Below are positions 1 through 64,000 of a stretch of 64,000 bases of DNA, in pieces (the first letter of the stretch is position 1; each line of letters opens with the position of its first letter). Below the pieces are notes generated by a model that saw only the letters and a program-made list of their open reading frames with translations, ran no database searches and was not told the origin of the DNA. The DNA lies in assembly GCA_937951675.1 (NCBI GenBank), contig CALFBI010000001.1, forward strand, positions 1-64,000. Direction: 5' to 3'. The stretch is from an uncultured Verrucomicrobiales bacterium. Its GTDB lineage: Bacteria; Verrucomicrobiota; Verrucomicrobiia; Verrucomicrobiales; Akkermansiaceae. A program made the position numbers and the translations under genes.

Positions 1-357
1 AACTCCTGTTGATAAAGATAAACCATTCCGTCCAGCGCTTAAATATTCAGCTTGAGTCGAAAACAAAGCAATTTGCGGGTTAGGAGTCTGGTATTGTAGT
101 GTGTAACGGGGATTTACTCCTGAAGGCGTTAAAGCCTGAAAAAGGCTATGTTGGTAAGTTGTTGTTGAGCCACCTGCCGCAGGCTGAACCGTAAAAGACT
201 CTAAAGAATTGAGACCCGTCGGGGTGCCATAATTGGTGCCCGCATCATTAAAAGTAATCTCCTGACCCTCTAGCTCTGTCACCTCAAAAGATGAAACCTG
301 CCCAAAGCAGATTCCCGACAAAACGAGGCTTACCGAATAATAAATGAGGGGGTTCAT
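1..357 (-). CDS. Secreted protein of unknown function, N-terminal part (cut by window edge)
   Basis: Reading the minus strand from an ATG at 357 gives 119 codons without a stop down to base 1, so the gene runs out of the window. The first 20 or so residues (MNPLIYYSVSLVLSGICFGQ) form a typical signal peptide with a small-residue cleavage region. The mature part is rich in Thr, Ser, Gly, Asn and Gln, as is common for extracellular or surface proteins of this group, which often end in PEP-CTERM or autotransporter-type sorting domains; that end is not visible here. It diverges from the neighbour at 459. I do not recognise a family. Confidence 0.6.
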   Translation of the reverse strand, partial: MNPLIYYSVSLVLSGICFGQVSSFEVTELEGQEITFNDAGTNYGTPTGLNSLESFTVQPAAGGSTTTYQHSLFQALTPSGVNPRYTLQYQTPNPQIALFSTQAEYLSAGRNGLSLSTGV

Positions 358-458
358 GGAATCACATACTATTATGGCTGCATCGAATTTATTTTGCAAG
401 ATTTTTGAAATCAAAACAATCCATTTACTTCAAACCTGGCTTGAGTTAAATCCATCAC

Positions 459-1175
459 GTGAGATTTTTCGGATTCACCTTAATTGCGATTGCTCTAAGC
501 TTACTAGCTTGGAGACAGTTCACTCCTAAACCACGTCCATCTACCCCTGCTACGCAATTTCCAACTATCGTCGAGAGCCTTAATCACCAACGCCAGTGGC
601 TTAAAAGTGAATTCCTGCGTGTGCAAAAGGCTGAATCAAAAGCCGCACTCATCGAACAAGGCCGCAGCCTGTTCTTATCCGAATTTCCCATTATTTTAAA
701 CAGTTGGCTAGGAACCCCTTATGACTTCAATGGCCACGCAGCCAACCCCGGCAAAACCCCTGTCGCTTGCGGTCATTTCGTTTCATCTGTGATGCAAAAT
801 GCCGGTTGTCAGCTGAACCGCCTACAACTAGGCCAACTTCCTTCACAGCAAATTATTAGCACCTTCATTCCATCAAATAAATTAACCGTCAATTCGGGAC
901 AACCTTACAAAGCATTCTTAAACGAAATTTACGCTCAAGGAGATGGTGTTTTTCTAGTTGGGCTCGACACTCATATTGTTTTTTTAACTGTTTTGGATGG
1001 TAAAATGCGCTGTATTCACGCCTCTCGATCCTCTTCAAAACAAGTCGTTTCTGAAGGGCCTAAGGAAGCAAGCACCTTGAAAAGATCTCAATATCGAGTC
1101 TATGGAAAACTCGACTCTGATTACCAATTTCTGAAAAAATGGATTCTCGGAGAACCTTTTGAGATCTCTCGCTAA
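459..1175 (+). CDS. NlpC/P60-like exported protein
   Basis: 238 residues starting at a GTG. Residues 1-20 form a hydrophobic N-terminal segment (signal peptide or membrane anchor). The middle carries a pattern seen in papain-like NlpC/P60 and related amidase folds: GTPYDFNG near residue 85, then a candidate nucleophile Cys104 in VACGHFVSSVM, and a candidate catalytic His172 in DTHIVFLTV followed by a polar residue further on. In such proteins this fold cleaves or modifies peptidoglycan peptides, but the match is by motif only and activity is an inference. It ends one base before the convergent recO gene. Confidence 0.55.
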   Translation: MRFFGFTLIAIALSLLAWRQFTPKPRPSTPATQFPTIVESLNHQRQWLKSEFLRVQKAESKAALIEQGRSLFLSEFPIILNSWLGTPYDFNGHAANPGKTPVACGHFVSSVMQNAGCQLNRLQLGQLPSQQIISTFIPSNKLTVNSGQPYKAFLNEIYAQGDGVFLVGLDTHIVFLTVLDGKMRCIHASRSSSKQVVSEGPKEASTLKRSQYRVYGKLDSDYQFLKKWILGEPFEISR

Positions 1176-1176
1176 G

Positions 1177-1719
1177 TTAGCCCTCCTCTTCTCCTAATAA
1201 TTCCCAACATGTCGCATAACTTTTAGGGAGAGATCCATAAGTCTCTAAAATTGCCTGTATGGGAGATAGCCTCTCATGAGATAAATCTAGCACTGAAACG
1301 AGCTCCTTTTCAAAAAAACGCACGCCTTTGGCATCCCCTTCTTCACGATCCAAATAACCAAAAGCACGACGCAAGAGCTGATATAATCCCGGGATTGGCA
1401 AACCAGCTTCCACACAACGATCCACTAATTGAGCAAAATAACTCGCGATCACCGTCTTTCGGTAACTTTTACGGATCGGTAAATGGAAATCCTGACCACT
1501 GAATTCCAGTAAATAATCGAGGTCAGACTTTTGCGATTCCTTCCAAGTCAAAACTCCTTCTACAAAAAGATCGATCTGACCATAGAGAGGGTGTTTGGGC
1601 CTCGAAATACCTTTCGCGACAAGAGTTACGAGACCGTGTTGCTCCGTCCACCAATGTAAAATCAAACTCGCCTCTGAAAAACGAGTTTTGCGAATAAGAA
1701 TAGCATGATCAGACGGCAT
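1177..1719 (-). CDS. recO: DNA repair protein RecO (short form)
   Basis: 180 residues. The N-terminus (HAILIRKTRFSEASLILHWW, then LVTLVAKGISRPKHPLYGQI) is the RecO OB-fold with the usual (R)GxRRPKS-like stretch, followed by an all-helical region. RecO loads RecA on SSB-coated DNA together with RecR. The protein is shorter than typical RecO (about 230-250 residues) and lacks the Cys4 zinc finger found in many Gram-positive members. Its 5' end lies close to, and diverges from, the OmpH-like gene at 1822. The assignment rests on the N-terminal domain; the shortened C-terminus lowers certainty slightly. Confidence 0.8.
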   Translation of the reverse strand: MPSDHAILIRKTRFSEASLILHWWTEQHGLVTLVAKGISRPKHPLYGQIDLFVEGVLTWKESQKSDLDYLLEFSGQDFHLPIRKSYRKTVIASYFAQLVDRCVEAGLPIPGLYQLLRRAFGYLDREEGDAKGVRFFEKELVSVLDLSHERLSPIQAILETYGSLPKSYATCWELLGEEEG

Positions 1720-1821
1720 CGATCGATAGAAGGCCTTAATTCAACCTTGATTCAGAACTTTAAGCAACCCTTAGGAGAAAACTCGACAGCTGAACCCCGT
1801 GCTGATAAAGTTAAGCCTTCA

Positions 1822-2472
1822 ATGGTTAAGTTTATTATCCTTCTCCTTTCGACTTCTTTCCTAGCGCCCTCCTTAGCAGCAGAGACTCCTCGCATCGCTA
1901 TTTTTGACGCCTCCAGAGCTTTCAACGCCTTCCCTCTAACAAAGGAAAAAAAACAAGAGATCAACGATCGAAAAAAGAAAGTCGAATCAACTCCAAGCAT
2001 GCAGCGTCTTAGATTCCTGCAAGACGAACTCAACTCTCTGACCAAAGACATTGAGCTTCTAGAACCAGGCTCTCCGGAAGCCATTGCAAAAACGAACAAA
2101 TTTAAAACGCTTGGTGAGGAATGGAAAGAAATCCAAAAAAGGCTCTCTTCTTTTCTCCAACAGGAATCAAAAAATATTGACCGATTAATGGTCAACAACA
2201 CCCTTTCGCTGCTCACCATTATTTCCGAAACAGCTCATGCCGTAGGAAAGGAAAAAGGAGTTGATTTGGTTTTTGAGACATCAGGGGTTACTAATTCGCA
2301 AGTGCCTCAAATCCTTTATATCGAAGAAAAGATTGATATTACGGATGAAGTGATCGCAAAGCTTCAAGCCTACACCCCGCCTATTCCTCCCGAAGAAGTG
2401 ACTATTTCTTCAGAAAAGCCCTCTCATAATAAAAAGCCTCTCCCTCATTCACAACCTTTAATCACTGAATAA
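1822..2472 (+). CDS. OmpH/Skp-like periplasmic chaperone
   Basis: About 216 residues from the ATG at 1822. That start is preferred over an upstream in-frame start at 1705 because it begins directly with a clean signal peptide (MVKFIILLLSTSFLAPSLAA) and avoids overlap with recO. The mature start TPRIAIFDASRAFNAFP is the usual beginning of the OmpH/Skp family (xIAvvDlxrvfxxyP). A charged coiled-coil arm follows (about 60-150), then VDLVFETSGVT, the conserved return strand, and a Pro/Ser-rich tail. Skp holds unfolded outer-membrane proteins in the periplasm. It is followed after 12 bases by the gene at 2485, probably in one transcript with tilS. Confidence 0.75.
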   Translation: MVKFIILLLSTSFLAPSLAAETPRIAIFDASRAFNAFPLTKEKKQEINDRKKKVESTPSMQRLRFLQDELNSLTKDIELLEPGSPEAIAKTNKFKTLGEEWKEIQKRLSSFLQQESKNIDRLMVNNTLSLLTIISETAHAVGKEKGVDLVFETSGVTNSQVPQILYIEEKIDITDEVIAKLQAYTPPIPPEEVTISSEKPSHNKKPLPHSQPLITE

Positions 2473-2484
2473 TCCCCACCATTT

Positions 2485-3003
2485 ATGGATACATTTTTAA
2501 CCATCTTGAAACACCCTTTCACTTGGGGACTCTTACTAGGAATCCTCATCCTCATTTTCGTTCTCAAAAATAACATCACGGTCAAAGGGCACCTTAAAAA
2601 AGAAATCAAACGCCTTACCGAAGAGCGTAACGACCTTCAGAAACATCTCAACACTCAACTTAAAATCAACGCTGCTGGAAATGAGGCGCTCGACAAGCAA
2701 GTCCTTGAACTCAAAGAGCATAATGAAATCTTGCGTATGAACCTCTCCACCTTGCAGCAAAAACCAGGGAAGCAAGAAGCCAAACAACTCCACGTCACAG
2801 AAAATGCGGTTCGCATGATGCGAGAGCAAGCTCCAGGATTTGCCCCAGCATGGGAGAGAGCGCTTCAACAAGCTGAGTCCGACTATGCTAATGCTGAAAA
2901 CGGACTTCAAAAAATTGTCCGTAAAATTCTCCCTTCCCTCGGCCAAACCTCCAACCAGACTCTCGAAGTAAAAAGTAAAGACTCTTCCGGGAGTGACTCA
3001 TGA
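2485..3003 (+). CDS. Membrane-anchored coiled-coil protein, unknown function
   Basis: 172 residues. One transmembrane segment near the N-terminus (about residues 12-27, WGLLLGILILIFVLKN) is followed by a strongly charged coiled-coil (about 35-95, LKKEIKRLTEERNDLQKHL) and then a helical region containing MMREQAPGFAPAWERALQQA, a patch conserved-looking enough to be a docking helix. The C-terminus is Ser/Asp-rich. It lies between the OmpH-like gene and tilS with very short gaps (12 and 3 bases), which suggests co-transcription. I cannot assign a family; the topology suggests a cytoplasmic coiled-coil tethered to the inner membrane. Confidence 0.65.
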   Translation: MDTFLTILKHPFTWGLLLGILILIFVLKNNITVKGHLKKEIKRLTEERNDLQKHLNTQLKINAAGNEALDKQVLELKEHNEILRMNLSTLQQKPGKQEAKQLHVTENAVRMMREQAPGFAPAWERALQQAESDYANAENGLQKIVRKILPSLGQTSNQTLEVKSKDSSGSDS

Positions 3004-3006
3004 TGA

Positions 3007-3921
3007 ATGAACGAGTTCCTTCTGCAACGTGAAAGACCTTACCTTCTAGGTCTTTCGGGAGGGGCGGACTCTGTCGCCCTCTTTTATTTATTACTTGAAA
3101 AAAAGTATCCCTTTTCAGCCTGTCATATCAACCATGGCCTAAGAGGTGAAGCTTCTGAAGCTGATGAAGAATTCGTCACCAAGCTCTGCTCTCTTCACCA
3201 AATCCCTCTCCAGATTTTCAAAACCTTTCTTCCCGATCTTCAAAAAGAAACACTAACTTCTCTAGAGGTATGTGCCCGTGATTACCGGCATCAATGCTTC
3301 CGCGAATGCCTTCATAACGCCTCTTTTGAAGGGATTCTTTTAGGACATCACGCCGATGATGTTGCGGAGACTGTTCTGATGAATTTACTCCGAGGATCTT
3401 CAGGGATTAAAGGGATCCCCGAAGAATCTCAATTCGGAGAAATGAAGATCATTCGCCCCTTACTCACTCAGCGAAAATCAGAACTTCTTTCATACCTAAA
3501 AGCCAAAGGCCTTAAATGGAGGGAGGACCTTAGTAACATTGAAGGATTCACCCCCAGAAATCGCATTCGCAACGAAGCGCTTCCTCTCCTCACCGAAATC
3601 ATGGGGCGAGATGCCATCACCAGCCTCTCACAAGCACCTCTTAAAGACTCCCAGCCTGGGATCGACGGATTCATCTCTGCCCTTGAAATCGAAGACCCTC
3701 AAGGGCGACTCTTTCTCCCGAAGCTCAAATCTTTACCACCTGCCAGTCAACGGCAAGTTCTCTTCTCTTACTTACAAAAAGCTCAAATTCCAAATCTTGA
3801 CCAAGCGACACTCGAGCGCTGCTGTGCCTTGATCCATCAGCTTGATATTGCAAAAATCAACCTTCCCTCCGGTAAAGCACTTCGCCGCAAAGAAGGTCGT
3901 TTATTTCTAGATGAGCAATAA
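3007..3921 (+). CDS. tilS: tRNA(Ile)-lysidine synthetase TilS
   Basis: 304 residues. The N-terminal PP-loop is clear (LLGLSGGADSVALFYLL, residues about 13-29), followed by CHINHGLRGEASEADEEF and LLGHHADDVAETVLMNLLRG, all diagnostic for TilS. The enzyme ligates lysine onto C34 of the AUA-decoding tRNA-Ile using ATP, and is usually essential. It lacks the C-terminal substrate-recognition domains of the E. coli enzyme (about 430 residues), as do the short forms in some other bacteria. It starts 3 bases after the preceding stop and ends 3 bases before the convergent HerA-like gene. Confidence 0.9.
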   Translation: MNEFLLQRERPYLLGLSGGADSVALFYLLLEKKYPFSACHINHGLRGEASEADEEFVTKLCSLHQIPLQIFKTFLPDLQKETLTSLEVCARDYRHQCFRECLHNASFEGILLGHHADDVAETVLMNLLRGSSGIKGIPEESQFGEMKIIRPLLTQRKSELLSYLKAKGLKWREDLSNIEGFTPRNRIRNEALPLLTEIMGRDAITSLSQAPLKDSQPGIDGFISALEIEDPQGRLFLPKLKSLPPASQRQVLFSYLQKAQIPNLDQATLERCCALIHQLDIAKINLPSGKALRRKEGRLFLDEQ

Positions 3922-3924
3922 CGC

Positions 3925-6300
3925 TTATTCGGCAATCCAAAGCACCGCGACCTCATCAAGATCGATATCTTTTTTAAACGGCTTTACTAAAACTGTTTCT
4001 AACTCCGTATTCTCAGGATGATATTTTTGCTCTAACTCTCCTACCTCCACTCGAAGCTCTCCTTCCAGTTCTTCGATTTCTTTCTCTAAATCTTCGATTC
4101 GTTCTTTCGCTATTCCGATATCTTGTCGTTGCTTATAAACCCGAGAGGCCGCGGTCACAGTGCTCGCACGAGAACGACGACCTCCAAGTAAGCCTCCCAG
4201 GAGTTTCCCGAAAACAGTAGCACTAGCCTGCATCGTTGCACTTGTCGCTTCTGCTTTTTCTTTATCGAGCCTTAATTCAGCTTTGCTCAACATACTGGTT
4301 TTGGACTTAATCTTACGTTCATACTTGTCCCGTAAGGCATCAACCGCTTCGTCTCGCATCTCGCGGGCTTGATGAGATAAACGAGTTCGAAAATCCCCCT
4401 CACTCTCGCTGTCTATCGAATACTCCTTATAGAGCGGGCTATAAAAAAGAGAAACCCTCTCATTTCGATAAACCCAATCGACAAACTCTTTCCCTACGGG
4501 CTTATAATTACTGGCATTCATCGCGTATCCGGGAAGGTCTGCAAAAGCGACTCCATCACGAGGCTCTTTTTCCAAACCTTTCACCCCCACTAAACACTCG
4601 ACCTCTTGCTCCCAATCAATCTCTTCGAGGTTCATCGGATTCACCTTCCGCACTATTCGAGAGCACTCTACTGATGATTTGGTATGAGAGAAATGCACTG
4701 TTGCCTGGCGGAGTAAATAAGGAGAATAAGTCTGACTTCCCCCCTCACCTGATACCGGAACAAAGAATTCTTGAACTCCCTGTCCAACGAGTGGCCTTGT
4801 AACCTTCGCCGAAGCTCGAGACATTGCCATTGGGTTAGATGAGGCGACACGTTTCTGGCTTTTCTCAAACCGCCCTCGGAAGGGATCCATCAAATTCTTA
4901 ATTTGGCGCTTTGTTAAAGGCCCACACAGGTAACTCATCACCCACCGAACATGAAAAACCACCGGAGCATCTTCGTGCACATTATTTTGTAAAAAGACCC
5001 GACTCCCTAGACCTGCGAGGAGTTCTTCCATTTTCTTACGTTTAAATCCCTCACTCTGCCCAGCGGCGACGCCTTCTAAGCCATCAAGCACTCGAGCTTT
5101 ATCTCGCTCTGTTTGTAGCCTTCCCAGCCACCAAGTTCCAATATTTGAAAGAGCCTTATAATCGAGATCAACGGGGTTCTGAGTCGCTACTAACACCCCT
5201 AGCCCAAACGCTCGAGCCTGCTTAAACATCGTCATTAGAGGTTTCTTACTTGGAGGATTCGCGGTCGGAGGCAGATAGCCATAGATCTCATCCATGTAGA
5301 GTAAAGCCCGTAGACTTGTTGTCCCATTTTGAGTCCGCATCCACCCCAGCATTTGATTCAAGAGTAAAGAGACAAAAAACATACGCTCCGAATCACTCAA
5401 ATGAGCAATAGAGAAAATCGAAATCCTCGGCTTCCCTTCCTCTGTGGAAAGCATTCGCTTCACATTCAACGCAGGGCCTTCCAGCCAAGTGGAGAAACCA
5501 GGGCTTGCAATAAGATTATTAAACTTAAGGGCAAGTTTCTGGCGATTTTTAGAAGAGAAAAAGCTCTCCAAATCAATCACGCCCACCTTCCCGAAATCTG
5601 GAGCCTGAATATGACGGATCAAACTCTCCAGAGTTAAAGACTCCTCTCTCGCCCAGCAATGCTGAAAAATACTGCTCAGCAATACGGCCTCGGGACTCTG
5701 AATTGGGTCCGCATCTACCCCCACAAGAGAAAGCAAAGAAGAAACAGTGCTCTCGATTAGATCCGCCAAAAGCTCTCCATCATCCATCACCTCAAACGGA
5801 GGAACTTCGAGAGAGCTCATGATCGACACTGGGATCCCGGCCTTACTCCCCGGAGTAAAAATATTGACCTCTACTTTGCTCTTTAATTGACGAACGCGTT
5901 CTGGCGATTGCCCCCAAGATCCGATCCCTTCTTCCCACATCTTCGCCGTCTTTTCGGAAAACTGCTCTGGGGTAATCCCTTTCTTACGAGCATCGTCTTC
6001 ATTCACCCAAGGTCGAAAGTCTTCGGGCTGAAACTCAGGGAAAGTGAGCATTAAATTAGCAATATCCCCCTTAGGATCGATGATAATTGCCGGAATACCA
6101 TCCATCGCAGCCTCTTCTAAAAGAGCCATACAAAGCCCCGTTTTCCCAGATCCTGTCATGCCCAATACGACCCCGTGAGTTACTAAATCTTTTGAATCAT
6201 AAAGATGCAGCTCCTCTTGTAACTTCCCTTCCGCAAGATCGTAATCGCGTCCCAAATAAAACTTCCCAAGCTTTTCGTAATCACTCACATCAATTTGCAT
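3925..6300 (-). CDS. HerA/VirB4-like ATPase with C-terminal coiled coil
   Basis: 791 residues. An N-terminal domain positions a P-loop GMTGSGKT at residues 47-54, followed by IIIDPKGDIANLM, a FtsK/HerA-type strand-loop. Near residue 330 is the Walker B region LLYMDEIYGYLPP and then LVATQNPVDLDYKALSN, the typical HerA sensor stretch. Near the C-terminus there is a Gly/Arg-rich patch (LLGGLLGGRRSRAS) and a coiled coil (IAKERIEDLEKEIEELEGEL). Such DUF87/DUF853-like ATPases are hexameric pumps acting on DNA or protein; the substrate here is unknown. It stands alone between tilS and alr with no NurA-like nuclease next to it. Family assignment is firm, function is not. Confidence 0.8.
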   Translation of the reverse strand: MQIDVSDYEKLGKFYLGRDYDLAEGKLQEELHLYDSKDLVTHGVVLGMTGSGKTGLCMALLEEAAMDGIPAIIIDPKGDIANLMLTFPEFQPEDFRPWVNEDDARKKGITPEQFSEKTAKMWEEGIGSWGQSPERVRQLKSKVEVNIFTPGSKAGIPVSIMSSLEVPPFEVMDDGELLADLIESTVSSLLSLVGVDADPIQSPEAVLLSSIFQHCWAREESLTLESLIRHIQAPDFGKVGVIDLESFFSSKNRQKLALKFNNLIASPGFSTWLEGPALNVKRMLSTEEGKPRISIFSIAHLSDSERMFFVSLLLNQMLGWMRTQNGTTSLRALLYMDEIYGYLPPTANPPSKKPLMTMFKQARAFGLGVLVATQNPVDLDYKALSNIGTWWLGRLQTERDKARVLDGLEGVAAGQSEGFKRKKMEELLAGLGSRVFLQNNVHEDAPVVFHVRWVMSYLCGPLTKRQIKNLMDPFRGRFEKSQKRVASSNPMAMSRASAKVTRPLVGQGVQEFFVPVSGEGGSQTYSPYLLRQATVHFSHTKSSVECSRIVRKVNPMNLEEIDWEQEVECLVGVKGLEKEPRDGVAFADLPGYAMNASNYKPVGKEFVDWVYRNERVSLFYSPLYKEYSIDSESEGDFRTRLSHQAREMRDEAVDALRDKYERKIKSKTSMLSKAELRLDKEKAEATSATMQASATVFGKLLGGLLGGRRSRASTVTAASRVYKQRQDIGIAKERIEDLEKEIEELEGELRVEVGELEQKYHPENTELETVLVKPFKKDIDLDEVAVLWIAE

Positions 6301-6412
6301 CCCTTATTCATAAACCAATCGAAAGGAATGAAAAGACACAACCTTTTCCCTTGCTGACAAAATTTCTTTTTCGAGCTTGGAGAGAAGAGCGAGTTATTTG
6401 ATACTCTTCCCC

Positions 6413-7528
6413 ATGCCCTCTCCTTGCTCTCCACCCCGAACCTGGGCCGAGATTTCTCTTTCGGGCCTACGGCACAACCTTCGCGTTGTTAAAGCTCGGA
6501 GTGGCCAGAATGTGATGGCCGTCGTGAAGGCAAATGCTTATGGGCACGGGATCGAACAAGTCGCCTCTGCCTTCGCTAAAGAAGGGGTCTGTTATTTCGG
6601 AGTCGCACATGTTTACGAAGCTCGTCAACTTGCTCAATTGAACCAAGACGTCCCCATTTACCTCTTGAGTCCTACCATGCCTCAAGAACGAGCCGAAGTG
6701 ATTCAGGCTGGGTGGACGGCGTGCCTTTCCTCTTTCGAAGAAATTGAAGATTTCGAACGAATAGCCCAAGCCAAGCATAAACAAGCAACCGTTCACCTCG
6801 CTCTCGACACCGGAATGGGAAGGGGCGGGTTCCTGCCGCAAGACCTTCTGAAAGCATTCCACCAGGTCGAAACAAGCGCTGCTTTCAAACTAGAAGGGAT
6901 CGGTTCTCACCTCCCTTCAGCTGATGAAGACCCCGTTTACACTCAAGCTCAATTCGAACAATTTGATACCCTCGTCGAAAGCCTCCCCCGACGTCTGCAA
7001 TACATTCACCTCGCCAACTCCGCCGGCCTTCTCGACTACTCATCCCGCACCACCAATTTGGTTCGTCCGGGGTTGATGCTCTACGGCGTATCTCCTCTCC
7101 CGCAGTATCAGTCCCTCCTGCATACCACGATGAGACTTAAATCCGTCATCAGCTTAATCCGTCAAGTTCCTGCTGGGCATAGTATCTCATACGGAAGAAG
7201 CTTCACAACCCAAGAAGACAGCCAAATTGCTACGGTCGGAATTGGATACGGAGACGGCCTTCCGCGCGCCCTCTCTGGAGAAAATTTACAAATTGATTAT
7301 CGAGGCCATATGATTCCTGTCATCGGCCGAATTACGATGGACCAAATCATGTGCTTGATCCCGCCTCACCTCACGGCTCAAGCAGGCGATCACGTCGAAA
7401 TTTTCGGAACAGCAACTTCAATTACCGAAATCGCAGCGCTTTCAAAAACAATCCCTTGGGAAATATTCACAGGGATTACTCCTCGAGTTCTTCGTTCTTA
7501 TAAGGACGAACAAACCCTTCTGCAGTGA
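6413..7528 (+). CDS. alr: Alanine racemase
   Basis: 371 residues from the ATG at 6413; the longer reading uses an upstream TTG and adds a poorly fitting leader. The PLP lysine is K39 in VMAVVKANAYGHG. Other family marks are LALDTGMGRGG, GIGSHLPSADE, LVRPGLMLYGVSP, and the second catalytic Tyr in SISYGRSF, with VGIGYGDGLPR and GRITMDQIM further on. The enzyme makes D-alanine for peptidoglycan. Its last 53 bases overlap the 3' end of the convergent gene on the other strand, which may cause transcriptional interference. Confidence 0.95.
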   Translation: MPSPCSPPRTWAEISLSGLRHNLRVVKARSGQNVMAVVKANAYGHGIEQVASAFAKEGVCYFGVAHVYEARQLAQLNQDVPIYLLSPTMPQERAEVIQAGWTACLSSFEEIEDFERIAQAKHKQATVHLALDTGMGRGGFLPQDLLKAFHQVETSAAFKLEGIGSHLPSADEDPVYTQAQFEQFDTLVESLPRRLQYIHLANSAGLLDYSSRTTNLVRPGLMLYGVSPLPQYQSLLHTTMRLKSVISLIRQVPAGHSISYGRSFTTQEDSQIATVGIGYGDGLPRALSGENLQIDYRGHMIPVIGRITMDQIMCLIPPHLTAQAGDHVEIFGTATSITEIAALSKTIPWEIFTGITPRVLRSYKDEQTLLQ

Positions 7529-9947
7529 GCTCTAAGTGAGGGAGCAGGCATTCACCCTCCTTTAGCGCAATGCCTTTCACCATTAGGCCTTGTTCTGTAT
7601 TTTCAGCAGCGAACCCTGGTAATAATCTTCCATAAGCTCCCTCTTCCCACCCTGCTTGGAACTCCTCCCGCTCCTTCTGAAAAGGATGTGATAATGAGAC
7701 CGCAATCACGATTCCTTCGTGAATCAAAATAGGAAGACTCGAAGCGCTCACCTGCCCTACAGAATCTCCCAATTCCAATACCGGGTAAGACCTTCCTAAA
7801 GACTCTTCAGTAAATCCAATCACGGCCACTTTGGGTGCCGTATCCAGGGACTCCTTCCACTGTAAATCCCACCTCAAGAGCCTCGCGATAATCGTTATCG
7901 TCACCTGTGCCTCAAGTGGTATCGCTTGATTCACCCAGACTGTTTCCTTCTTGGTGAAAAGGTTGAGTTCCCTCAATTGCATTGCATTTGCCCAAGACTT
8001 CCGCACGAGATCATCTGAAAGGTCTGAGTCTTTCCATGGGGTTGATTCCGAAAGTAAAAATCTCTTCGCCTTACCCAAATGATGATGCGCTTTCCGATGC
8101 TCAAAAGAAACTTGAGAAATCTTCCTTAACTCCACCCCTAACCGATCCGCATTTAAATCTTTAGAATCCTGAGTTTCCCCAAAAGAAACATTTAATCCAT
8201 AGGGAATCCGGTAAGGAAACTTCCTGATATACCGCCCGCGCTCAAAGGAAAAAATCGATCCCCATAAACCATCAATATAAACCGGAAGAACCGGGCACTT
8301 TGCCCGACGAGCAATCATCTCAAACCCCCTCTGCAACTTATTCATGGAGCCCGTGCGGGTCAGTTGACCTTCAGGAAAAATACAAACGACAGAACCTTCA
8401 GATACGGCCGCACTCGCAATTTTGATCGCCTCCTTAGCCCGCACCGGTGAAATCGGCACCGTATCAAAAAAACGACAGAAAGTGCCCACAATCCGATTCT
8501 CAAACATATGATCAATCATAATAAATCGCACTGGACGAGGACAAGCCACTGATAGAACAAGAGCATCCATATAAGTGACATGATTCGGGGTCAGGAGAAC
8601 CCCTCCCTCCTCCGGGATATTTTCAAGATTAAAGCCTCGCACTTTATAAACAGACGAAACCAAACTCAACACCACAAATCGTAACATTGGCTTCACTAAA
8701 GAACGCACTGTAATCCAACTCGTCAGCAGTGCTAATAAAACTAAAAAACCAAATTGAAAGCGAATCGAAGCTCCCTGACTCTTCATGCCAAACTGCATTC
8801 CCACGGCAATAATCCCTGCGGTATTGTTAAGCATATTGGAAGCTGAAATCACCTTCCCCCTCTCTTCCGCCTTCGCTCGGTCCATAAGCAAAGCCTGGAG
8901 AGGAACTAGAAACGCGGCGGCTCCGACTCCTGCACACGCAAGTAACACCCGCATCACCTTCCCGTTGGGATCAACAAACATCAAGGCCAACAAACTCCCT
9001 AACATCACAAGAGCCCCAATCGGAACAATCCCTAATTCAACTCTCTTCCTACCAACCCAGCCTGTTAAGATAGAACCCAATGCGATCCCAATACTGGCAT
9101 ACCCCATCATTACCGAAACTGCTGAACCAGTTCCTAATGAACCCGAAAAACGTCTCTCCGCGATCTCAATAATAAGAAGATTTAAAAACGTTGCGAACCC
9201 CCAAAAAAAAGCGACCCCGATCGCCGATCTTCGTAAATCTATATTACCGAGCAGCCCTTTTAAATCTTTCCAATGCGAAGTCAGTATCTTTGCCTTAAAT
9301 GCGGGAGCTCCTTGCGCTTCAGTTCTCTCTACCGTATAAGCACTTATGAGAGACAAAGCACCTCCTGCCATAAAAATCCAAATTGCGGGTTGCACCGCCT
9401 CCCATCCTCCCGCTGATTGAGCTAACTGACGGTCAAACCAAAATCCTGCTAAGATTTGTCCAGCTAAAATGGCAAGAATAGACCCTCCTTGAACAAAGCC
9501 ACTCCCCAAAGTTAAACGTTCCCCCCCGATCAGCTCTTTTACAACTCCTGCCTTTGAAGGGCTTAGAATAGTCGACTGCACCGCAAGTAAGAAAAAAGCC
9601 ACTAGCGCAAAAGGAAAAGACCTCTGCATAAAGGAGACGTAAAGTAATGCTAGCACCAACACTTGTAACCAAGCCGAGATTTGAATCATACGGCTTTTCG
9701 AAAAGCGATCCGCAAGCCATCCCGATAATGGCGCTAGAATCAGGTAAGGAAGTGGCAACAATACGGCCAAAAAATGCTGGGCTCCACCGGCAAGAACTCC
9801 TTCATAAATCAGCCATGACGCGAGCGGAATTAAAATAAATTTTGCGAAATTATCATTAAACGCATTCTGAGACTGCATCAAAACAACCGCCCAAAAAGAA
9901 ACCCAACGGCGTCTCTTGACCTGAGGAAGTTCGATATTTTGAATCAT
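7476..9947 (-). CDS. MFS transporter fused to PlsC-type acyltransferase, with a reduced AMP-ligase-like tail
   Basis: 823 residues. Residues about 15-425 are a 12-helix MFS transporter of the LplT type (NAFNDNFAKFILIPL at the start is typical). Residues about 435-600 are a 1-acylglycerol-phosphate acyltransferase: NHVTYMD (455-461) is the HX4D catalytic motif and FPEGQLTRTG (524-533) the glycerol-phosphate site. Related three-domain proteins (LplT-Aas) flip lysophospholipid inward and re-acylate it, using a third acyl-ACP synthetase domain. Here only about 210 residues follow, with a stretch GAYGRLLPGFAAE that recalls the end of such synthetases, but no ATP-binding motif is visible. It overlaps the upstream permease by 4 bases (ATGA) and the 3' end of alr. 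Confidence 0.85.
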   Translation of the reverse strand: MIQNIELPQVKRRRWVSFWAVVLMQSQNAFNDNFAKFILIPLASWLIYEGVLAGGAQHFLAVLLPLPYLILAPLSGWLADRFSKSRMIQISAWLQVLVLALLYVSFMQRSFPFALVAFFLLAVQSTILSPSKAGVVKELIGGERLTLGSGFVQGGSILAILAGQILAGFWFDRQLAQSAGGWEAVQPAIWIFMAGGALSLISAYTVERTEAQGAPAFKAKILTSHWKDLKGLLGNIDLRRSAIGVAFFWGFATFLNLLIIEIAERRFSGSLGTGSAVSVMMGYASIGIALGSILTGWVGRKRVELGIVPIGALVMLGSLLALMFVDPNGKVMRVLLACAGVGAAAFLVPLQALLMDRAKAEERGKVISASNMLNNTAGIIAVGMQFGMKSQGASIRFQFGFLVLLALLTSWITVRSLVKPMLRFVVLSLVSSVYKVRGFNLENIPEEGGVLLTPNHVTYMDALVLSVACPRPVRFIMIDHMFENRIVGTFCRFFDTVPISPVRAKEAIKIASAAVSEGSVVCIFPEGQLTRTGSMNKLQRGFEMIARRAKCPVLPVYIDGLWGSIFSFERGRYIRKFPYRIPYGLNVSFGETQDSKDLNADRLGVELRKISQVSFEHRKAHHHLGKAKRFLLSESTPWKDSDLSDDLVRKSWANAMQLRELNLFTKKETVWVNQAIPLEAQVTITIIARLLRWDLQWKESLDTAPKVAVIGFTEESLGRSYPVLELGDSVGQVSASSLPILIHEGIVIAVSLSHPFQKEREEFQAGWEEGAYGRLLPGFAAENTEQGLMVKGIALKEGECLLPHLELTAEGFVRPYKNEELEE

Positions 9948-10912
9948 GATGGCAAAGAACTCGGAAGATCTGGGACTTTAGGAATATTAGGAGAAGGGAC
10001 CACCACTGCTTTTGAGGCTTTCGGGGTCGTATCACAAAAAATAGCCATGATCCCCATTCCAATTAAACCCAATCCTCCCCCAAAACCCAAAGTCATTAAA
10101 GCAGCCATTCCTACCACAAAAGGAGTCATGAACAACATCCCGATCATCAACCCACTTGGCTTCATTTCATACGAATGAACTTTCACCCGAATCCGAGATC
10201 TTGCTAATGACAGCCCGATGGAAACGAAACAAAAAACAAACGCCAAAGCATTCAAATGATAAAACACACCTGCTCCCTCCGAGACACCTATACTCGCCCC
10301 TAAAGCGACCCCTCCACAGAAACAAGCGGAACTAAGATACAGTAAAAAAATAAGAATTCGCCCTCCCATCTTAGGATACGATGAAGCGCCTAAACACCCT
10401 GCCGCCACCACGGCAGCACCAAAAAAGACCGTCAAAGTCAGCGCTATGTTTCGCCAAATATCCATCCCTCCGAAAACATAGCGCACAATCACATAGGGAA
10501 GAAGAGAGACCATCATCACAAGACACATTCCCCAAATCGCAACAAACTTCCCTTTCACCACTTTCCAACGACTCAGAGGAGTTAAAAGTAAAATCTCATA
10601 ATTCCCAGAATCCAGCTCCTTCGTCATCATCACAAAAGCCCCCATCGGAGCGAGCACAATGCAAATAAACCCCACCACTCCCCAAAATGGCCCCGAATAA
10701 AGCCCCCCGGGGAAAAACATCCCTATATTCATCACCCCAACATAATCACTGTAAGCGGTAGGCTCATCTACAGAAAACTCTATCACCAAGGCCAAAGTGG
10801 TTAAAATGTGTAGCGCGACAAAAGGATAAATAAAAATCCCTCTTCGCATTCCTTGCCGAAGCTCTTTCACAATCATCGCATCGAAGCGATCGCTGAGATC
10901 ATCTTTCCACAT
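9944..10912 (-). CDS. ABC-2-type permease-like membrane protein
   Basis: About 322 residues from the ATG at 10912; a longer reading to 11026 adds an implausible leader. The protein opens with a cytoplasmic amphipathic start (MIVKELRQGMRRGIFIYPF) and has about six to seven hydrophobic spans. The stretch MTKELDSGNYEILLLTPLSRWKVVKGK is typical for ABC-2 permeases, where it lies between the first two or three helices. No ATPase partner is next to it. The stop overlaps the start of the MFS-acyltransferase (ATGA), so the two are probably translationally coupled. Substrate unknown. Confidence 0.65.
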   Translation of the reverse strand: MWKDDLSDRFDAMIVKELRQGMRRGIFIYPFVALHILTTLALVIEFSVDEPTAYSDYVGVMNIGMFFPGGLYSGPFWGVVGFICIVLAPMGAFVMMTKELDSGNYEILLLTPLSRWKVVKGKFVAIWGMCLVMMVSLLPYVIVRYVFGGMDIWRNIALTLTVFFGAAVVAAGCLGASSYPKMGGRILIFLLYLSSACFCGGVALGASIGVSEGAGVFYHLNALAFVFCFVSIGLSLARSRIRVKVHSYEMKPSGLMIGMLFMTPFVVGMAALMTLGFGGGLGLIGMGIMAIFCDTTPKASKAVVVPSPNIPKVPDLPSSLPS

Positions 10913-11079
10913 TGGTTGGGGGGAGCTTGTTCCAAAGCCCACGATCAGGCAACTCGAAAGAATCAATTCAAGTATTGATTTTATTAGGGGTGAAAAACGA
11001 CGCGAGCTTTTCAGATCAAGAACCAAATCACCTCATTTGCCCTATTTTCTTAATCCTGAAGTGGCCCCAAAAAACGGAG

Positions 11080-11268
11080 TCAGAGTCTTAATGATGAAAA
11101 GAGCTGGTCGTAGCCGAAGTTACGATCTTGGCTAACCTGAGTGCGCTGTCCTAATTGATTCACCGCGTAGGTATAGCTCAATACTGCTCCCGATATAATC
11201 TCATTCGATTTAGTGAGCGGCATTACCTCCACTGAACCGGAGTTTCGAAAGGTTTCGCTCAACCCCAT
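11080..11268 (-). pseudogene. RHS-repeat protein remnant
   Basis: A short open frame whose middle part (KSNEIISGAVLSYTYAVNQL, then GQRTQVSQ) is nearly the same as the start of the RHS piece at 14462. At the DNA level bases 11127-11220 align with 14357-14450. On both sides the similarity stops. This is a broken copy of an RHS coding segment, not a gene in its own right. The flanks, 10913-11079 and 11269-11430, hold no coding region I can support; a loose promoter-like TTGAGC/TAGAGT pair ends about 10 bases before the gene at 11431. Confidence 0.75.
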
Positions 11269-11430
11269 GCCGCACTTAACGCTAAATTGGAGCTAATGTA
11301 AAAAGAAGCGACTTTGAAAAGGCGAGCAATCAGGCACCCTCTTCCGAGGCACCCTTTCCCAAAGCCTCAGAACCTCTCCCCAGGTAAAAAAACTTGAGCG
11401 GGTTTTGAAAACATGTAGAGTTATTCGCTT

Positions 11431-12303
11431 ATGAGCACTTCTTCTACCATTTTGAAAGCTAGCCTTTTGGCTTTCTCCATCGCTTCGGTTCAAGCTGCAA
11501 TCACTTTTAATGTCTCTTTTACTGCCGACGCTATGAATGACTTCACCCCAGCAGAGCAGCAGCTTTTTACAGATGGGATCGCATTTTGGGATAACATCAT
11601 TGATGGGCACCAGGACAATGGAAATAGAACCTACACCCTAACAGTCGACACTTTTTCTACTCCTGCGAGTGGCGGATCCGTCACTCTCGGAAGCGCCGGC
11701 CCATCCAGTGTTTTCTTCTCCGGAGTTGTCGCAGGGGCAAACACCTCAGATGAACGCTTCATTTTGGCTGGAGGAGGCTCTGCACGCTTCAATACCCATC
11801 CAGATGCGGGATCCTTAAGAGCCAGCACCATCCGTCATGAAATCGGACATGCCTTGGGGATCGGCACTTTATGGGAAGACAATGAAGTTTATAACGATGG
11901 GAATTCCGGCACCGGCAACAGAAGCTTGGTAGGAGGTATTCCTGGCGAATACTTAGGAGCCAACGCCCTCGCTGCTTACCAAGCCGAATTTGACGCGTCA
12001 GCCACCTTCATCCCTGTCGAACTCTCCGGAGGAAGCGGCACCGCACACGGTCATTGGGATGAGTCTGATGATTCCGGTAGAAGCCTCACTGGCATTACAA
12101 ACGCAAGCGGCCAGGACCTCCGAGACGAGCTCATGACAGGTTTTGCTTCTCCAAATGAAGCCGATTCATTTCTGAGTGAGACCTCACGCCAATCATTAAT
12201 CGATATTGGGTTTACTCTTCACAGCATTCCTGAGCCTTCCTCGAGTCTGCTCCTTGGGCTCGGGTTCACTGCCCTTCTCAGTGGGCGCAGGAGAAAGAAG
12301 TGA
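11431..12303 (+). CDS. PEP-CTERM zinc metalloprotease-like protein
   Basis: 290 residues. A signal peptide (about 1-22, ending SVQA) is followed by an extracellular domain with the zinc motif HEIGHALGIGTLW, where two His and the Glu fit HExxHxxG of metzincins (leishmanolysin/matrixin-like). The C-terminus has the complete PEP-CTERM sorting signal: PEPSSS, a hydrophobic helix and RRRKK. PEP-CTERM proteins are cut and exported by exosortase in bacteria that make exopolysaccharide. The predicted role is a surface or secreted protease. It sits between two RHS remnants on the opposite strand, so it may be part of a mobile or rearranged region. Confidence 0.8.
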   Translation: MSTSSTILKASLLAFSIASVQAAITFNVSFTADAMNDFTPAEQQLFTDGIAFWDNIIDGHQDNGNRTYTLTVDTFSTPASGGSVTLGSAGPSSVFFSGVVAGANTSDERFILAGGGSARFNTHPDAGSLRASTIRHEIGHALGIGTLWEDNEVYNDGNSGTGNRSLVGGIPGEYLGANALAAYQAEFDASATFIPVELSGGSGTAHGHWDESDDSGRSLTGITNASGQDLRDELMTGFASPNEADSFLSETSRQSLIDIGFTLHSIPEPSSSLLLGLGFTALLSGRRRKK

Positions 12304-12478
12304 TTTCTCCTAAATACAAAAGTTTGCGTGGAATGAAGGTTTCCCTCAGCTGAGCAAGGTTTCCAAAATGCAAAACTTGCTCCCTAGCCGCATAAGGAAG
12401 CCGCTCAGTAAAAAACATCGACAGATCTTTTCTTTTATTAAAAAAGAAAAGAATGATGTCGCAGGGCACCGCCCGCCG
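12304..12478. other. Non-coding or unexplained stretch with an A/T inverted repeat
   Basis: Between the PEP-CTERM protease and the second RHS remnant. A minus-strand frame reads through part of it (for example TERLPYAAREQVLHFGNLAQ), but it overlaps the end of the protease gene, has no recognisable family and is too short to accept. Bases 12427-12451 form a perfect 10-bp inverted repeat (CTTTTCTTTT and its complement) around a 5-base loop; it is entirely A/T with two G/C pairs and makes a weak hairpin. Confidence 0.4.
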
Positions 12479-12640
12479 CTGAGAAGCTCCCCATCTGGAT
12501 CGTAGCTGAGTGCTTGCCCGTCGATGCTGTCGTATTGGTTGAGCGCATTGCTAGTGTAATTCTGCGCTGGATTATTTCCCTCAGTAGTGAGGATTCCAAA
12601 AATGTTGCCGTGTGAGAACTGACCCTGATTTATTTACTTT
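12479..12640 (-). pseudogene. RHS-repeat protein remnant
   Basis: On the minus strand this reads GILTTEGNNPAQNYTSNALN followed by QYDSIDGQALSYDPDGELLS, a standard RHS/YD-repeat segment. Its second half matches the piece at 14264-14320 nearly base for base, but its first half differs from that copy and is closer to the common RHS consensus. The frame is not connected to any start or to the neighbours; similarity ends abruptly near 12479. It is a decayed fragment of a different RHS gene. Confidence 0.75.
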
Positions 12641-12697
12641 GGACACCGTTGTTTGCTTACTTTATTTATCTTGCGCGTGCGCGGACTGATCTCGATT

Positions 12698-13216
12698 TTA
12701 CGATTTCTGATCAGCTTCCTTTGGAAGCTCTATTTCATAGAAATATTTAAAAAACTCTTTTTTAAGGTCCTTAACAACACCCTTGCATTCATCCCCAGAA
12801 TAATCACGGGTTACCATGTCAGTGCCTCCCATTACTGCGAAGTTATAGTTTTTCCCTGAGCAAAAAACCCCATTAAACTCATCTATATGATTAACTCCTT
12901 GAAAAACAATATCGAAAACATTTTCAAGTTTTTCTCTAGAACAACCTACCCTCAGTCTTAGCACTATTAACTCTTTGAAATGCGTATTTAATGGCTGAAA
13001 AAAGCCATTATTCATAAAATCCAACAATAAGACCTTTACTAAATCCTTTATTTCATCTTCCCCAAAAAAAGGACCTGTTCGATACATCGGAGCTATCAGA
13101 AAAGACTCTATGTATGGTCTATTTAAAGCTCTTTGAGCATCTTTGTTTTTAACACTCAATACCAAATTCATTCCCAAAGAAACAAATAATATTACAGTTA
13201 CTAAATGAATTTTCAT
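12698..13216 (-). CDS. Exported protein of unknown function; candidate RHS immunity protein
   Basis: 172 residues with an N-terminal hydrophobic segment (MKIHLVTVILFVSLGMNLVL) that could be a signal peptide or membrane anchor. The rest is mixed alpha/beta in appearance, with two Cys in the second half (GCSREKL and VFCSGKNY, plus GDECKG). No family recognised. It lies 31 bases downstream of the RHS C-terminal piece on the same strand, and is clearly more A/T-rich than the flanking housekeeping genes. In polymorphic toxin systems that place is normally taken by the gene protecting the cell from the RHS tip toxin. This role is inferred from position only. Confidence 0.5.
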   Translation of the reverse strand: MKIHLVTVILFVSLGMNLVLSVKNKDAQRALNRPYIESFLIAPMYRTGPFFGEDEIKDLVKVLLLDFMNNGFFQPLNTHFKELIVLRLRVGCSREKLENVFDIVFQGVNHIDEFNGVFCSGKNYNFAVMGGTDMVTRDYSGDECKGVVKDLKKEFFKYFYEIELPKEADQKS

Positions 13217-13247
13217 TATAAGATATTTATTTGCGTCTTAAATTTTC

Positions 13248-14462
13248 TTAACCTCCTCCTAAGCACTCTTGCTTACGTTTCATTCTTTTCTTAGCTGCGT
13301 CAGCGACAACTTCATTAACAGTCAGCGGAACATGCCCTCCGCCCGCTCTCATCATCGAACTAACAGCTCCTCCGCTTGTTTCCTTACCTTTAGAAACCAA
13401 AACCCATTTGTATTTATTTTTGATACATTTACATGCTTCACAACGCCATGCAAAATAAGCTTTAGATAGAGCTCTGGTAGTCATCAAGGCTCCTCTACCA
13501 GGCTTGCGAGTCTGCACCACAGTAAGACTCGAGCTGAAAGCTCTTTTATCTTCATTACTTTTGTTACATTTAGTCTTTCCGAGTATATCAACCCATCCAA
13601 TTGGAGAATTCCCAACAAAGCCATACAAGTTATGACCACCATCTTCCCCAATCGGGTCTCTGGATGGCCATCTTCCTGTTTGCGGATCGTAGTATCTGTA
13701 GCCGTAATAATAAAGACCGCTTTCATTCTCGATTGGCTTGGCTGAGAAACGGTGCTCAAAGTTATCCGCTTGGGTTCCGGTTTTGACGGTTGTTTTACCA
13801 AAAGCATCGTATTCGTAGTGTGCGATCGTAGCTCCTGTGATATCGAGGTATTCGCTCACGTTTCCGTCGTAAGTTGGGTAGCCGCTGAGTCCCGTTGATT
13901 TGCGAACAGAGAGCTGTCCTCCTACTCCACCGGCACCTTGAATGCTTCCGCTGAGATTCACTCCCCAGCTGTAGCGGGTTTGCTCGATTCCATTCTTGGT
14001 TTGAAGCTCTGGATTCCAGCCTTCGTAAAGGTAGGCTGTGGTGTCGGATCCTTCTGTTTTCTTCACCCGACGGCTGAGGTAATCGTATTGGTATTGAGCA
14101 GTGGCACTGTTTGAGGTTTCGGTGGTGCTGATCAATCTATTTTGATCAAAAAAGGCGTTCCTTCTTTTTTGCCCCTGCGGGCACGTCGCTTCACTCCTGT
14201 CTCCAATGCTCGCTTGCTCGCATCGGTCACCATCCAAAGTGTAGGTTCGTTGTCCGTCGCTTAAGAGGTTCCCATCCGGATCGTAGCTAAGCGCTTGTCC
14301 GTCGATGCTGTCATATCCCCATTCAATCGACTGCGCGGTCGCAAAAGCCGAGCCAGCTTGGCTGACCTGAGAGCGCTGTCCTAATTGATTCACCGCGTAG
14401 GTATAGCTCGAAACCGCTCCACTTGCAATCTCATTTGATTTGGTTGTAGGCGGTAGAATCAC
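13248..14462 (-). CDS. RHS-repeat core C-terminus with a variable tip domain (5'-truncated)
   Basis: 404 residues from a GTG. YD-repeats run from about residue 15 to 245 (YDSIDGQALSYDPDGNLLSDG-like units). The RHS core signature follows at 247-295: ESGLYYYGYRYYDPQTGRW, SRDPIGEDGGHNLYGF, then VDILGK, after which the sequence is unrelated to the core. The tip (about 296-404) has Cys residues in a CEACKC cluster and many Lys/Arg; I do not recognise a toxin fold. Full RHS proteins are over 1,000 residues and have N-terminal delivery domains; none is present, and an in-frame TAG lies at 14468-14466 directly upstream of the start. It may be a silent tip cassette or a decayed gene. Confidence 0.7.
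   Translation of the reverse strand: MILPPTTKSNEIASGAVSSYTYAVNQLGQRSQVSQAGSAFATAQSIEWGYDSIDGQALSYDPDGNLLSDGQRTYTLDGDRCEQASIGDRSEATCPQGQKRRNAFFDQNRLISTTETSNSATAQYQYDYLSRRVKKTEGSDTTAYLYEGWNPELQTKNGIEQTRYSWGVNLSGSIQGAGGVGGQLSVRKSTGLSGYPTYDGNVSEYLDITGATIAHYEYDAFGKTTVKTGTQADNFEHRFSAKPIENESGLYYYGYRYYDPQTGRWPSRDPIGEDGGHNLYGFVGNSPIGWVDILGKTKCNKSNEDKRAFSSSLTVVQTRKPGRGALMTTRALSKAYFAWRCEACKCIKNKYKWVLVSKGKETSGGAVSSMMRAGGGHVPLTVNEVVADAAKKRMKRKQECLGGG
14139..14228 (-). repeat. Probable in-frame insertion of about 87 bp within the RHS core
   Basis: The usual RHS segment reads YTLDGENRLIST. In the 404-residue piece it reads YTLDGD, then about 29 extra residues (including QASIGDRSEATCPQGQK), then QNRLIST. 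The extra DNA is G/C-richer, contains the direct repeat GCGAGCAAGCGAGC, and keeps the reading frame. It looks like a short dispersed element inserted in the gene. I found no second copy in this window, so its repeat nature is inferred. Confidence 0.45.
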
Positions 14463-14690
14463 AGGCTATTATCTTCTTCTCATCATCGTTGAGATGAGAC
14501 GTATTCCTAACCCGGGTGAAGAACTAAGATCCTAGCTAAAAAAAGCCATTTAAGGAATGGTTTCGAACTATTAGGAGCATAGGTTGGCACGCTCAACACT
14601 GTTGGCTGCAGCTATTTACCCCCTGAAGCCAGTCATTCACATGAAGCCAGTTGCTAAAATGTGGAAATATTTCTTTTTCTCAATCCCACA

Positions 14691-14730
14691 AAAAAACCCG
14701 CGCTCTGTCATCCACAGAAGCACGGGTTTT
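14691..14730 (-). terminator. Rho-independent terminator after the HU/IHF gene
   Basis: Read on the minus strand, CCCGTGCTTCTG pairs with CAGAGCGCGGG across a 7-base loop with one bulge, flanked by A and T runs; six or more T follow the stem. It starts about 20 bases past the stop of the HU-family gene. Confidence 0.8.
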
Positions 14731-14750
14731 AAAATAAATGAATCCGTAGA

Positions 14751-15062
14751 TTACTTCGCGCTAATTTGGGGAAGAATGCGGGCGACTTTCTCTTTCATCT
14801 CTTTGCCGGTTTTGAACTTCACTACCGCGCGTGGAGGGATTGGAACGTCTTTCGCTGGATCTTTAGGGTTCCGGCCAATTTTCGCCTTTGTCTCGCGAAC
14901 CTCGAAAGTTCCAAAATTACGCATTACAACCGTGTTTCCTTGTGCGAGCTCTTCGGTCACTGAATCAAGTGTATGCTGAATGACATCGAGGACGTCTTGT
15001 TGCTTCATTCCGAGCTCATTGCTGATACGGACGACGAGATCGCGTTTTGTGATAGTAGCCAT
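14751..15062 (-). CDS. HU/IHF-family DNA-binding protein
   Basis: 103 residues with the full HU/IHF layout: helical N-terminus ITKRDLVVRISNELGMKQQD, then the beta-arm region NFGTFEVRETKAKIGRNPKD and IPPRAVVKFKTGKEMKEKV. The GRNP motif at the arm tip contains the intercalating proline. These dimers bend DNA and organise the nucleoid. It is monocistronic, with its own terminator. Whether it acts more like HU or IHF cannot be settled from one subunit. Confidence 0.92.
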   Translation of the reverse strand: MATITKRDLVVRISNELGMKQQDVLDVIQHTLDSVTEELAQGNTVVMRNFGTFEVRETKAKIGRNPKDPAKDVPIPPRAVVKFKTGKEMKEKVARILPQISAK

Positions 15063-15159
15063 TGATAATAAGATAATCAGTAATTGATGTGCTGAGGGGA
15101 GAGGTTGATATCGAATCGAGATTATTTGTCTGCAAAAAAATACCTAAATCTGAAAGAAT

Positions 15160-16074
15160 TTAAGATTTCTTCACTAATTCAGAGGTTTTGAAGTGCATTT
15201 TGGCAATTTTGGGCAGGATTTCGATCCCATGTTTCTCAACCATTTCCTGTGCGGATTCCACGACTCCTGGTCCTGCTCCCTTTTTTAAATCCACGCCGCT
15301 TTTCTCCGAAGTTTCTCGAATCCAATCAAGAAACCTCTCGCGAGCTAGAATCGAAGCCGCTGCAACAGCGAGATCACTTTCAGCTTTGGTGCGCTGCCGC
15401 AATTCCAGCTCGACCCCTTGTTTCGCAAGTGCCGTCTGGAGAACACGAGGGTTCGCAAACTGATCGCTGAGCGCGTATTGACACTTCGGAGCTCGTTCAT
15501 ACAGGGACTCGATAACACGGGCATGCCCCCACGCCAAAAGGCGATTTAAGTTCGAAAATGAATCATAAAGCTCATTATACCGTTCGGGCCCGATCGAGAC
15601 GAGATGATGATGCACTCCCTGCGTTGCGCGGATCAATCCGGCTAACTTCGCAATACGTTGAGCTGAAGTGATTCTTTTACTATCCATTACTCCGGCATCT
15701 AATAAAGAGCGCGTCGCTTGGGCATCGGTGTAAACTCCTGCGATCACAAGAGGGCCTAGGAAGTCCCCTTTCCCACTCTCATCAACCCCAATATGAGGGT
15801 CGAACATTTCAGGTTGATTGGCTTCTTCGTAACCTAACTTCGCTTCGCCTAAGATTTCAGGCTCGAGAATGAAGCGCACAAAGTCCTCCGTCCCTCCTCC
15901 TTGCACGAGCACTTTAGGTCCTTTTTCGTAAACCGTGACATTAAGTTTCCCTTTCTTTGCGGAAAACACCGCGTAAGGTCTCTCCTGAAAATCATAATCC
16001 GCTGTTACAAGAATTTGACGCAATTTCTCGACATCTTCTAGTTTGAGTGGAGAGGTGTATGTGGTGATGCCCAT
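15160..16074 (-). CDS. rnhC: Ribonuclease HIII
   Basis: 304 residues from an ATG at 16074; the longer open frame to 16212 would run through the divergent mutY start and adds a non-conserved leader. The N-terminal TBP-like substrate-binding domain (about 1-95) separates RNase HIII from HII. The catalytic domain begins at GVDESGKGDFLGPLVIAGVY with the first Asp-Glu pair of the DEDE active site, with further acidic residues at GVMDSKRI and KAESDLAVAAASILAR. The enzyme removes RNA from RNA/DNA hybrids. It is separated from mutY by only 39 bases, which must hold both promoters. Confidence 0.9.
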   Translation of the reverse strand: MGITTYTSPLKLEDVEKLRQILVTADYDFQERPYAVFSAKKGKLNVTVYEKGPKVLVQGGGTEDFVRFILEPEILGEAKLGYEEANQPEMFDPHIGVDESGKGDFLGPLVIAGVYTDAQATRSLLDAGVMDSKRITSAQRIAKLAGLIRATQGVHHHLVSIGPERYNELYDSFSNLNRLLAWGHARVIESLYERAPKCQYALSDQFANPRVLQTALAKQGVELELRQRTKAESDLAVAAASILARERFLDWIRETSEKSGVDLKKGAGPGVVESAQEMVEKHGIEILPKIAKMHFKTSELVKKS

Positions 16075-16113
16075 CAGGCTTATGAACATGCCTAAAAGAA
16101 AAATTGCTGTCGA

Positions 16114-17160
16114 ATGAAAGAATTTCCTCCTCCCAAAAAAAAGAAGCCTGGAGTTCTTCATTCTCTGCAAGACCCTCCCGCTTTTCGAAAAGCGCTCACC
16201 AAGTGGTTTCATCGAACTCAGAAGAATTACCCTTGGCGTCAGACGACTGACCCCTATGCCATTCTCGTTTCAGAAGTAATGCTCCAACAAACGACGGTGA
16301 AGTCGGTGATTGCAAATCGACGCTACGAGCTCTTTTTAGAAGCGTTTCCTCATGTCGAAGCGTTGGCCGCAGCTTCTGAAGAGCAGATCCTCCGAGCCTG
16401 GGAAGGGCTAGGCTATTATAGGCGCGTTCGTAATCTTCAAAAAACAGCACAAGCGGTGCTCAGCGAGCATGAAGGCACCTTTCCAAAAAACGTTCCCGAG
16501 CTCCTCGCGCTCCCGGGGGTTGGGCCTTACACCTCTGCCGCGGTTGCTTCTTTTGCCGACGACCAACTTGTTCCGCTTGTAGACGGGAATGTGGCTCGCG
16601 TCTTTGCGAGAATCTTTGATGACTCCACTGAAATTGATTCCCCTCAAGGAACCAGACAGCTTTGGGAGTGGGCAAGAGCCTTAACAAAAGGAAGTCAACA
16701 CGGAGGAAGAAGCTATAACGCCGCGTTAATGGAGCTTGGTCAGCAAATATGCACCCTTAAAGCGCCGCAATGTCACGATTGCCCGGTGAGGGATTTCTGC
16801 CAATGTTCTGCCCCCGGCACCTTACCCCGCAAGAAACAAAAACGCGCCATCCTCGCCATTGAAGAACATGCGCTCTGGCACATCAAGGGGAACACGATTC
16901 TCCTAGCCCAGCCGACAGGAGGCCGGCGAGAAGGCTTCTGGCAGCTCCCTCTTCGGGAAGCAGAAACACTTGCTCATCTCGACCCTGTAGACCAAAGTAA
17001 ATACACCATTACTCATCACCGAGTCCAAGTTTCGGTCTACGATATGAGAGGCCAACCCAAGCTTGATCTTCAAAATAATGAAGAGTGGGTTCCTTTGGAA
17101 AACCTGGATCAAATCCCCATTTCTACCCCTTATCGGAAAATCATTCAGAGGCTTTCCTAA
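16114..17160 (+). CDS. mutY: A/G-specific adenine glycosylase MutY
   Basis: 348 residues. The catalytic Glu is E54 in SEVMLQQTTV, the helix-hairpin-helix is LPGVGPYTSAA (133-143) with the catalytic Asp D157 in LVDGNVARV. The [4Fe-4S] cluster ligands are C213, C220, C223 and C229 (C-X6-C-X2-C-X5-C). The C-terminal NUDIX-like domain that reads 8-oxoG is present (about 240-348, GFWQLPLREAE). It removes A opposite 8-oxoG. The gene is followed by a strong hairpin at 17214. Confidence 0.95.
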   Translation: MKEFPPPKKKKPGVLHSLQDPPAFRKALTKWFHRTQKNYPWRQTTDPYAILVSEVMLQQTTVKSVIANRRYELFLEAFPHVEALAAASEEQILRAWEGLGYYRRVRNLQKTAQAVLSEHEGTFPKNVPELLALPGVGPYTSAAVASFADDQLVPLVDGNVARVFARIFDDSTEIDSPQGTRQLWEWARALTKGSQHGGRSYNAALMELGQQICTLKAPQCHDCPVRDFCQCSAPGTLPRKKQKRAILAIEEHALWHIKGNTILLAQPTGGRREGFWQLPLREAETLAHLDPVDQSKYTITHHRVQVSVYDMRGQPKLDLQNNEEWVPLENLDQIPISTPYRKIIQRLS

Positions 17161-17213
17161 ATCCTACTTCATTTCAGCCTTGCCTCCAGATAAGTAAAAC
17201 GCTCACATTAGGT

Positions 17214-17285
17214 TAGGTAGTAGCGGATTTTTTAGAAGCGTCGATTCCCCCATTCTTCTAAAAAACTGCTGCTACCTATTTTTTT
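17214..17285 (+). terminator. Long imperfect hairpin terminator after mutY
   Basis: Bases 17214-17238 and 17255-17278 pair as an almost complete 24-bp stem (two mismatches and one bulge) with a 16-base loop, followed by seven T. Most terminators in this window have 10-12-bp stems, so this one is unusually long. Confidence 0.75.
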
Positions 17286-17351
17286 GATTTATCAACCGCA
17301 TCGCAGCCTTGCTTGATTTCTCCCAACTTGTTTGAATCAGGCTTCAGTTCT

Positions 17352-18248
17352 ATGAAAAAAGCTTTCCTCTTAGGGGCTGGTCTTGGGACAAGACTTCGCC
17401 CGATGACTCATGTGGTGCCCAAACCACTCATCCCTGTCTTCCACCGGCCCTTGATCACCTACACCATGGATCAGTGCTTAGCTTTAGGGATCGAGGAGAT
17501 CGCAATTAATACTCATCATCTTCCCGAGTGCTGGCCAGAAGCCTTCCCGGAAGGGTCATACCGTGGAATCCCACTTCACTTTTTTCATGAAGAAACCCTT
17601 CTCGAAACGGGAGGGGGGATCAAAAACATTGAATCCTGGATCGATGGAGATGATCTGCTGGTGATGAATGGGGATATTCTCTCCACCCTTGACCTCGCCT
17701 CCCTCATCAAGGTCCATGAGAGTGGTTCTAATATCGCCACTCTTGGTCTTCGGAGTGAAGGGCCACACTGTAATGTCGCTCTAGAAAACGAGCAGGTAAT
17801 CGATATGCGACACGCAAGAGGTATTCACCCTGGAACCCATCAATTCACCGGTATTTATTGCCTTTCTGCAGAAATTCTTTCCATGATTCCGGCCCATGAA
17901 AAGGTTTCCATTGTCCCAGCCTTTCTCGAATTAGCAAAGCTCGGGCAAATAGGAGGCCACCTTCTCGATGAGGGTGACTGGCTCGACCTTGGGACAAGAG
18001 AAACCTATCTTGCAGTCCATCAACGTTCGGACTTAGGCCCTGCGATTCATCCTTCCGCCCTTTTAGGGGCGGACGCTCTTATTTCCAATAGCGTCATTGG
18101 GCCAAATTGCAAAATTGGAGAACGGGCTCAACTTAAAGACTGCCTTCTGTGGCCAAATGCGCAAGTTGCTGCCGATGCGGTATTGACAAATTGTATTATT
18201 CATTCCTCCAATGTTATTTCAGGTCAATCTGACCATTCCGATTTATAA
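17352..18248 (+). CDS. NDP-sugar nucleotidyltransferase, MurU-like
   Basis: 298 residues from the ATG at 17352 (an in-frame start at 17313 is less likely). The N-terminus MKKAFLLGAGLGTRLRPMT is the nucleotidyltransferase signature, followed by PKPLIPVFHRPLI and LLVMNGDIL, the metal-binding Asp region. The C-terminal 60 residues (AIHPSALLGADALISNSVIG and on) are left-handed beta-helix hexapeptide repeats. The next gene, 17 bases on, is a kinase of the AmgK type. AmgK and MurU together turn MurNAc into UDP-MurNAc in peptidoglycan recycling, so MurU is the best guess. Pseudomonas MurU lacks the hexapeptide tail; a mannose- or glucose-1-phosphate specificity remains possible. Confidence 0.7.
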   Translation: MKKAFLLGAGLGTRLRPMTHVVPKPLIPVFHRPLITYTMDQCLALGIEEIAINTHHLPECWPEAFPEGSYRGIPLHFFHEETLLETGGGIKNIESWIDGDDLLVMNGDILSTLDLASLIKVHESGSNIATLGLRSEGPHCNVALENEQVIDMRHARGIHPGTHQFTGIYCLSAEILSMIPAHEKVSIVPAFLELAKLGQIGGHLLDEGDWLDLGTRETYLAVHQRSDLGPAIHPSALLGADALISNSVIGPNCKIGERAQLKDCLLWPNAQVAADAVLTNCIIHSSNVISGQSDHSDL

Positions 18249-18265
18249 CGAACGATTCAAAGTCT

Positions 18266-19222
18266 ATGGGTGCTAACTTACTGCTGACCGCCATTCGCCA
18301 ACACCTCAAACTCCCTCCAACACACTCTGTGATTATGGAGCCGATCAAGAAAGGAGGGTCTGGGCGAACCATTATGAGACTCAAGCCAGAAGGACACATT
18401 CCTTTCATTGGCATTCACTACACTCTCGATCGATCTGATAATGCCAATTTTCTACCTGTTGCTCATTTTTTAAAAAACAAAGCGAAGCTTCATGTCCCCG
18501 AGGTCATTTATGATAATACCAAAGAACACCTCGCCATTGTGGAAGATCTGGGGAATGATGACCTCATTAGCCTGAAAGACGAGCCTTTCGAAGTTCGCGA
18601 ACCTTATTATCGTTCCGCCTTTGAGCAGCTTGATAAACTTTTCTATACCCGTCCTCCCAAGGATTTCGAACTTCAGCCCCCTTTTAATGCTGAGCTTTAT
18701 CAATGGGAACAAGACTACTTCATTGAACATTTCGTCGAAGAATACCTCGGACTTAATGGAGAAGAGCTTCGTCAAAACGAAGAGCTGAAATCTTTGCGAG
18801 AGAGATTAGGGACTTCGGCTCGGAACTTGGTTCATCGTGATTTCCAATCCCAAAACTTGATTCTTAAGGATGGCAAATCATGGATCATCGACTTCCAAGG
18901 ACTTCGACTTGGAAGACAAGAATATGATTTAGCCTCTTTGATCTATGATCCTTACCTTAATCATTCCGTTGACGAGCAGGCTCGCCTCCTCGCTCTTTGG
19001 GAAGAGATCACAGAAGAAGAGCCCCTCTCTCAAATCCTTGCAGAATGTGCTACTCAGCGCCTCATGCAAGCCCTTGGCGCCTATGGAAAACTCTCCGCGA
19101 AGGACCCTTGGTTCCTCCAACACATTCCTACCGCCTGCCGACTTTTGACTGATGTTGTAAAGGGCAGCTCTTTAGAGCCTGTCTTATCGCCCTATCTCAA
19201 AAATCTCCCCCTTAAAGATTGA
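18266..19222 (+). CDS. Aminoglycoside-phosphotransferase-fold sugar kinase, AmgK-like
   Basis: 318 residues. The kinase core is seen in NLVHRDFQSQNLIL (catalytic Asp in HRD) and SWIIDFQGLRLGRQEYDLAS (metal-binding Asp), the same pattern as in AmgK (HRDF..NL, IDFQ). An N-terminal lobe with KKGGSGRTIMRL precedes it. In Pseudomonas AmgK phosphorylates MurNAc and GlcNAc at C1 for the partner MurU. Here it follows a MurU-like gene at 17 bases and overlaps the following membrane-protein gene by 4 bases, supporting one operon. Confidence 0.7.
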   Translation: MGANLLLTAIRQHLKLPPTHSVIMEPIKKGGSGRTIMRLKPEGHIPFIGIHYTLDRSDNANFLPVAHFLKNKAKLHVPEVIYDNTKEHLAIVEDLGNDDLISLKDEPFEVREPYYRSAFEQLDKLFYTRPPKDFELQPPFNAELYQWEQDYFIEHFVEEYLGLNGEELRQNEELKSLRERLGTSARNLVHRDFQSQNLILKDGKSWIIDFQGLRLGRQEYDLASLIYDPYLNHSVDEQARLLALWEEITEEEPLSQILAECATQRLMQALGAYGKLSAKDPWFLQHIPTACRLLTDVVKGSSLEPVLSPYLKNLPLKD

Positions 19223-20577
19223 ATTATTACCACATCGCACGAGCCCTTATTTTCCTTCTTGTCTTCACTTTAGGGCTCATTGGATTGTTCCTCGCTGAGC
19301 ATCATCCTACCTGGAAAGCTCAAGAAAGAACATGGGTGCATCGCAGCACTGTCGAATACCCAAAAAGCGAGATCAAATCCTCGCATAAAAGCCTCCTCAC
19401 CTTCGAAAAGCAAAATGCTGGGGCGCCTTCGCTGGCCCAGATTTTTGCCCTCACTGATGACCCAGATCGGGTTTTCGAGAGTATCCCACTAAGCCCTGTG
19501 GACTGGGCCGTGACCCTGCGTCGCATTCAAGCAAAAGGGATCAAGCACCTCGCCATTCTCCCGCAGATGAGCTGGCCTGAACCAAGTGAGATTACAATCA
19601 GCTCACTAGAAGCCAGTCTAGCCCCTTTCTCCTCGGTGACGCTTGGGCTTGATCTCTCACAAAAATATGAAGAAACACCTCCCCCAAAATGGCTTCAAGA
19701 GAGTCTTCTAAAACCTGCACAAATTCAAGGAGACCTCTCACGCCTCCTTCAGGTCAATCATATCGAGACGCCTCCTGCTACCACTTCCCTCTCTAATATC
19801 TCCTACGGCTTTGTCGCACTTGAGAATAGAAACCTTGAGGACCCCTTCGCGCCCTTCCCTCTCCTAGTCCGATGGGGAGATGCACTGGTCCCGTCCTTTC
19901 CTCTCATGGCCCGAATGAAAGAGCTCGGCCTTTCTCCAGCAGAAATTAAAGGAACCCTCGGCGAAATATTAACCTTAGGAGACTCTGGGATCACGATGCC
20001 TCTCGACCTTAATGGCTGTTACCCTCAAGTCGCCCCTCCTAGAAACTTACTTCCGCCTCTTGCTCTCGAATCCCTTATCTTATCTGATGATGAGCAATAC
20101 CCCACTCAAAAAGCATGGATTGTCGACCGAAGCCAACACTCTTCTTCCCGAGGACCACTCAGCCAGCCCGGCGTTCTCGAAGCTTCCCTTCTCTCGATGG
20201 GGAATGACATCTCTAGCAAACCTCTCTATTACTACACTCCTCTAGGACTCACTTTTAATCTCTACCTCCTCTTTTCTTTCACTCTTTTAACCACCCTCTT
20301 TGTCACCTGGCCCATTGCGCTACGAGTGCTTGCGCATCTTTGCTGCCTTACCTTCCTCATGGTGCTCTTCGTGACCGTCGCGCGGTTTGGTTATCACTGG
20401 CATCTGGCTCTTCCTCACCTTATAGTCTTAAGTTCTGGTTTTGTTCTTTCTCTTTTCACTCGCTTCGACCACGAGGAAAAAGTTGAAAAGAAAACCGCTC
20501 GCCCCTCGAAAGCTTCGCAGACGCGGATGACACGTTTCGAAACTTCCGGAATCATCGACCTTAACGAACCAGATTAA
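19219..20577 (+). CDS. Membrane protein with extracytoplasmic CHASE2-like domain
   Basis: 452 residues from a TTG overlapping the preceding stop. One N-terminal transmembrane helix (about 8-26), a large extracytoplasmic region (about 27-335), then three hydrophobic helices (about 345-425) and a short cytoplasmic tail. Around residues 195-270 the order GFVALENRNLEDPFAPFPLL, then PSFPLMARMKELGL, fits CHASE2 sensory domains, whose usual form is also domain-then-three-helices; the match is by eye and weak. No kinase or cyclase output follows, so it would be a stand-alone sensor or structural protein. It is coupled to the kinase upstream and to argB downstream. Confidence 0.55.
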   Translation: MNYYHIARALIFLLVFTLGLIGLFLAEHHPTWKAQERTWVHRSTVEYPKSEIKSSHKSLLTFEKQNAGAPSLAQIFALTDDPDRVFESIPLSPVDWAVTLRRIQAKGIKHLAILPQMSWPEPSEITISSLEASLAPFSSVTLGLDLSQKYEETPPPKWLQESLLKPAQIQGDLSRLLQVNHIETPPATTSLSNISYGFVALENRNLEDPFAPFPLLVRWGDALVPSFPLMARMKELGLSPAEIKGTLGEILTLGDSGITMPLDLNGCYPQVAPPRNLLPPLALESLILSDDEQYPTQKAWIVDRSQHSSSRGPLSQPGVLEASLLSMGNDISSKPLYYYTPLGLTFNLYLLFSFTLLTTLFVTWPIALRVLAHLCCLTFLMVLFVTVARFGYHWHLALPHLIVLSSGFVLSLFTRFDHEEKVEKKTARPSKASQTRMTRFETSGIIDLNEPD

Positions 20578-21455
20578 TGATTTTATCTACTCCAACTGCT
20601 AAAGCCGCAGCCCTTACCGAAGCTCTTCCGTATTTGCAAAAATTCCGGGGACAGACGTTTGTGATCAAAATGGGTGGCTCTGCGATGGAAAACCCGGAGT
20701 TAGTGAAAGAAGTAATGCGCGACATCGTCTTCCTTGAAGTAGCTGGCATCAACCCCATCGTCGTCCATGGAGGCGGAAAAGCGATCTCGGCCGCGATGGA
20801 AAAATCAGGACTAGAAGCACAGTTCATTGGAGGCTTTCGAGTCACCTCTCCAGAAGCGATCGAGATCGTCGAACAAACACTCTCTAATGAACTCAACCCG
20901 AGCCTCGTTAACATGCTTAACGAGCATGAAGGGAAAGCAAAAGGGCTGAGTGGGCGCAAAGTCTTTCAAGCACAACGCATTCAAGGCAAAAACGAAGAAG
21001 GTCAACTCGTCGACATTGGAAGAGTTGGGGAATGCGTCAACTGCCTCACCCAAGAAATAGAAGATTTTCTTTCACAAGAAATCGTCCCAGTTATTTCTCC
21101 TTTAGGGAATGAAATTGGAACTCACAAAGCGCTCAATATTAATGCTGACCTTGCCGCTGCAGCTCTCGCTAAGTCTCTTGCTCCAGCCAAATTAATTTAT
21201 ATTTCTGATGTCCCAGGATTATTAAGTGACCCCTCTAACCCTGAGTCTCTTATCCAAAGCATCAACCGGCAAGATGCCGAAAACCTCATTGTAGACGGAA
21301 CCATCTCTGGTGGCATGATTCCTAAAATCACCTCTGCCATCGACGCCCTCAACGCTGGAGTGCAAAAAGCTCACTTCATTGACGGAAGAATTCCACACAC
21401 TCTACTTCTAGAGATTTTCACCAAATCCGGAATCGGGACCGAGGTCACCCTTTAA
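20577..21455 (+). CDS. argB: Acetylglutamate kinase
   Basis: 292 residues. FVIKMGGSAMENPEL is the ATP phosphate-binding loop, NPIVVHGGGKAIS the second glycine-rich loop, and LNINADLAAAALAKSL and SGGMIPKI the substrate- and ATP-binding C-terminal parts. Catalyses the second step of arginine synthesis, phosphorylation of N-acetylglutamate. The ATG shares its A with the stop of the previous gene (TAATG). argD and argF follow further downstream on the same strand, with two opposite-strand genes between. Confidence 0.95.
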   Translation: MILSTPTAKAAALTEALPYLQKFRGQTFVIKMGGSAMENPELVKEVMRDIVFLEVAGINPIVVHGGGKAISAAMEKSGLEAQFIGGFRVTSPEAIEIVEQTLSNELNPSLVNMLNEHEGKAKGLSGRKVFQAQRIQGKNEEGQLVDIGRVGECVNCLTQEIEDFLSQEIVPVISPLGNEIGTHKALNINADLAAAALAKSLAPAKLIYISDVPGLLSDPSNPESLIQSINRQDAENLIVDGTISGGMIPKITSAIDALNAGVQKAHFIDGRIPHTLLLEIFTKSGIGTEVTL

Positions 21456-21515
21456 AGGCAAACCTTTACTTCTAAAGAGCGCAGGATCTCTTACTAGGGC
21501 TCGCAAGAGAAGGGC

Positions 21516-22106
21516 CTATTTTTTGCGAATCGTTAGAACCAAATCCTCTGCTAGCGTTTTCAGAGCTGATTTGGCGTGGCTCGTTTTTGAAATATAGCCT
21601 AATGTTTTCGATTTAAAAGATCCCGCCCCTCTTAATCCTCCAGCAACAGATCTCGATTCGGCGTAAACGCGCTCTTTATCCAACAGCATCTCCGCCTCTG
21701 CACTCGCTCCACCATTATCTACGGGCACCGCGACAATCGAAGTGACCACATTTAGCCCCACATTGACTGTGTTAATCTTGGTGATGGCCGCTCTCACCAC
21801 CAGCACTCCTGAGGAAGGCTTTGATACGACTTGATAGTGTTTCGAAAAGGCTTCTTTTAGAGCTGTTTGATAATATGTGATTAATTCCCGGTTCACCGGA
21901 TTATCATCAGCTCTTAACTCCACTGGAGAGAGATAGACTTTCTTGATCTCCTGAAAATTGACGCCGCTTTTTTTATAACGCAGATCTTTTCCCTCATAAG
22001 AGAGCTGTTTTGTATTACTAATGAACCCAGATGAAGTCGGTTTTGTTGTAGCACAAGAAACCAACAGGGGCACGAAGAGTAAAAAGAGGAACCATTTCAT
22101 TTGCAT
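21516..22106 (-). CDS. DUF3313-like lipoprotein
   Basis: 196 residues. A lipoprotein signal peptide ends in LLVSC (MQMKWFLFLLFVPLLVSCA), so the mature protein is membrane anchored. The order SGFISNTKQLSYEGK, FQEIKKVYLSPVEL, then ALKEAFSKHYQVV, VVRAAITKI and a C-terminal ALKTLAEDLVLTIRK fits the DUF3313 family of small outer-membrane lipoproteins of unknown function. It follows the gene at 22127 on the same strand with a 20-base gap. Confidence 0.65.
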   Translation of the reverse strand: MQMKWFLFLLFVPLLVSCATTKPTSSGFISNTKQLSYEGKDLRYKKSGVNFQEIKKVYLSPVELRADDNPVNRELITYYQTALKEAFSKHYQVVSKPSSGVLVVRAAITKINTVNVGLNVVTSIVAVPVDNGGASAEAEMLLDKERVYAESRSVAGGLRGAGSFKSKTLGYISKTSHAKSALKTLAEDLVLTIRKK

Positions 22107-22126
22107 TAGAGGTTTGATGTTATTTT

Positions 22127-22702
22127 TTATTCCCCAAATAAATTTGAGCCGCCCGTCGCTTGTGTGGGATCGTCCTCCTTCACCAGGCGCGCTTCAAAAT
22201 CTGAAGTCTTAGATAAACTCTCAAAAATTTGGCTTCGAAGAACAAGATCAAAAGCCTGTTGAACCGTTTGATGGTATTCCTGATACGCTTTGTCTTTGTC
22301 AGACTTTTCCGCAAAGGTCTCGGAGGTCTCTTTATTCAAGGCCCTCACTTCTTTGGAAGTGTTATATTCATACAGATCATACTCCCACTGCTCGAGGAAC
22401 CACTTTCCTACATGAGCTCTAATTTCATCATCACTCAGAGGCTCATAAAAGCGCGGAGACTCTTCTCTCAACTGATTCGGAAGAGACTCATAACCTTCGG
22501 GAGAATTGAAATAAACCGAAAGCTTGAAATCGCGAGCCACCTCAACCGCAAAACCATAAATAAAAGTCCTGGGCTCATCTTCTACAAACTGCCCTACCAC
22601 CGTCTCTAAAAACTCCTGCATTCGAATCACCAGAGATTGGTCAACTTCTACGACAGTTCTCCGGTCATGAGGTTGAACAGATTGATCGAATTCCGATATC
22701 AT
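22127..22702 (-). CDS. Cytoplasmic protein of unknown function
   Basis: 191 residues without signal peptide or membrane segment. Acidic overall, with aromatic patches (EPRTFIYGFAVEVARDFKLSV, KWFLEQWEYDLYEYN) and a helical, charged C-terminal half. The middle is reminiscent of SUKH/DUF4303-type proteins in having a short hydrophobic strand then a Tyr/Trp-rich loop, but I cannot assign it. Divergent from argD; may be co-transcribed with the lipoprotein gene. Confidence 0.55.
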   Translation of the reverse strand: MISEFDQSVQPHDRRTVVEVDQSLVIRMQEFLETVVGQFVEDEPRTFIYGFAVEVARDFKLSVYFNSPEGYESLPNQLREESPRFYEPLSDDEIRAHVGKWFLEQWEYDLYEYNTSKEVRALNKETSETFAEKSDKDKAYQEYHQTVQQAFDLVLRSQIFESLSKTSDFEARLVKEDDPTQATGGSNLFGE

Positions 22703-22785
22703 GGGATCTTTCCTATCTTGATTTCATCACCGTGAGAAGACGAAAGACTTTTCAAAACGACTCTAAACCATTACTGATTCTCCCC

Positions 22786-24048
22786 ATGACGACTGCAGAA
22801 CGCTTCTCTTCATATATTCTCCCTACTTACGGACGGTTCCCGATCGTGCCAACAAAGGCGCGCGGATCTTATTTGTGGGATGAGAATGGAAAAGAATATC
22901 TCGATTTCTGCACCGGGATTGCGGTCTGCTCTCTCGGGCACTGCCATCCTGCTTTAACTCAAGCCATTCAAGAACAAGCGGCTACCCTGATGCATTGTTC
23001 GAATTTATATGAAATCCCTCAGCAAGGGGAGCTTGCCGAAATGATTGTTGAAGAATTCGTCGAGCTCCCTGGTAAGATTTTCTTTTCAAACTCAGGGGCT
23101 GAAGCCAATGACGGGCTCATTAAATTGGCACGTCGCTTTGGCTTAAATACTCCTGATCAAGATGGAGAGCCGCGCTTTGAGATGATCACCTGCCAAAGCT
23201 CTTTCCACGGCCGAACTCTAGGAGCGATGTCCGCCACGGCTCAGCCTAAAATCCATGAAGGTTTCGAGCCTCTCCTTCCTGGCTTCCGCTATGCAGAATT
23301 TAATCAGCTCGAAAGCGTCAAAGCGCAAATCACCGCAAAAACAGCGGCCATCTTAATCGAACCAGTCCAAGGTGAAGGCGGGGTCCATGTCGCGACTGCT
23401 GAATTTCTTCGAGGGCTCAAAGCTCTTTGTGAAGAAAAGAACCTTCTTCTCTTCTTCGACGAAGTGCAGTGTGGCTTCGGGAGAACTGGAGATCTGATGG
23501 GATGGCGCTCCATCGCACCAGAAGTCGAACCTGACGGGATTTCATGGGCGAAAGGAATGGGCGGAGGGTTTCCGATTGGTTGCTTCTGGGTTAATGATCG
23601 CCTCACAGGCACAGGGAACAAACAAAAATCGCTTTCAGGTCTTCTTTCCCCTGGCTCTCACGGTTCCACCTATGGAGGCAACCCTCTCGCTTGCGCCGCC
23701 GCATTAGCCGTTCTTAGAGAAATCAAAGGGAGCAAGCTTCCCTCCCAGGCCCGCGCCCTCAGCTCCGAAATCCAAAAAGAAATCACTTCTTGGAATCACC
23801 CGAGTATTGAAGGAGTCCGCGGTCTTGGACTCCTTCTTGGAATTGGTATTCGCCCAGACACTCTGACTCTTCCAGAGGGGTGCACTGCGGCTCTATTCAT
23901 CACAAAGGAGGCACTCAAAGAAGGGCTTCTCCTCGTCCCTGCAGGAGCCGACACGGTGCGTCTACTCCCGCCTCTCACTGTTTCACGAGAAGAAATCGCA
24001 CAGGCACTTCAAATCTTACGAAAAGTGCTCGATTCAGCTCAAAAATGA
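22786..24048 (+). CDS. argD: Acetylornithine aminotransferase
   Basis: 420 residues from the ATG at 22786; a GTG at 22732 would add a non-conserved leader. A class-III PLP aminotransferase: SGAEANDGLIKLARR, FHGRTLGAMSATAQPK, LLFFDEVQCGFGRTG (Asp binding the pyridine N) and DGISWAKGMGGGFPIG (the PLP lysine in AKGMGGG). It follows argB and precedes argF, so acetylornithine rather than another omega-amino acid is the likely substrate; dual use for succinyldiaminopimelate is common. Confidence 0.92.
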   Translation: MTTAERFSSYILPTYGRFPIVPTKARGSYLWDENGKEYLDFCTGIAVCSLGHCHPALTQAIQEQAATLMHCSNLYEIPQQGELAEMIVEEFVELPGKIFFSNSGAEANDGLIKLARRFGLNTPDQDGEPRFEMITCQSSFHGRTLGAMSATAQPKIHEGFEPLLPGFRYAEFNQLESVKAQITAKTAAILIEPVQGEGGVHVATAEFLRGLKALCEEKNLLLFFDEVQCGFGRTGDLMGWRSIAPEVEPDGISWAKGMGGGFPIGCFWVNDRLTGTGNKQKSLSGLLSPGSHGSTYGGNPLACAAALAVLREIKGSKLPSQARALSSEIQKEITSWNHPSIEGVRGLGLLLGIGIRPDTLTLPEGCTAALFITKEALKEGLLLVPAGADTVRLLPPLTVSREEIAQALQILRKVLDSAQK

Positions 24049-24107
24049 GCTTTCAAAAACTTCATACTTTCATTCTGAATGAGGTATGATTTCCTCCCCC
24101 CTTTCCT

Positions 24108-25019
24108 ATGAAACATCTGCTTTCAATTGAAACCCTTCACTCCGAGCAACTCACGCAACTCATCACTGCTGCTGAGAGACTCAAAGCTCAACGTGGAAAC
24201 CATGCCTCGCAACCTCTTGCAGGGCAAACTTGGGCCATGATCTTCACTAAAGCTTCCACCCGAACCCGAGTTTCCTTCGAGGTAGGGGTGCGCGAGCTCG
24301 GGGGCAACCCCATGTTTCTTTCTAAAAATGACATTCAACTCGGCCGTGGTGAACCGATTAAAGACACCGCCCGAGTGCTTGGTCGCATGGTTCACGGATG
24401 CATTATCCGCACCTTTGCTCAACAGGACGTTGAAGACTTCGCACACTTTTCACAAATCCCTACGATTAATGCTCTGACCGATGACGAGCATCCCTGCCAG
24501 ATCTTAGCAGACCTCCTCACCGTCAAAGAAAAACTTGGAAGCTGGGAAGGGAAAAAAATAGCGTTCGTTGGAGACGGCTTCAATAACATGACCCGCTCTT
24601 GGATGTGGGCTGCAAAACATCTCGGCTTCGAGCTCGCGGTGGCTTCTCCCAAAGAACACCAACCAGACGCCTCTTTCCTCCAAGCTCTCAATGCGCCTCA
24701 AGTTTCGATCACCACGAACCCTGCCGAAGCGACCAAAGATGCTGATGTGATCAATACTGACGTCTGGCTCAGTATGGGTGAAGAAAACCAAACTGAGAAA
24801 GAAGCCCGCTTCGGAGCTTATCAAGTCAACGAAGAACTCTTAGCACTGGCCGCAAAAGAGCATATCGTGCTGCATTGTCTTCCGGCTTACCGAGGGAAAG
24901 AAATCACCGAAACCGTTCTCGAAGCTCATTCTGACACTATTTTCCAACAAGCTGAAAATAGGCTTCACGCTCAAAAGGCTATTTTAGAGTCCCTTGCGGC
25001 CTCAAAACCCTCTATTTGA
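24108..25019 (+). CDS. argF: Ornithine carbamoyltransferase
   Basis: 303 residues. The carbamoyl phosphate motif is STRTR within FTKASTRTRVSFEVGVRELG; also RTFAQQDVEDFA, LTDDEHPCQILADLLT, FVGDGFNN, and VLHCLPAYRGKEI (the HCLP motif binding ornithine). Makes citrulline in arginine synthesis. It follows argD by 59 bases and is probably transcribed with it. Confidence 0.95.
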   Translation: MKHLLSIETLHSEQLTQLITAAERLKAQRGNHASQPLAGQTWAMIFTKASTRTRVSFEVGVRELGGNPMFLSKNDIQLGRGEPIKDTARVLGRMVHGCIIRTFAQQDVEDFAHFSQIPTINALTDDEHPCQILADLLTVKEKLGSWEGKKIAFVGDGFNNMTRSWMWAAKHLGFELAVASPKEHQPDASFLQALNAPQVSITTNPAEATKDADVINTDVWLSMGEENQTEKEARFGAYQVNEELLALAAKEHIVLHCLPAYRGKEITETVLEAHSDTIFQQAENRLHAQKAILESLAASKPSI

Positions 25020-25072
25020 GTTTTTTCGAAAAAAAATTGGAATAAAAGAGAGAGTTCTTACATCATACAGAT

Positions 25073-25405
25073 ATGAAAGTCATTTTAGGGATCATTCTCT
25101 TAGCGCTTTATCCGCTCGCCTTGAGCGGATCAGTGATGGGATTATGCAGCCAAATCGACTCAGCTTGTAGCTGTTGTGAAGATTTTGACCATCACGAAAC
25201 AGAAGATTGTGCCGCTTGTGAGTTTAAAGGCGAAACAGATTATCCCGACTCTCGGTTCTCGCCTCCTACGGCCCCTTTGCTCGCTCTCAATCTTCCAGCA
25301 AGGTCCCTTCTTCTCACCACGCTTCTCACTCCCGCCCTTCAATCAGGGTTAGACCCTCCTCCGTATTTATTGAGTGAAGCTCGTTTCCAGCGTTATTTAC
25401 TTTGA
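25073..25405 (+). CDS. Small exported Cys/His-rich protein
   Basis: 110 residues. A signal peptide (about 1-20) is followed by a short region with six Cys (positions about 25, 32, 34, 35, 46 and 49) mixed with His and Asp/Glu: CSCCEDFDHHETEDCAAC. Such dense soft/borderline ligands suggest metal binding. The rest is Pro/Leu-rich. The layout resembles small copper or zinc homeostasis proteins upstream of efflux genes, but I do not recognise a family. It precedes an HMA-like gene by 100 bases. Confidence 0.6.
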   Translation: MKVILGIILLALYPLALSGSVMGLCSQIDSACSCCEDFDHHETEDCAACEFKGETDYPDSRFSPPTAPLLALNLPARSLLLTTLLTPALQSGLDPPPYLLSEARFQRYLL

Positions 25406-25505
25406 GACTTTGATGTTCCCATTCCCAGGAGAGCGGCCCCAGAGGCTTGCTTTCCTAATTCTTATCAAAACATCAACTTAAAAATCTTAATTTAAAAATA
25501 ACACT

Positions 25506-25913
25506 ATGAAACATTTATTAACGACACTTCTCACTTCCCTCATTCTCATCGGAGCGGCCTTCGGGTCCGGAAAACACGCTCCCGAAATCACTGACTCCGC
25601 ACGTCAGCAAGCAGCAATCCAACAACTGAATGGAAGCAGCAATCAAATCGCCGTTTATGTCAAAGGAGCCATTTGCTCTTCTTGCGCGATTGGGGTTCGT
25701 AAGAAGATCTCAAAACTTGATTTTGTTGACCGCACCCAGTTCAAAAAAGGAATCAGCATGGACGCTAAAACCCAGCTGATCCTCGTTGGAGTAAAAACAG
25801 GTTCTGCTCCTGACCCAGCCCTTATTAAAAAGGCTGTTGCTGATGCAGGGTATGAAGCTCCTTATTACTTTGAGATCATCAAGGGAAAGGCGATTCGCAA
25901 AACGATCAAGTAA
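25506..25913 (+). CDS. Exported HMA-like metal-binding protein
   Basis: 135 residues. A signal peptide (about 1-20) then a ferredoxin-like HMA domain: GAICSSCAIGVRKKISKL, with the CxxC at C57/C60, preceding a helix, and a final GYEAPYYFEI. HMA domains pass Cu+, Zn2+ or Hg2+ between partners; an exported copy implies periplasmic metal handling. It sits between the Cys-rich protein and a beta-barrel protein (26 bases on), suggesting an operon for metal export or sensing. Confidence 0.75.
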   Translation: MKHLLTTLLTSLILIGAAFGSGKHAPEITDSARQQAAIQQLNGSSNQIAVYVKGAICSSCAIGVRKKISKLDFVDRTQFKKGISMDAKTQLILVGVKTGSAPDPALIKKAVADAGYEAPYYFEIIKGKAIRKTIK

Positions 25914-25939
25914 CTTTCACGTCTTCTTAGACTAATATA

Positions 25940-26752
25940 ATGAAATCATTACCTGTTTTAGGAGGGGTTCTAATGAGCCTCTCTGGAACTCTTCTTGCTG
26001 ACCAACCCATCATGAATATGATGCCGCGCTGGGATCATGGGTGGGGAATTCAGCTTCGATATGAAAACAAATATGACAGCGATCTTCTTCAAGGAGATAC
26101 TGTGATTGGAGACCACTTCGAACGCCAAGAAATTCTTCATCTCGAAGGAGTCTATACCTGGGACCGCGCGGTGCGTCTCACTATCAAAATCCCCTATGTT
26201 GTCGATGCCGAACGGACCTTACCAGATGGATCTGGTGGGACTCTCCGGCAACGAAACTCGGGGTTAGATGACCCTACCATCGCTCTCGTCTTTAAAGATT
26301 ACTTTAATCTTGATGGTCGATCTGGCAACTGGACTCTTGCCCCCCAAGTTCGTCTTCCTTTAGGAAAAACGGGTGGGGGCTACGACCTCGGTGATGACAC
26401 TTGGGGCATCGGGCTAAGTGGTGGGTATGAGATGGAAACCGCTCGCTGGTTCTTTGCCGCTGGGATTGGAACTTGGTATTACCTTGATGAAGACGAAGAA
26501 CCTGCCTCCATCGGGGCCTCAGTTGACCTTGGAATGAACTTCGCTGATCGAGGGCAAATTCTGTGGGAGACTGACTTCAATTACGAAAAAGATGATACGC
26601 ATCAACTGGAAGCAGGCCCTGCTCTTTACTGGCGTTTCACCGATACCGTTCACTGCCGAGTTGAATGGAAACATTCCTTCATCTCTTATCAAGGTGAACT
26701 CGACCACGGGAATACGGATCGTATTTCGGTTGGGATCGGTTTCGTTTTTTAA
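25940..26752 (+). CDS. Outer-membrane beta-barrel protein
   Basis: 270 residues. A signal peptide ends near residue 21 (GTLLADQ). The mature chain is made of alternating, aromatic-rich strands (WGIQLRYENKYDSDL, VYTWDRAVRLTIKIPYVVDA, WTLAPQVRLPLGK, ISVGIGFVF at the end), with the last residue Phe as in many barrels. Related Verrucomicrobiota proteins are annotated as transporter or MetA-like barrels. Given the two genes upstream it probably acts with them in metal movement across the outer membrane, but no ligand can be named. Confidence 0.7.
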   Translation: MKSLPVLGGVLMSLSGTLLADQPIMNMMPRWDHGWGIQLRYENKYDSDLLQGDTVIGDHFERQEILHLEGVYTWDRAVRLTIKIPYVVDAERTLPDGSGGTLRQRNSGLDDPTIALVFKDYFNLDGRSGNWTLAPQVRLPLGKTGGGYDLGDDTWGIGLSGGYEMETARWFFAAGIGTWYYLDEDEEPASIGASVDLGMNFADRGQILWETDFNYEKDDTHQLEAGPALYWRFTDTVHCRVEWKHSFISYQGELDHGNTDRISVGIGFVF

Positions 26753-26764
26753 AAACAGCTCACC

Positions 26765-27940
26765 TCATTCTACGAGTTCAGCCTTTGGAGGAGTATCTTC
26801 TTCAACAGGCTCAGCGCGTGGAGGAACCTCTTCCTCTAATATTTCTGGCGTGGATTCAGCTTTTTGAATCAAGGGTTTAAGAGCTGGTTTCTCTTTTCGC
26901 ATTTTAATTTCGACCCTCCGATTGAGCGCTTGTTCTTCAGCAGAGCCTTCAAGCACGAGTGGCTCGCTTTGCCCCAAGCCCATCGCAATAATACGTTTTT
27001 CAGGTAAACGCAGTGTTTCCACCAAATAGGCTTGCACCGCTGCGGCTCTTTTTTCTGAAAGTTGATCGTTATAATCCGTTCCCCCGATCAGGTCAGCATG
27101 CCCCTCAACCCAACAATACATACGAGGGTTCATTTCAATCAGCATCGCGACCTTCATTAAAGTTAGGCGCGCCGCATCCTTGAGCACGGCCTGATTGTAA
27201 GCAAAAAGTAAATCACTCCCAATCATTGATTTCGAAGCATTTAAAATCTCTGGAGACAGACCTATCAAAGAATCTAAAGAGCGATACCCCTCTCGCACCC
27301 CTTCCTCAGTCAATCCTCCTCCGCCTCCTTTTAAGCCATGAGCGCTAAGATCCAAAGGGTCGAGTAAATCAGCTACCGAAGCTCCCGCATCGACTACAAG
27401 TTGCCCCGCGGCAGCTTCTTTAAAATGTCGTTGTGATACCCCTAAATCTGAAAGGTCAGGGGCTTTTAATTGAGGTCCTTTGGTCGCCTCTAAAATCCGA
27501 GAAAGTTTTTCACCTTCGATCGCGGGACGCTTCATCTGAAGCGCCAATTCAGGCTGCTTCACCTTTGGTGAAATATCTAGCTCCAAATCTTTGAGAGCAG
27601 GAAAGGCATCTTCGATATCATCCAGAAGAAGGTCGGCACTTGGTTCCGGGACATGATCTACCTCTAAGTTTTCTGGAACCTCATCAGGCACTTCCATCAC
27701 TCCCATCACCTGCAAAGGTCTTGTCTTCAAAGGCTCCGGCCGATCCAAAATCGTAAACAAGGAAACTCGATCAGACAAAATGAGGAGCACCACATGTGCA
27801 ATCAGAGCTAATAAAACAGCAATGATGACCCACCAGGTAAAAGTGTGCTCTTTCCCTTTTATCTGCTTCTTTCGCTGCTGCCATACGGGCTCTTTTATCA
27901 TCTTCTTGTCATACGATACGTAAGTAGAAGCGCTTTCCAA
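26765..27940 (-). CDS. Inner-membrane protein with C-terminal OmpA/MotB domain
   Basis: 391 residues. One transmembrane helix near the N-terminus (about 35-55, WWVIIAVLLALIAHVVLLIL), an extended Pro/Glu/Leu-rich linker, then an OmpA-like peptidoglycan-binding domain: EGHADLIGGTDYNDQLSEKR, AVQAYLVETL, and NRRVEIKMR. The C-terminal tail is acidic and Pro-rich (EEEVPPRAEPVEEDTPP), partly repetitive. It probably links the inner membrane to peptidoglycan. An ATG 13 codons in is an alternative start. Convergent with the beta-barrel gene. Confidence 0.8.
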   Translation of the reverse strand: MESASTYVSYDKKMIKEPVWQQRKKQIKGKEHTFTWWVIIAVLLALIAHVVLLILSDRVSLFTILDRPEPLKTRPLQVMGVMEVPDEVPENLEVDHVPEPSADLLLDDIEDAFPALKDLELDISPKVKQPELALQMKRPAIEGEKLSRILEATKGPQLKAPDLSDLGVSQRHFKEAAAGQLVVDAGASVADLLDPLDLSAHGLKGGGGGLTEEGVREGYRSLDSLIGLSPEILNASKSMIGSDLLFAYNQAVLKDAARLTLMKVAMLIEMNPRMYCWVEGHADLIGGTDYNDQLSEKRAAAVQAYLVETLRLPEKRIIAMGLGQSEPLVLEGSAEEQALNRRVEIKMRKEKPALKPLIQKAESTPEILEEEVPPRAEPVEEDTPPKAELVE

Positions 27941-28188
27941 TCAATTGTTTCTCTTTAACTCACCGCTTTTTTTTAAAGGCGATGACTTCATTTCCTGCTC
28001 CAGCTCACCTTATTGTCCACTTTCTCTCCTCCTCTTAGCCCCTAGCGCAAAGAATCAAGCCAGGCTAAATCAAAGGAAATGAAGAATAAAGCACCTTGCA
28101 GATGACTCTAATCACCTCGATTCAGAATCTCGCAAGATCACGACACTTTTTAGTTTACCTTAGGAGGGTCTCTTAGCAGGCTCTGAAC

Positions 28189-29508
28189 ATGTCTTGTGAT
28201 CATATTGGGATTGGACTCATCGGCTTCGGAACGGTTGGCTCTGGAGTTTGGAATACTCTCCAAAAAAACGGTTCTCTTATCACCAAAAGAACTGGCACAG
28301 GATCACTCCAAATTCGCAAAATCACAGTCCGTGACCTAGATAAAAAACGTGAGGGAAATGCTCCCGCTGAACTTTTTAACACTGACTGGACAGAAACCGT
28401 CCATGACCCTTCCGTAGACCTAGTCATCGAACTCATCGGGGGCAAAAGCGTCGCATTCGACCTCATCTCTGCGGCTCTCATCGCAGGCAAGCCCGTCGTC
28501 ACCGGGAATAAGGCCCTCCTCGCCGAACGTGGAGCCGAACTCTTTGCCCTCTCTAAAAAGCACAATACCCCGATTCATTTTGAAGCGGCCGTCGCAGGAG
28601 GAATCCCCATCATCAAAGCCGTTCAAGACTCTCTCGTTGGGAATCGGATCAAAAGCTTAGTGGGAATCATCAACGGCACCTCCAATTACATTCTTGAAAG
28701 AATGACCGTTGCGGGCCTCTCCTACCTCGAAGCCCTTACCGAAGCTAAAGACCTTGGCTACGCCGAAGCAGACGAGACTCTCGACGTTAATGGTTGGGAT
28801 GCCGCCCATAAAGCAATCTTACTAGCCTCCCTCTCTCACGGCTTCCTCATCGATCCTGCGGAAGTCTATGTTCGAGGCATTGAAAAAGTGCGCCCGATCG
28901 ACATCCGCTTTGCCAAAGAACTTGGCTACGTCATCAAACTACTCTCCATTGTTCGTGAAAATAAAGACGGAAGCATCGAACTTCGCACCCAGCCTTCCTT
29001 TATCCCAGCCTCTCATATTCTAGCGCATGTGAACGGGGTTTTCAATGCGATCTCAGTTGATACCGATGCGGCAGGAGAAGGCCTCTTTTATGGACGAGGG
29101 GCAGGTCAAGACCCCACCGCCTCCTCCGTTGTCGCCGATCTCGTCGAAGCAAGCAGACTCATGGCTCAGCCAGGTCCGCACCGAGGGTTCCTCCCTTATG
29201 AAGAAAAAGGAAGTATCCAGCCTATTAACGATACTTCCACCGCCTATTACGTCCGTTTCGACGTCACGGACCGCCCAGGTGTCATTGCTGAAATCTCACA
29301 AATGCTCGCAGACGCGGGAATTGGGATCTCTGGAACCCACTCCCCCGTCAACCCTGATAACCCCGATGCTGATTTTGTAGACCTCGTCTTTCAACTTCAT
29401 ACCGCTCCCTTCGGACTTCTGCGCGACACCCTTGCCGTGATTGAGAAACTCGATTGCATCAACGACCGGCCGACTGTTTTCCGGATCGAGCAACTTGCCA
29501 CCTCCTGA
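28189..29508 (+). CDS. hom: Homoserine dehydrogenase
   Basis: 439 residues. NAD(P)-binding start IGLIGFGTVGSGVWNTL, the linker VVTGNKALLAERG, the substrate motif GGIPIIKAVQDSL, NGTSNYILERM and GYAEADETLDVNGWDAAHK. A C-terminal ACT domain (RFDVTDRPGVIAEISQML) allows feedback by threonine. Reduces aspartate semialdehyde to homoserine. lysC follows after 64 bases. The 248 bases upstream hold no gene and no riboswitch I can recognise. Confidence 0.95.
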   Translation: MSCDHIGIGLIGFGTVGSGVWNTLQKNGSLITKRTGTGSLQIRKITVRDLDKKREGNAPAELFNTDWTETVHDPSVDLVIELIGGKSVAFDLISAALIAGKPVVTGNKALLAERGAELFALSKKHNTPIHFEAAVAGGIPIIKAVQDSLVGNRIKSLVGIINGTSNYILERMTVAGLSYLEALTEAKDLGYAEADETLDVNGWDAAHKAILLASLSHGFLIDPAEVYVRGIEKVRPIDIRFAKELGYVIKLLSIVRENKDGSIELRTQPSFIPASHILAHVNGVFNAISVDTDAAGEGLFYGRGAGQDPTASSVVADLVEASRLMAQPGPHRGFLPYEEKGSIQPINDTSTAYYVRFDVTDRPGVIAEISQMLADAGIGISGTHSPVNPDNPDADFVDLVFQLHTAPFGLLRDTLAVIEKLDCINDRPTVFRIEQLATS

Positions 29509-29572
29509 AGAAACCTCTCTAAAAGCTAGTCTTGCACTCTGATCGGTGATGACTTAACAAATCCTTTCCACC

Positions 29573-30790
29573 ATGCTCATTGTTCAAAAATACGGAGGAA
29601 CCTCCGTCGGGAGTTACGACCGCATCCGCAATGTTGCGAGTCGAGTCAAAGCCCTCCATGACGAAGGGCACCAAATCGCTGTGGTCGTTTCCGCTATGGG
29701 AGGAGTGACCGATAAACTCATCGCCATGGCGAAAGAAATGAGCTCCAACCCTCCTGAAAGAGAACTCGACGTTCTCCTCTCTACTGGTGAGCAACAATCC
29801 ATCGCCCTTGTCAGCATGGCACTTCGAGAAATGGGCGTAGAAGCCGTCTCGGTCACTGGCCGCCAAGCTGGGATGATCACCATGGGATCACATACCCGTG
29901 CTCGGATCTCAACGATCGAAGAATCTCTTCTCCAGCGCTACCTCAAAGAAGGTAAAGTGGTCATCGTCGCTGGATTCCAAGGAGTTAATGAAGAAGGCTT
30001 AGTCCAAACCCTCGGAAGAGGTGGATCAGACCTCTCTGCGATCGCTGTCGCAGCAGCCGCGAAGGCTGATGTCTGCCAGATTCTCACCGATGTCGATGGT
30101 GTTTACACTGCAGACCCTCGCATCGTGCCAAAAGCTCGTAAAATCGACGAAATCTCTTATGACGAAATGCTGGAGCTCGCCTCTGTCGGCACTAAAGTCA
30201 TGCAATCTCGCTCTGTTGAATTTGCAAAAAAATACGGGGTGAAATTCGAAGTTCGCTCCTCCCTTAACAACAACCCAGGAACAATCGTGATAGAAGAACA
30301 TCCTACCATGGAATCCGTCGTTATCCGCGGCGTCTCAATCGAACGCGCACAAGCACGCGTTACCATCACTGGCATCCCTGATGAACCAGGAATGTCTGGT
30401 CGCATCCTCAAAGCTCTTGGTGAGGCAGAGATTAACATCGACATGATTGTCTCTAATATTGCTCACGATGGATTCGCGAGACATTCCTTTACGATGCCTA
30501 CCGTCGATCTCGGCAAGGCTCAGGTTGCCTTGCGTCCCCTTCTTAATGAAATGAGTGACCAAGCTGAAATCGAAACAGAAGCAGGTATTGGCAAACTCTC
30601 CGTGGTCGGAATCGGAATGCGTTCCCACTCTGGAGTGGCGGCAACTATGTTTGAATCTCTCGGTCATGCGGGAATCAATATCGGAATCATCTCGACCTCC
30701 GAAATTAAAATATCGGTTACTGTTGAAGAAGAGCACCTCGAAGAGGCCGCTCGAGTCGTCCACACCGCCTTTGGGTTAGACACAGAGTAA
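29573..30790 (+). CDS. lysC: Aspartate kinase
   Basis: 405 residues. The kinase start is LIVQKYGGTSVGSYDRI, with VVVSAMGGVTDKL, GRGGSDLSAIAVAAA and TDVDGVYTADPRI; two ACT domains follow (VTITGIPDEPGMSGRIL and VVGIGMRSHSGVAATMF), the usual site of lysine/threonine inhibition. First step of the aspartate-family pathway. Adjacent to hom, so supply for threonine and methionine is probably controlled together. Confidence 0.95.
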   Translation: MLIVQKYGGTSVGSYDRIRNVASRVKALHDEGHQIAVVVSAMGGVTDKLIAMAKEMSSNPPERELDVLLSTGEQQSIALVSMALREMGVEAVSVTGRQAGMITMGSHTRARISTIEESLLQRYLKEGKVVIVAGFQGVNEEGLVQTLGRGGSDLSAIAVAAAAKADVCQILTDVDGVYTADPRIVPKARKIDEISYDEMLELASVGTKVMQSRSVEFAKKYGVKFEVRSSLNNNPGTIVIEEHPTMESVVIRGVSIERAQARVTITGIPDEPGMSGRILKALGEAEINIDMIVSNIAHDGFARHSFTMPTVDLGKAQVALRPLLNEMSDQAEIETEAGIGKLSVVGIGMRSHSGVAATMFESLGHAGINIGIISTSEIKISVTVEEEHLEEAARVVHTAFGLDTE

Positions 30791-30920
30791 AGCTACCGGT
30801 TTTCAAATAAAATTGAGTCTGTCGCCCCTTTAAGCAGAGCTTTCCAAGGCTTCTTGGAAACCACTTCCGGCGATTAAAAACGACCTGCAGATTTTCCTCT
30901 ATCGAGTGGGGAATAAAAAT

Positions 30921-32150
30921 TCATGATTGGACCTTGTTGTTTTTTTGCTCAATCCATTTGCTGAAATATTTCGTGCTTTGCAAAGCATGATGCCGAAACA
31001 TCTGACCGGTAAAATGATCTTGCCGGTGACTTGCCAAGTTTTGAGTCAATCCCTCTAGCATTCTATTTAGATGCGAAAAATGCGGAGCTCTTAAAAAACG
31101 CGCCTTCAGCATTTGAGTCCCATATTCCTGCGCCTGAGCCCACTTATTTTCTTCCGAATAAAGCTGAGCCACCTGGCTTGCAAAAACGGCAGCGTCTTGA
31201 CTGGGAACAAACCCCCAAGGAAAACCTCCATCCATCGACTCTCCAGCAATAGGGGTGACCACACAAGGAGTCCCCGCACACCAGGAGTCAACGACCTTTC
31301 CTTTCTGTCCGGCTCCAATGCGTAAAGGAGCTAAACTGAGACGGTATTGCTCTAAAACCTCCCTTGCCTCTGACGCTCTTCCTTTCGCAATCACCCCAGG
31401 ACAAGAAGCCGCTAAATCTCTCGCTTTTTGAGGTTCATAAGCTCCATAAAGATGTAGCTCCACTCCCGGGAGCTCCTTCCTCACTAAAGGCCAAATATCA
31501 CGGAGACACCATTGCACCGCATCCCAATTAGGCTCATGGAAATAATTCCCGATCATCATGCAATGCTGGCGAGAACCGAATGAATGAGAGCCCGAAATTT
31601 CAAGCTCCTCTTCCCCTACGACAAGCGGTAAATAGCTCAACAAAGTAGGAGGCACTTGATAATGAGAATGAAGAATCTCGATTTCCTTTTCTGAAATCAT
31701 TAAAGTTTGGTCGCACCGCCAAATGGAGGCGACTTCTCGCAAAGCTGTCTTATTTTGATACTGAACTGGCTCTCCGCTCTTTAAACTCTGCGCCCTCGCC
31801 TCACGCAAACAATGAAGGTCACTCGTATCTAATAAACGAATGACGTCAGGACAAGCTTGGTCGACTCTCCAACTAAACTGCTCCTCTGTCATGTAACGAT
31901 CATAAAGAACAATCCCTGGAGCTAATTCTTGGACCCACTGATCAAAAGAAGAATCGTTCAGCTGAACCTCATGAGCTCTCACTCCAAGCCCCTCAAGATC
32001 GACGGTATACTCCCCTCTCTTCGCCGCTGACCCAAAATGAACTTCATGGCCTCCTTCTTGAAGCCAAATAATAAGATCAACAACCCGCTTTCCAGCTGCT
32101 GAGGACCTTGGCTCGGGCCAAGTCTTACCAATAACAAGTGCGACTGACAT
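30921..32150 (-). CDS. Glycosyltransferase, GT4-like (GT-B fold)
   Basis: 409 residues. The N-terminal Rossmann half begins with LVIGKTWPEPRSSAAGKRVV, the typical GT-B start. The C-terminal half has HCMMIGNYFHEPNWDAVQWC, then VELHLYGAY and YRLSLAPLRIGAGQKGKVVD (with CAGTPCVVTPIAGE), which is the nucleotide-sugar site of GT4 enzymes; the EX7E motif is altered. Substrate cannot be told. No signal peptide. Stands alone, close (30 bases) to the following minus-strand gene, so they may share a transcript. Confidence 0.75.
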   Translation of the reverse strand: MSVALVIGKTWPEPRSSAAGKRVVDLIIWLQEGGHEVHFGSAAKRGEYTVDLEGLGVRAHEVQLNDSSFDQWVQELAPGIVLYDRYMTEEQFSWRVDQACPDVIRLLDTSDLHCLREARAQSLKSGEPVQYQNKTALREVASIWRCDQTLMISEKEIEILHSHYQVPPTLLSYLPLVVGEEELEISGSHSFGSRQHCMMIGNYFHEPNWDAVQWCLRDIWPLVRKELPGVELHLYGAYEPQKARDLAASCPGVIAKGRASEAREVLEQYRLSLAPLRIGAGQKGKVVDSWCAGTPCVVTPIAGESMDGGFPWGFVPSQDAAVFASQVAQLYSEENKWAQAQEYGTQMLKARFLRAPHFSHLNRMLEGLTQNLASHRQDHFTGQMFRHHALQSTKYFSKWIEQKNNKVQS

Positions 32151-32180
32151 GGCCCGATAAGAAATCAGAGGACTCTTAAC

Positions 32181-33758
32181 TTACTTTTTCTCTTCTTCCG
32201 ATTTTGGTTTCGGAAGATTTAAAATTTCAGAACCTATGACAACCTCACATTCTGGTAAGCTTTCCTTAATTTTAGCGAGGCCGTCTTCACTCAATTGTGT
32301 TTTCCAAAGGTAAACTTTTTTCAAGTGAGGAAGCGCCAAGAGGTGATCTACTGACGCGTCCGTAATCGGAACTCCAAATAAGTTCAGGCGTTCTAACTTC
32401 GAAAGCTGTGATATCACAGGCATGGCCGCATCCGTAATTTGAGTTTCAGCGAGGGAAAGAATACGTAAATGTTCCATTCCTGATAGAATCTCAATTGATT
32501 GATCTGTCACAGAAGTCCCTGCCAAATCCAAATCGACGAGGCCTTCCGCGAGTGGAATAATGACTTCCAGATCCTTATCTGTGAAAGACTTCCGTAGGCT
32601 CATCGCACTAAAGCTCACCTCGTGGGTATTGAAAGAATTCACATAAGCCATCGGAAGGTAACGAGATCCTAAACCGTTGATTGCTGAAAGCATCCGCTTT
32701 TGTTTCTCTTTATCCAAAGGTTCTCCATCATGTCCTCCTCCATGAGAATCGCTCCCATGCTCTTTAGAGCCACCCGGTGCTGGCGCGGTAGAAATCAACG
32801 CTAATGAACTGAAAACAGCCTCCGGAACTTCCAGAGATTTCACCAAATCTTTTTCTGGCGCACCAGAACTCACCCACCAATCTAAAACCGCCACTTCTTC
32901 TTCTGTGAGCTGAGTCTTACTTTTAGGAGGCATGTGGAGATCATCCTCCAAAGGAAGGTGCACGTATTGCGTCAACAAACTTTTCTCCACATCTCCTGGA
33001 ATCAAGGTAATAGGCCCTTCACTGCCTCCTTCGAGAATCGCCGCGAAGCTATCGAGCCTTAGACCTCCTTTTTGCTTCTTATCATCATGGCACGTTGTGC
33101 ACTTCGCCGCGAGAAGAGGCGCGATCACATGGGCGTAAGCTTCTCTTTCTTCCACTTTTTCAGGGATCACCACTTGCGAAATCTCTTCCTCCGAATCATG
33201 TAAAGGCGCCAAAGGGTCGCCATGAGTCATCAACCCTCCATAATGAGCCCCTACCGTCATTGAACCCATCGAAGCGGGAAGGAGAACCATATAGAAAGGC
33301 ACCCAAAGTCGATTCTGATGTGACCAAACCTTTGCCACATAAGTCAGTGCCGCAATCACCGTGAAGGCTATCCCACCCCACATATGATTCGTAACCTTTG
33401 CCCCCTGATAGTCACCCTGAAGGTAAAGAAGATACCCAAAAAGAACCGCCACGAATGCTGACACGACTCCAAAGAAAAGTGGAACCGTCGTCTGGGGAGT
33501 ATATCGACCGAAAGAAACTAAACCTAAAACCTCCATGAGCATAACGATGGAAAGAATCCCAATCGGAAGGTGAAGCACTAAAGGGTGTAGATTTCCCCCT
33601 ACTTCGATCAAGGGCTCTAAAGGCTCCGAAGAGGGCTCTCCTAGTAGAAAGGGGATCAAAATGGCTACAACCGCGAGGACCAGCGCTATGATAGTGGTCG
33701 AGCTGGCTAAGCTTTTCGAAAAAGAAGAAGGATGAGGTCGATGGTCTTTGAGTTGCAT
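32181..33758 (-). CDS. Membrane-bound cytochrome c-type protein with leucine-rich repeats
   Basis: About 525 residues from the ATG at 33758. Five hydrophobic helices (about 25-180) with NLHPLVLHLPIGIL, resembling DUF2231. Next a Planctomycete/Verrucomicrobia-type cytochrome c domain: LLAAKCTTCHDDKKQKGGLR, with the CxxCH heme site at 225-229 (longer reading), then a MPPKSKTQLTEEEVAVLDWW end. After a His/Gly-rich linker, about six leucine-rich repeats (LVDLDLAGTSVTDQS, LRILSLAETQITDAA). Probably an electron-transfer or heme-sensing membrane protein facing the periplasm; the combination is typical of this phylum. Confidence 0.8.
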   Translation of the reverse strand: MQLKDHRPHPSSFSKSLASSTTIIALVLAVVAILIPFLLGEPSSEPLEPLIEVGGNLHPLVLHLPIGILSIVMLMEVLGLVSFGRYTPQTTVPLFFGVVSAFVAVLFGYLLYLQGDYQGAKVTNHMWGGIAFTVIAALTYVAKVWSHQNRLWVPFYMVLLPASMGSMTVGAHYGGLMTHGDPLAPLHDSEEEISQVVIPEKVEEREAYAHVIAPLLAAKCTTCHDDKKQKGGLRLDSFAAILEGGSEGPITLIPGDVEKSLLTQYVHLPLEDDLHMPPKSKTQLTEEEVAVLDWWVSSGAPEKDLVKSLEVPEAVFSSLALISTAPAPGGSKEHGSDSHGGGHDGEPLDKEKQKRMLSAINGLGSRYLPMAYVNSFNTHEVSFSAMSLRKSFTDKDLEVIIPLAEGLVDLDLAGTSVTDQSIEILSGMEHLRILSLAETQITDAAMPVISQLSKLERLNLFGVPITDASVDHLLALPHLKKVYLWKTQLSEDGLAKIKESLPECEVVIGSEILNLPKPKSEEEKK

Positions 33759-33904
33759 AATGCCAAGAATCAAAATCTGCGTTCAGATGAGCAAAGTTCT
33801 CACTTATACTCCACTCAAAGCGCTCTTCTTTCTAGAAAAAAGATTTAAAATACAAAGCTTTTTCCCCTGTGATCGATTCGATTCTTAATTTGCGGCTCTC
33901 GCTC

Positions 33905-34105
33905 TTAAACATCGATCTCGTTTTTCTTTTTCTTAGAGGGAGAAAAGAACTTTTTAAAATCAAGTCCAAGGTAAGCTGTCGTGTTAAGAAAAACGACCAA
34001 AGCAAGCCCTTCATCAATAAAAGGCACTGGATCAGGAATCACGATTCCCACCGCAAAATACAATGCTGATAAACAGGCCAAAACGATCGCAATCAATTTT
34101 TTCAT
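33905..34105 (-). CDS. Small membrane protein, unknown function
   Basis: 66 residues with two hydrophobic segments around a Pro-rich turn (GIVIPDPVPFIDEGLALVVF) and a Lys-rich C-terminal tail. The DPVPFIDE turn recalls short DUF1232-like proteins, in which PDxIPxxG/DE occurs between helices; the match is weak. It is next to a pair of hairpins at 34155-34229. I keep it because the size, helix arrangement and charge pattern are coherent. Confidence 0.5.
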   Translation of the reverse strand: MKKLIAIVLACLSALYFAVGIVIPDPVPFIDEGLALVVFLNTTAYLGLDFKKFFSPSKKKKNEIDV

Positions 34106-34154
34106 AGTTCAGACTTACCAAAAAGACGCCTTAAAAGCAAAAAATAACGGTTAT

Positions 34155-34190
34155 AATGAAAGTGAGTGATTCTCATCACTCACTTTCATT
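34155..34190. repeat. Perfect 16-bp inverted repeat
   Basis: AATGAAAGTGAGTGAT (34155-34170) and its exact complement (34175-34190) are separated by TCTC. There is no T run directly after the stem in either direction. It lies 50 bases upstream of the 66-residue gene and 14 bases from the helicase terminator. It could be a protein-binding palindrome, a processing stem or a second terminator. Confidence 0.8.
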
Positions 34191-34203
34191 CGCCCTCCAT
34201 AAA

Positions 34204-34229
34204 AAAAGGAGCTGTTTCCAGCTCCTTTT
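34204..34229 (-). terminator. Rho-independent terminator of the SNF2 helicase gene
   Basis: A perfect 11-bp stem (AAAAGGAGCTG with its complement) and a TTTC loop; on the minus strand it is followed by seven T. It begins about 25 bases after the helicase stop. Confidence 0.85.
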
Positions 34230-34252
34230 AAAACAAATCGCGAATCTCTCTC

Positions 34253-37200
34253 TTAATCTCCCATATCCTCCTCAACCCCGTGGCTAAGAATAAACTGGAG
34301 ATCATTAAGATCAAGGTTACTTGCAAAACCTTCGTCACCAAGAACGTTCGTTACTAAAGCGGTCTTCTGATGCTGTAATACACGGATTTTTTCCTCCACT
34401 GAATCCCTTGTTAAGAGACGGTAAGCAATCACCTTATTTTTTTGACCAATCCGATGAGTTCGATCGATTGCTTGGTTTTCTACAGCAGGGTTCCACCATG
34501 GATCATAAAGAATGACATAAGACGCCGAAGTCAAGTTAAGACCAGCTCCACCCGCTTTCAGGGAAAGAAGGAATACTGAGGGATCTTTTGTTGTTTGGAA
34601 ACGTTCGATCTCGCCTTTCCGGTCTTTGGTCTGGCCGGTGAGGTAATGAAGCGCTCGTCCATCTAACTCCAATCGGCTTTTGATAATCTCCAACATCGAA
34701 ACGAATTGTGAGAAGACGAGAACCTTATGGCCTTCTTCCCGAAGTTGATCGAGAAGATAGAAGAGAGCCGTCAGCTTCGAGCTTTCTTCTTTCAAATATT
34801 TGGGATCAATCAACCCTGGATGACAACAAATCTGGCGTAATCGCATCAGCCCCTGAAGAATCGCAAAGCTGTTTTTCTTAACGGCTTCGTCTGAGTCGAG
34901 TCCCAAGAGTGCTTTCTGAATCCGGCGAAGTTCTGCCTTATAAAGCTCCTGCTGGATGCCTTCCATGTTGGCGTAAACCTCTTCCTCTGTTCTTGGCGGA
35001 AGATCTTTTGCTACTTGAAGCTTCGTTCTACGAAGTAAGAAAGGACGCAAACGTGCTGCCAAACGAGTCTGAGAACCTGGATCCTTCCGCTTATCAAAGC
35101 GTTTTTTGAAATACGCTCGACTTCCAAGAACTCCTGGCATCGCGAAGGACATCAAAGACCACATATCCATAAGGCGATTCTCAATCGGGGTCCCGGTAAG
35201 AACGAGGCGGTTTTTAGCATCAAGTTCACGCGCACATTTTGCGGCTTTTGAATCTGGGTTTTTGATTTGCTGCCCCTCATCGAGGATCGTCACCAACCAA
35301 TTGACCTTATTGAGTTCTTCTCCACAAACACGAAGCTGGGCGTAGTTAAGAACAACTACATCTAACTCGGTCGCGACTTCTTCATGATCAAAGTCATCAC
35401 GGGTTCTGAGAATTTTCACACGAAGCGCATTTGCAAACTTCTCAATCTCTGTAGCCCAGACATCCAGAACAGACTTCGGACAAACCACGAGAGCTGGACC
35501 AGAGCGATCTTTGATTGGTTTCTTTTCGTTCTCTTCACGAAGCCAGAGGATATAGGTAATACTTTGAATCGTTTTACCTAGCCCCATGTCATCGGCCAAA
35601 ATTCCGCCAAAATTATTTTTAGCCAGATAAGCTAAGAAGCGGAAACCTTCAACCTGGTAAGGGCGAAGATCAGCATTGAGGCCTTTTGGCACCTCTGCAT
35701 CAACTTCGATCTGGATTTCACGAGCTGAATCTTTGATTCGTTTCCAAGCTTTCGGGTCAAAAACCTCGGCCGCTTTTGGATCGGCAAGTTGCATCGCATG
35801 CATCCGATGAGTTTCTCCAGAAAGGTCAAATGGATCAAGGCCTAGGCGCGTCACGGCATCACGCTGATCATCATCAAGCTTAATTTCTAACCGCATCCAA
35901 GAGCCATCATCCATCCGAACATAACCTCCCCGAGCAGCAACGAGCTGACGAATTTGAATTTTGCTCAACGTCACTCCATCGACATCAATCACAATGCGAA
36001 GGTCAAACCAATCAATATCCTGATTGACGACTTCAAAACGAATCGCGGCGGTAACAGGGTCTGCCAAAATCGTCTGAAGTTTCCCATCCATCTGGATTTC
36101 AAAATCTTCAGGCATCTTTTCCGTCCACTCTACAAATTTCTCAGGAAACTGCTTAGTGACTCTCGTCTTAAAGGCATCAAGTTTCTCGTCATACGTTAAC
36201 CCCATGTCCAACAAAACAGAAGGGACCGCATAAAGTTTTTCGCGGGCAAAACGTAGTAGTTGTTTCCCACGCACCACTTTTTGATCTACAATCTCCCACC
36301 CTGACTTAATCAGTTTTTCGGTGCGACGTTCTTTGACTTCAAGAGCTTTCACTCCAACTACAAGGTGCTCTGTCTCGGCAGAAGTAAGGCCCTGCTCAAT
36401 CCGCATCTTTAAGTTAGGGTATAACTCTAAATCAACAACGCGTTCTTTAAGACTCTCTGGCAGAGTGGCTCCAATTTTACGCAAAAACTCAACACCCTCG
36501 AGACTATTGATGACTTTGCTCGGGATATAATACCTAGGCATTACCTCTGTCTCCTCTAGCCAGCGAGGTGGCCCAGGAAAAACAGTTTCATCAGATTGGT
36601 AGTAAACTTCTCTTCCAGGAAGAAGGCGAACCGAATGAGAAACGTCATCCCCTTCTGCTGTGATTAACTGCAGTGCAAAAACATTAGGGTTTGCCGGATC
36701 ATCCAGACAAGTCCAACTCAAAGGTTGATCTACTACCTTAAACTCACGAGAATCAAGGTTCACTAAATACCCCTTGAGCTCTTCTTGCACGAACAAGCGG
36801 TTCATGAATGAACAGCACTTTTCTTCATCGAGATCAAGCACCATATCCTGAGTATCATGGTAGTAAGAAAGGAAATTCTCCCAAAGAAGTTGGGATGCAT
36901 TATTCATGCGCAGCGAAGCACTGGTATACAGAGTCGTCAGTCTTTCAATTTCAGGTTTTTCACGAACAACATACCATTCTTGCTCGCCCTCCTTTACTTC
37001 AAGACGAGCTTCATTAATCGTTGAGACCAGGCGGAAATCAACTTGAACAGGCAACTCTTGCGGTGGTCGTTCAATGACACTTTCAATGCGGTCATACCAA
37101 GAGGCCACTTCGCGCTCTTGCTCCCACTCTTTCATTTTTTTCTGAACATCACTGAGATCTGTGATGCAATTAATGAAATCAGGATAAGGAAGTTTCTTTT

Positions 37201-37777
37201 TGTAGAAAGCGTAAGCGAGATAATTCCAAAATTCGATGATATCACCTGGAGGAATCGGCCAGAGTTCCAACGGGTCATAGCTAATGATTTCCCAACGTGG
37301 GTTCAGCCGCACCATATCGTGATCGTGGATTTCTCCCTCAATCACATAACGACGATAACGCTTCTCTACCTTCGAAATGAAATCAGCTTCTTTATCATCC
37401 AGCTCACGATCGAGCTTTTCTTCAATAATGTCTAAAATGGGAGCGTCATCAAATTCATTAGGCGACTCAGGAAGGTCTTCACCGCGATACATGCGCTCCA
37501 ACATCGTCGCAAACATCGCCGCACCTGCCACGCTCTCATCTTCTGTAGAACAGCTCCCAAACCAACGATTTCCCTGTAGGCGTAAAGTCGTGCGATGAGT
37601 TCCATGTTGATCTTCAACTCGCCCTTGGATAAAAAGATGATTCCCAAAGATTTGTGAAACGGCGGCTTCTTTTTGCAATTCTTCGCCACGTTGACGAACT
37701 TCTTCAGGAAAACTGTTCAAGAAGTTCAACGTCGCACGATCAGGATTAAGCGCAGATAAGCTGGAAGATGGAGTCAT
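34253..37777 (-). CDS. SNF2/Rad54-family DEAD/DEAH-box helicase
   Basis: 1,174 residues from the ATG at 37777 (a TTG at 37792 is possible). The first about 690 residues have no clear domain beyond a mixed alpha/beta pattern that often accompanies bacterial SNF2 proteins. The motor starts with GGILADDMGLGKTIQSITYI (motif I), then ILDEGQQIKN (motif II with DEGQ), LVLTGTPIENRLMDMW (motif III), and the C-lobe with LSLKAGGAGLNLTSASYVIL and ENQAIDRTHRIGQ (motifs V and VI). Bacterial members remodel RNA polymerase or DNA-bound proteins. Not linked here to a restriction or defence operon. Confidence 0.9.
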   Translation of the reverse strand: MTPSSSLSALNPDRATLNFLNSFPEEVRQRGEELQKEAAVSQIFGNHLFIQGRVEDQHGTHRTTLRLQGNRWFGSCSTEDESVAGAAMFATMLERMYRGEDLPESPNEFDDAPILDIIEEKLDRELDDKEADFISKVEKRYRRYVIEGEIHDHDMVRLNPRWEIISYDPLELWPIPPGDIIEFWNYLAYAFYKKKLPYPDFINCITDLSDVQKKMKEWEQEREVASWYDRIESVIERPPQELPVQVDFRLVSTINEARLEVKEGEQEWYVVREKPEIERLTTLYTSASLRMNNASQLLWENFLSYYHDTQDMVLDLDEEKCCSFMNRLFVQEELKGYLVNLDSREFKVVDQPLSWTCLDDPANPNVFALQLITAEGDDVSHSVRLLPGREVYYQSDETVFPGPPRWLEETEVMPRYYIPSKVINSLEGVEFLRKIGATLPESLKERVVDLELYPNLKMRIEQGLTSAETEHLVVGVKALEVKERRTEKLIKSGWEIVDQKVVRGKQLLRFAREKLYAVPSVLLDMGLTYDEKLDAFKTRVTKQFPEKFVEWTEKMPEDFEIQMDGKLQTILADPVTAAIRFEVVNQDIDWFDLRIVIDVDGVTLSKIQIRQLVAARGGYVRMDDGSWMRLEIKLDDDQRDAVTRLGLDPFDLSGETHRMHAMQLADPKAAEVFDPKAWKRIKDSAREIQIEVDAEVPKGLNADLRPYQVEGFRFLAYLAKNNFGGILADDMGLGKTIQSITYILWLREENEKKPIKDRSGPALVVCPKSVLDVWATEIEKFANALRVKILRTRDDFDHEEVATELDVVVLNYAQLRVCGEELNKVNWLVTILDEGQQIKNPDSKAAKCARELDAKNRLVLTGTPIENRLMDMWSLMSFAMPGVLGSRAYFKKRFDKRKDPGSQTRLAARLRPFLLRRTKLQVAKDLPPRTEEEVYANMEGIQQELYKAELRRIQKALLGLDSDEAVKKNSFAILQGLMRLRQICCHPGLIDPKYLKEESSKLTALFYLLDQLREEGHKVLVFSQFVSMLEIIKSRLELDGRALHYLTGQTKDRKGEIERFQTTKDPSVFLLSLKAGGAGLNLTSASYVILYDPWWNPAVENQAIDRTHRIGQKNKVIAYRLLTRDSVEEKIRVLQHQKTALVTNVLGDEGFASNLDLNDLQFILSHGVEEDMGD

Positions 37778-37905
37778 TCGATAATTTTTCAATCTCAGTT
37801 AATTCTAGAAATCAAAGGAGCGATACATTAACACCCCTTCTCAAAAAATAGCAACCCCTTCGAGCTCAGATCCCAGACTTTTTTCTTTTCGTTCTCAGAA
37901 AAAGG

Positions 37906-38793
37906 CTAAGCCTCCTTCCGACGACGACGAATTTGCTGCCAAAGTAAGCCATCTAATGGACCAAAGCCCCAAGCTAACATAAAAAGAAAGGCTCCAAACA
38001 AAACAATCGAGGCCCCCGTGTTCATATCGGTCCAAACCGCGAGACAAACCCCTCCCACTGATGATAGTAAACTATGCAATGCGGCAATTAATAACACTTT
38101 GGGTAAACGCACGGCACAAAGGCTCGCCGTTGCTCCAGGTAAAATGAGCAATGAAACCACCAAAATCGCTCCAACCACTTGGAACGCCGCCACCACCACA
38201 AAGGAAGTCAAAGCCATCAGCAGATAATGACTCAAAATAGGGCGATACCGTAAAGAGCTCGCCAAAGCCGTATCGAAGGAAACCACAAAAAGAACCCGGT
38301 AAAATAGGGTAACGATGCCCACAACCATCAATGCGACCACGAAAAGAGAGAGCAAAGGGGCTGGAATGGAAACAGAGAAAAAGGAAACCAGATCAGACTG
38401 AACAAGATGCTCCAAATCACCGTGCAAGACACAATCGGTATCAAGATCCACTTTATCAGACACTCTTGAAATCAAAAGAACCCCGAATGCGAAAAGAGTT
38501 GTGAAAACTACCCCAATCGCAGCGTCTTGCTTAATCCTGCTTTTCTGATGAATGAGCTCTATCAAGACCGTGGTTACAAAACCAGCCAACCCTGCCCCTA
38601 AAATAAGCCAAGGAGAAGACAGACTCTTCGATATCAAAAAACCGAGCACAATCCCTGGAAGCACGCTGTGACTCATCGCATCCCCCACCAGGGACATTCT
38701 TCGGATCACGAGAAAAGTGCCCACTTGAGAGCACGGAAGAGCCGCCAAAAAGCCTCCTAAGCCGAGCATAAAATACATTTGCCACTCCGTCAC
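37906..38793 (-). CDS. Metal ABC transporter permease (TroD/MntC-like)
   Basis: 295 residues from a GTG that overlaps the preceding stop by 4 bases. ABC-3 permease: about eight hydrophobic helices and the sequence MSLVGDAMSHSVLPGIVLGF, the hallmark of this family (Mn, Zn or Fe import). GAILVVSLLILPGATASL follows further on. Last gene of the metal operon; partner of the permease-repressor fusion upstream. Confidence 0.9.
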   Translation of the reverse strand: MTEWQMYFMLGLGGFLAALPCSQVGTFLVIRRMSLVGDAMSHSVLPGIVLGFLISKSLSSPWLILGAGLAGFVTTVLIELIHQKSRIKQDAAIGVVFTTLFAFGVLLISRVSDKVDLDTDCVLHGDLEHLVQSDLVSFFSVSIPAPLLSLFVVALMVVGIVTLFYRVLFVVSFDTALASSLRYRPILSHYLLMALTSFVVVAAFQVVGAILVVSLLILPGATASLCAVRLPKVLLIAALHSLLSSVGGVCLAVWTDMNTGASIVLFGAFLFMLAWGFGPLDGLLWQQIRRRRKEA

Positions 38794-40076
38794 TTTTGCC
38801 CCCCTTCTCTTAATAAGACACTTGTTTTTGCGGGGTCAGGAATAGGCATCCCATGAGGATCGGCCGTTGGAAAATCAAGCTGCTTTTCAAGAGCTTCTAA
38901 AAGGTCACCTTTTAATACATGCTCCATTTTCTCAGCATCATCATGCACGTGATCCGTTTGGTAATCAGCCTCATTGATCAAATAAAGCTCCCAAAGTCGG
39001 TGATTCCGAATCAGCTCCGCAGCACGCTGCTCCCCATTCATTGTCAACTGCCATACATCTCTCCCGGACAGTGACTCTATCAACCCCACTTTCTTTAATG
39101 AAAAAAGCTCTGGTAAAACATGTGAGGGCGAACGTCTTCGATACTGAGCTAACTCCGACAAAGTGACTGCCCTCTTTCCATCGGAACGCTGTTCCTTGAT
39201 TCGGTAAAGCGATTGCAAAGTGTTTTCTCTTCGGATCTGGCGCACTTGTTGACGCCTTCGCAAATATTTCGCCAAAACCCCATATTGAGGAGCAAACAGG
39301 AAAGCCAAGCCAAACAGAGCGGCAGCGGAAATCGCGATCGCAGGCCCCGTTGGGGTCTTTAGTTGCTGGTAAGACCACAAGCACCCTATCATCCCTGCCA
39401 AAATTGAAAAACCTACCGAAAGCATCATCATCTTCGAAAATCGGTCTGTCAAAAGATAGGCTGTAGCTGCCGGTGTAATGAGCATAGCCGAAACAAGAAC
39501 CACCCCAACCGCCTGCATTGAAACCACCACCGCGGCCGCAAGAAGGAAAGCAAAAATAGAGTCTAACACCTTTACTGGGTAAGATAAATTACGAGCAAAC
39601 CCAGGATCAAAACTCGCCACATAAAAAGGGCGCCGAAGTAAGGCTACGGCACAGACAATGAGTAAAGAAACTCCACCCATCATCAATAAATCGGAATCCG
39701 TAATGGCCGCAATCTGCCCGTATAAATAAGAACTCACTCCCGTTTGCGGGCTCAAACTATGCAATCCGACCCCAAACGCAAAAAAAGTCACTAACACCAC
39801 TCCCAAGCTAGCATCCTGCTTCAGACGAGTCGTTCGTTGAAGCGACCCTGACATCAATGCCCCCAAAATCCCTGCCAACAAAGCACAGCCTAAAATGAAA
39901 TAGGGATTTTTTTCATCCTGCAGGAAAAAGCCAAGCACCACTCCAGGGAACACTGCATGCGACATCGTATCACCAAAAAGAGACATTCGACGAACGACCA
40001 CATAACTCCCTATCAACCCACAAGAAAGCCCTAAAAAAAGGCTCGCTAAAAGAGCTGTCTGTAATGCGCCGAACAT
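38790..40076 (-). CDS. Metal ABC transporter permease fused to a DtxR/MntR-type repressor
   Basis: 428 residues. Residues 1-275 are an ABC-3 permease (MSLFGDTMSHAVFPGVVLGF). From about 283 a full DtxR-type regulator follows: winged helix with LYRIKEQRSDGKRAVTLSEL, PSHVLPELFSLKKVGLIE; then the metal and dimer domain RNHRLWELYL, HVHDDAEKMEHVL and DPHGMPIP. Candidate metal ligands are H359, E363, H378, E382, E385 and H386. The E-x-x-E-H pattern follows MntR (Mn) rather than the Cys/Met of DtxR/IdeR. Only the final SH3-like domain is absent. The fusion ties sensing to the membrane. See the operator at 41868. Confidence 0.88.
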   Translation of the reverse strand: MFGALQTALLASLFLGLSCGLIGSYVVVRRMSLFGDTMSHAVFPGVVLGFFLQDEKNPYFILGCALLAGILGALMSGSLQRTTRLKQDASLGVVLVTFFAFGVGLHSLSPQTGVSSYLYGQIAAITDSDLLMMGGVSLLIVCAVALLRRPFYVASFDPGFARNLSYPVKVLDSIFAFLLAAAVVVSMQAVGVVLVSAMLITPAATAYLLTDRFSKMMMLSVGFSILAGMIGCLWSYQQLKTPTGPAIAISAAALFGLAFLFAPQYGVLAKYLRRRQQVRQIRRENTLQSLYRIKEQRSDGKRAVTLSELAQYRRRSPSHVLPELFSLKKVGLIESLSGRDVWQLTMNGEQRAAELIRNHRLWELYLINEADYQTDHVHDDAEKMEHVLKGDLLEALEKQLDFPTADPHGMPIPDPAKTSVLLREGGQK

Positions 40077-40087
40077 AAAAAATACTA

Positions 40088-40879
40088 TTAAGAATGGTCT
40101 TTATGAATTTTCTCAAGCGGGACTTTTGCGGCCTGCTCTGCCATTTCTGCCAGGATCGTCAAGCGACCTCCGTAAGTTTTTTGCAAAAGTTCTGTAGTAA
40201 AAACATCCTCCGTCTTGCCGAATGCTACGACCCGCATATTAAGCAAGATCAACATGTCAAAATAATCGCGTGCCGATTGTAAATCATGGTGCACTACGAG
40301 AACGGTCTTTCCCTGCTCTCGCAGCTCTTTAAGCAATTCAATAATCGCAGACTCTGTCGCAGCATCGACCCCCGCAAAAGGCTCATCCATAAAATAGAGA
40401 TCACTGTCTTGAGCCAAAGCTCTCGCCAAAAACACACGTTGTTGCTGCCCCCCGCTCAAACTGCCGATCTGACGCTTCGCAAAGGGAAGCATCCCCACTC
40501 GTTCAAGAGCCTCTTCAGCCCGGGCTCGTTCGGAGGCACCAGCTCGACGGAACGGGCCAAGCCGCCCGAAGGTCCCCATCATCGCAACATCCATGACAGT
40601 CACAGGAAAGTCCCAGTCCACGCTTTCACGCTGAGGCACATAACCAATTCGCCCTAAGACATCATTCACAGGTTGCCCGAAAGCTTCAGCCCACCCGCTC
40701 GCCATGGGCACCACTCCCATGATCGACTTAATCAAAGTCGACTTACCTGCCCCATTAGGACCTACGACTCCCACCAAATTTCCAGTCGGAACCGCTAAAT
40801 CTATTCCGTAAAGAACAGGCTTTTTGTGGTAAGTCACCGTGAGGTCATGAACCTCTAGCGCATGGACCTCCGTTTTCAT
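40088..40879 (-). CDS. Metal ABC transporter ATP-binding protein (TroB/MntB-like)
   Basis: 263 residues. Walker A GPNGAGKSTLIKSI, Q-loop VPQRESVDWDFPVTV, signature SGGQQQRVFLARAL and Walker B LYFMDEPFAGVD, then H-loop LVVHHDL. RESVDWDFPV is typical for the ATPases of Mn/Zn/Fe ABC-3 systems. It overlaps the upstream binding-protein gene by 4 bases and is 11 bases from the permease fusion. Confidence 0.93.
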   Translation of the reverse strand: MKTEVHALEVHDLTVTYHKKPVLYGIDLAVPTGNLVGVVGPNGAGKSTLIKSIMGVVPMASGWAEAFGQPVNDVLGRIGYVPQRESVDWDFPVTVMDVAMMGTFGRLGPFRRAGASERARAEEALERVGMLPFAKRQIGSLSGGQQQRVFLARALAQDSDLYFMDEPFAGVDAATESAIIELLKELREQGKTVLVVHHDLQSARDYFDMLILLNMRVVAFGKTEDVFTTELLQKTYGGRLTILAEMAEQAAKVPLEKIHKDHS

Positions 40880-41826
40880 TTGAGAGCGTTTACCACGGTA
40901 TTCACATTATGCTTAATCATCCCAATGTAAGTGCCTTTATCATACGACTCCTCACCCATCGTGACAACATCTCCGACAACACCCATTGCATCTGAAAAAA
41001 GCTCTTCGTGACTCACTTTCACTCCCGACTCTTTGGCCACCGCCTCGAGAGCTTTAGGGTTCACACTCGATTCTGGAAAAATGGCACGCACTCCTTTCTC
41101 TCTAATCATGGTAACGAGTTGAGCTCTATCTTTCAAACCTACTTCAGAAACCGTGGAAAGGCCTTGCAGCCCTTTGACTTCAAAATGAAAAGCGTTCCCA
41201 AAATAGAAAAAGGCATCATGACTCGTAACCAAAAAGCGCTGTTCCTCCGGAACCTCCGCTGCACGTTTGAGAGCCCACTGGTGGAGCGCCTCTAATTCTT
41301 TGTGATACGCTTCTCCTTGAGCTCGATAGGTTTCAGCACCTTCGGGATCCACCTTGCTAAGCCCGTCCACTACCGACTTCACGGTAAAAGACCATAAGCG
41401 AGGACTCCCCCATACATGAGGGTCGTAATGCCCTGGAAAATCTTCCTCTGGTGCTAATAGTTGTTCCTTAGGAATCGAATCTGTCACCGCGATAATGGCA
41501 GGTTTCCTCTTCGCCAAAGCTTCTAAACTGTCTTGCATCTTACCTTCCAAATGGAGGCCGCAATAGAAAACCGCATCAGCCTCTTGCACTGCCAAGGTAT
41601 CACTCAACTTCGGTTGATAACTATGAGGGTCTACTCCGGGCCCCATAATCCCAGTCACTTCAACCCGTTCTCCCGCTACTCGCTTCACAAGGTCTGTGAC
41701 CATGGTCGCGGTGCAAACCACCGAGAGCTTTCCTGAACCAGACTCTTCTGTTTCCTTTTTCCGGCTGCAACCAGCTAAAAACAGTGCCATGCACCCTAGC
41801 ATTAAAAAGGGTTTCATTTTCTTCAT
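40876..41826 (-). CDS. Metal-binding lipoprotein of the ABC transporter (TroA/MntA-like)
   Basis: 316 residues from the ATG at 41826 (in-frame alternatives at 41853 and 41817). Lipoprotein signal MKKMKPFLMLGCMALFLAGC. Cluster A-I binding protein: first His in PGVDPHSYQPKLSD, second His in HYDPHVWGSPRL, third in TSHDAFFYFG, and Glu/Asp near FPESSVNPK and SDAMG. His-His-Glu-Asp favours Mn or Zn. There is no His-rich loop like that of ZnuA, which leans to manganese. First gene of the operon, 41 bases downstream of the palindrome. Confidence 0.9.
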   Translation of the reverse strand: MKKMKPFLMLGCMALFLAGCSRKKETEESGSGKLSVVCTATMVTDLVKRVAGERVEVTGIMGPGVDPHSYQPKLSDTLAVQEADAVFYCGLHLEGKMQDSLEALAKRKPAIIAVTDSIPKEQLLAPEEDFPGHYDPHVWGSPRLWSFTVKSVVDGLSKVDPEGAETYRAQGEAYHKELEALHQWALKRAAEVPEEQRFLVTSHDAFFYFGNAFHFEVKGLQGLSTVSEVGLKDRAQLVTMIREKGVRAIFPESSVNPKALEAVAKESGVKVSHEELFSDAMGVVGDVVTMGEESYDKGTYIGMIKHNVNTVVNALK

Positions 41827-41867
41827 TAAGGAATGGAATGCCCTAAATATCAATTTTTGTCAATTCA

Positions 41868-41887
41868 GAATTAGGCAAGCCTAATTC
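41868..41887. promoter_or_regulatory. DtxR/MntR-like operator palindrome upstream of the metal operon
   Basis: GAATTAGGCAAGCCTAATTC is a perfect 9+9 inverted repeat with an AA centre. Its core TTAGGCAAGCCTAA matches the half-sites of DtxR-family operators (TTAGG..AGCCTAA). It lies 41 bases before the binding-protein start and 81 before ribBA, so it could control either or both. Its regulator is likely the repressor domain encoded in the same operon. Confidence 0.75.
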
Positions 41888-41968
41888 TCGGGACTCACGA
41901 CTAAATACAATAATTTACCAGCTTTCACTCGACCTCTTGAGATTCCAGGGCGATATTAAACCACGAGC

Positions 41969-43171
41969 ATGAGTGAGCTTAAGTTTCATCCCATTGAGGA
42001 AATTATCGAAGAGATCAGCGCCGGGAAAATTGTCATCGTTGCCGATGACCCCAACCGTGAGAACGAGGCGGACTTAGTCGCGGCGGCAAGCCTGATCACA
42101 CCAGAGTCTATAGCCTTCATGGCATCACATGGCCGAGGCCTTATCTGCACCCCGATCACTTCCGATCGCGCCCATGACCTTAACCTTGGGCAAATGACTC
42201 GGCGGAACCAAGAAGGTCACCAAACCGCTTTCACCGTTTCAGTAGACGCGGCAAAAGGAATCACAACGGGGATCTCAGCTGCAGATCGCGCGAGAACCAT
42301 CCAAATCTTAGCCGATGACACCGCCAAAGTTTCTGACCTTGTCCAACCTGGACACATCTTCCCATTACAAGCGGTAGAAGGAGGAGTGCTTCGTAGAGCG
42401 GGGCATACTGAAGCCTCGGTCGATCTCGCTAGACTCGCCAAGCTCCCCCCTGCTGGAGTGATTTGTGAAATCATGAACGAAGATGGAACCATGGCCCGAG
42501 TTGGGGACTTAGGTGACTACCAAACGAAGCATTCTCTCAAGGCATGCACCATTTCACAGCTAATCGAATACCGGCGCATGAGCGAACAGCTCATTGATCA
42601 CACCGAAACCATTCAATTACCAACCGATTATGGTGATTTCGATTGCCATCTTTACCAAGTTCGCACTGATGACTCTCACCATCTCGCCTTAACACGTGGC
42701 GAAATTGACCCTGACAAAGCAATCTTGGTCCGAGTTCATTCTGAGTGTTTAACTGGAGACGTCTTTGGCTCACGCCGCTGTGACTGCGGAGGGCAACTTC
42801 ATACGGCCCTTGAGAAAATTGCAGAAGAGGGAGGGGTTTTACTCTACCTCCGCCAAGAAGGACGCGGCATTGGACTCCCGGCTAAAATCAAAGCCTATAA
42901 ACTTCAACAAGAAGGGCTCGATACCGTAGAGGCTAACGAAAAACTTGGTTTCGCCTCTGATCTTCGTGATTACGGGGTTGGAGCTCAGATTTTGCAACAC
43001 CTCGGGATAGGGAAAATTCGCCTCATGACCAACAACCCAAAGAAAGTCATCGGGCTTGACGGTTACGGGCTCGAAATCATTGAACAAATTCCTATCCAAC
43101 AAGATTCCAATCCTCATAACGCTAAATATCTTGAAACCAAAAAGGATAAAATGGGGCACAAACTCATCTAA
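41969..43171 (+). CDS. ribBA: Bifunctional 3,4-dihydroxybutanone-4-phosphate synthase / GTP cyclohydrolase II
   Basis: 400 residues. N-terminal half: [20 protein letters not shown] and [14 protein letters not shown], with [15 protein letters not shown] (RibB). C-terminal half (from about 205): [20 protein letters not shown], with three zinc-binding Cys, [12 protein letters not shown] and LMTNNPKK (RibA). Supplies both starting branches of riboflavin synthesis. ribH follows. Confidence 0.95.
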
Positions 43172-43234
43172 TCATTCAGGAATACAAGGGCTGAGTTGAC
43201 ATTACCCCCTCTTACTGACAAAACCTTTCGAACA

Positions 43235-43750
43235 ATGTCTGAGGCATTACCCACGAAACCAAGAATCACTGGACTCCGTGCTGCAAGAGTAGCCATTGTT
43301 GCTTCTGAGTATAATTCAGAATTTACTAACAGCCTGGTGAAACATGCTCAAGACGAGCTCAAATCTTTACTTCCACTCGTTAAGATAGAAACGATTCGAG
43401 TGCCCGGAGCTTTCGAAATCCCTGTGACGATCGAACAAGTGCTCAAGTCCGAAGAATACAATGCCGTCATTGCGCTCGGAATCATTTTAAAAGGAAGCAC
43501 CGCCCATGCTGACCATATTGGGCAAGCTGTAACAAATGCTCTTATACAGCAATCTATAACACACCAACTTCCAATCATTCACGAAGTTCTTCTCATGGAA
43601 AATGAGGAACAAGCTTATGCGCGCTGTATCGGTGAAAAACTTAATCGTGGAGTTGAAGCAGCCCGAGTGACTGCTTCAATGATCGAGACTTTTAGTAATA
43701 TGAAGCGCAGCAAATCTCGCAGCCAACGCATGCTTCCGAGTAAAAAGTAA
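43235..43750 (+). CDS. ribH: 6,7-dimethyl-8-ribityllumazine synthase
   Basis: 171 residues from the ATG at 43235; a TTG at 43196 is unlikely. Motifs: VAIVASEYNSEFTNSL, VPGAFEIPVTIEQVL, ALGIILKGSTAHADHI (with the conserved His), and a C-terminal NRGVEAARVTASMIE. Condenses the two precursors from RibBA and RibD branches. It shares its last base with the nusB start, an order (ribBA-ribH-nusB) common in bacteria. Confidence 0.95.
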   Translation: MSEALPTKPRITGLRAARVAIVASEYNSEFTNSLVKHAQDELKSLLPLVKIETIRVPGAFEIPVTIEQVLKSEEYNAVIALGIILKGSTAHADHIGQAVTNALIQQSITHQLPIIHEVLLMENEEQAYARCIGEKLNRGVEAARVTASMIETFSNMKRSKSRSQRMLPSKK

Positions 43751-44631
43751 TGCCTAATCATCGCCACATCAGAGAAGCGGCTATTCAGCTTCTTTACACA
43801 GCTCACCTCGAAGAATCCCCCTTACCTGATTCAACAAGAGAGGCTTTTTGGAACCTTATACTGGAAAAACAGTCCTCTAAGCATACTCACGCGGTCGCAA
43901 AGGCACTCCAACACCTTGCCCAGGGGAGAAAAGCGCGGCTAGATCAGCTCGAGAAACATCAAGATGTAACTCTCTCCATTGTTAGGAGTCGAGTGGATTC
44001 AGAAAAATTCACCGCCGCACTCGAAGATTACTATGTGCGCGAAAATGATTTTTCCATTCTTTTAGAGGCCATTAAGCCAGAGCACCACCAAGATCACCTT
44101 GAGACACTGCAGGCATCAATTTCAGCACTCTATTTAAAAAACCGCCATCTTGCTGAACAGAGAAGTCGCATCCAAAAAGAAATCGATATCGATCCTGAAT
44201 ACCGGAAAAAATTAGAAGGCACGCAATCAGCTCTCCTCAAACTGCAACGCCTCTCCGAAAGGATTATGGTCGTAGAAAGACCCGAAGATTTCCCAAATGA
44301 GGAAAAAGAAACGCGTCTGATCGAGAGCCAACAGGAAATTGATAATCTCAAAAATGAAGCGAATACGCTGGTCGACCGGGTTTTAGCCCAAGCGACAGAA
44401 TTCGATTCCCGGATTGAAGCCGCATGCCATCACTACACCATCGAAAGAATTAACCCTATCGATAAAGCTATTATTCGAATGGCTCTACTTGACTTTGCCG
44501 ACGGGAAAGCGGTTGCAGCGACAATTAATGGGGCCATTGAGTGCGCCAAACGATTTTGTTCACAAGATTCTGGTCGCTTTGTTAATGGCATCCTCGACCA
44601 GATGAAGCCTTCTTCTACTGATCTCGCGTAG
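43750..44631 (+). CDS. nusB: Transcription antitermination factor NusB with a long internal insertion
   Basis: 293 residues, about twice the usual 140-150. The N-terminus HRHIREAAIQLLYTAHLEES and the C-terminus (ERINPIDKAIIRMALLDFAD, then VAATINGAIECAKRFCSQDS and GRFVNGILDQ) are clear NusB halves. Between them is about 150 extra residues, mostly helical and charged (LETLQASISALYLKNRHLAE, RLIESQQEIDNLKNEANTLV). NusB pairs with NusE (S10) in rRNA antitermination; its binding surface may be extended here. The gene overlaps ribH by one base. Confidence 0.85.
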   Translation: MPNHRHIREAAIQLLYTAHLEESPLPDSTREAFWNLILEKQSSKHTHAVAKALQHLAQGRKARLDQLEKHQDVTLSIVRSRVDSEKFTAALEDYYVRENDFSILLEAIKPEHHQDHLETLQASISALYLKNRHLAEQRSRIQKEIDIDPEYRKKLEGTQSALLKLQRLSERIMVVERPEDFPNEEKETRLIESQQEIDNLKNEANTLVDRVLAQATEFDSRIEAACHHYTIERINPIDKAIIRMALLDFADGKAVAATINGAIECAKRFCSQDSGRFVNGILDQMKPSSTDLA

Positions 44632-44728
44632 ACCAGATAAACGGGCTCTCATATCCCCTTTATTTTTAAGATCGTATTTTTAAATCTGATTCAGTATGGA
44701 TCCTTATCGTTTTCAATCTTCTTAAACT

Positions 44729-46114
44729 ATGAGTTCTCAGGAACATAAGCCAGGGCCCTCTCCTCTTCAGCGACGTCTTTTATGGAAAGCCATCATGGGG
44801 CTTAGCATCCTTACTCTCGGAGCGCTTCTTGTTGGTTTGATCTGGGGGATGGGACAGGTCATTGCTTATTTACAACCGGTCTTAGTCCCTCTCGCTGTTG
44901 CCGGGATTATAGCCTACCTCCTAGACCCTGCTGTCAGCTGGCTTCAGAAAAAAGGGCTTTCGAGAGTCACCGCCGTGGTGAGTGTCTTCATCACCGCTAT
45001 TCTCCTTATCTCTCTTCTCATCATTCTTGCGATCGGGGCTTTTAAGCAATTAAGCGCCTTAGGGGAACAATGGGAAGAAATCCAAAAAGTCACGACTAGC
45101 AAAATAGAAACTCTCTCGCAGCACCCTTGGTTGGAAAAGATTTGGCAATTAGAAAGCAGCCAAGAAAATGTCGAATCTTCCGAGGCTCCCTCTTCCCCAC
45201 TGAGCGAAGCGGTTCCCGAATCCAATGAGCAATCTCCCTTCCTAATCGAGCTTGTCGAAAAACACGGAAAAGAGCTCGGAACCAAATTCCTGCATTTTAT
45301 CACTCGAGGCACGACCAAAGTCTTTGGTCTGATTGGTTTCGCACTGGGCTTCATCATGGTCCCGATCTACCTCTACTATCTCCTCAAAGAAAGCTCCGGC
45401 ATCCGAGATAAATGGCATCAATACGTGCCGCTTAAATCCTCTCAATTCAAAGACGAAGTGGTGGATACCATCCAAGAAATCAACTCTTACCTGATCTCCT
45501 TTTTCCGGGGGCAAGTGGTAGTCGCCTTCATCGATGGGGCCCTCGTCGGCATCACCCTCACCCTTATCGGGATGACCCAAACCGGACTACTCATTGGTGC
45601 CTTTCTTGCGATTTTGGGAATCATTCCCTTTATCGGCAATATTATTTGTCTCATCCCGGCATGTCTTCTTGCCTACGTCCACTTCTCTCAGAAAGCAACT
45701 GGAACACTTAAAACAGCTATTGGAACGATCGGAGAAAAAGTCGAAATCATTCTTCCCAATGGAAAAATCGAGACCGGCATCCTTAATCAATTGGACGGAA
45801 AAGAGGCCGAGATTCTAACCAACGCTTGGGGATTCAATCCGGAACTTTGGGTCTACCCTCTGGTAGTTGCTGGTATTTTCATCGTTGTCCAACAGATCAA
45901 CGGGCTCGTTACAGCGCCTAAAATTGTGGGAGATTCTGTCGGGCTTCACCCCATGACCGTTATTTTCTCGATGCTCTTCTGGTCTTTGATTCTTGGAGGT
46001 TTCTTGGGAACCTTACTCGCGGTGCCTCTTACCGCAGCGGTCAAAGTCCTTTTCATCCGCTACGTTTGGGATAAAAAAATCATGGATTCTCAGGCCAAAA
46101 TCAGCACATCATAA
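44729..46114 (+). CDS. AI-2E-family membrane transporter with an internal beta-rich insertion
   Basis: 461 residues with about eight membrane helices. Family features: QPVLVPLAVAGIIAYLLDPA near the start, a soluble region with Ser/Glu-rich linker (about 145-175), SYLISFFRGQVVVAFIDG, and the C-terminal NGLVTAPKIVGDSVGLHPMT. About 45 extra residues (near 330-375, GEKVEIILPNGKIETGILNQ) lie between two helices and look like a small beta-barrel (NfeD/SH3-like). Members export various small molecules; substrate unknown here. Confidence 0.8.
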   Translation: MSSQEHKPGPSPLQRRLLWKAIMGLSILTLGALLVGLIWGMGQVIAYLQPVLVPLAVAGIIAYLLDPAVSWLQKKGLSRVTAVVSVFITAILLISLLIILAIGAFKQLSALGEQWEEIQKVTTSKIETLSQHPWLEKIWQLESSQENVESSEAPSSPLSEAVPESNEQSPFLIELVEKHGKELGTKFLHFITRGTTKVFGLIGFALGFIMVPIYLYYLLKESSGIRDKWHQYVPLKSSQFKDEVVDTIQEINSYLISFFRGQVVVAFIDGALVGITLTLIGMTQTGLLIGAFLAILGIIPFIGNIICLIPACLLAYVHFSQKATGTLKTAIGTIGEKVEIILPNGKIETGILNQLDGKEAEILTNAWGFNPELWVYPLVVAGIFIVVQQINGLVTAPKIVGDSVGLHPMTVIFSMLFWSLILGGFLGTLLAVPLTAAVKVLFIRYVWDKKIMDSQAKISTS

Positions 46115-46121
46115 GTCTCTC

Positions 46122-46241
46122 ATGTTCTCTCGACTCTTACTTCTCATTGTGTTGATTCTAGCCGCGGCCATTACTGGGACTCTCATCTTTCATCAACAGG
46201 CCAGTTCTGGACTGAAAGTTGAAAAAGTCGAACTCCCTTAA
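46122..46241 (+). CDS. Very small membrane protein
   Basis: 39 residues: one hydrophobic helix (RLLLLIVLILAAAITGTLIF) and a short polar tail. It begins 7 bases after the transporter stop on the same strand, so it is probably translated from the same message. Its size gives low certainty; close spacing and a coherent single-pass helix support it. Confidence 0.4.
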   Translation: MFSRLLLLIVLILAAAITGTLIFHQQASSGLKVEKVELP

Positions 46242-46335
46242 ACAGGTTTACTCTTTCCCTGTGCTCAAACGAAAATTCACCTAGAACGAATCTTTCTAGG
46301 AATACAAACGCTTAAGTAGCGCTCCGCTTTTTATT

Positions 46336-47424
46336 TCAGCTTCTTGATCTCCGCGTCAATCCTATAAGACCCATTAAGCCAAGTAGAGTTACACTACTTG
46401 GCTCAGGAACCGCAAAAACAGTGACTCCAATGAATGATAAATGTTCACTATTCCCTGTAGCCGTTGAAGTTCCCACTCCGTAATTATCTAAATCAGCCGG
46501 ATCCGTCCCTCCGGCATGAGCGGCATCATCATCTCCCACAATCATTAAAACCTGGGAGATAGGTGTATCAGAAATAAAACCAACCCAGCGAGTGGTTCCA
46601 TTCCCTGCTCCGACTCCCCCTCCATTACTTGCGGTAGAGCCAGTCTCTCGATCAGTAGGGTCTGTAATTCCGGGAGGTGGGACTGCCGCGCTTGGATTCA
46701 GCCCCGTTGTCATAGATCCTACTCCTGAATAGAAACCTAGCCCCCCAAACTGAAGACTATTATTGTTCAATGAAGTGGTATCGGCGAAGGTGCGATCTCC
46801 TCCGATCTGAGCTCCAGATGAATCAAAAGCTCTCCAAATTGCCTGCTCCCCTCGCCCGTCTGAGCGACTTTCGACATCCCCCCACCAAGCGCCAAAGCCT
46901 AAAACCGGAGCATCAAAAGAGATCAGCACCGCATTTCTAGAATTTCCGGCTCCTGCTCCTTCATTCCAATAACCTCCCGTTCCTGCACCATAGACATCCG
47001 AAGGACGAATCGCCCGGTCCTGCAAGGACCCGGTTCCAGAGGTTCCTGAAACAGTTCCCTGTGAATTCGCGGCAACCCCTAACCCAGATAAAGTGGTCAT
47101 ATCACGTAAAGAAATGGAGGCGGTTAAATTAAACCCTGATGGGGTGGTCCCGAAATCAAGAGAAGTTCCGGTCATACTGGTTCCAGGAGTCACCCCGATT
47201 CGGCTAATGAAAGAATTTGAAGTCGAGGCCTGTAACGATGTAGCATCCGTCATCCAAGCATCATCTAACGAACCCGCGGTATTTCGTAATCCTGATAAAT
47301 TACGGGGAGCACCGGCCCCAGCACTAGCTTCTCCCACTTCATCTGAAACATATTCAACGAAAGCGGCATTCATTTGGCTCGTCACTAAAAGAGGGAGGGT
47401 TATACGAACAAAATAATTTTTCAT
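46336..47424 (-). CDS. PEP-CTERM surface protein
   Basis: 362 residues. A signal peptide (about 1-20, SQMNAAF), an extracellular part rich in Gly, Ser, Thr and Asn (GAGTGGYWNEGAGAGNSRN), a domain with LISFDAPVLGFGAWWGDVES, often found in PEP-CTERM proteins, and the sorting signal VPEPSSVTLLGLMGLIGL followed by TRRSRS. Function unknown, likely attached to the cell surface or exopolysaccharide. Stand-alone gene. Confidence 0.85.
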   Translation of the reverse strand: MKNYFVRITLPLLVTSQMNAAFVEYVSDEVGEASAGAGAPRNLSGLRNTAGSLDDAWMTDATSLQASTSNSFISRIGVTPGTSMTGTSLDFGTTPSGFNLTASISLRDMTTLSGLGVAANSQGTVSGTSGTGSLQDRAIRPSDVYGAGTGGYWNEGAGAGNSRNAVLISFDAPVLGFGAWWGDVESRSDGRGEQAIWRAFDSSGAQIGGDRTFADTTSLNNNSLQFGGLGFYSGVGSMTTGLNPSAAVPPPGITDPTDRETGSTASNGGGVGAGNGTTRWVGFISDTPISQVLMIVGDDDAAHAGGTDPADLDNYGVGTSTATGNSEHLSFIGVTVFAVPEPSSVTLLGLMGLIGLTRRSRS

Positions 47425-47521
47425 CTTCGTAAAACATTAACACAGCAAAAATTAGTGTCGATTGGAAAAAATCTTTAACTTCCTCGTTTTAGTATCATTA
47501 TAAAAATCGTATTCTCCTTTC

Positions 47522-49444
47522 ATGAAACCTCTCGATCTTAACTCTGAGGAGGAAAGAGAACTAGACAAACACCTTCTCTACAAACCTCTCCGGGAAGATT
47601 GTTTTCAGCATCAAGCTCAAAAGGCTCCCTCTTCTCCCCGTTTTACTTTATTCAAAAAAACTCTCATTCCGCTCTTTTGGCTTTTCGCCCTCACCGTCTC
47701 TTTGCTTCATCCCAATGTTTTTGATACTTCTTCATTTGCCAAAAATCTTGAAGCAGGCCTACCCCGCCCTAATCATCTCGCCTCTTTAACATCCCACCTA
47801 AGTCCGCGAGAAAAGGCCTTTGCTTTGGCCACTCCAACTCAACCCTACCAAAATGAAGCAGAGCGATACCTCAACCTCTTCCAAGATTTCCCAGAAGAGT
47901 TCGGCTTTTATGAACTCTATACGGTGAAAAGCGACTCTCTCCCTGAGGATTTTGCTGAAATGGCAGAAAAACACGATCCTGAAAACGCTTACTACCCTCT
48001 CTATTTAAATTATAAGCTTATCCAGAAAGCTCTCAATAAAAGCGCTATCTCACCTGCGGCTCCTGATCTAAGTAAATACTCTTATTCAGCCACTGATTTA
48101 AAACTTCTCGATCAAATCGAAGCTTCTTTTTTAAACCTCTCTGGAAAGCAAAACCTGGGGCCGCGCGCAGAGGAACTCGCAAGCCGTAGGTTCAAACTCT
48201 TCCAGAAACCCCAAAACCTCGCACAGCAAACCTCTTTGATTTTTCTACGTGTATCAGAACCACTTCATTCTGCAATACCTCTATTAAAAATAATAGAATA
48301 CCACGCTTTCCGTATTCAAGATTCTCTCTCGAAAGAAAATCTTTCTCAAGCTGAATATTATGCTCAGCGAGGCCTCTCTTATATAAAATTTGAGAATTCG
48401 AACTCACTCATTCCATTTTTAATAAATCTCGGGGCTTACTTGGAAATTTACACTCAACTCCATGATATTTATCAACATTTTGGAGAAATAGAAAAACGTG
48501 ATGCGACCCTAAAAAAAATCCAAGCTCTCGAGCAGCTAAGAAACCAAACAGCTTTGCCTCCGCATCATTACACTCAGCGAGAAAGTGGCATCTTTTTCAA
48601 ATTGGGGTATTACGCTAGCGCTTTTACGGGGGCTCCCATACCTAAGCAACAAGAAGTCCGAATCACTCTTTATAAATGGACCGCTTACTTCTTCGACCTC
48701 TTAGCTCGAATTTTCATCATTCTACTCGTCATGGCTTATTGCCTCCACCTCTTTGGAAAACGGCGAACTCCTTTACTCTTTCGAAAAATTGCACCCATGC
48801 TCCAACCGCCGGCTAAGCACAGATTAACATCCTTCTTATTTACCTTTTGCCTCCCGATTTTTTTCATCACCACCATTTATTTCCTCACCCCATTAGGGCG
48901 CCGCACCATTGCTCCCTGGTCAGACCAGGGCATTCCTTTTGCTTTTTTCTGCATTGGAATCTTTACTGTTTTTCTTACCAGTAGCTTCTACTCTGAAGAC
49001 CGGATTGCTGCTTCTTATTTTAAAGACCAAAAACCTTCTTCCCTACTACGTTGGGCCTACTTTTTGAGCTTTCTCTTAATCCCTCTCTCCGGCCTTATTG
49101 AGCCCTTCTCTGATTCACTTCTCGCACTCATTCCTGCAGGGATCATTCTTTTTTTGATCATGACAATTCTCATGACCAAAGGCATTCGATATCTTTCTCG
49201 ACAAGACCGCCTTCTTCTCGACGCGATCGTGAATCATCGCCTTCCAAATGCTTGGGTAAAACTCGCTCTCTTTTTCTTATTCATGAGTCCCCTTTTCTCA
49301 TTAGCTAGCCAGTATTGGGTTAAGAAAGATATCCTCTTAAGCTCGAATCACTCTTACGGAAACACTTTTTACTACGAAGCTCAAATCACGCAATTCTTAG
49401 TGCAGCGAGCCATCGGAATTACTCATGGTGAAACACCAGAATAA
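47522..49444 (+). CDS. Large membrane protein of unknown function
   Basis: 640 residues. One hydrophobic segment near 45-65 (LIPLFWLFALTVSLL), a long mostly helical, soluble region (about 70-380) that includes paired helices similar to TPR (AEYYAQRGLSYIKF), and six or so membrane helices at the C-terminus (about 395-615, FIILLVMAYCLHLF; FLFTFCLPIFFITTIYFL). The arrangement could be a membrane protein with a periplasmic TPR domain. No family recognised. Confidence 0.7.
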   Translation: MKPLDLNSEEERELDKHLLYKPLREDCFQHQAQKAPSSPRFTLFKKTLIPLFWLFALTVSLLHPNVFDTSSFAKNLEAGLPRPNHLASLTSHLSPREKAFALATPTQPYQNEAERYLNLFQDFPEEFGFYELYTVKSDSLPEDFAEMAEKHDPENAYYPLYLNYKLIQKALNKSAISPAAPDLSKYSYSATDLKLLDQIEASFLNLSGKQNLGPRAEELASRRFKLFQKPQNLAQQTSLIFLRVSEPLHSAIPLLKIIEYHAFRIQDSLSKENLSQAEYYAQRGLSYIKFENSNSLIPFLINLGAYLEIYTQLHDIYQHFGEIEKRDATLKKIQALEQLRNQTALPPHHYTQRESGIFFKLGYYASAFTGAPIPKQQEVRITLYKWTAYFFDLLARIFIILLVMAYCLHLFGKRRTPLLFRKIAPMLQPPAKHRLTSFLFTFCLPIFFITTIYFLTPLGRRTIAPWSDQGIPFAFFCIGIFTVFLTSSFYSEDRIAASYFKDQKPSSLLRWAYFLSFLLIPLSGLIEPFSDSLLALIPAGIILFLIMTILMTKGIRYLSRQDRLLLDAIVNHRLPNAWVKLALFFLFMSPLFSLASQYWVKKDILLSSNHSYGNTFYYEAQITQFLVQRAIGITHGETPE

Positions 49445-49454
49445 AGCACACCTC

Positions 49455-51218
49455 TTAGGCTAAAAGCTGTGTTTCTGCCAAAACAGCATACACTCCCTGC
49501 TTTGCAAGAAGTTGAGAGTGAGTTCCTGACTCCACAACCCGACCTTCTTGCAGCACATGAATTTGATCAACTTCTTTCACGGTAGAAAGACGGTGAGCAA
49601 TAATCAAAGAAGTGCGACCTTCCATTAACTCGGAAAGAGCTTTTTGAACATAGACTTCGCTCTCGGAGTCTAGCGCGCTAGTTGCTTCATCTAGTAATAA
49701 AATCTGAGGATCTGCTAATACCGCCCGCGCAATCGCTACTCGCTGCCGCTGCCCTCCACTGAGCTTCACTCCACGTGGCCCAACGAGGGTTTCATACCCT
49801 TCTGGAAAATCTGAGATAAAGTCATGAGCATAAGCTTTCTTCGCAGCCTCCATGACCTCTTCTTCTGAGGCTCCTGGTGCACCATAAGCAATATTCTCCA
49901 TGATACTTCCTCCGAAAAGAAGAACATCCTGTGGCACCACTGCCATCGAATTACGAACTGAAGTCAAGCCAAGCTCGGAAAGCAGTTTCCCATCAAAGCG
50001 AAGCTCCCCCTCCTCGGGATGATAAAAACCAAGAAGAAGGGAAAAGAGGGTCGATTTCCCAGCCCCGCTTGGTCCAACAAAGGCGAGCTTCTGACCACGC
50101 TTGGCCTCAAAAGAAACGGCTTCGAGCACTTTTGTCTCAGGTCGGGAAGGATAGCGAAAAGAGATTTCATGAGCGCTCAAGCTCCCCACTTTCGGCCCAT
50201 GAGTTTCACCTAAGAGCTCCTCCTCTTCAGAAAGGATTTCACGAAGACGTTCTGTAGCTCCGTTCGCCTTCTGAATCTGACTCATGATTTCAGGAAAAGC
50301 CATGAACGAGGCTCCAATAAAGATACTAAATAATATAAACTGAGAGAACTGGTCCGAACTGATCTCACCCAACGCGAGCATCCGTGCGCCAAACCAAGCC
50401 ACCACCGAAATGACTCCAAACATGACAAAGATAATAAAAGAAATGAAACTTGCTCGGGCTTGCGCCCCCTTCAAGGTCTGCTGTAAGAAACGCTCAAGTG
50501 CGACTTGATAACGGCCCTCTTCGTAGGCTTCATTGCCAAAGGCTTTGACCTCTTGAATCCCCTGCACCGCCTCTTCTACGACCACGTGACTGGCGGCCAA
50601 CTCATCCTGCGACGCCTTCGAATACCCCTTAATTCGTTTCCCAATCACCGCTACCGCTAAAAGGACGACCGGAATCACTCCCAACATAAATAGCGAAAGT
50701 TTTACCGAGCAAATGAAGATAAACACGAGCCCACCTAAAAGAATAACGGTCTGACGAACGAGCTGAGGAACGGTTGTGAGCAAGGTATCGCGAAGAACTC
50801 CGAGGTCCGAAGAAAGTCTTCCACTTAATTCTCCTGAACGGTGTTCTTGGTAAAAAGGAATCGGCAAGCGTATCATCTTCGCAAACAAATCCTTCCGGAT
50901 GTCATTAAGAGCGCTCTCTCCAGCCTTGATAAAACCTCTCACCCGAAAATAAGCGATCACCGCTTGAAGGGATAATATTCCAATCAAAGTCAAAACAACT
51001 CGATTAATATTCTCGGTGACTTGTGCGATTTCATCGCCTTCTCCCATCGCCTTCCCCGGAGATCCTATCAATGATCCCAAAAAGTAAGGAAACGCAAGAG
51101 AGAGCCCTGCCGTGATAAATAGCGCAATCAGGGAAGGGAAAAAGACCGAGCCATACCGGGTCAGATACCGGTAAAAATACAATGCTGGAATTCGTTTCTT
51201 CGGCTTAGCCTCTGACAT
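49455..51218 (-). CDS. MsbA-like ABC exporter (permease-ATPase fusion)
   Basis: 587 residues from the ATG at 51218. Six helices in the first 310 residues with LIRLPIPFYQEHRSGEL-like coupling region (IRLPIPFYQEHRSGELSGRL), then the ATPase: Walker A GPSGAGKSTLFSLL, Q-loop VVPQDVLLFGGS, signature LSGGQRQRVAIARAVL, Walker B ILLLDEATSALD and IIAHRLST. Typical lipid A, peptide or drug flippase half-transporter. It ends 10 bases from the convergent unknown gene. Confidence 0.92.
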   Translation of the reverse strand: MSEAKPKKRIPALYFYRYLTRYGSVFFPSLIALFITAGLSLAFPYFLGSLIGSPGKAMGEGDEIAQVTENINRVVLTLIGILSLQAVIAYFRVRGFIKAGESALNDIRKDLFAKMIRLPIPFYQEHRSGELSGRLSSDLGVLRDTLLTTVPQLVRQTVILLGGLVFIFICSVKLSLFMLGVIPVVLLAVAVIGKRIKGYSKASQDELAASHVVVEEAVQGIQEVKAFGNEAYEEGRYQVALERFLQQTLKGAQARASFISFIIFVMFGVISVVAWFGARMLALGEISSDQFSQFILFSIFIGASFMAFPEIMSQIQKANGATERLREILSEEEELLGETHGPKVGSLSAHEISFRYPSRPETKVLEAVSFEAKRGQKLAFVGPSGAGKSTLFSLLLGFYHPEEGELRFDGKLLSELGLTSVRNSMAVVPQDVLLFGGSIMENIAYGAPGASEEEVMEAAKKAYAHDFISDFPEGYETLVGPRGVKLSGGQRQRVAIARAVLADPQILLLDEATSALDSESEVYVQKALSELMEGRTSLIIAHRLSTVKEVDQIHVLQEGRVVESGTHSQLLAKQGVYAVLAETQLLA

Positions 51219-51277
51219 GCAGAGATAGGACACCATCAGATTGGATTCGTCAAATCACTGCTGCAGGAAGATTCAAT

Positions 51278-52426
51278 TCAAATCAACTCCTGAGCTAACC
51301 GACGGGCCTCTTCATCGGCCCGAATCACGGTGTCTAGATCCATGGAAGGTTCCCAAATATGTGCAGCCATCGACTCTTCAACCACGCGAGAGATCCCTTG
51401 ATAAGAAAGCTTCCCTGCCACGAAAGCCGCCACCGCAACTTCATTGGCCGCATTAAGAACGGCAGGAAGAGTCCCACCTTTTTCTCCTGCCTCACGGGCT
51501 AACCGAAGCGCCGGAAAATCATCGTGCCGAGGCTCCTCAAAAGTAAGTTGTGCCAATTGAGGAAAATCAAGCGGTGGTAAGGTATTCTGAACCCGTTCAG
51601 GCCAAGTGATCGCGTATTGAATAGCAAAGCACATGTCCGTCGTGCTCAGCTGCGCTAAGATACTGCTATCGCGAAACTCCACCATCGAATGCACAATGCT
51701 TTGCGGGTGGACCACAACATCCACTTTCGACATTGGAACCCCAAAAAGCCACCGTGCCTCGATCATCTCTAACCCTTTGTTAAATAAAGTCGATGAATCG
51801 ATCGTAATCTTCTGGCCCATTTCCCAAGTTGGATGCTTAAGAGCCTCCGCTACAGTCACCTCACTGAGATCCTGGCGCTGTCGAAATGGGCCGCCCGACG
51901 CGGTTAAAATGATACGACTTACTTCTTCAACCCCTCCTCGGTGCCCATCGAGACACTGAAAAATGGCATTATGCTCGCTATCAACAGGAAGCAATGTGAC
52001 ACCATGCTGATTTGCAGAGCTCATCACCACCTCACCTGCCATGACTAAAATCTCTTTACTGGCAACGGCGAGATCCTTCCCTGACTGAACGGCAGCAAGT
52101 GCGGGATGAAGCCCTGCTGTCCCCACGATCGAAACCAGCACGAGGTCAGCCTCTTCCAAGGTAGCAAGCTCCAAGAGACCTTCTGGGCCGACGACCACCT
52201 CCACATCTGAGGGGAGGAGTGAAACTAGTTCTTGATAACGAGAAGGGTCGTAAAGGGCCACTTTCTTGACCTCAAATTCACGTGCCTGAGCTGCTAACTC
52301 CTCCACCGAATGATTCGCAGCCAGCCCGACCACTTCCATCCGCTCTGGAATATCACGAGCCACTTTCAAAGCGCTCGTCCCAATCGACCCTGTAGAGCCT
52401 AAAATAACGACCCGGCGTTTCTTCAT
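51278..52426 (-). CDS. dxr: 1-deoxy-D-xylulose-5-phosphate reductoisomerase
   Basis: 382 residues. NADPH-binding start RVVILGSTGSIGTSALKVAR, metal and substrate motifs LLPVDSEHNAIFQCL, TASGGPFR, HPTWEMGQKITIDSSTLFNK, GLEMIEARWLF and NAANEVAVAAFV. Second step of the MEP isoprenoid pathway. It overlaps cdsA by 4 bases; cdsA-dxr coupling is common in bacteria. Confidence 0.96.
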   Translation of the reverse strand: MKKRRVVILGSTGSIGTSALKVARDIPERMEVVGLAANHSVEELAAQAREFEVKKVALYDPSRYQELVSLLPSDVEVVVGPEGLLELATLEEADLVLVSIVGTAGLHPALAAVQSGKDLAVASKEILVMAGEVVMSSANQHGVTLLPVDSEHNAIFQCLDGHRGGVEEVSRIILTASGGPFRQRQDLSEVTVAEALKHPTWEMGQKITIDSSTLFNKGLEMIEARWLFGVPMSKVDVVVHPQSIVHSMVEFRDSSILAQLSTTDMCFAIQYAITWPERVQNTLPPLDFPQLAQLTFEEPRHDDFPALRLAREAGEKGGTLPAVLNAANEVAVAAFVAGKLSYQGISRVVEESMAAHIWEPSMDLDTVIRADEEARRLAQELI

Positions 52427-53322
52427 TTTGCGAAATAAGTCAGATAAAAATAAAGAACGGGAGCGGTGAAGAGAACACTGTCAATTAAATCAATGGCTCC
52501 TCCAATGCCTGGTAAGATTTGCCCGCTATCCTTCACATTCAAAGAACGTTTTAGAATCGAAGCGGCAAGATCACCTACGACGGCAAGTAAGGAAAGACCT
52601 GCGGTGAGAATGGCAACAGTCCACGCATTTCCTAAAATAAAAAGTCTCTCGGGCATGAGAAAAAAGAGACCTAGTCCAATCAATTCAGCAAAAACAAGCG
52701 CTCCGAAAAAACCCTGCCAGGTCTTCGCAGGACTAATATGAGGAACCATCTTATGTTTCCCGATCAAACTCCCTGTAATATAAGCCCCCATATCAGTGAA
52801 TTTGGTGACGGCTAGTAGCCAAAGTAATAACCATGCTCCGGGAACTCTTAACCCCTCAATCTCTGGGAGAAACAAAAGACGCGGCGCTAATGAGAAAAGA
52901 TAACTCACATAAATCACTCCAAAAATAGTCACCGCCATTTTTATTATGGTTTCCTTTCCTTCTACTGGTTGGAAAAACTGAATGACTATAATCCCAATCA
53001 TCGCGCCCGCTAAAATAATTAAGTCGGCTCGATGAAGGAACTCAATCGCATCACTTCCATTAAAAAGAAGGTTTACGGCAGGAATCATGATCCAACTTCC
53101 TCCCACTAAATAACCCCATAGAGCATCATGTGGCACTCCGCCTGCGCGAAGCATGCCGAAATACTCCTTCAGCGCCAAAGCACCTACTGCCGAGAGAAGT
53201 AAGATAAAGGGAACCGGGTGATCGCTTGCAAAAATAGCAACGATCACCGCCCATAACACCAAGGTGCTTCCCAAGCGGGAAATGAACGTCGATTTTTTTG
53301 ACTGTTTTTGAGCCGCTACCAT
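52423..53322 (-). CDS. cdsA: Phosphatidate cytidylyltransferase
   Basis: 299 residues with about eight membrane helices. The CDP-alcohol signature is near the end: SILKRSLNVKDSGQILPGIG, then GAIDLIDSVLFTAP, a slightly changed form of KDxxxxxPGHGGxxDRxD (the second His is Ile, the Arg is Leu). Also SPAKTWQGFFGAL. Makes CDP-diacylglycerol for phospholipid synthesis. uppS, which often precedes it, is not here. Confidence 0.9.
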   Translation of the reverse strand: MVAAQKQSKKSTFISRLGSTLVLWAVIVAIFASDHPVPFILLLSAVGALALKEYFGMLRAGGVPHDALWGYLVGGSWIMIPAVNLLFNGSDAIEFLHRADLIILAGAMIGIIVIQFFQPVEGKETIIKMAVTIFGVIYVSYLFSLAPRLLFLPEIEGLRVPGAWLLLWLLAVTKFTDMGAYITGSLIGKHKMVPHISPAKTWQGFFGALVFAELIGLGLFFLMPERLFILGNAWTVAILTAGLSLLAVVGDLAASILKRSLNVKDSGQILPGIGGAIDLIDSVLFTAPVLYFYLTYFAK

Positions 53323-53400
53323 CTGTTCTTTACCTGTAAAATGATTCTTACGCCTTCCAAAGTAACCCTGTGAAAGCCTCTAAGAAAAAAGATCACCTTA

Positions 53401-55728
53401 TCATGCAGGAGCTCCTACGATGTCACCGGCAAGCCCGTCTTCATCAGATTTATCATCCAATTTTTGAGATTTCTCGGAAACTGGCGGCAAATCGTCTTTA
53501 GGCACTTCTGGTGGCTCTGGCAGTTTAGGGGGATTTTTCATTTCCCCTAATTCCATCAGATCTTTCATATGGTGGGCATCAAGAGTCTCGTATTCCAGAA
53601 GAGCCTTAGAGATGAGCTCTAACTTATCGAGGTTCGCTCGAAGAAGATCCATGGCCTTGGTATAGGCATCATCAATGAAACGTTTGATTTCTTGATCAAT
53701 TTCTTGCGCTGTTTCTTCCGAATAGTTTTTAGAACTTCCCATCCCTCCTAAATAGGATTCACCACTACTCTCTCCGTATTCGACCATGCCGAGGGAATCA
53801 CTCATTCCCCATTCACAAACCATTCGGCGAGCAATATTGGTTGCCATTCGGATATCTCCAACTGCTCCATTCGTGACGTTCCCAAACTTAATTTCTTCAG
53901 CCACTCGACCTCCCATCGCTACCACAAGCTGATCCTTAAGCTCCATGATCCGGTAAGTATATTTATCCTCTACTGGCAGAAACATCGTTGAGCCAAGGGA
54001 AGGCCCTCGCGGAATAATAGTAACTTTATGAAGAGGATCAGTGTGCTCGAGTAAAACATTCAAGATCGCATGCCCAGCTTCGTGATAAGCGGTATTTTCC
54101 TTTTCCTTATCACTCAGAGCCAAACTACGGCGCTCACGCCCCCAACGGACTTTATCACGAGCTTCTTCAAGTTGCTCTAACTTCACCTCTTTCAGTCCTT
54201 GGCGAGCGGCAAGGAGTGCCGCTTCGTTGATTAAGTTCGCTAATTCAGCGCCCGAAAAGCCAGGAGTTCCGCGCGCAATAACACCCAACTTAACGCCTTC
54301 TTCTATTTTGATTTTCTTCGAATGAACCCGAAGAATCTCTTCCCTTCCGTTCACATCAGGAAGAGGAACTGTGACTTGGCGATCGAAACGACCGGGGCGA
54401 AGAAGGGCTGGATCGAGCACATCAGGACGGTTCGTTGCCGCAATGATAATGACTCCTTCTTGCTTATCGAAACCATCCATCTCAACGAGAAGAGCATTCA
54501 AGGTCTGCTCGCGCTCATCATGACCACCACCATGGCCGTGGCCACGGTGCCTACCGACGGCATCAATCTCATCGATAAAAATAAGGCAAGGGGCATTCTT
54601 TTTTCCCTGCTCGAACATGTCTCGCACCCGAGAAGCGCCGACTCCTACGAACATTTCGACGAAATCAGAACCTGAGATGGAGAAAAAAGGAACCTCAGCT
54701 TCTCCTGCAATCGCACGAGCAAGAAGTGTTTTCCCCGTTCCCGGAGCTCCCACCATGAGAACACCCTTCGGAATATTACCTCCGAGCATTTGGAATTTCG
54801 ACGGTTCACGAAGGTAATCAACAATTTCCCAAAGCTCTTCTTTCGCTTCACTGATCCCCGCAACGTCTTTAAACGTCACTTTCTTGCGATCTACACTGAG
54901 AAGTTTCGCCTTCGATTTCCCAAAACTCATCGCGCCACGACCAGACATTTTCATTTGCTGGCGGAACATGAACCAAAGTAAAAGAACGATCAGTAGCACT
55001 GGTAAAATGCTAAACAACAAACTCTTCATCATCCCGTTATCCGGGGCGTAATCGGCATACCCTTTCTCGATCAGATTCTCCACAGTGTCTTTCTGCGCAA
55101 TTAAGTTCACTGGAATCGAAAATTTCTGCGGGCGAAGCTCTTGAAAAACAGCTTTATCAACAGCTTGCAACAGGTAATGAGAGCCAATCACAATCCCATC
55201 ACTCCCCACTGGGTTCATGGCAATTTTAGCATTAAATTGGCCATTCACCTTCTCAATGCCCTCGGTTTCAATCAGATCCAAAAGCTCCCCCATCGAAAGC
55301 TTTTTCGCTCCCGCAGGAATTGCGGGAGCCTCTCCTCTTTCCAGAGAAAAACTGCGAGTTAAAATATCACGAACTTCATCGCTAAAAAGAGCTCCGTGTA
55401 ACGGCGTGTAAAACGTCTGCACTCCTCCTGAAGGAATCATCAGAGGCTCCTCCACTTTATAGCCGACCACTCTTCCGGCCGTCGCACCACCTTCTGTAAC
55501 AATTTGTAACGGATAACGATCATCATCGAGGATGACCTTGTGCTCTCTCATTAATTGCTCGAATTCAGAAAAATTAGGATTCTTAGCGCCAGTATTAAGT
55601 CCACGAGTTGCGGCCATCGTTAACAAACCAATCGCAAGTGCGAAAAGAGTGAAGAGTCTCCAATTAAACGGTCCTGATTCCTTAGACGGTTTTTTCTGAG
55701 GCGGCTGGTCTGGTGTTTGTTCTGCCAT
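53401..55728 (-). CDS. ftsH: ATP-dependent zinc metalloprotease FtsH
   Basis: 775 residues. Two membrane helices (about 24-40 and 236-256) enclose a periplasmic region of about 195 residues, larger than in E. coli. AAA domain: Walker A GAPGTGKT (327-334), Walker [10 protein letters not shown] (382-390), [23 protein letters not shown]. Protease: HEAGH (549-553) with the third zinc ligand in a later Asp region. There is a His/Gly-rich stretch [15 protein letters not shown] before the pore-2 loop. The C-terminus is Pro/Asp-rich. Degrades membrane and regulatory proteins. Confidence 0.96.
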
Positions 55729-55975
55729 GAGCTTGTGATGAAGTCGACTCTCTCGTCATTTGAGAGGCTGTCATAGGAAGCTTACCTTTCTAGAAACAAA
55801 TGCAAATCCATTTTATCATGATGTCAGTTAAGATCGGAAAAAATTCGTTTTTCTGTCTCAATATGGATTAAAAAGACCTTCCATCACTGGAGTGCTACTA
55901 AACGTCTTTATTGTCTAAAAGATATCGTTTAAAATTCCAACCAGCCTGACGTCACCCCTTCTCTCATCACTATTT

Positions 55976-58129
55976 ATGTCAACTTCGCAACTCCTCACCC
56001 TCTATCTCTCTTTCCTTTTTTTAGCCTTACTACCGTCTTGTAAGGAACAACAAAGCTTGCCAACTGAGAATTCGTCTCTCAACAAAGAGATCTCGGCTTC
56101 TAAAAAAGAACTCCTTTCGCCTCTTTCCCACGCTCCTACCGAATTCCTGAGGCTCCTCGAAAACCAAGAACTCCACTATCACCTCTGGGAGCCCGCCTTG
56201 TTCGAGCATGCTCGAAACGAAAACAAGCCCGTTATTGTATTCCTATACAACTCCCTGATTTCAAAAAGCTTTCACACTATTAAAAAACTCAACGAAAACC
56301 CCGAATTTTGCTCATTACTTAATAAAAACACTATCACCTGCGCTGTCGACATCCAGGCCTATCCTGAAGTGTTTCAGTATTACTCAATCGTATCAGAAAT
56401 CAATAAGACACCTAAAAACACGCCGGCCTGTCTTTTCTTAAGCCCTGAAGGGGACACTTTCTCACTTTATAGTTACCCAGAAGGTCCTGACAAAGATTTC
56501 GTTCAAAGACTCTATTACCACACACTCTCCAGCTTAGAACTCTGGAAGGATTCTTCCGAATACATCAGCAAAGATGCTAAGAGAACGGAAGCTCATAGGC
56601 GCGCTCTTTTCCCTAGTATCATTGACATCCCCCTCTCCTCGGACCTCAGTATCGAAGAACTTTCACATCAGCACTTTGATCGACTTCTTTCCTTATATGA
56701 TCATTCGCTTAAAAATTGGGATTATCATAGTGGCATCTACCCCAGCAAACACCTTCAGTTCCTGGTGAATTACGCCAAGACAAACCACCTCACTGAAACT
56801 CAAAAAGACCAATTAATAGCGCTCTTTGACACCGTCATTCATGACAGCTTATCCAGCAGTATCTTTGACCCACTCGAAGGAGGCCTCTTTTGTCTCACCG
56901 CTTATCGCACGTGGGAAATCGGAAGCTTTGTTGACATCACTCATATCACCGCCTTAACCGCTACCACTTTAATCGAAATCGGAGCCTTTATTGAAAGCGA
57001 GAGCGCGACTAAGAAAGGCCATGAATTATTGGAGCTCTGTTGGCAGCGAATACAGCAAGGCATTGCGGCCACCACCTCAAAAGAGGACGACCCTACTCAA
57101 AACCATTATTTTTGGAAACTGAATGATCTAAAACAAATCCTTGCCGAAGAAGAGTATCTTGCTCTTAAAAAACACTCTGGCCTCAAAAAAATTGGGAACA
57201 TTTCTTATGAAGCTGACCCTTTAAGAAATTTAATTGGATTTAATTCGCTTCGAAATAATAACTCCTCCCCTTCCGCCACTCTCCAGGCAGCTTTTGAAAA
57301 ATTAAGGACGGTTCGCCAACAAAGGCAAAAAGAAGACCAAACCCTCTTCATTTCAAAAGATTTCGCAACAGATTCATTAGCTTCTGTTGCTGAGCAATTC
57401 TTTTCGGCGGCTCTATTGAGCCAAAACCCTGCTTACTTAGAAAAGGGCCTCCACATTCTAGAGCAAGCCCTTAGTGAAGAACGAACCTCCTCTGAAACGC
57501 TACTCCGATTCCCAGCCTCTCACTCCAGTGTTCCCGCCCGCGCTCGGGACTATGCTCTCGTGATTAGAAATCTCATCAAAGCATATGAGCTTACCTTATC
57601 CTCCGAATATTTGAAGGCGGCCCAAAAACAAGTCCTCGATGCGAATCAGCTCCTCGCCACAAATGGGGAAATGTGGGCAGACGCCCCTAAGGATGAAGCA
57701 AACATTTTAGGGGTTCAAACTTACTCCATGTATGTTTCTGCTGAAACCACGGCCTTTGCCGAAGTCGCTGTTCCATTACTCAAATGTGGGCGAATCCTTA
57801 AACTCGAAAACCTCCTTCAGCAGGGAAAACTCTTTCGACAAAAACGAATCCCTCTCCATTTGAAACATCCTAATGCCACCTTCGACCTTCTAGATGACCC
57901 GCTGATCCAGGGGAAATCACCTCTCATCTGGATCGATCCCGAACTTGCTCAAGATTCCAAAAATTATCTACAGCTAATCAAAACGATCCCTAATCATCGT
58001 GTGATGATTGCTAGTCAGACTGATTACACAGGAGATGAGCCCTTACCGGGATCTCCTTTCTGTCTAGACCTCGAAGGAGAAATCGAAGGTTTCGAATCGA
58101 TTGAAAGTCTTCTCACCGCCTTAAAATAA
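55976..58129 (+). CDS. DUF255 (YyaL/SSP411)-like lipoprotein lacking the CxxC motif
   Basis: 717 residues. The lipoprotein signal ends LLPSC. An N-terminal thioredoxin-like domain (LWEPALFEHARNENKPVIVF) aligns with the W..A...A..E.KPIfL start of DUF255, but where CHWCHVM is expected it reads YNSLISKSFHTI; no Cys pair is left. After it come long (alpha/alpha)-type helices, with FDPLEGGLFCLTAYRTWE at the place of the DhxxGGFxRYsxDxxW motif. Family assignment is from these patterns. Members have unclear function; this one has probably lost redox chemistry. 247 bases separate it from ftsH. Confidence 0.65.
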   Translation: MSTSQLLTLYLSFLFLALLPSCKEQQSLPTENSSLNKEISASKKELLSPLSHAPTEFLRLLENQELHYHLWEPALFEHARNENKPVIVFLYNSLISKSFHTIKKLNENPEFCSLLNKNTITCAVDIQAYPEVFQYYSIVSEINKTPKNTPACLFLSPEGDTFSLYSYPEGPDKDFVQRLYYHTLSSLELWKDSSEYISKDAKRTEAHRRALFPSIIDIPLSSDLSIEELSHQHFDRLLSLYDHSLKNWDYHSGIYPSKHLQFLVNYAKTNHLTETQKDQLIALFDTVIHDSLSSSIFDPLEGGLFCLTAYRTWEIGSFVDITHITALTATTLIEIGAFIESESATKKGHELLELCWQRIQQGIAATTSKEDDPTQNHYFWKLNDLKQILAEEEYLALKKHSGLKKIGNISYEADPLRNLIGFNSLRNNNSSPSATLQAAFEKLRTVRQQRQKEDQTLFISKDFATDSLASVAEQFFSAALLSQNPAYLEKGLHILEQALSEERTSSETLLRFPASHSSVPARARDYALVIRNLIKAYELTLSSEYLKAAQKQVLDANQLLATNGEMWADAPKDEANILGVQTYSMYVSAETTAFAEVAVPLLKCGRILKLENLLQQGKLFRQKRIPLHLKHPNATFDLLDDPLIQGKSPLIWIDPELAQDSKNYLQLIKTIPNHRVMIASQTDYTGDEPLPGSPFCLDLEGEIEGFESIESLLTALK

Positions 58130-58150
58130 AATCAAACTCTCTCGAATTAA

Positions 58151-58170
58151 CGCGGATTCCCGCGGATTCC
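58151..58170. repeat. Tandem duplication of a 10-bp unit
   Basis: CGCGGATTCC occurs twice back to back, in the gap between the lipoprotein and the next gene, 39 bases before its start. Only two copies; could be chance or replication slippage. Confidence 0.6.
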
Positions 58171-58208
58171 TCTTGTCAACCTAACCAAGTTTCTTGGTAT
58201 AGTTTACT

Positions 58209-59297
58209 ATGATGAAATTGAAAGGCCTAGGTTTATGCCTCGCACTCCTTAGCGGAACGTTTCTCTTTGGAGACACTGTCGTAATGAAAGACGGGAAAAA
58301 GCATGAAGGAAAAATCTTAGAAGAAACTCCCGAAACCCTGATCATCGAGGTCTTTATCACCAAATCGATCAAAGATCGCCTGACTTTAAAACGGGAAGAG
58401 ATTAGCGAAGTCACCAAAATTTCCAAAAAACAGCTCGCTTTAGAAAAACTTCAGAACCAATTCCCCATTCCTGATCTCTATTCGGTGAAAGACTATGAGC
58501 TCTTTGAAAGTAGAACCATTGGCGCTTACTTAAAAGAATTCCCCCTTGATTTTAATCTTTCTGAAATCAAAAAGCTCAAAAAAACAATTAATTCAGAAAA
58601 AGAACGGGCTACAAAAGGTGATCAAAAAATCCAAGGTCAATGGTATACCTCGGAAGAATATGCTCAAAACCAATTTGAACTCGACGCTCAAATTGAAGGG
58701 GCAAAAATCCTCAACGCCATGAAACAGAACGGAGGAATTAGCCTTCTCCGAAGATTTGAAAATTTTCAGAAAAATTTTCAAAATACCCAATCTTACGCCA
58801 ATGTTCATGAAGCCATTAAGCCAACCATCGTTGCTCATCTTAAAAGGCTCGATCAAAACGTCAAAACAATCGAACAGCGAAAAGAACAGCGGAAAACATC
58901 TTACGAACGGCTCTCGGCTTACGATCAGGACCGGGTGAGTAAAAAGCGGGAAGAAGACCAAAAGCGTCTCACCGAAATTCTTAAAAAAGAAACAAAGCTC
59001 AAAAGTCATTGGAAGTCATTTGATCCCTTCGATACGGCGTCTCTTACCAATGCTCGAAAAGCCGCTTTTGCTGGCTATCAAGCCTATAAAAAAGCAGGAC
59101 CTTCTTCAGCTACCGCCGCACCCTTGGTCCAAGAAGTTTTCAAAGATGCCGTGAGTGCAGCCCAGGATGGACACATTCTCGAGACAGAAACTCTGATTAA
59201 AGAAATCAAAAAATCTGGAATTCCGACCCAATACCATGACGTGATCAAGGAGCACCTTGATAAAGCTCTCGCGGAGAGCAATCGCTCTCCAAAATGA
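58209..59297 (+). CDS. Secreted coiled-coil protein of unknown function
   Basis: 362 residues. Signal peptide (about 1-22, SGTFLFGDT). Directly after it, DTVVMKDGKKHEGKILEETP is a short SH3-like beta unit often found at the start of exported Verrucomicrobiota/Planctomycete proteins. The remainder is Lys/Glu-rich helix and coiled coil (LKRLDQNVKTIEQRKEQRKT). No enzyme motif seen. The end overlaps the upstream, less likely start of hisB by 4 bases. Confidence 0.65.
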   Translation: MMKLKGLGLCLALLSGTFLFGDTVVMKDGKKHEGKILEETPETLIIEVFITKSIKDRLTLKREEISEVTKISKKQLALEKLQNQFPIPDLYSVKDYELFESRTIGAYLKEFPLDFNLSEIKKLKKTINSEKERATKGDQKIQGQWYTSEEYAQNQFELDAQIEGAKILNAMKQNGGISLLRRFENFQKNFQNTQSYANVHEAIKPTIVAHLKRLDQNVKTIEQRKEQRKTSYERLSAYDQDRVSKKREEDQKRLTEILKKETKLKSHWKSFDPFDTASLTNARKAAFAGYQAYKKAGPSSATAAPLVQEVFKDAVSAAQDGHILETETLIKEIKKSGIPTQYHDVIKEHLDKALAESNRSPK

Positions 59298-59362
59298 AAT
59301 ATTGGGGACTGAAATCCTCACGCTCGACTTCAAAGGCCAAAGAACCTATTAATGCATCTCGA

Positions 59363-59956
59363 ATGAGTTCTGATCGTAAAGCTAGCATCAGCCGTAATAC
59401 TGCTGAAACCAAAATCCAACTTTCTGTTAACCTAGATGGTCAAGGAACCTCTGTGATCGCGACGGGAATCCCGTTCTTTGACCACATGCTCACGCTTTTT
59501 GCGAAGCATTCTCTGATTGATCTCGATATCAAGGTTGATGGAGACATCGAAGTCGACTTCCACCACACCGTAGAGGATACCGGAATTGCCCTAGGGGAAG
59601 CGATTCAAGAAGCCTTAGGAAATAAGTCAGGAATCCAACGATACGGTCATGCTTATGTCCCGATGGATGAAACTTTATGCCGCTGCGTCATTGATTTAAG
59701 TAACCGCCCAATTTTAGAATTCAGAGCGCCTCAAGGAAGCCCCGATGCGCAGAACTTTCCATTCAGCCTTCTCGAAGAATTCTTCCGCGCCTTGAGCTCC
59801 AACTTGCGTGCGAATCTCCACATTGAAATTCTTTATGGCCGGGATGGCCACCACCTTGCGGAAGCCGCCTTCAAGTCTACCGCAAGAGCCCTCCGAGATG
59901 CGATGACTCACCACCCTCGAATCATTGGCATCCCTAGCACTAAAGAAGTCTTATAG
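59363..59956 (+). CDS. hisB: Imidazoleglycerol-phosphate dehydratase
   Basis: 197 residues from the ATG at 59363, which fits the family size; the upstream ATG at 59294 overlaps the previous stop and adds 23 non-conserved residues. Motifs: GIPFFDHMLTLFAKHSLIDL, DFHHTVEDTGIALGEA and GRDGHHLAEAAFKSTARAL, with the metal-binding His pairs. Single-function HisB, without the phosphatase domain of enterobacteria. hisH follows at 11 bases. Confidence 0.95.
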   Translation: MSSDRKASISRNTAETKIQLSVNLDGQGTSVIATGIPFFDHMLTLFAKHSLIDLDIKVDGDIEVDFHHTVEDTGIALGEAIQEALGNKSGIQRYGHAYVPMDETLCRCVIDLSNRPILEFRAPQGSPDAQNFPFSLLEEFFRALSSNLRANLHIEILYGRDGHHLAEAAFKSTARALRDAMTHHPRIIGIPSTKEVL

Positions 59957-59967
59957 AACCATCTGAA

Positions 59968-60582
59968 ATGAAGATTGGAATCGTAGACTATGGTGGAGGC
60001 AACCTCCGTAGTGTGATCAGAGCGCTAGAAGCACTTGGTGAAAAGGCCACCCTGGTCAGCAAACCTGAATCTCTAGAAGATGTTTCTCATGTCATCTTTC
60101 CTGGACAAGGAGAATTTGGAGATTGTGCCAGACAACTCGAAGAACGGGGTCTCAGCCAAGCTCTCATTCAGTGGGCTCGAGCAGACCGCCCCTTCTTTGG
60201 CATTTGCGTTGGTTACCAACTCCTCTTCGAGTCGAGTGAAGAATCACCAGGAGTAAAAGGCCTCAGTATTTTTGAAGGTAAGGTTCGCCACTTCGCCCCC
60301 ACTGCGAAAAAAGTTCCTCACATGGGATGGAATTCGGCCTCTCTCAGCGACTCGACAAACCCTTATTGGGACGGCTTGGGAGAAGATCCTTATTTTTACT
60401 TTGTGCACTCTTACTTCCCTGACCATCTTCCTGAAGAAATCGTGGCTACCCGCACTCATCACGGCGAGGCTTTTGTCAGCGCCGTTTCAAAAGGCCAAGT
60501 TTTAGGAACTCAATTTCATCCTGAAAAAAGCCAAAAAGCAGGATTAAAGTTAATTGCCAATTTCCTTAAGACAACGTCTTAA
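59968..60582 (+). CDS. hisH: Imidazole glycerol phosphate synthase, glutaminase subunit
   Basis: 204 residues. IVDYGGGNLRSVIRALEALG, FPGQGEFGDCA, nucleophile Cys in FFGICVGYQLLFESSEE, and His/Glu in GTQFHPEKS complete the class-I amidotransferase triad. Supplies ammonia to HisF. hisF and hisA, commonly next, are not in this direction: the operon ends with a terminator at 60607. Confidence 0.95.
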   Translation: MKIGIVDYGGGNLRSVIRALEALGEKATLVSKPESLEDVSHVIFPGQGEFGDCARQLEERGLSQALIQWARADRPFFGICVGYQLLFESSEESPGVKGLSIFEGKVRHFAPTAKKVPHMGWNSASLSDSTNPYWDGLGEDPYFYFVHSYFPDHLPEEIVATRTHHGEAFVSAVSKGQVLGTQFHPEKSQKAGLKLIANFLKTTS

Positions 60583-60606
60583 AGAAAAGCAACGGAGGGC
60601 ATCAAA

Positions 60607-60632
60607 AAACCGCGTCTCGAAAGACGCGGTTT
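60607..60632. terminator. Bidirectional terminator between hisH and dnaN
   Basis: A perfect 11-bp stem (AAACCGCGTCT and its complement) with a CGAA tetraloop region, A-rich on the left and T then A-rich on the right. It serves convergent transcripts from both sides, with T runs on each. Confidence 0.85.
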
Positions 60633-60677
60633 AAAAAGATCTCAGGGACTTCCACCTGAGTGATTAACTTATTCCAC

Positions 60678-61775
60678 TTACGAGGCAATCCTCATTGGCA
60701 TGATGACATAAAGGAATTTCCCAGATCCTCGGATCACTCCCGGACTCATTTCGTCAATGAGATCTAAATAAACTTCCTCGTCATCAAGATTCTTCAGAGG
60801 GTCCATTAAAAAGTCAGGATTAAAGGCGATTGAAAACTCTTTCCCCGAATAATTCACCGGAATGCTTTCCTTCGCTTCTCCAATGTCTGGTGAATCAGCC
60901 ATAATGCTAATCGCACCTGCTTCAAAAGTGAACTTCACTGAATTTGATTTATCAGAAGAAAGAATCGAAACACGACGAACTGTTTCAAGCAAAGTCTCGC
61001 GACTCACCGTGATTGTCTCCGTTGAATCAGATGGGATCACCTGCTTATAATTAGGGTAATTCCCTTCAATCAGCTTCGAAACGATGATCGAGCCCTCATG
61101 CTCAAACGAAAGTTGATTATCACTCAGCTTGAGTTGAATGTCACCCTCTCCAGAAAGCATTCTCTGAAGCTCTTGCACCGCTTTTGTCGGCATAATCAAA
61201 TCAGTTTCATGGCTCGCTGGGAATTCGAGATCATTCTCAACCATTGCCAAGCGGCGCCCATCTGTGGCCACTAAAGTTAATTTACCTTCGAGGAAGGCCA
61301 CAAAAATCCCATTAAGAACATAACGAGTCTCATCATTAGAAATCGCGTAAGAGGTCTTTTTAAGACCTTCGCGGAGTGCTTTTTGATTAATTTTATATTC
61401 CTTCGCTTCGGTGAAACTCGGAAGAGGAGGGAATTCAGCTCTAGGCAAACCAATGATTTTGAAAAAACTAGGGCCACTACGAATACTCGCCACGTCTTTA
61501 CCGTCGATATCAACATCAATCACTGATGCTGGAAGTTCTCGGATAATACTCACCAGACGGCGCACCGGTAAAGTGGTCGCGCCTTCTTTAGAAACTTCCG
61601 CTGCAATGGTCACACTCACCCCGACATCAAGATCTGTGGTGGTCAGGACGAGCTGGTCTCCTTTAGATTCAATGAGAACATTTGATAAAATCGGAAGCGT
61701 CGAACGGCTGCTTACGACATGTTGGACTTTTTGTAATCCATCGAGAAATGCCTCTTTAGTGATCTGAAATTTCAT
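60678..61775 (-). CDS. dnaN: DNA polymerase III beta subunit (sliding clamp)
   Basis: 365 residues with the three-domain clamp layout: MKFQITKEAFLDGLQKVQHV, SSRSTLPILSNVLIE, then TDGRRLAM in domain two, and the C-terminus ending YVIMPMRIAS. It follows dnaA by 122 bases on the same strand. Confers processivity and recruits repair proteins. Confidence 0.96.
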   Translation of the reverse strand: MKFQITKEAFLDGLQKVQHVVSSRSTLPILSNVLIESKGDQLVLTTTDLDVGVSVTIAAEVSKEGATTLPVRRLVSIIRELPASVIDVDIDGKDVASIRSGPSFFKIIGLPRAEFPPLPSFTEAKEYKINQKALREGLKKTSYAISNDETRYVLNGIFVAFLEGKLTLVATDGRRLAMVENDLEFPASHETDLIMPTKAVQELQRMLSGEGDIQLKLSDNQLSFEHEGSIIVSKLIEGNYPNYKQVIPSDSTETITVSRETLLETVRRVSILSSDKSNSVKFTFEAGAISIMADSPDIGEAKESIPVNYSGKEFSIAFNPDFLMDPLKNLDDEEVYLDLIDEMSPGVIRGSGKFLYVIMPMRIAS

Positions 61776-61897
61776 AAAAATAAAAACCCTCTGTTTCTTC
61801 CGAATAGAGTCTTCACTCCTCTTGCTTTTGGCAAGAATTCTTTAAGAAAACGAAAATTCTTTTCGTTTCGCTCTTTCTTCTAAAGGGATTTCTCGTT

Positions 61898-63295
61898 TTA
61901 CGATTTCCCTAATAACCCTTCGATCTGAGAAATAGTGTAGCGAAGTTGCTCATCACTTTCCGACAGCTTACGGATTTTTTTGACGGCATGAATCACGGTG
62001 CCATGATCTCTCCCTCCGAAAGCATCGCCTATCTCCACCAAACTGCACCTGGTATGCTGGCGACTCAGAGTCATCGCTAATTGCCTAGGAAAAGCAATAT
62101 TTTGCGGCCGACGACGGCTCATCAGGTCAGCGATTCGGATATCGAAGTATTCTGAAACGACTTTCTGAATCTGATCAATATTTACCTGCTTGGAAGCTTC
62201 CTCTCTTAGAATATCAGCAAGTAAATCAAGAACTTGATCTTTTGTCATATTCTCTTCAGAACCCAAAGAGGCGTAGGTTGCGACTCGAACTAAGGCCCCT
62301 TCTAAGCGCCTGACATTACTGCTGATCCGATCCGCTATGAGGTGAACGATCTCCGAATTCAGCGTCACTTGCCATTCCGCCATCTTCTTTTGTAAAATAG
62401 CGATACGTGTCTCTAATTCGGGAGGCTGCATCGCCACTGTTAAACCTGACTCAAACCGAGACATTAAACGAGGCTCTAAGGTCTGGATTTCACAAGCGGC
62501 ACGATCACTCGTTAAAACAATCTGACACTGCCCATCAAACAACGTATTAAAGGTATGGAAAAACTCCTCCTGAGAACGCTCTTTCCCGGAAAGGAACTGC
62601 ACATCGTCAATCATCATCACGTCCGCTCTCCGGTATTTTCTTCGGAACGTATCGAGTTTCCCTTTCTGCACGGCTTGAATAAACTCATTGATGAATTTCT
62701 CACAGGTCACGTAAATCACATTGGCTTTAGGATTACGGGCCAAAATAGCGTGCCCAATTGACTGCATTAAATGAGTTTTACCTAATCCGGAACCTCCATA
62801 AATGAACAAAGGATTATAGGCGTGAGTCATTTTACCATCCGCCACGGCCACACAAGCTGCGTGCGCAAAACGGTTATTGATCCCAACCACAAAGCGATCA
62901 AAAAGGTAAGTGGGATTAAGCCCTACTTGCTTCACCTTTTTTTCGATTTGCTGAGAGGTTACAGGGTCGGCCTCTTTCAAGCTTTCAGCAAGTGCTGGAG
63001 ACGGCGTTTTTTCATTGAGGCTTCCTTTGGCTGCCAAGATCGGCTTCGCCATCGTATTTGTCGCCGCAGCGACCGCTTCGCAAAGTTCTTCAAAGTAATT
63101 AGTCTCGATCCAAAGCACATGAGTATCATCAGGAACCTGAATCGGAAAAATTTCTGGGGTGACTTCCAAAACGGTGACTTCAGAAAACCATCTCTGAATC
63201 GCATCTTTCCCTAATAACGACTCTAAGCTGACAAGCACATCAGCCCAAAGGGCCTGAGAAGAAGAAATTTGAGAAGAGTTTTGGGAGGTCGTCAT
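61898..63295 (-). CDS. dnaA: Chromosomal replication initiator DnaA
   Basis: 465 residues. Domain I (about 15-90), a linker, AAA+ domain with Walker A GGSGLGKT (167-174) and Walker B VMMIDDVQFLSGKE, and DNA-binding domain IV with CSLVEIGDAFGGRDHGTVIH, the DnaA signature. Opens the origin. dnaN follows. Domain II is short and Ser/Glu-rich. Confidence 0.97.
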   Translation of the reverse strand: MTTSQNSSQISSSQALWADVLVSLESLLGKDAIQRWFSEVTVLEVTPEIFPIQVPDDTHVLWIETNYFEELCEAVAAATNTMAKPILAAKGSLNEKTPSPALAESLKEADPVTSQQIEKKVKQVGLNPTYLFDRFVVGINNRFAHAACVAVADGKMTHAYNPLFIYGGSGLGKTHLMQSIGHAILARNPKANVIYVTCEKFINEFIQAVQKGKLDTFRRKYRRADVMMIDDVQFLSGKERSQEEFFHTFNTLFDGQCQIVLTSDRAACEIQTLEPRLMSRFESGLTVAMQPPELETRIAILQKKMAEWQVTLNSEIVHLIADRISSNVRRLEGALVRVATYASLGSEENMTKDQVLDLLADILREEASKQVNIDQIQKVVSEYFDIRIADLMSRRRPQNIAFPRQLAMTLSRQHTRCSLVEIGDAFGGRDHGTVIHAVKKIRKLSESDEQLRYTISQIEGLLGKS

Positions 63296-63727
63296 AGGGA
63301 AATAATAAAATCGATATATGGTGAATGAATATCCTTCTACGGAGACCTGATTGCCTCGCGTAAGTCAGTAGCAAATACAGCTCCATCAAAAGCTCAGTGA
63401 AACATTTTTTATCACTAAAAATTTTGTGTAATCAGAAACCTTTTAGCCAGAAGTGTTCCACGGTCTAAAAATTTTAAAACTTGACCCTAAAGTTGATTAA
63501 CAAAAGCTGACTATCTATTCTAACAGGATTAAAGACCCTCAATAAACTCACTCCTTAAAAATCATAACTACCAGAAAACCTGTCTTTTAAGACAATTGAA
63601 ATGAAAAAATAAAATCAAAAAAGAAATCTTAAAAACGCTTGGAATATATCATCTACATTAGCTAAAGCCCTCAATACCAAAGAGAGAGAGTCTAGCTCAT
63701 ACCTGTGGATTTAGCATTCCTAAACAA
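63296..63727. other. A/T-rich intergenic region upstream of dnaA; possible origin neighbourhood
   Basis: 432 bases without a gene, clearly A/T-rich, between dnaA and a symporter gene. One near-match to a DnaA box (TGTGGATTT, 63704-63712, one mismatch to TGTGGATAA) is found; no exact box. Two further poor matches lie in the neighbouring coding sequence. The dnaA promoter must be here. The origin call is tentative. Confidence 0.35.
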
Positions 63728-64000
63728 TCAATTTTTCTTAAATAATCCACCAAGATACCCACAAAGAAAAGTGATTCCTGCATTAAGAGGGAAGAACCAT
63801 TCTGAAGCCAATTTGGGACGACTTTCGATCAGATTTGCCGCAAACTCTTTTGCTCCCATCATCTCTAAAATACTAACTAATTCTGGACGAAAATAAGCGA
63901 CTAGTAAAATTGACAAACAAGTTCCGACCATGAGGCCTATACCACTTGTTCTCCACGGGACTAAAGCTGCTAATAAAACCCCCATCAGAGGCCCATAAGT
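63728..64000 (-). CDS. Sodium:solute symporter, C-terminal part (cut by window edge)
   Basis: At least 90 residues on the minus strand, running past base 64000. The sequence TYGPLMGVLLAALVPWRTSG, then LMVGTCLSILLVAYF and a final hydrophobic span before GYLGGLFKKN, is the usual end of SSS-family symporters (helices 11-13). Substrate cannot be told from this part. Confidence 0.7.
   Translation of the reverse strand, partial: TYGPLMGVLLAALVPWRTSGIGLMVGTCLSILLVAYFRPELVSILEMMGAKEFAANLIESRPKLASEWFFPLNAGITFLCGYLGGLFKKN

Follow-up and report, generated by a model that had tools for sequence, protein, structure and literature searches.

A permease–DtxR fusion in a metal importer operon of Verrucomicrobiota, with a separate MntR as the likely reader of its candidate operator

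The closest described relative of the protein considered here is YtgC–YtgR (CT069) of Chlamydia trachomatis, which is cleaved in vivo and whose YtgR part is an iron-dependent DNA-binding repressor of ytgABCD and trpBA (PMC5599777, PMC6504234, PMC7755916). No iron-dependent regulator other than YtgR has been identified in Chlamydia (PMC5599777, PMC6504234), and similar permease–DtxR fusions have been reported from 11 phyla (PMC5599777, PMC6504234, PMC7755916). The architecture itself is not new, as the original prediction for this locus, made by a model from the letters alone, had recognized; its remark that the mechanism is little described does not hold for the chlamydial protein. Fusions of this kind tend to be interpreted via Chlamydia, as repressors awaiting release. 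What is new, as far as the searched literature goes, is comparative evidence that points to a separate MntR as the DNA reader in Verrucomicrobiota.

The stretch of DNA analysed (the window) comprises positions 1 to 64,000 of contig CALFBI010000001.1, from an uncultured Verrucomicrobiales bacterium (GCA_937951675.1). In a single unbroken frame of 428 amino acids on the minus strand, running from 40076 to 38790 with the stop included, it joins an ABC-3 permease to a DtxR-like domain, and by published description YtgC–YtgR has the same ABC-3-type N-terminus, DtxR-like C-terminus, gene order and DtxR metal ligands. Pfam matches ABC-3 at residues 3–261 (E=9e-70) and Fe_dep_repr_C (PF02742) at residues 345–414 (E=2e-23), and the DtxR HTH model PF01325 gave no match in the Pfam scan of this protein. 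The uninterrupted frame and both Pfam matches bear out the proposed fusion of a permease to a DtxR-like domain, but calling the latter a full repressor overstated the case: the metal-binding and dimerisation half is well matched, and the winged helix-turn-helix (wHTH) is not recognized by PF01325. A sequencing error at about 39255 that joined two separate genes was ruled out because the same continuous one-frame fusion recurs in dozens of independent genomes and the predicted structure is confident across the junction. The permease–DtxR fusion is real.

The fusion stands third in a compact minus-strand operon whose gene order matches that of ytgABCD: a ZnuA/MntC-type substrate-binding lipoprotein (40876–41853), an ABC transporter ATPase (40088–40879), the permease–DtxR fusion (38790–40076) and a second, unfused ABC-3 permease (37906–38793), which starts at a GTG that shares bases with the stop of the fusion (GTGA). 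The lipoprotein gene is listed from a TTG at 41853 and more probably starts at the ATG at 41826. An Mn/Fe-type ABC importer is the best explanation of these four genes. The same genome holds a second, unfused ABC-3 metal importer (G000 contig C6, about 125200–128100; L172). Divergent riboflavin genes lie on the plus strand at 41969–44631, encoding a RibB/RibA fusion, a lumazine synthase-like ORF and a NusB of 293 residues that matches its family only from residue 183 onwards and so has a long N-terminal extension; an Rfam search of the window returned nothing, an FMN riboswitch near these genes included. At 32181–33773, on the minus strand, the window also encodes a planctomycete-type cytochrome c (PSCyt1) with a DUF2231 membrane part and leucine-rich repeats.

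AlphaFold2 modelled the fusion with a mean pLDDT of 88.5. In Foldseek searches with this model, the permease part (residues 1–262; 39291–40076) resembles the manganese importer PsaBC of Streptococcus pneumoniae (7kyp/7kyo; 32% identity; target-normalised TM about 0.88, range 0.86–0.92), which, unlike the fusion, lacks a C-terminal regulatory domain. After the permease, a single predicted helix (residues 267–296; 39189–39278) that carries N285 runs continuously from the end of the last transmembrane helix into DtxR helix 1, with no disordered linker at the junction, and leads to the winged helix and the metal-binding and dimerisation helices. The isolated DtxR-like domain matches DR2539 (target-normalised TM about 0.83), IdeR and DtxR, so that by prediction it has the winged-helix fold of the DtxR/MntR family. 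It thereby shares its fold and most metal ligands with stand-alone MntR, DtxR and IdeR proteins such as Deinococcus radiodurans DR2539, and differs from them in its fusion to a permease, its lack of conserved DNA contacts and of an SH3/FeoA domain, and its fusion-only residues W362 and N358. Residues 266–283 are basic among the fusions (median net charge +6), and because basic charge is expected on the cytosolic face of a membrane, the junction helix presumably faces the cytosol.

The metal site is strongly conserved among the fused domains. In the window's protein the metal-binding and dimerisation domain (residues 345–414; 38835–39044) holds all six ligands originally predicted, H359, E363, H378, E382, E385 and H386, as in the DtxR/MntR family. 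When 116 fused domains were aligned with MAFFT, H359, E363, E385 and H386 were invariant in 116/116, position 378 was H in 93 and D in 23, and position 382 was E in 90 and D in 26. The fusion-specific W362 was likewise invariant (116/116), and N358, Y365 and R313 are further conserved fusion-specific residues. Fusions that conserve the ligands and W362 span the phylum and include records titled Sumerlaeota and Omnitrophota; Rubritalea marina and Persicirhabdus sediminis both carry a fusion. Grouped by the residue at the position of DtxR M10 (285 here), the fusions fall into N (85), H (20), D (10) and S (1) types, and the ligand set follows the type: N285 with HEHEEH in 80/85, H285 with HEDDEH in 20/20 and D285 with HEHEEH in 10/10. 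Such covarying sets look like maintained, retuned metal sites. The loss at N285 of the ligand that is M10 in DtxR and D8 in MntR was considered as the mark of a broken site; the idea was rejected, since N also occupies this position in stand-alone DtxRs of the phylum and the ligands covary as sets.

The DNA-reading face is where the fused domains depart from the family. The recognition-helix equivalent of the window's protein (residues 317–329, PSHVLPELFSLKK; 39090–39128) has unconserved DNA-contact residues. Entropy at the DNA-contact columns (DtxR 36–44) is 1.6–3.4 bits among N-type fusions, and positions 39, 40, 42 and 44 show none or almost none in the stand-alone MntR/DtxR proteins of the same genomes; Asp or Glu occupies contact positions 39/40 in 75/85 N-type fusions compared with 0/75 stand-alones. 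The window's fusion has no acid at positions 39/40 but has a proline inside the recognition helix. Fe_dep_repr_C is matched by 48/48 scanned fusions and PF01325 by 2/48 (E≤0.1). The original prediction had stated that a recognition helix without its DNA-contacting residues would count against a repressor, and the hypervariable columns and frequent acids amount largely to such a loss. Divergence of the helix alone is no proof of lost DNA binding, because indirect readout of DNA has been argued for IdeR (PMC8464063).

The wHTH fold is nevertheless retained in nearly all fusions; it may be structural, or DNA binding may be retained in some lineages. Five D-type fusions have a shortened or lost winged helix with the metal half kept, and four of the five occupy the second position in a tandem pair of permeases. 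Tandem fusions, with a DtxR-like C-terminus on both permeases, are found at L013, L015, L016, L017, L020, L025, L026, L027 and L028; at L013, L016, L017 and L025 the second permease's domain is without much of the winged helix. Production of a separate C-terminal domain by internal translation, as had been suggested, is unsupported and was rejected, since no Met column is conserved among the fusions between residues 262 and 302.

Upstream of the operon lies an operator-like palindrome, AGAATTAGGC-AA-GCCTAATTCT (41867–41888), a perfect inverted repeat with 10-nt arms located 41–62 nt upstream of the ATG at 41826. An arm of 10 was reached in 6 of 3,000 mononucleotide shuffles of the 115-nt intergenic stretch. 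No other copy within two mismatches was found in the genome, three-mismatch sites occurred at control level, and a sigma-70 promoter scan of 41780–42000 found none. The window's genome encodes a canonical stand-alone MntR elsewhere (G000 contig C23), and in several genomes the stand-alone regulator is divergent from the fusion operon and adjoins it. Stand-alone MntR/DtxR proteins were present in 59 of the 61 fusion-bearing genomes checked, the two in which none was found (G196 and G212) being draft metagenome-assembled genomes (MAGs); G212 has a class I operator although no stand-alone regulator was found in this draft. At L060 (G196), neither a stand-alone MntR nor a class I operator was detected, and another 10-nt palindrome, AATCCCTTAT-TT-ATAAGGGATT, lies upstream.

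Across genomes, the class of the upstream operator tracks the recognition helix of the stand-alone regulator. Sites were assigned to classes under a rule that was drawn up only once they were known (53 genomes called, five uncalled), and where a genome had several stand-alone regulators one was picked by hand (for example, L105 and L112). TTAG-N6-CTAA operators occur with the MntR helix QASVTxM in 30 genomes and with another MntR in 2, AGTTCG-N6-CAAACT-like operators with the MntR helix GxPSVTSM in 2, TGTAG-N6-CTACA operators with the stand-alone helix HVTV in 3, and CTTTGA-N4-TCAAAG operators with the DtxR helix GTxTxM in 16. None of the 53 genomes paired an operator with the helix of another class, and 0 of 10,000 permutations matched the observed association, which counts related genomes and not independent events. 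The association holds among N-type fusions alone (n=42) and is therefore not a by-product of fusion type. The TTAG operator also precedes unfused forms of the operon in other genomes, in two cases alongside a divergent MntR. Of 22 genomes, 10 had an exact class I site, each a single one, and a reversed-pattern control gave none. A candidate natural specificity shift is seen at L129, L132 and L133 (MntRs L154, L203 and L156), where AGTTCG/AGTTCA..CAAACT operators accompany the changed MntR helix GxPSVTSM.

On this comparative evidence, the stand-alone MntR, rather than the fused domain, is likely to read the candidate operator, and transcriptional control of the operon by stand-alone MntR is well supported. 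The fused domain as reader of the palindrome is disfavoured, since operator class tracks the stand-alone helix. The original proposal of a fused repressor that controls its own transporter thus keeps its fusion and its intact metal site, but the operator is better explained by the separate MntR.

The reading that we favour, with confidence that is evenly balanced, has MntR repressing at the palindrome and the fused domain sensing metal on the cytosolic side of the importer, probably to feedback-inhibit transport. The separate canonical MntR (contig C23) would repress transcription at 41867–41888, and the fused domain, in which the predicted DtxR fold and the metal site persist without a conserved DNA-reading face, would bind cytosolic Mn2+/Fe2+. 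When metal is plentiful, this domain would restrain the transporter through the helix that joins the last transmembrane helix to DtxR helix 1 (trans-inhibition). DtxR is activated when metal is bound between its helix 1 and its dimerisation domain, and metal at the corresponding place could act on the permease because helix 1, bearing residue 285, continues the helix that follows the last transmembrane segment. Metal sensing at the transporter would be the simplest role, because the fused domain does not appear to be an operator reader and its metal site is strongly conserved. Metal binding by the window's domain, its cytosolic location and its gating of transport are inferences.

Ligand-sensing domains that are fused to ABC importers and shut them are known from MetNI and ModABC (PMC10710835). 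If the sensor hypothesis is right, the window's domain resembles the MetNI C2 and ModABC regulatory domains in being a cytosolic ligand-sensing domain on an importer subunit; those domains belong to the ATPase, differ in fold and were established by experiment (PMC10710835), whereas the present one is on the permease, is DtxR-derived and has a predicted role. Counting against this preferred reading are the retained wHTH fold, which a pure sensor would not need, the known relative YtgR, which binds DNA and represses its own operon in Chlamydia, and the drafts G196 and G212, in which no stand-alone regulator was found. Moreover, with the domain on a single permease of the pair here, a DtxR-type dimer would need two transporters.

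The alternative that survives best is a YtgR-like one, in which the C-terminal domain is proteolytically released, or acts while tethered, as a metal-dependent repressor of the operon or of other genes alongside MntR. The shared domain and operon order, the demonstrated cleavage and DNA binding of YtgR (PMC5599777, PMC6504234), the retained wHTH fold and the reports of fusions in 11 phyla (PMC5599777) all speak for it. We nonetheless consider it unlikely, at perhaps half the weight of the sensor: unlike in YtgC–YtgR as described, the window's genome has a separate MntR, with which the operator covaries and by which it is explained; recognition-helix contacts are unconserved and often acidic; the operator site is single-copy in the genome; and the predicted junction is a continuous helix without a disordered linker.

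Less probable again, and in our view doubtful, is a role without gating, in which the domain would accept or buffer metal, or serve assembly, at the importer's cytosolic exit. Conserved metal ligands next to an unconserved DNA face would suit such a role, as would the coordinated change of the ligand set, but the conserved W362, N358, Y365 and R313 together with the retained fold suggest a defined protein interface, not simple buffering.

The fused domain could also dimerise with, or sequester, a stand-alone MntR/DtxR at the membrane, for which the retained dimerisation domain and the co-occurrence of fusion and stand-alone protein in 59/61 genomes can be cited. A genome scan kept 80 loci, of which 0/80 were chlamydial, and in a domain tree all 116 fusions group together, apart from 76 stand-alones, with weak support (0.53). 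The fused domains lie farther from MntR (mean tree distance 5.7) than from DtxR (4.4), so pairing with the short MntR of the window's genome would join distant subfamilies, and we regard sequestration as quite improbable. A vestigial remnant without function would fit the unconserved DNA contacts and the presence of a separate repressor but is hardly credible, given that metal ligands and W362 never vary among the 116 fusions, which span the phylum and include Sumerlaeota- and Omnitrophota-titled records.

Extended to the phylum, the preferred sensor reading describes an Mn/Fe importer lineage in which a DtxR-family repressor domain was converted into a permease-borne sensor that allosterically inhibits transport, with a separate MntR for transcription; we offer this tentatively, with slightly less confidence than the reading of the locus itself. 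If the domain is indeed an on-transporter metal gauge in Verrucomicrobiota, it would constitute a DtxR-derived trans-inhibition module, and many 'permease-repressor' annotations would have to be reinterpreted. Cultivable organisms such as Rubritalea marina or Persicirhabdus sediminis would then provide a system for studying how the fold of a transcription factor can turn into an allosteric domain of a transporter.
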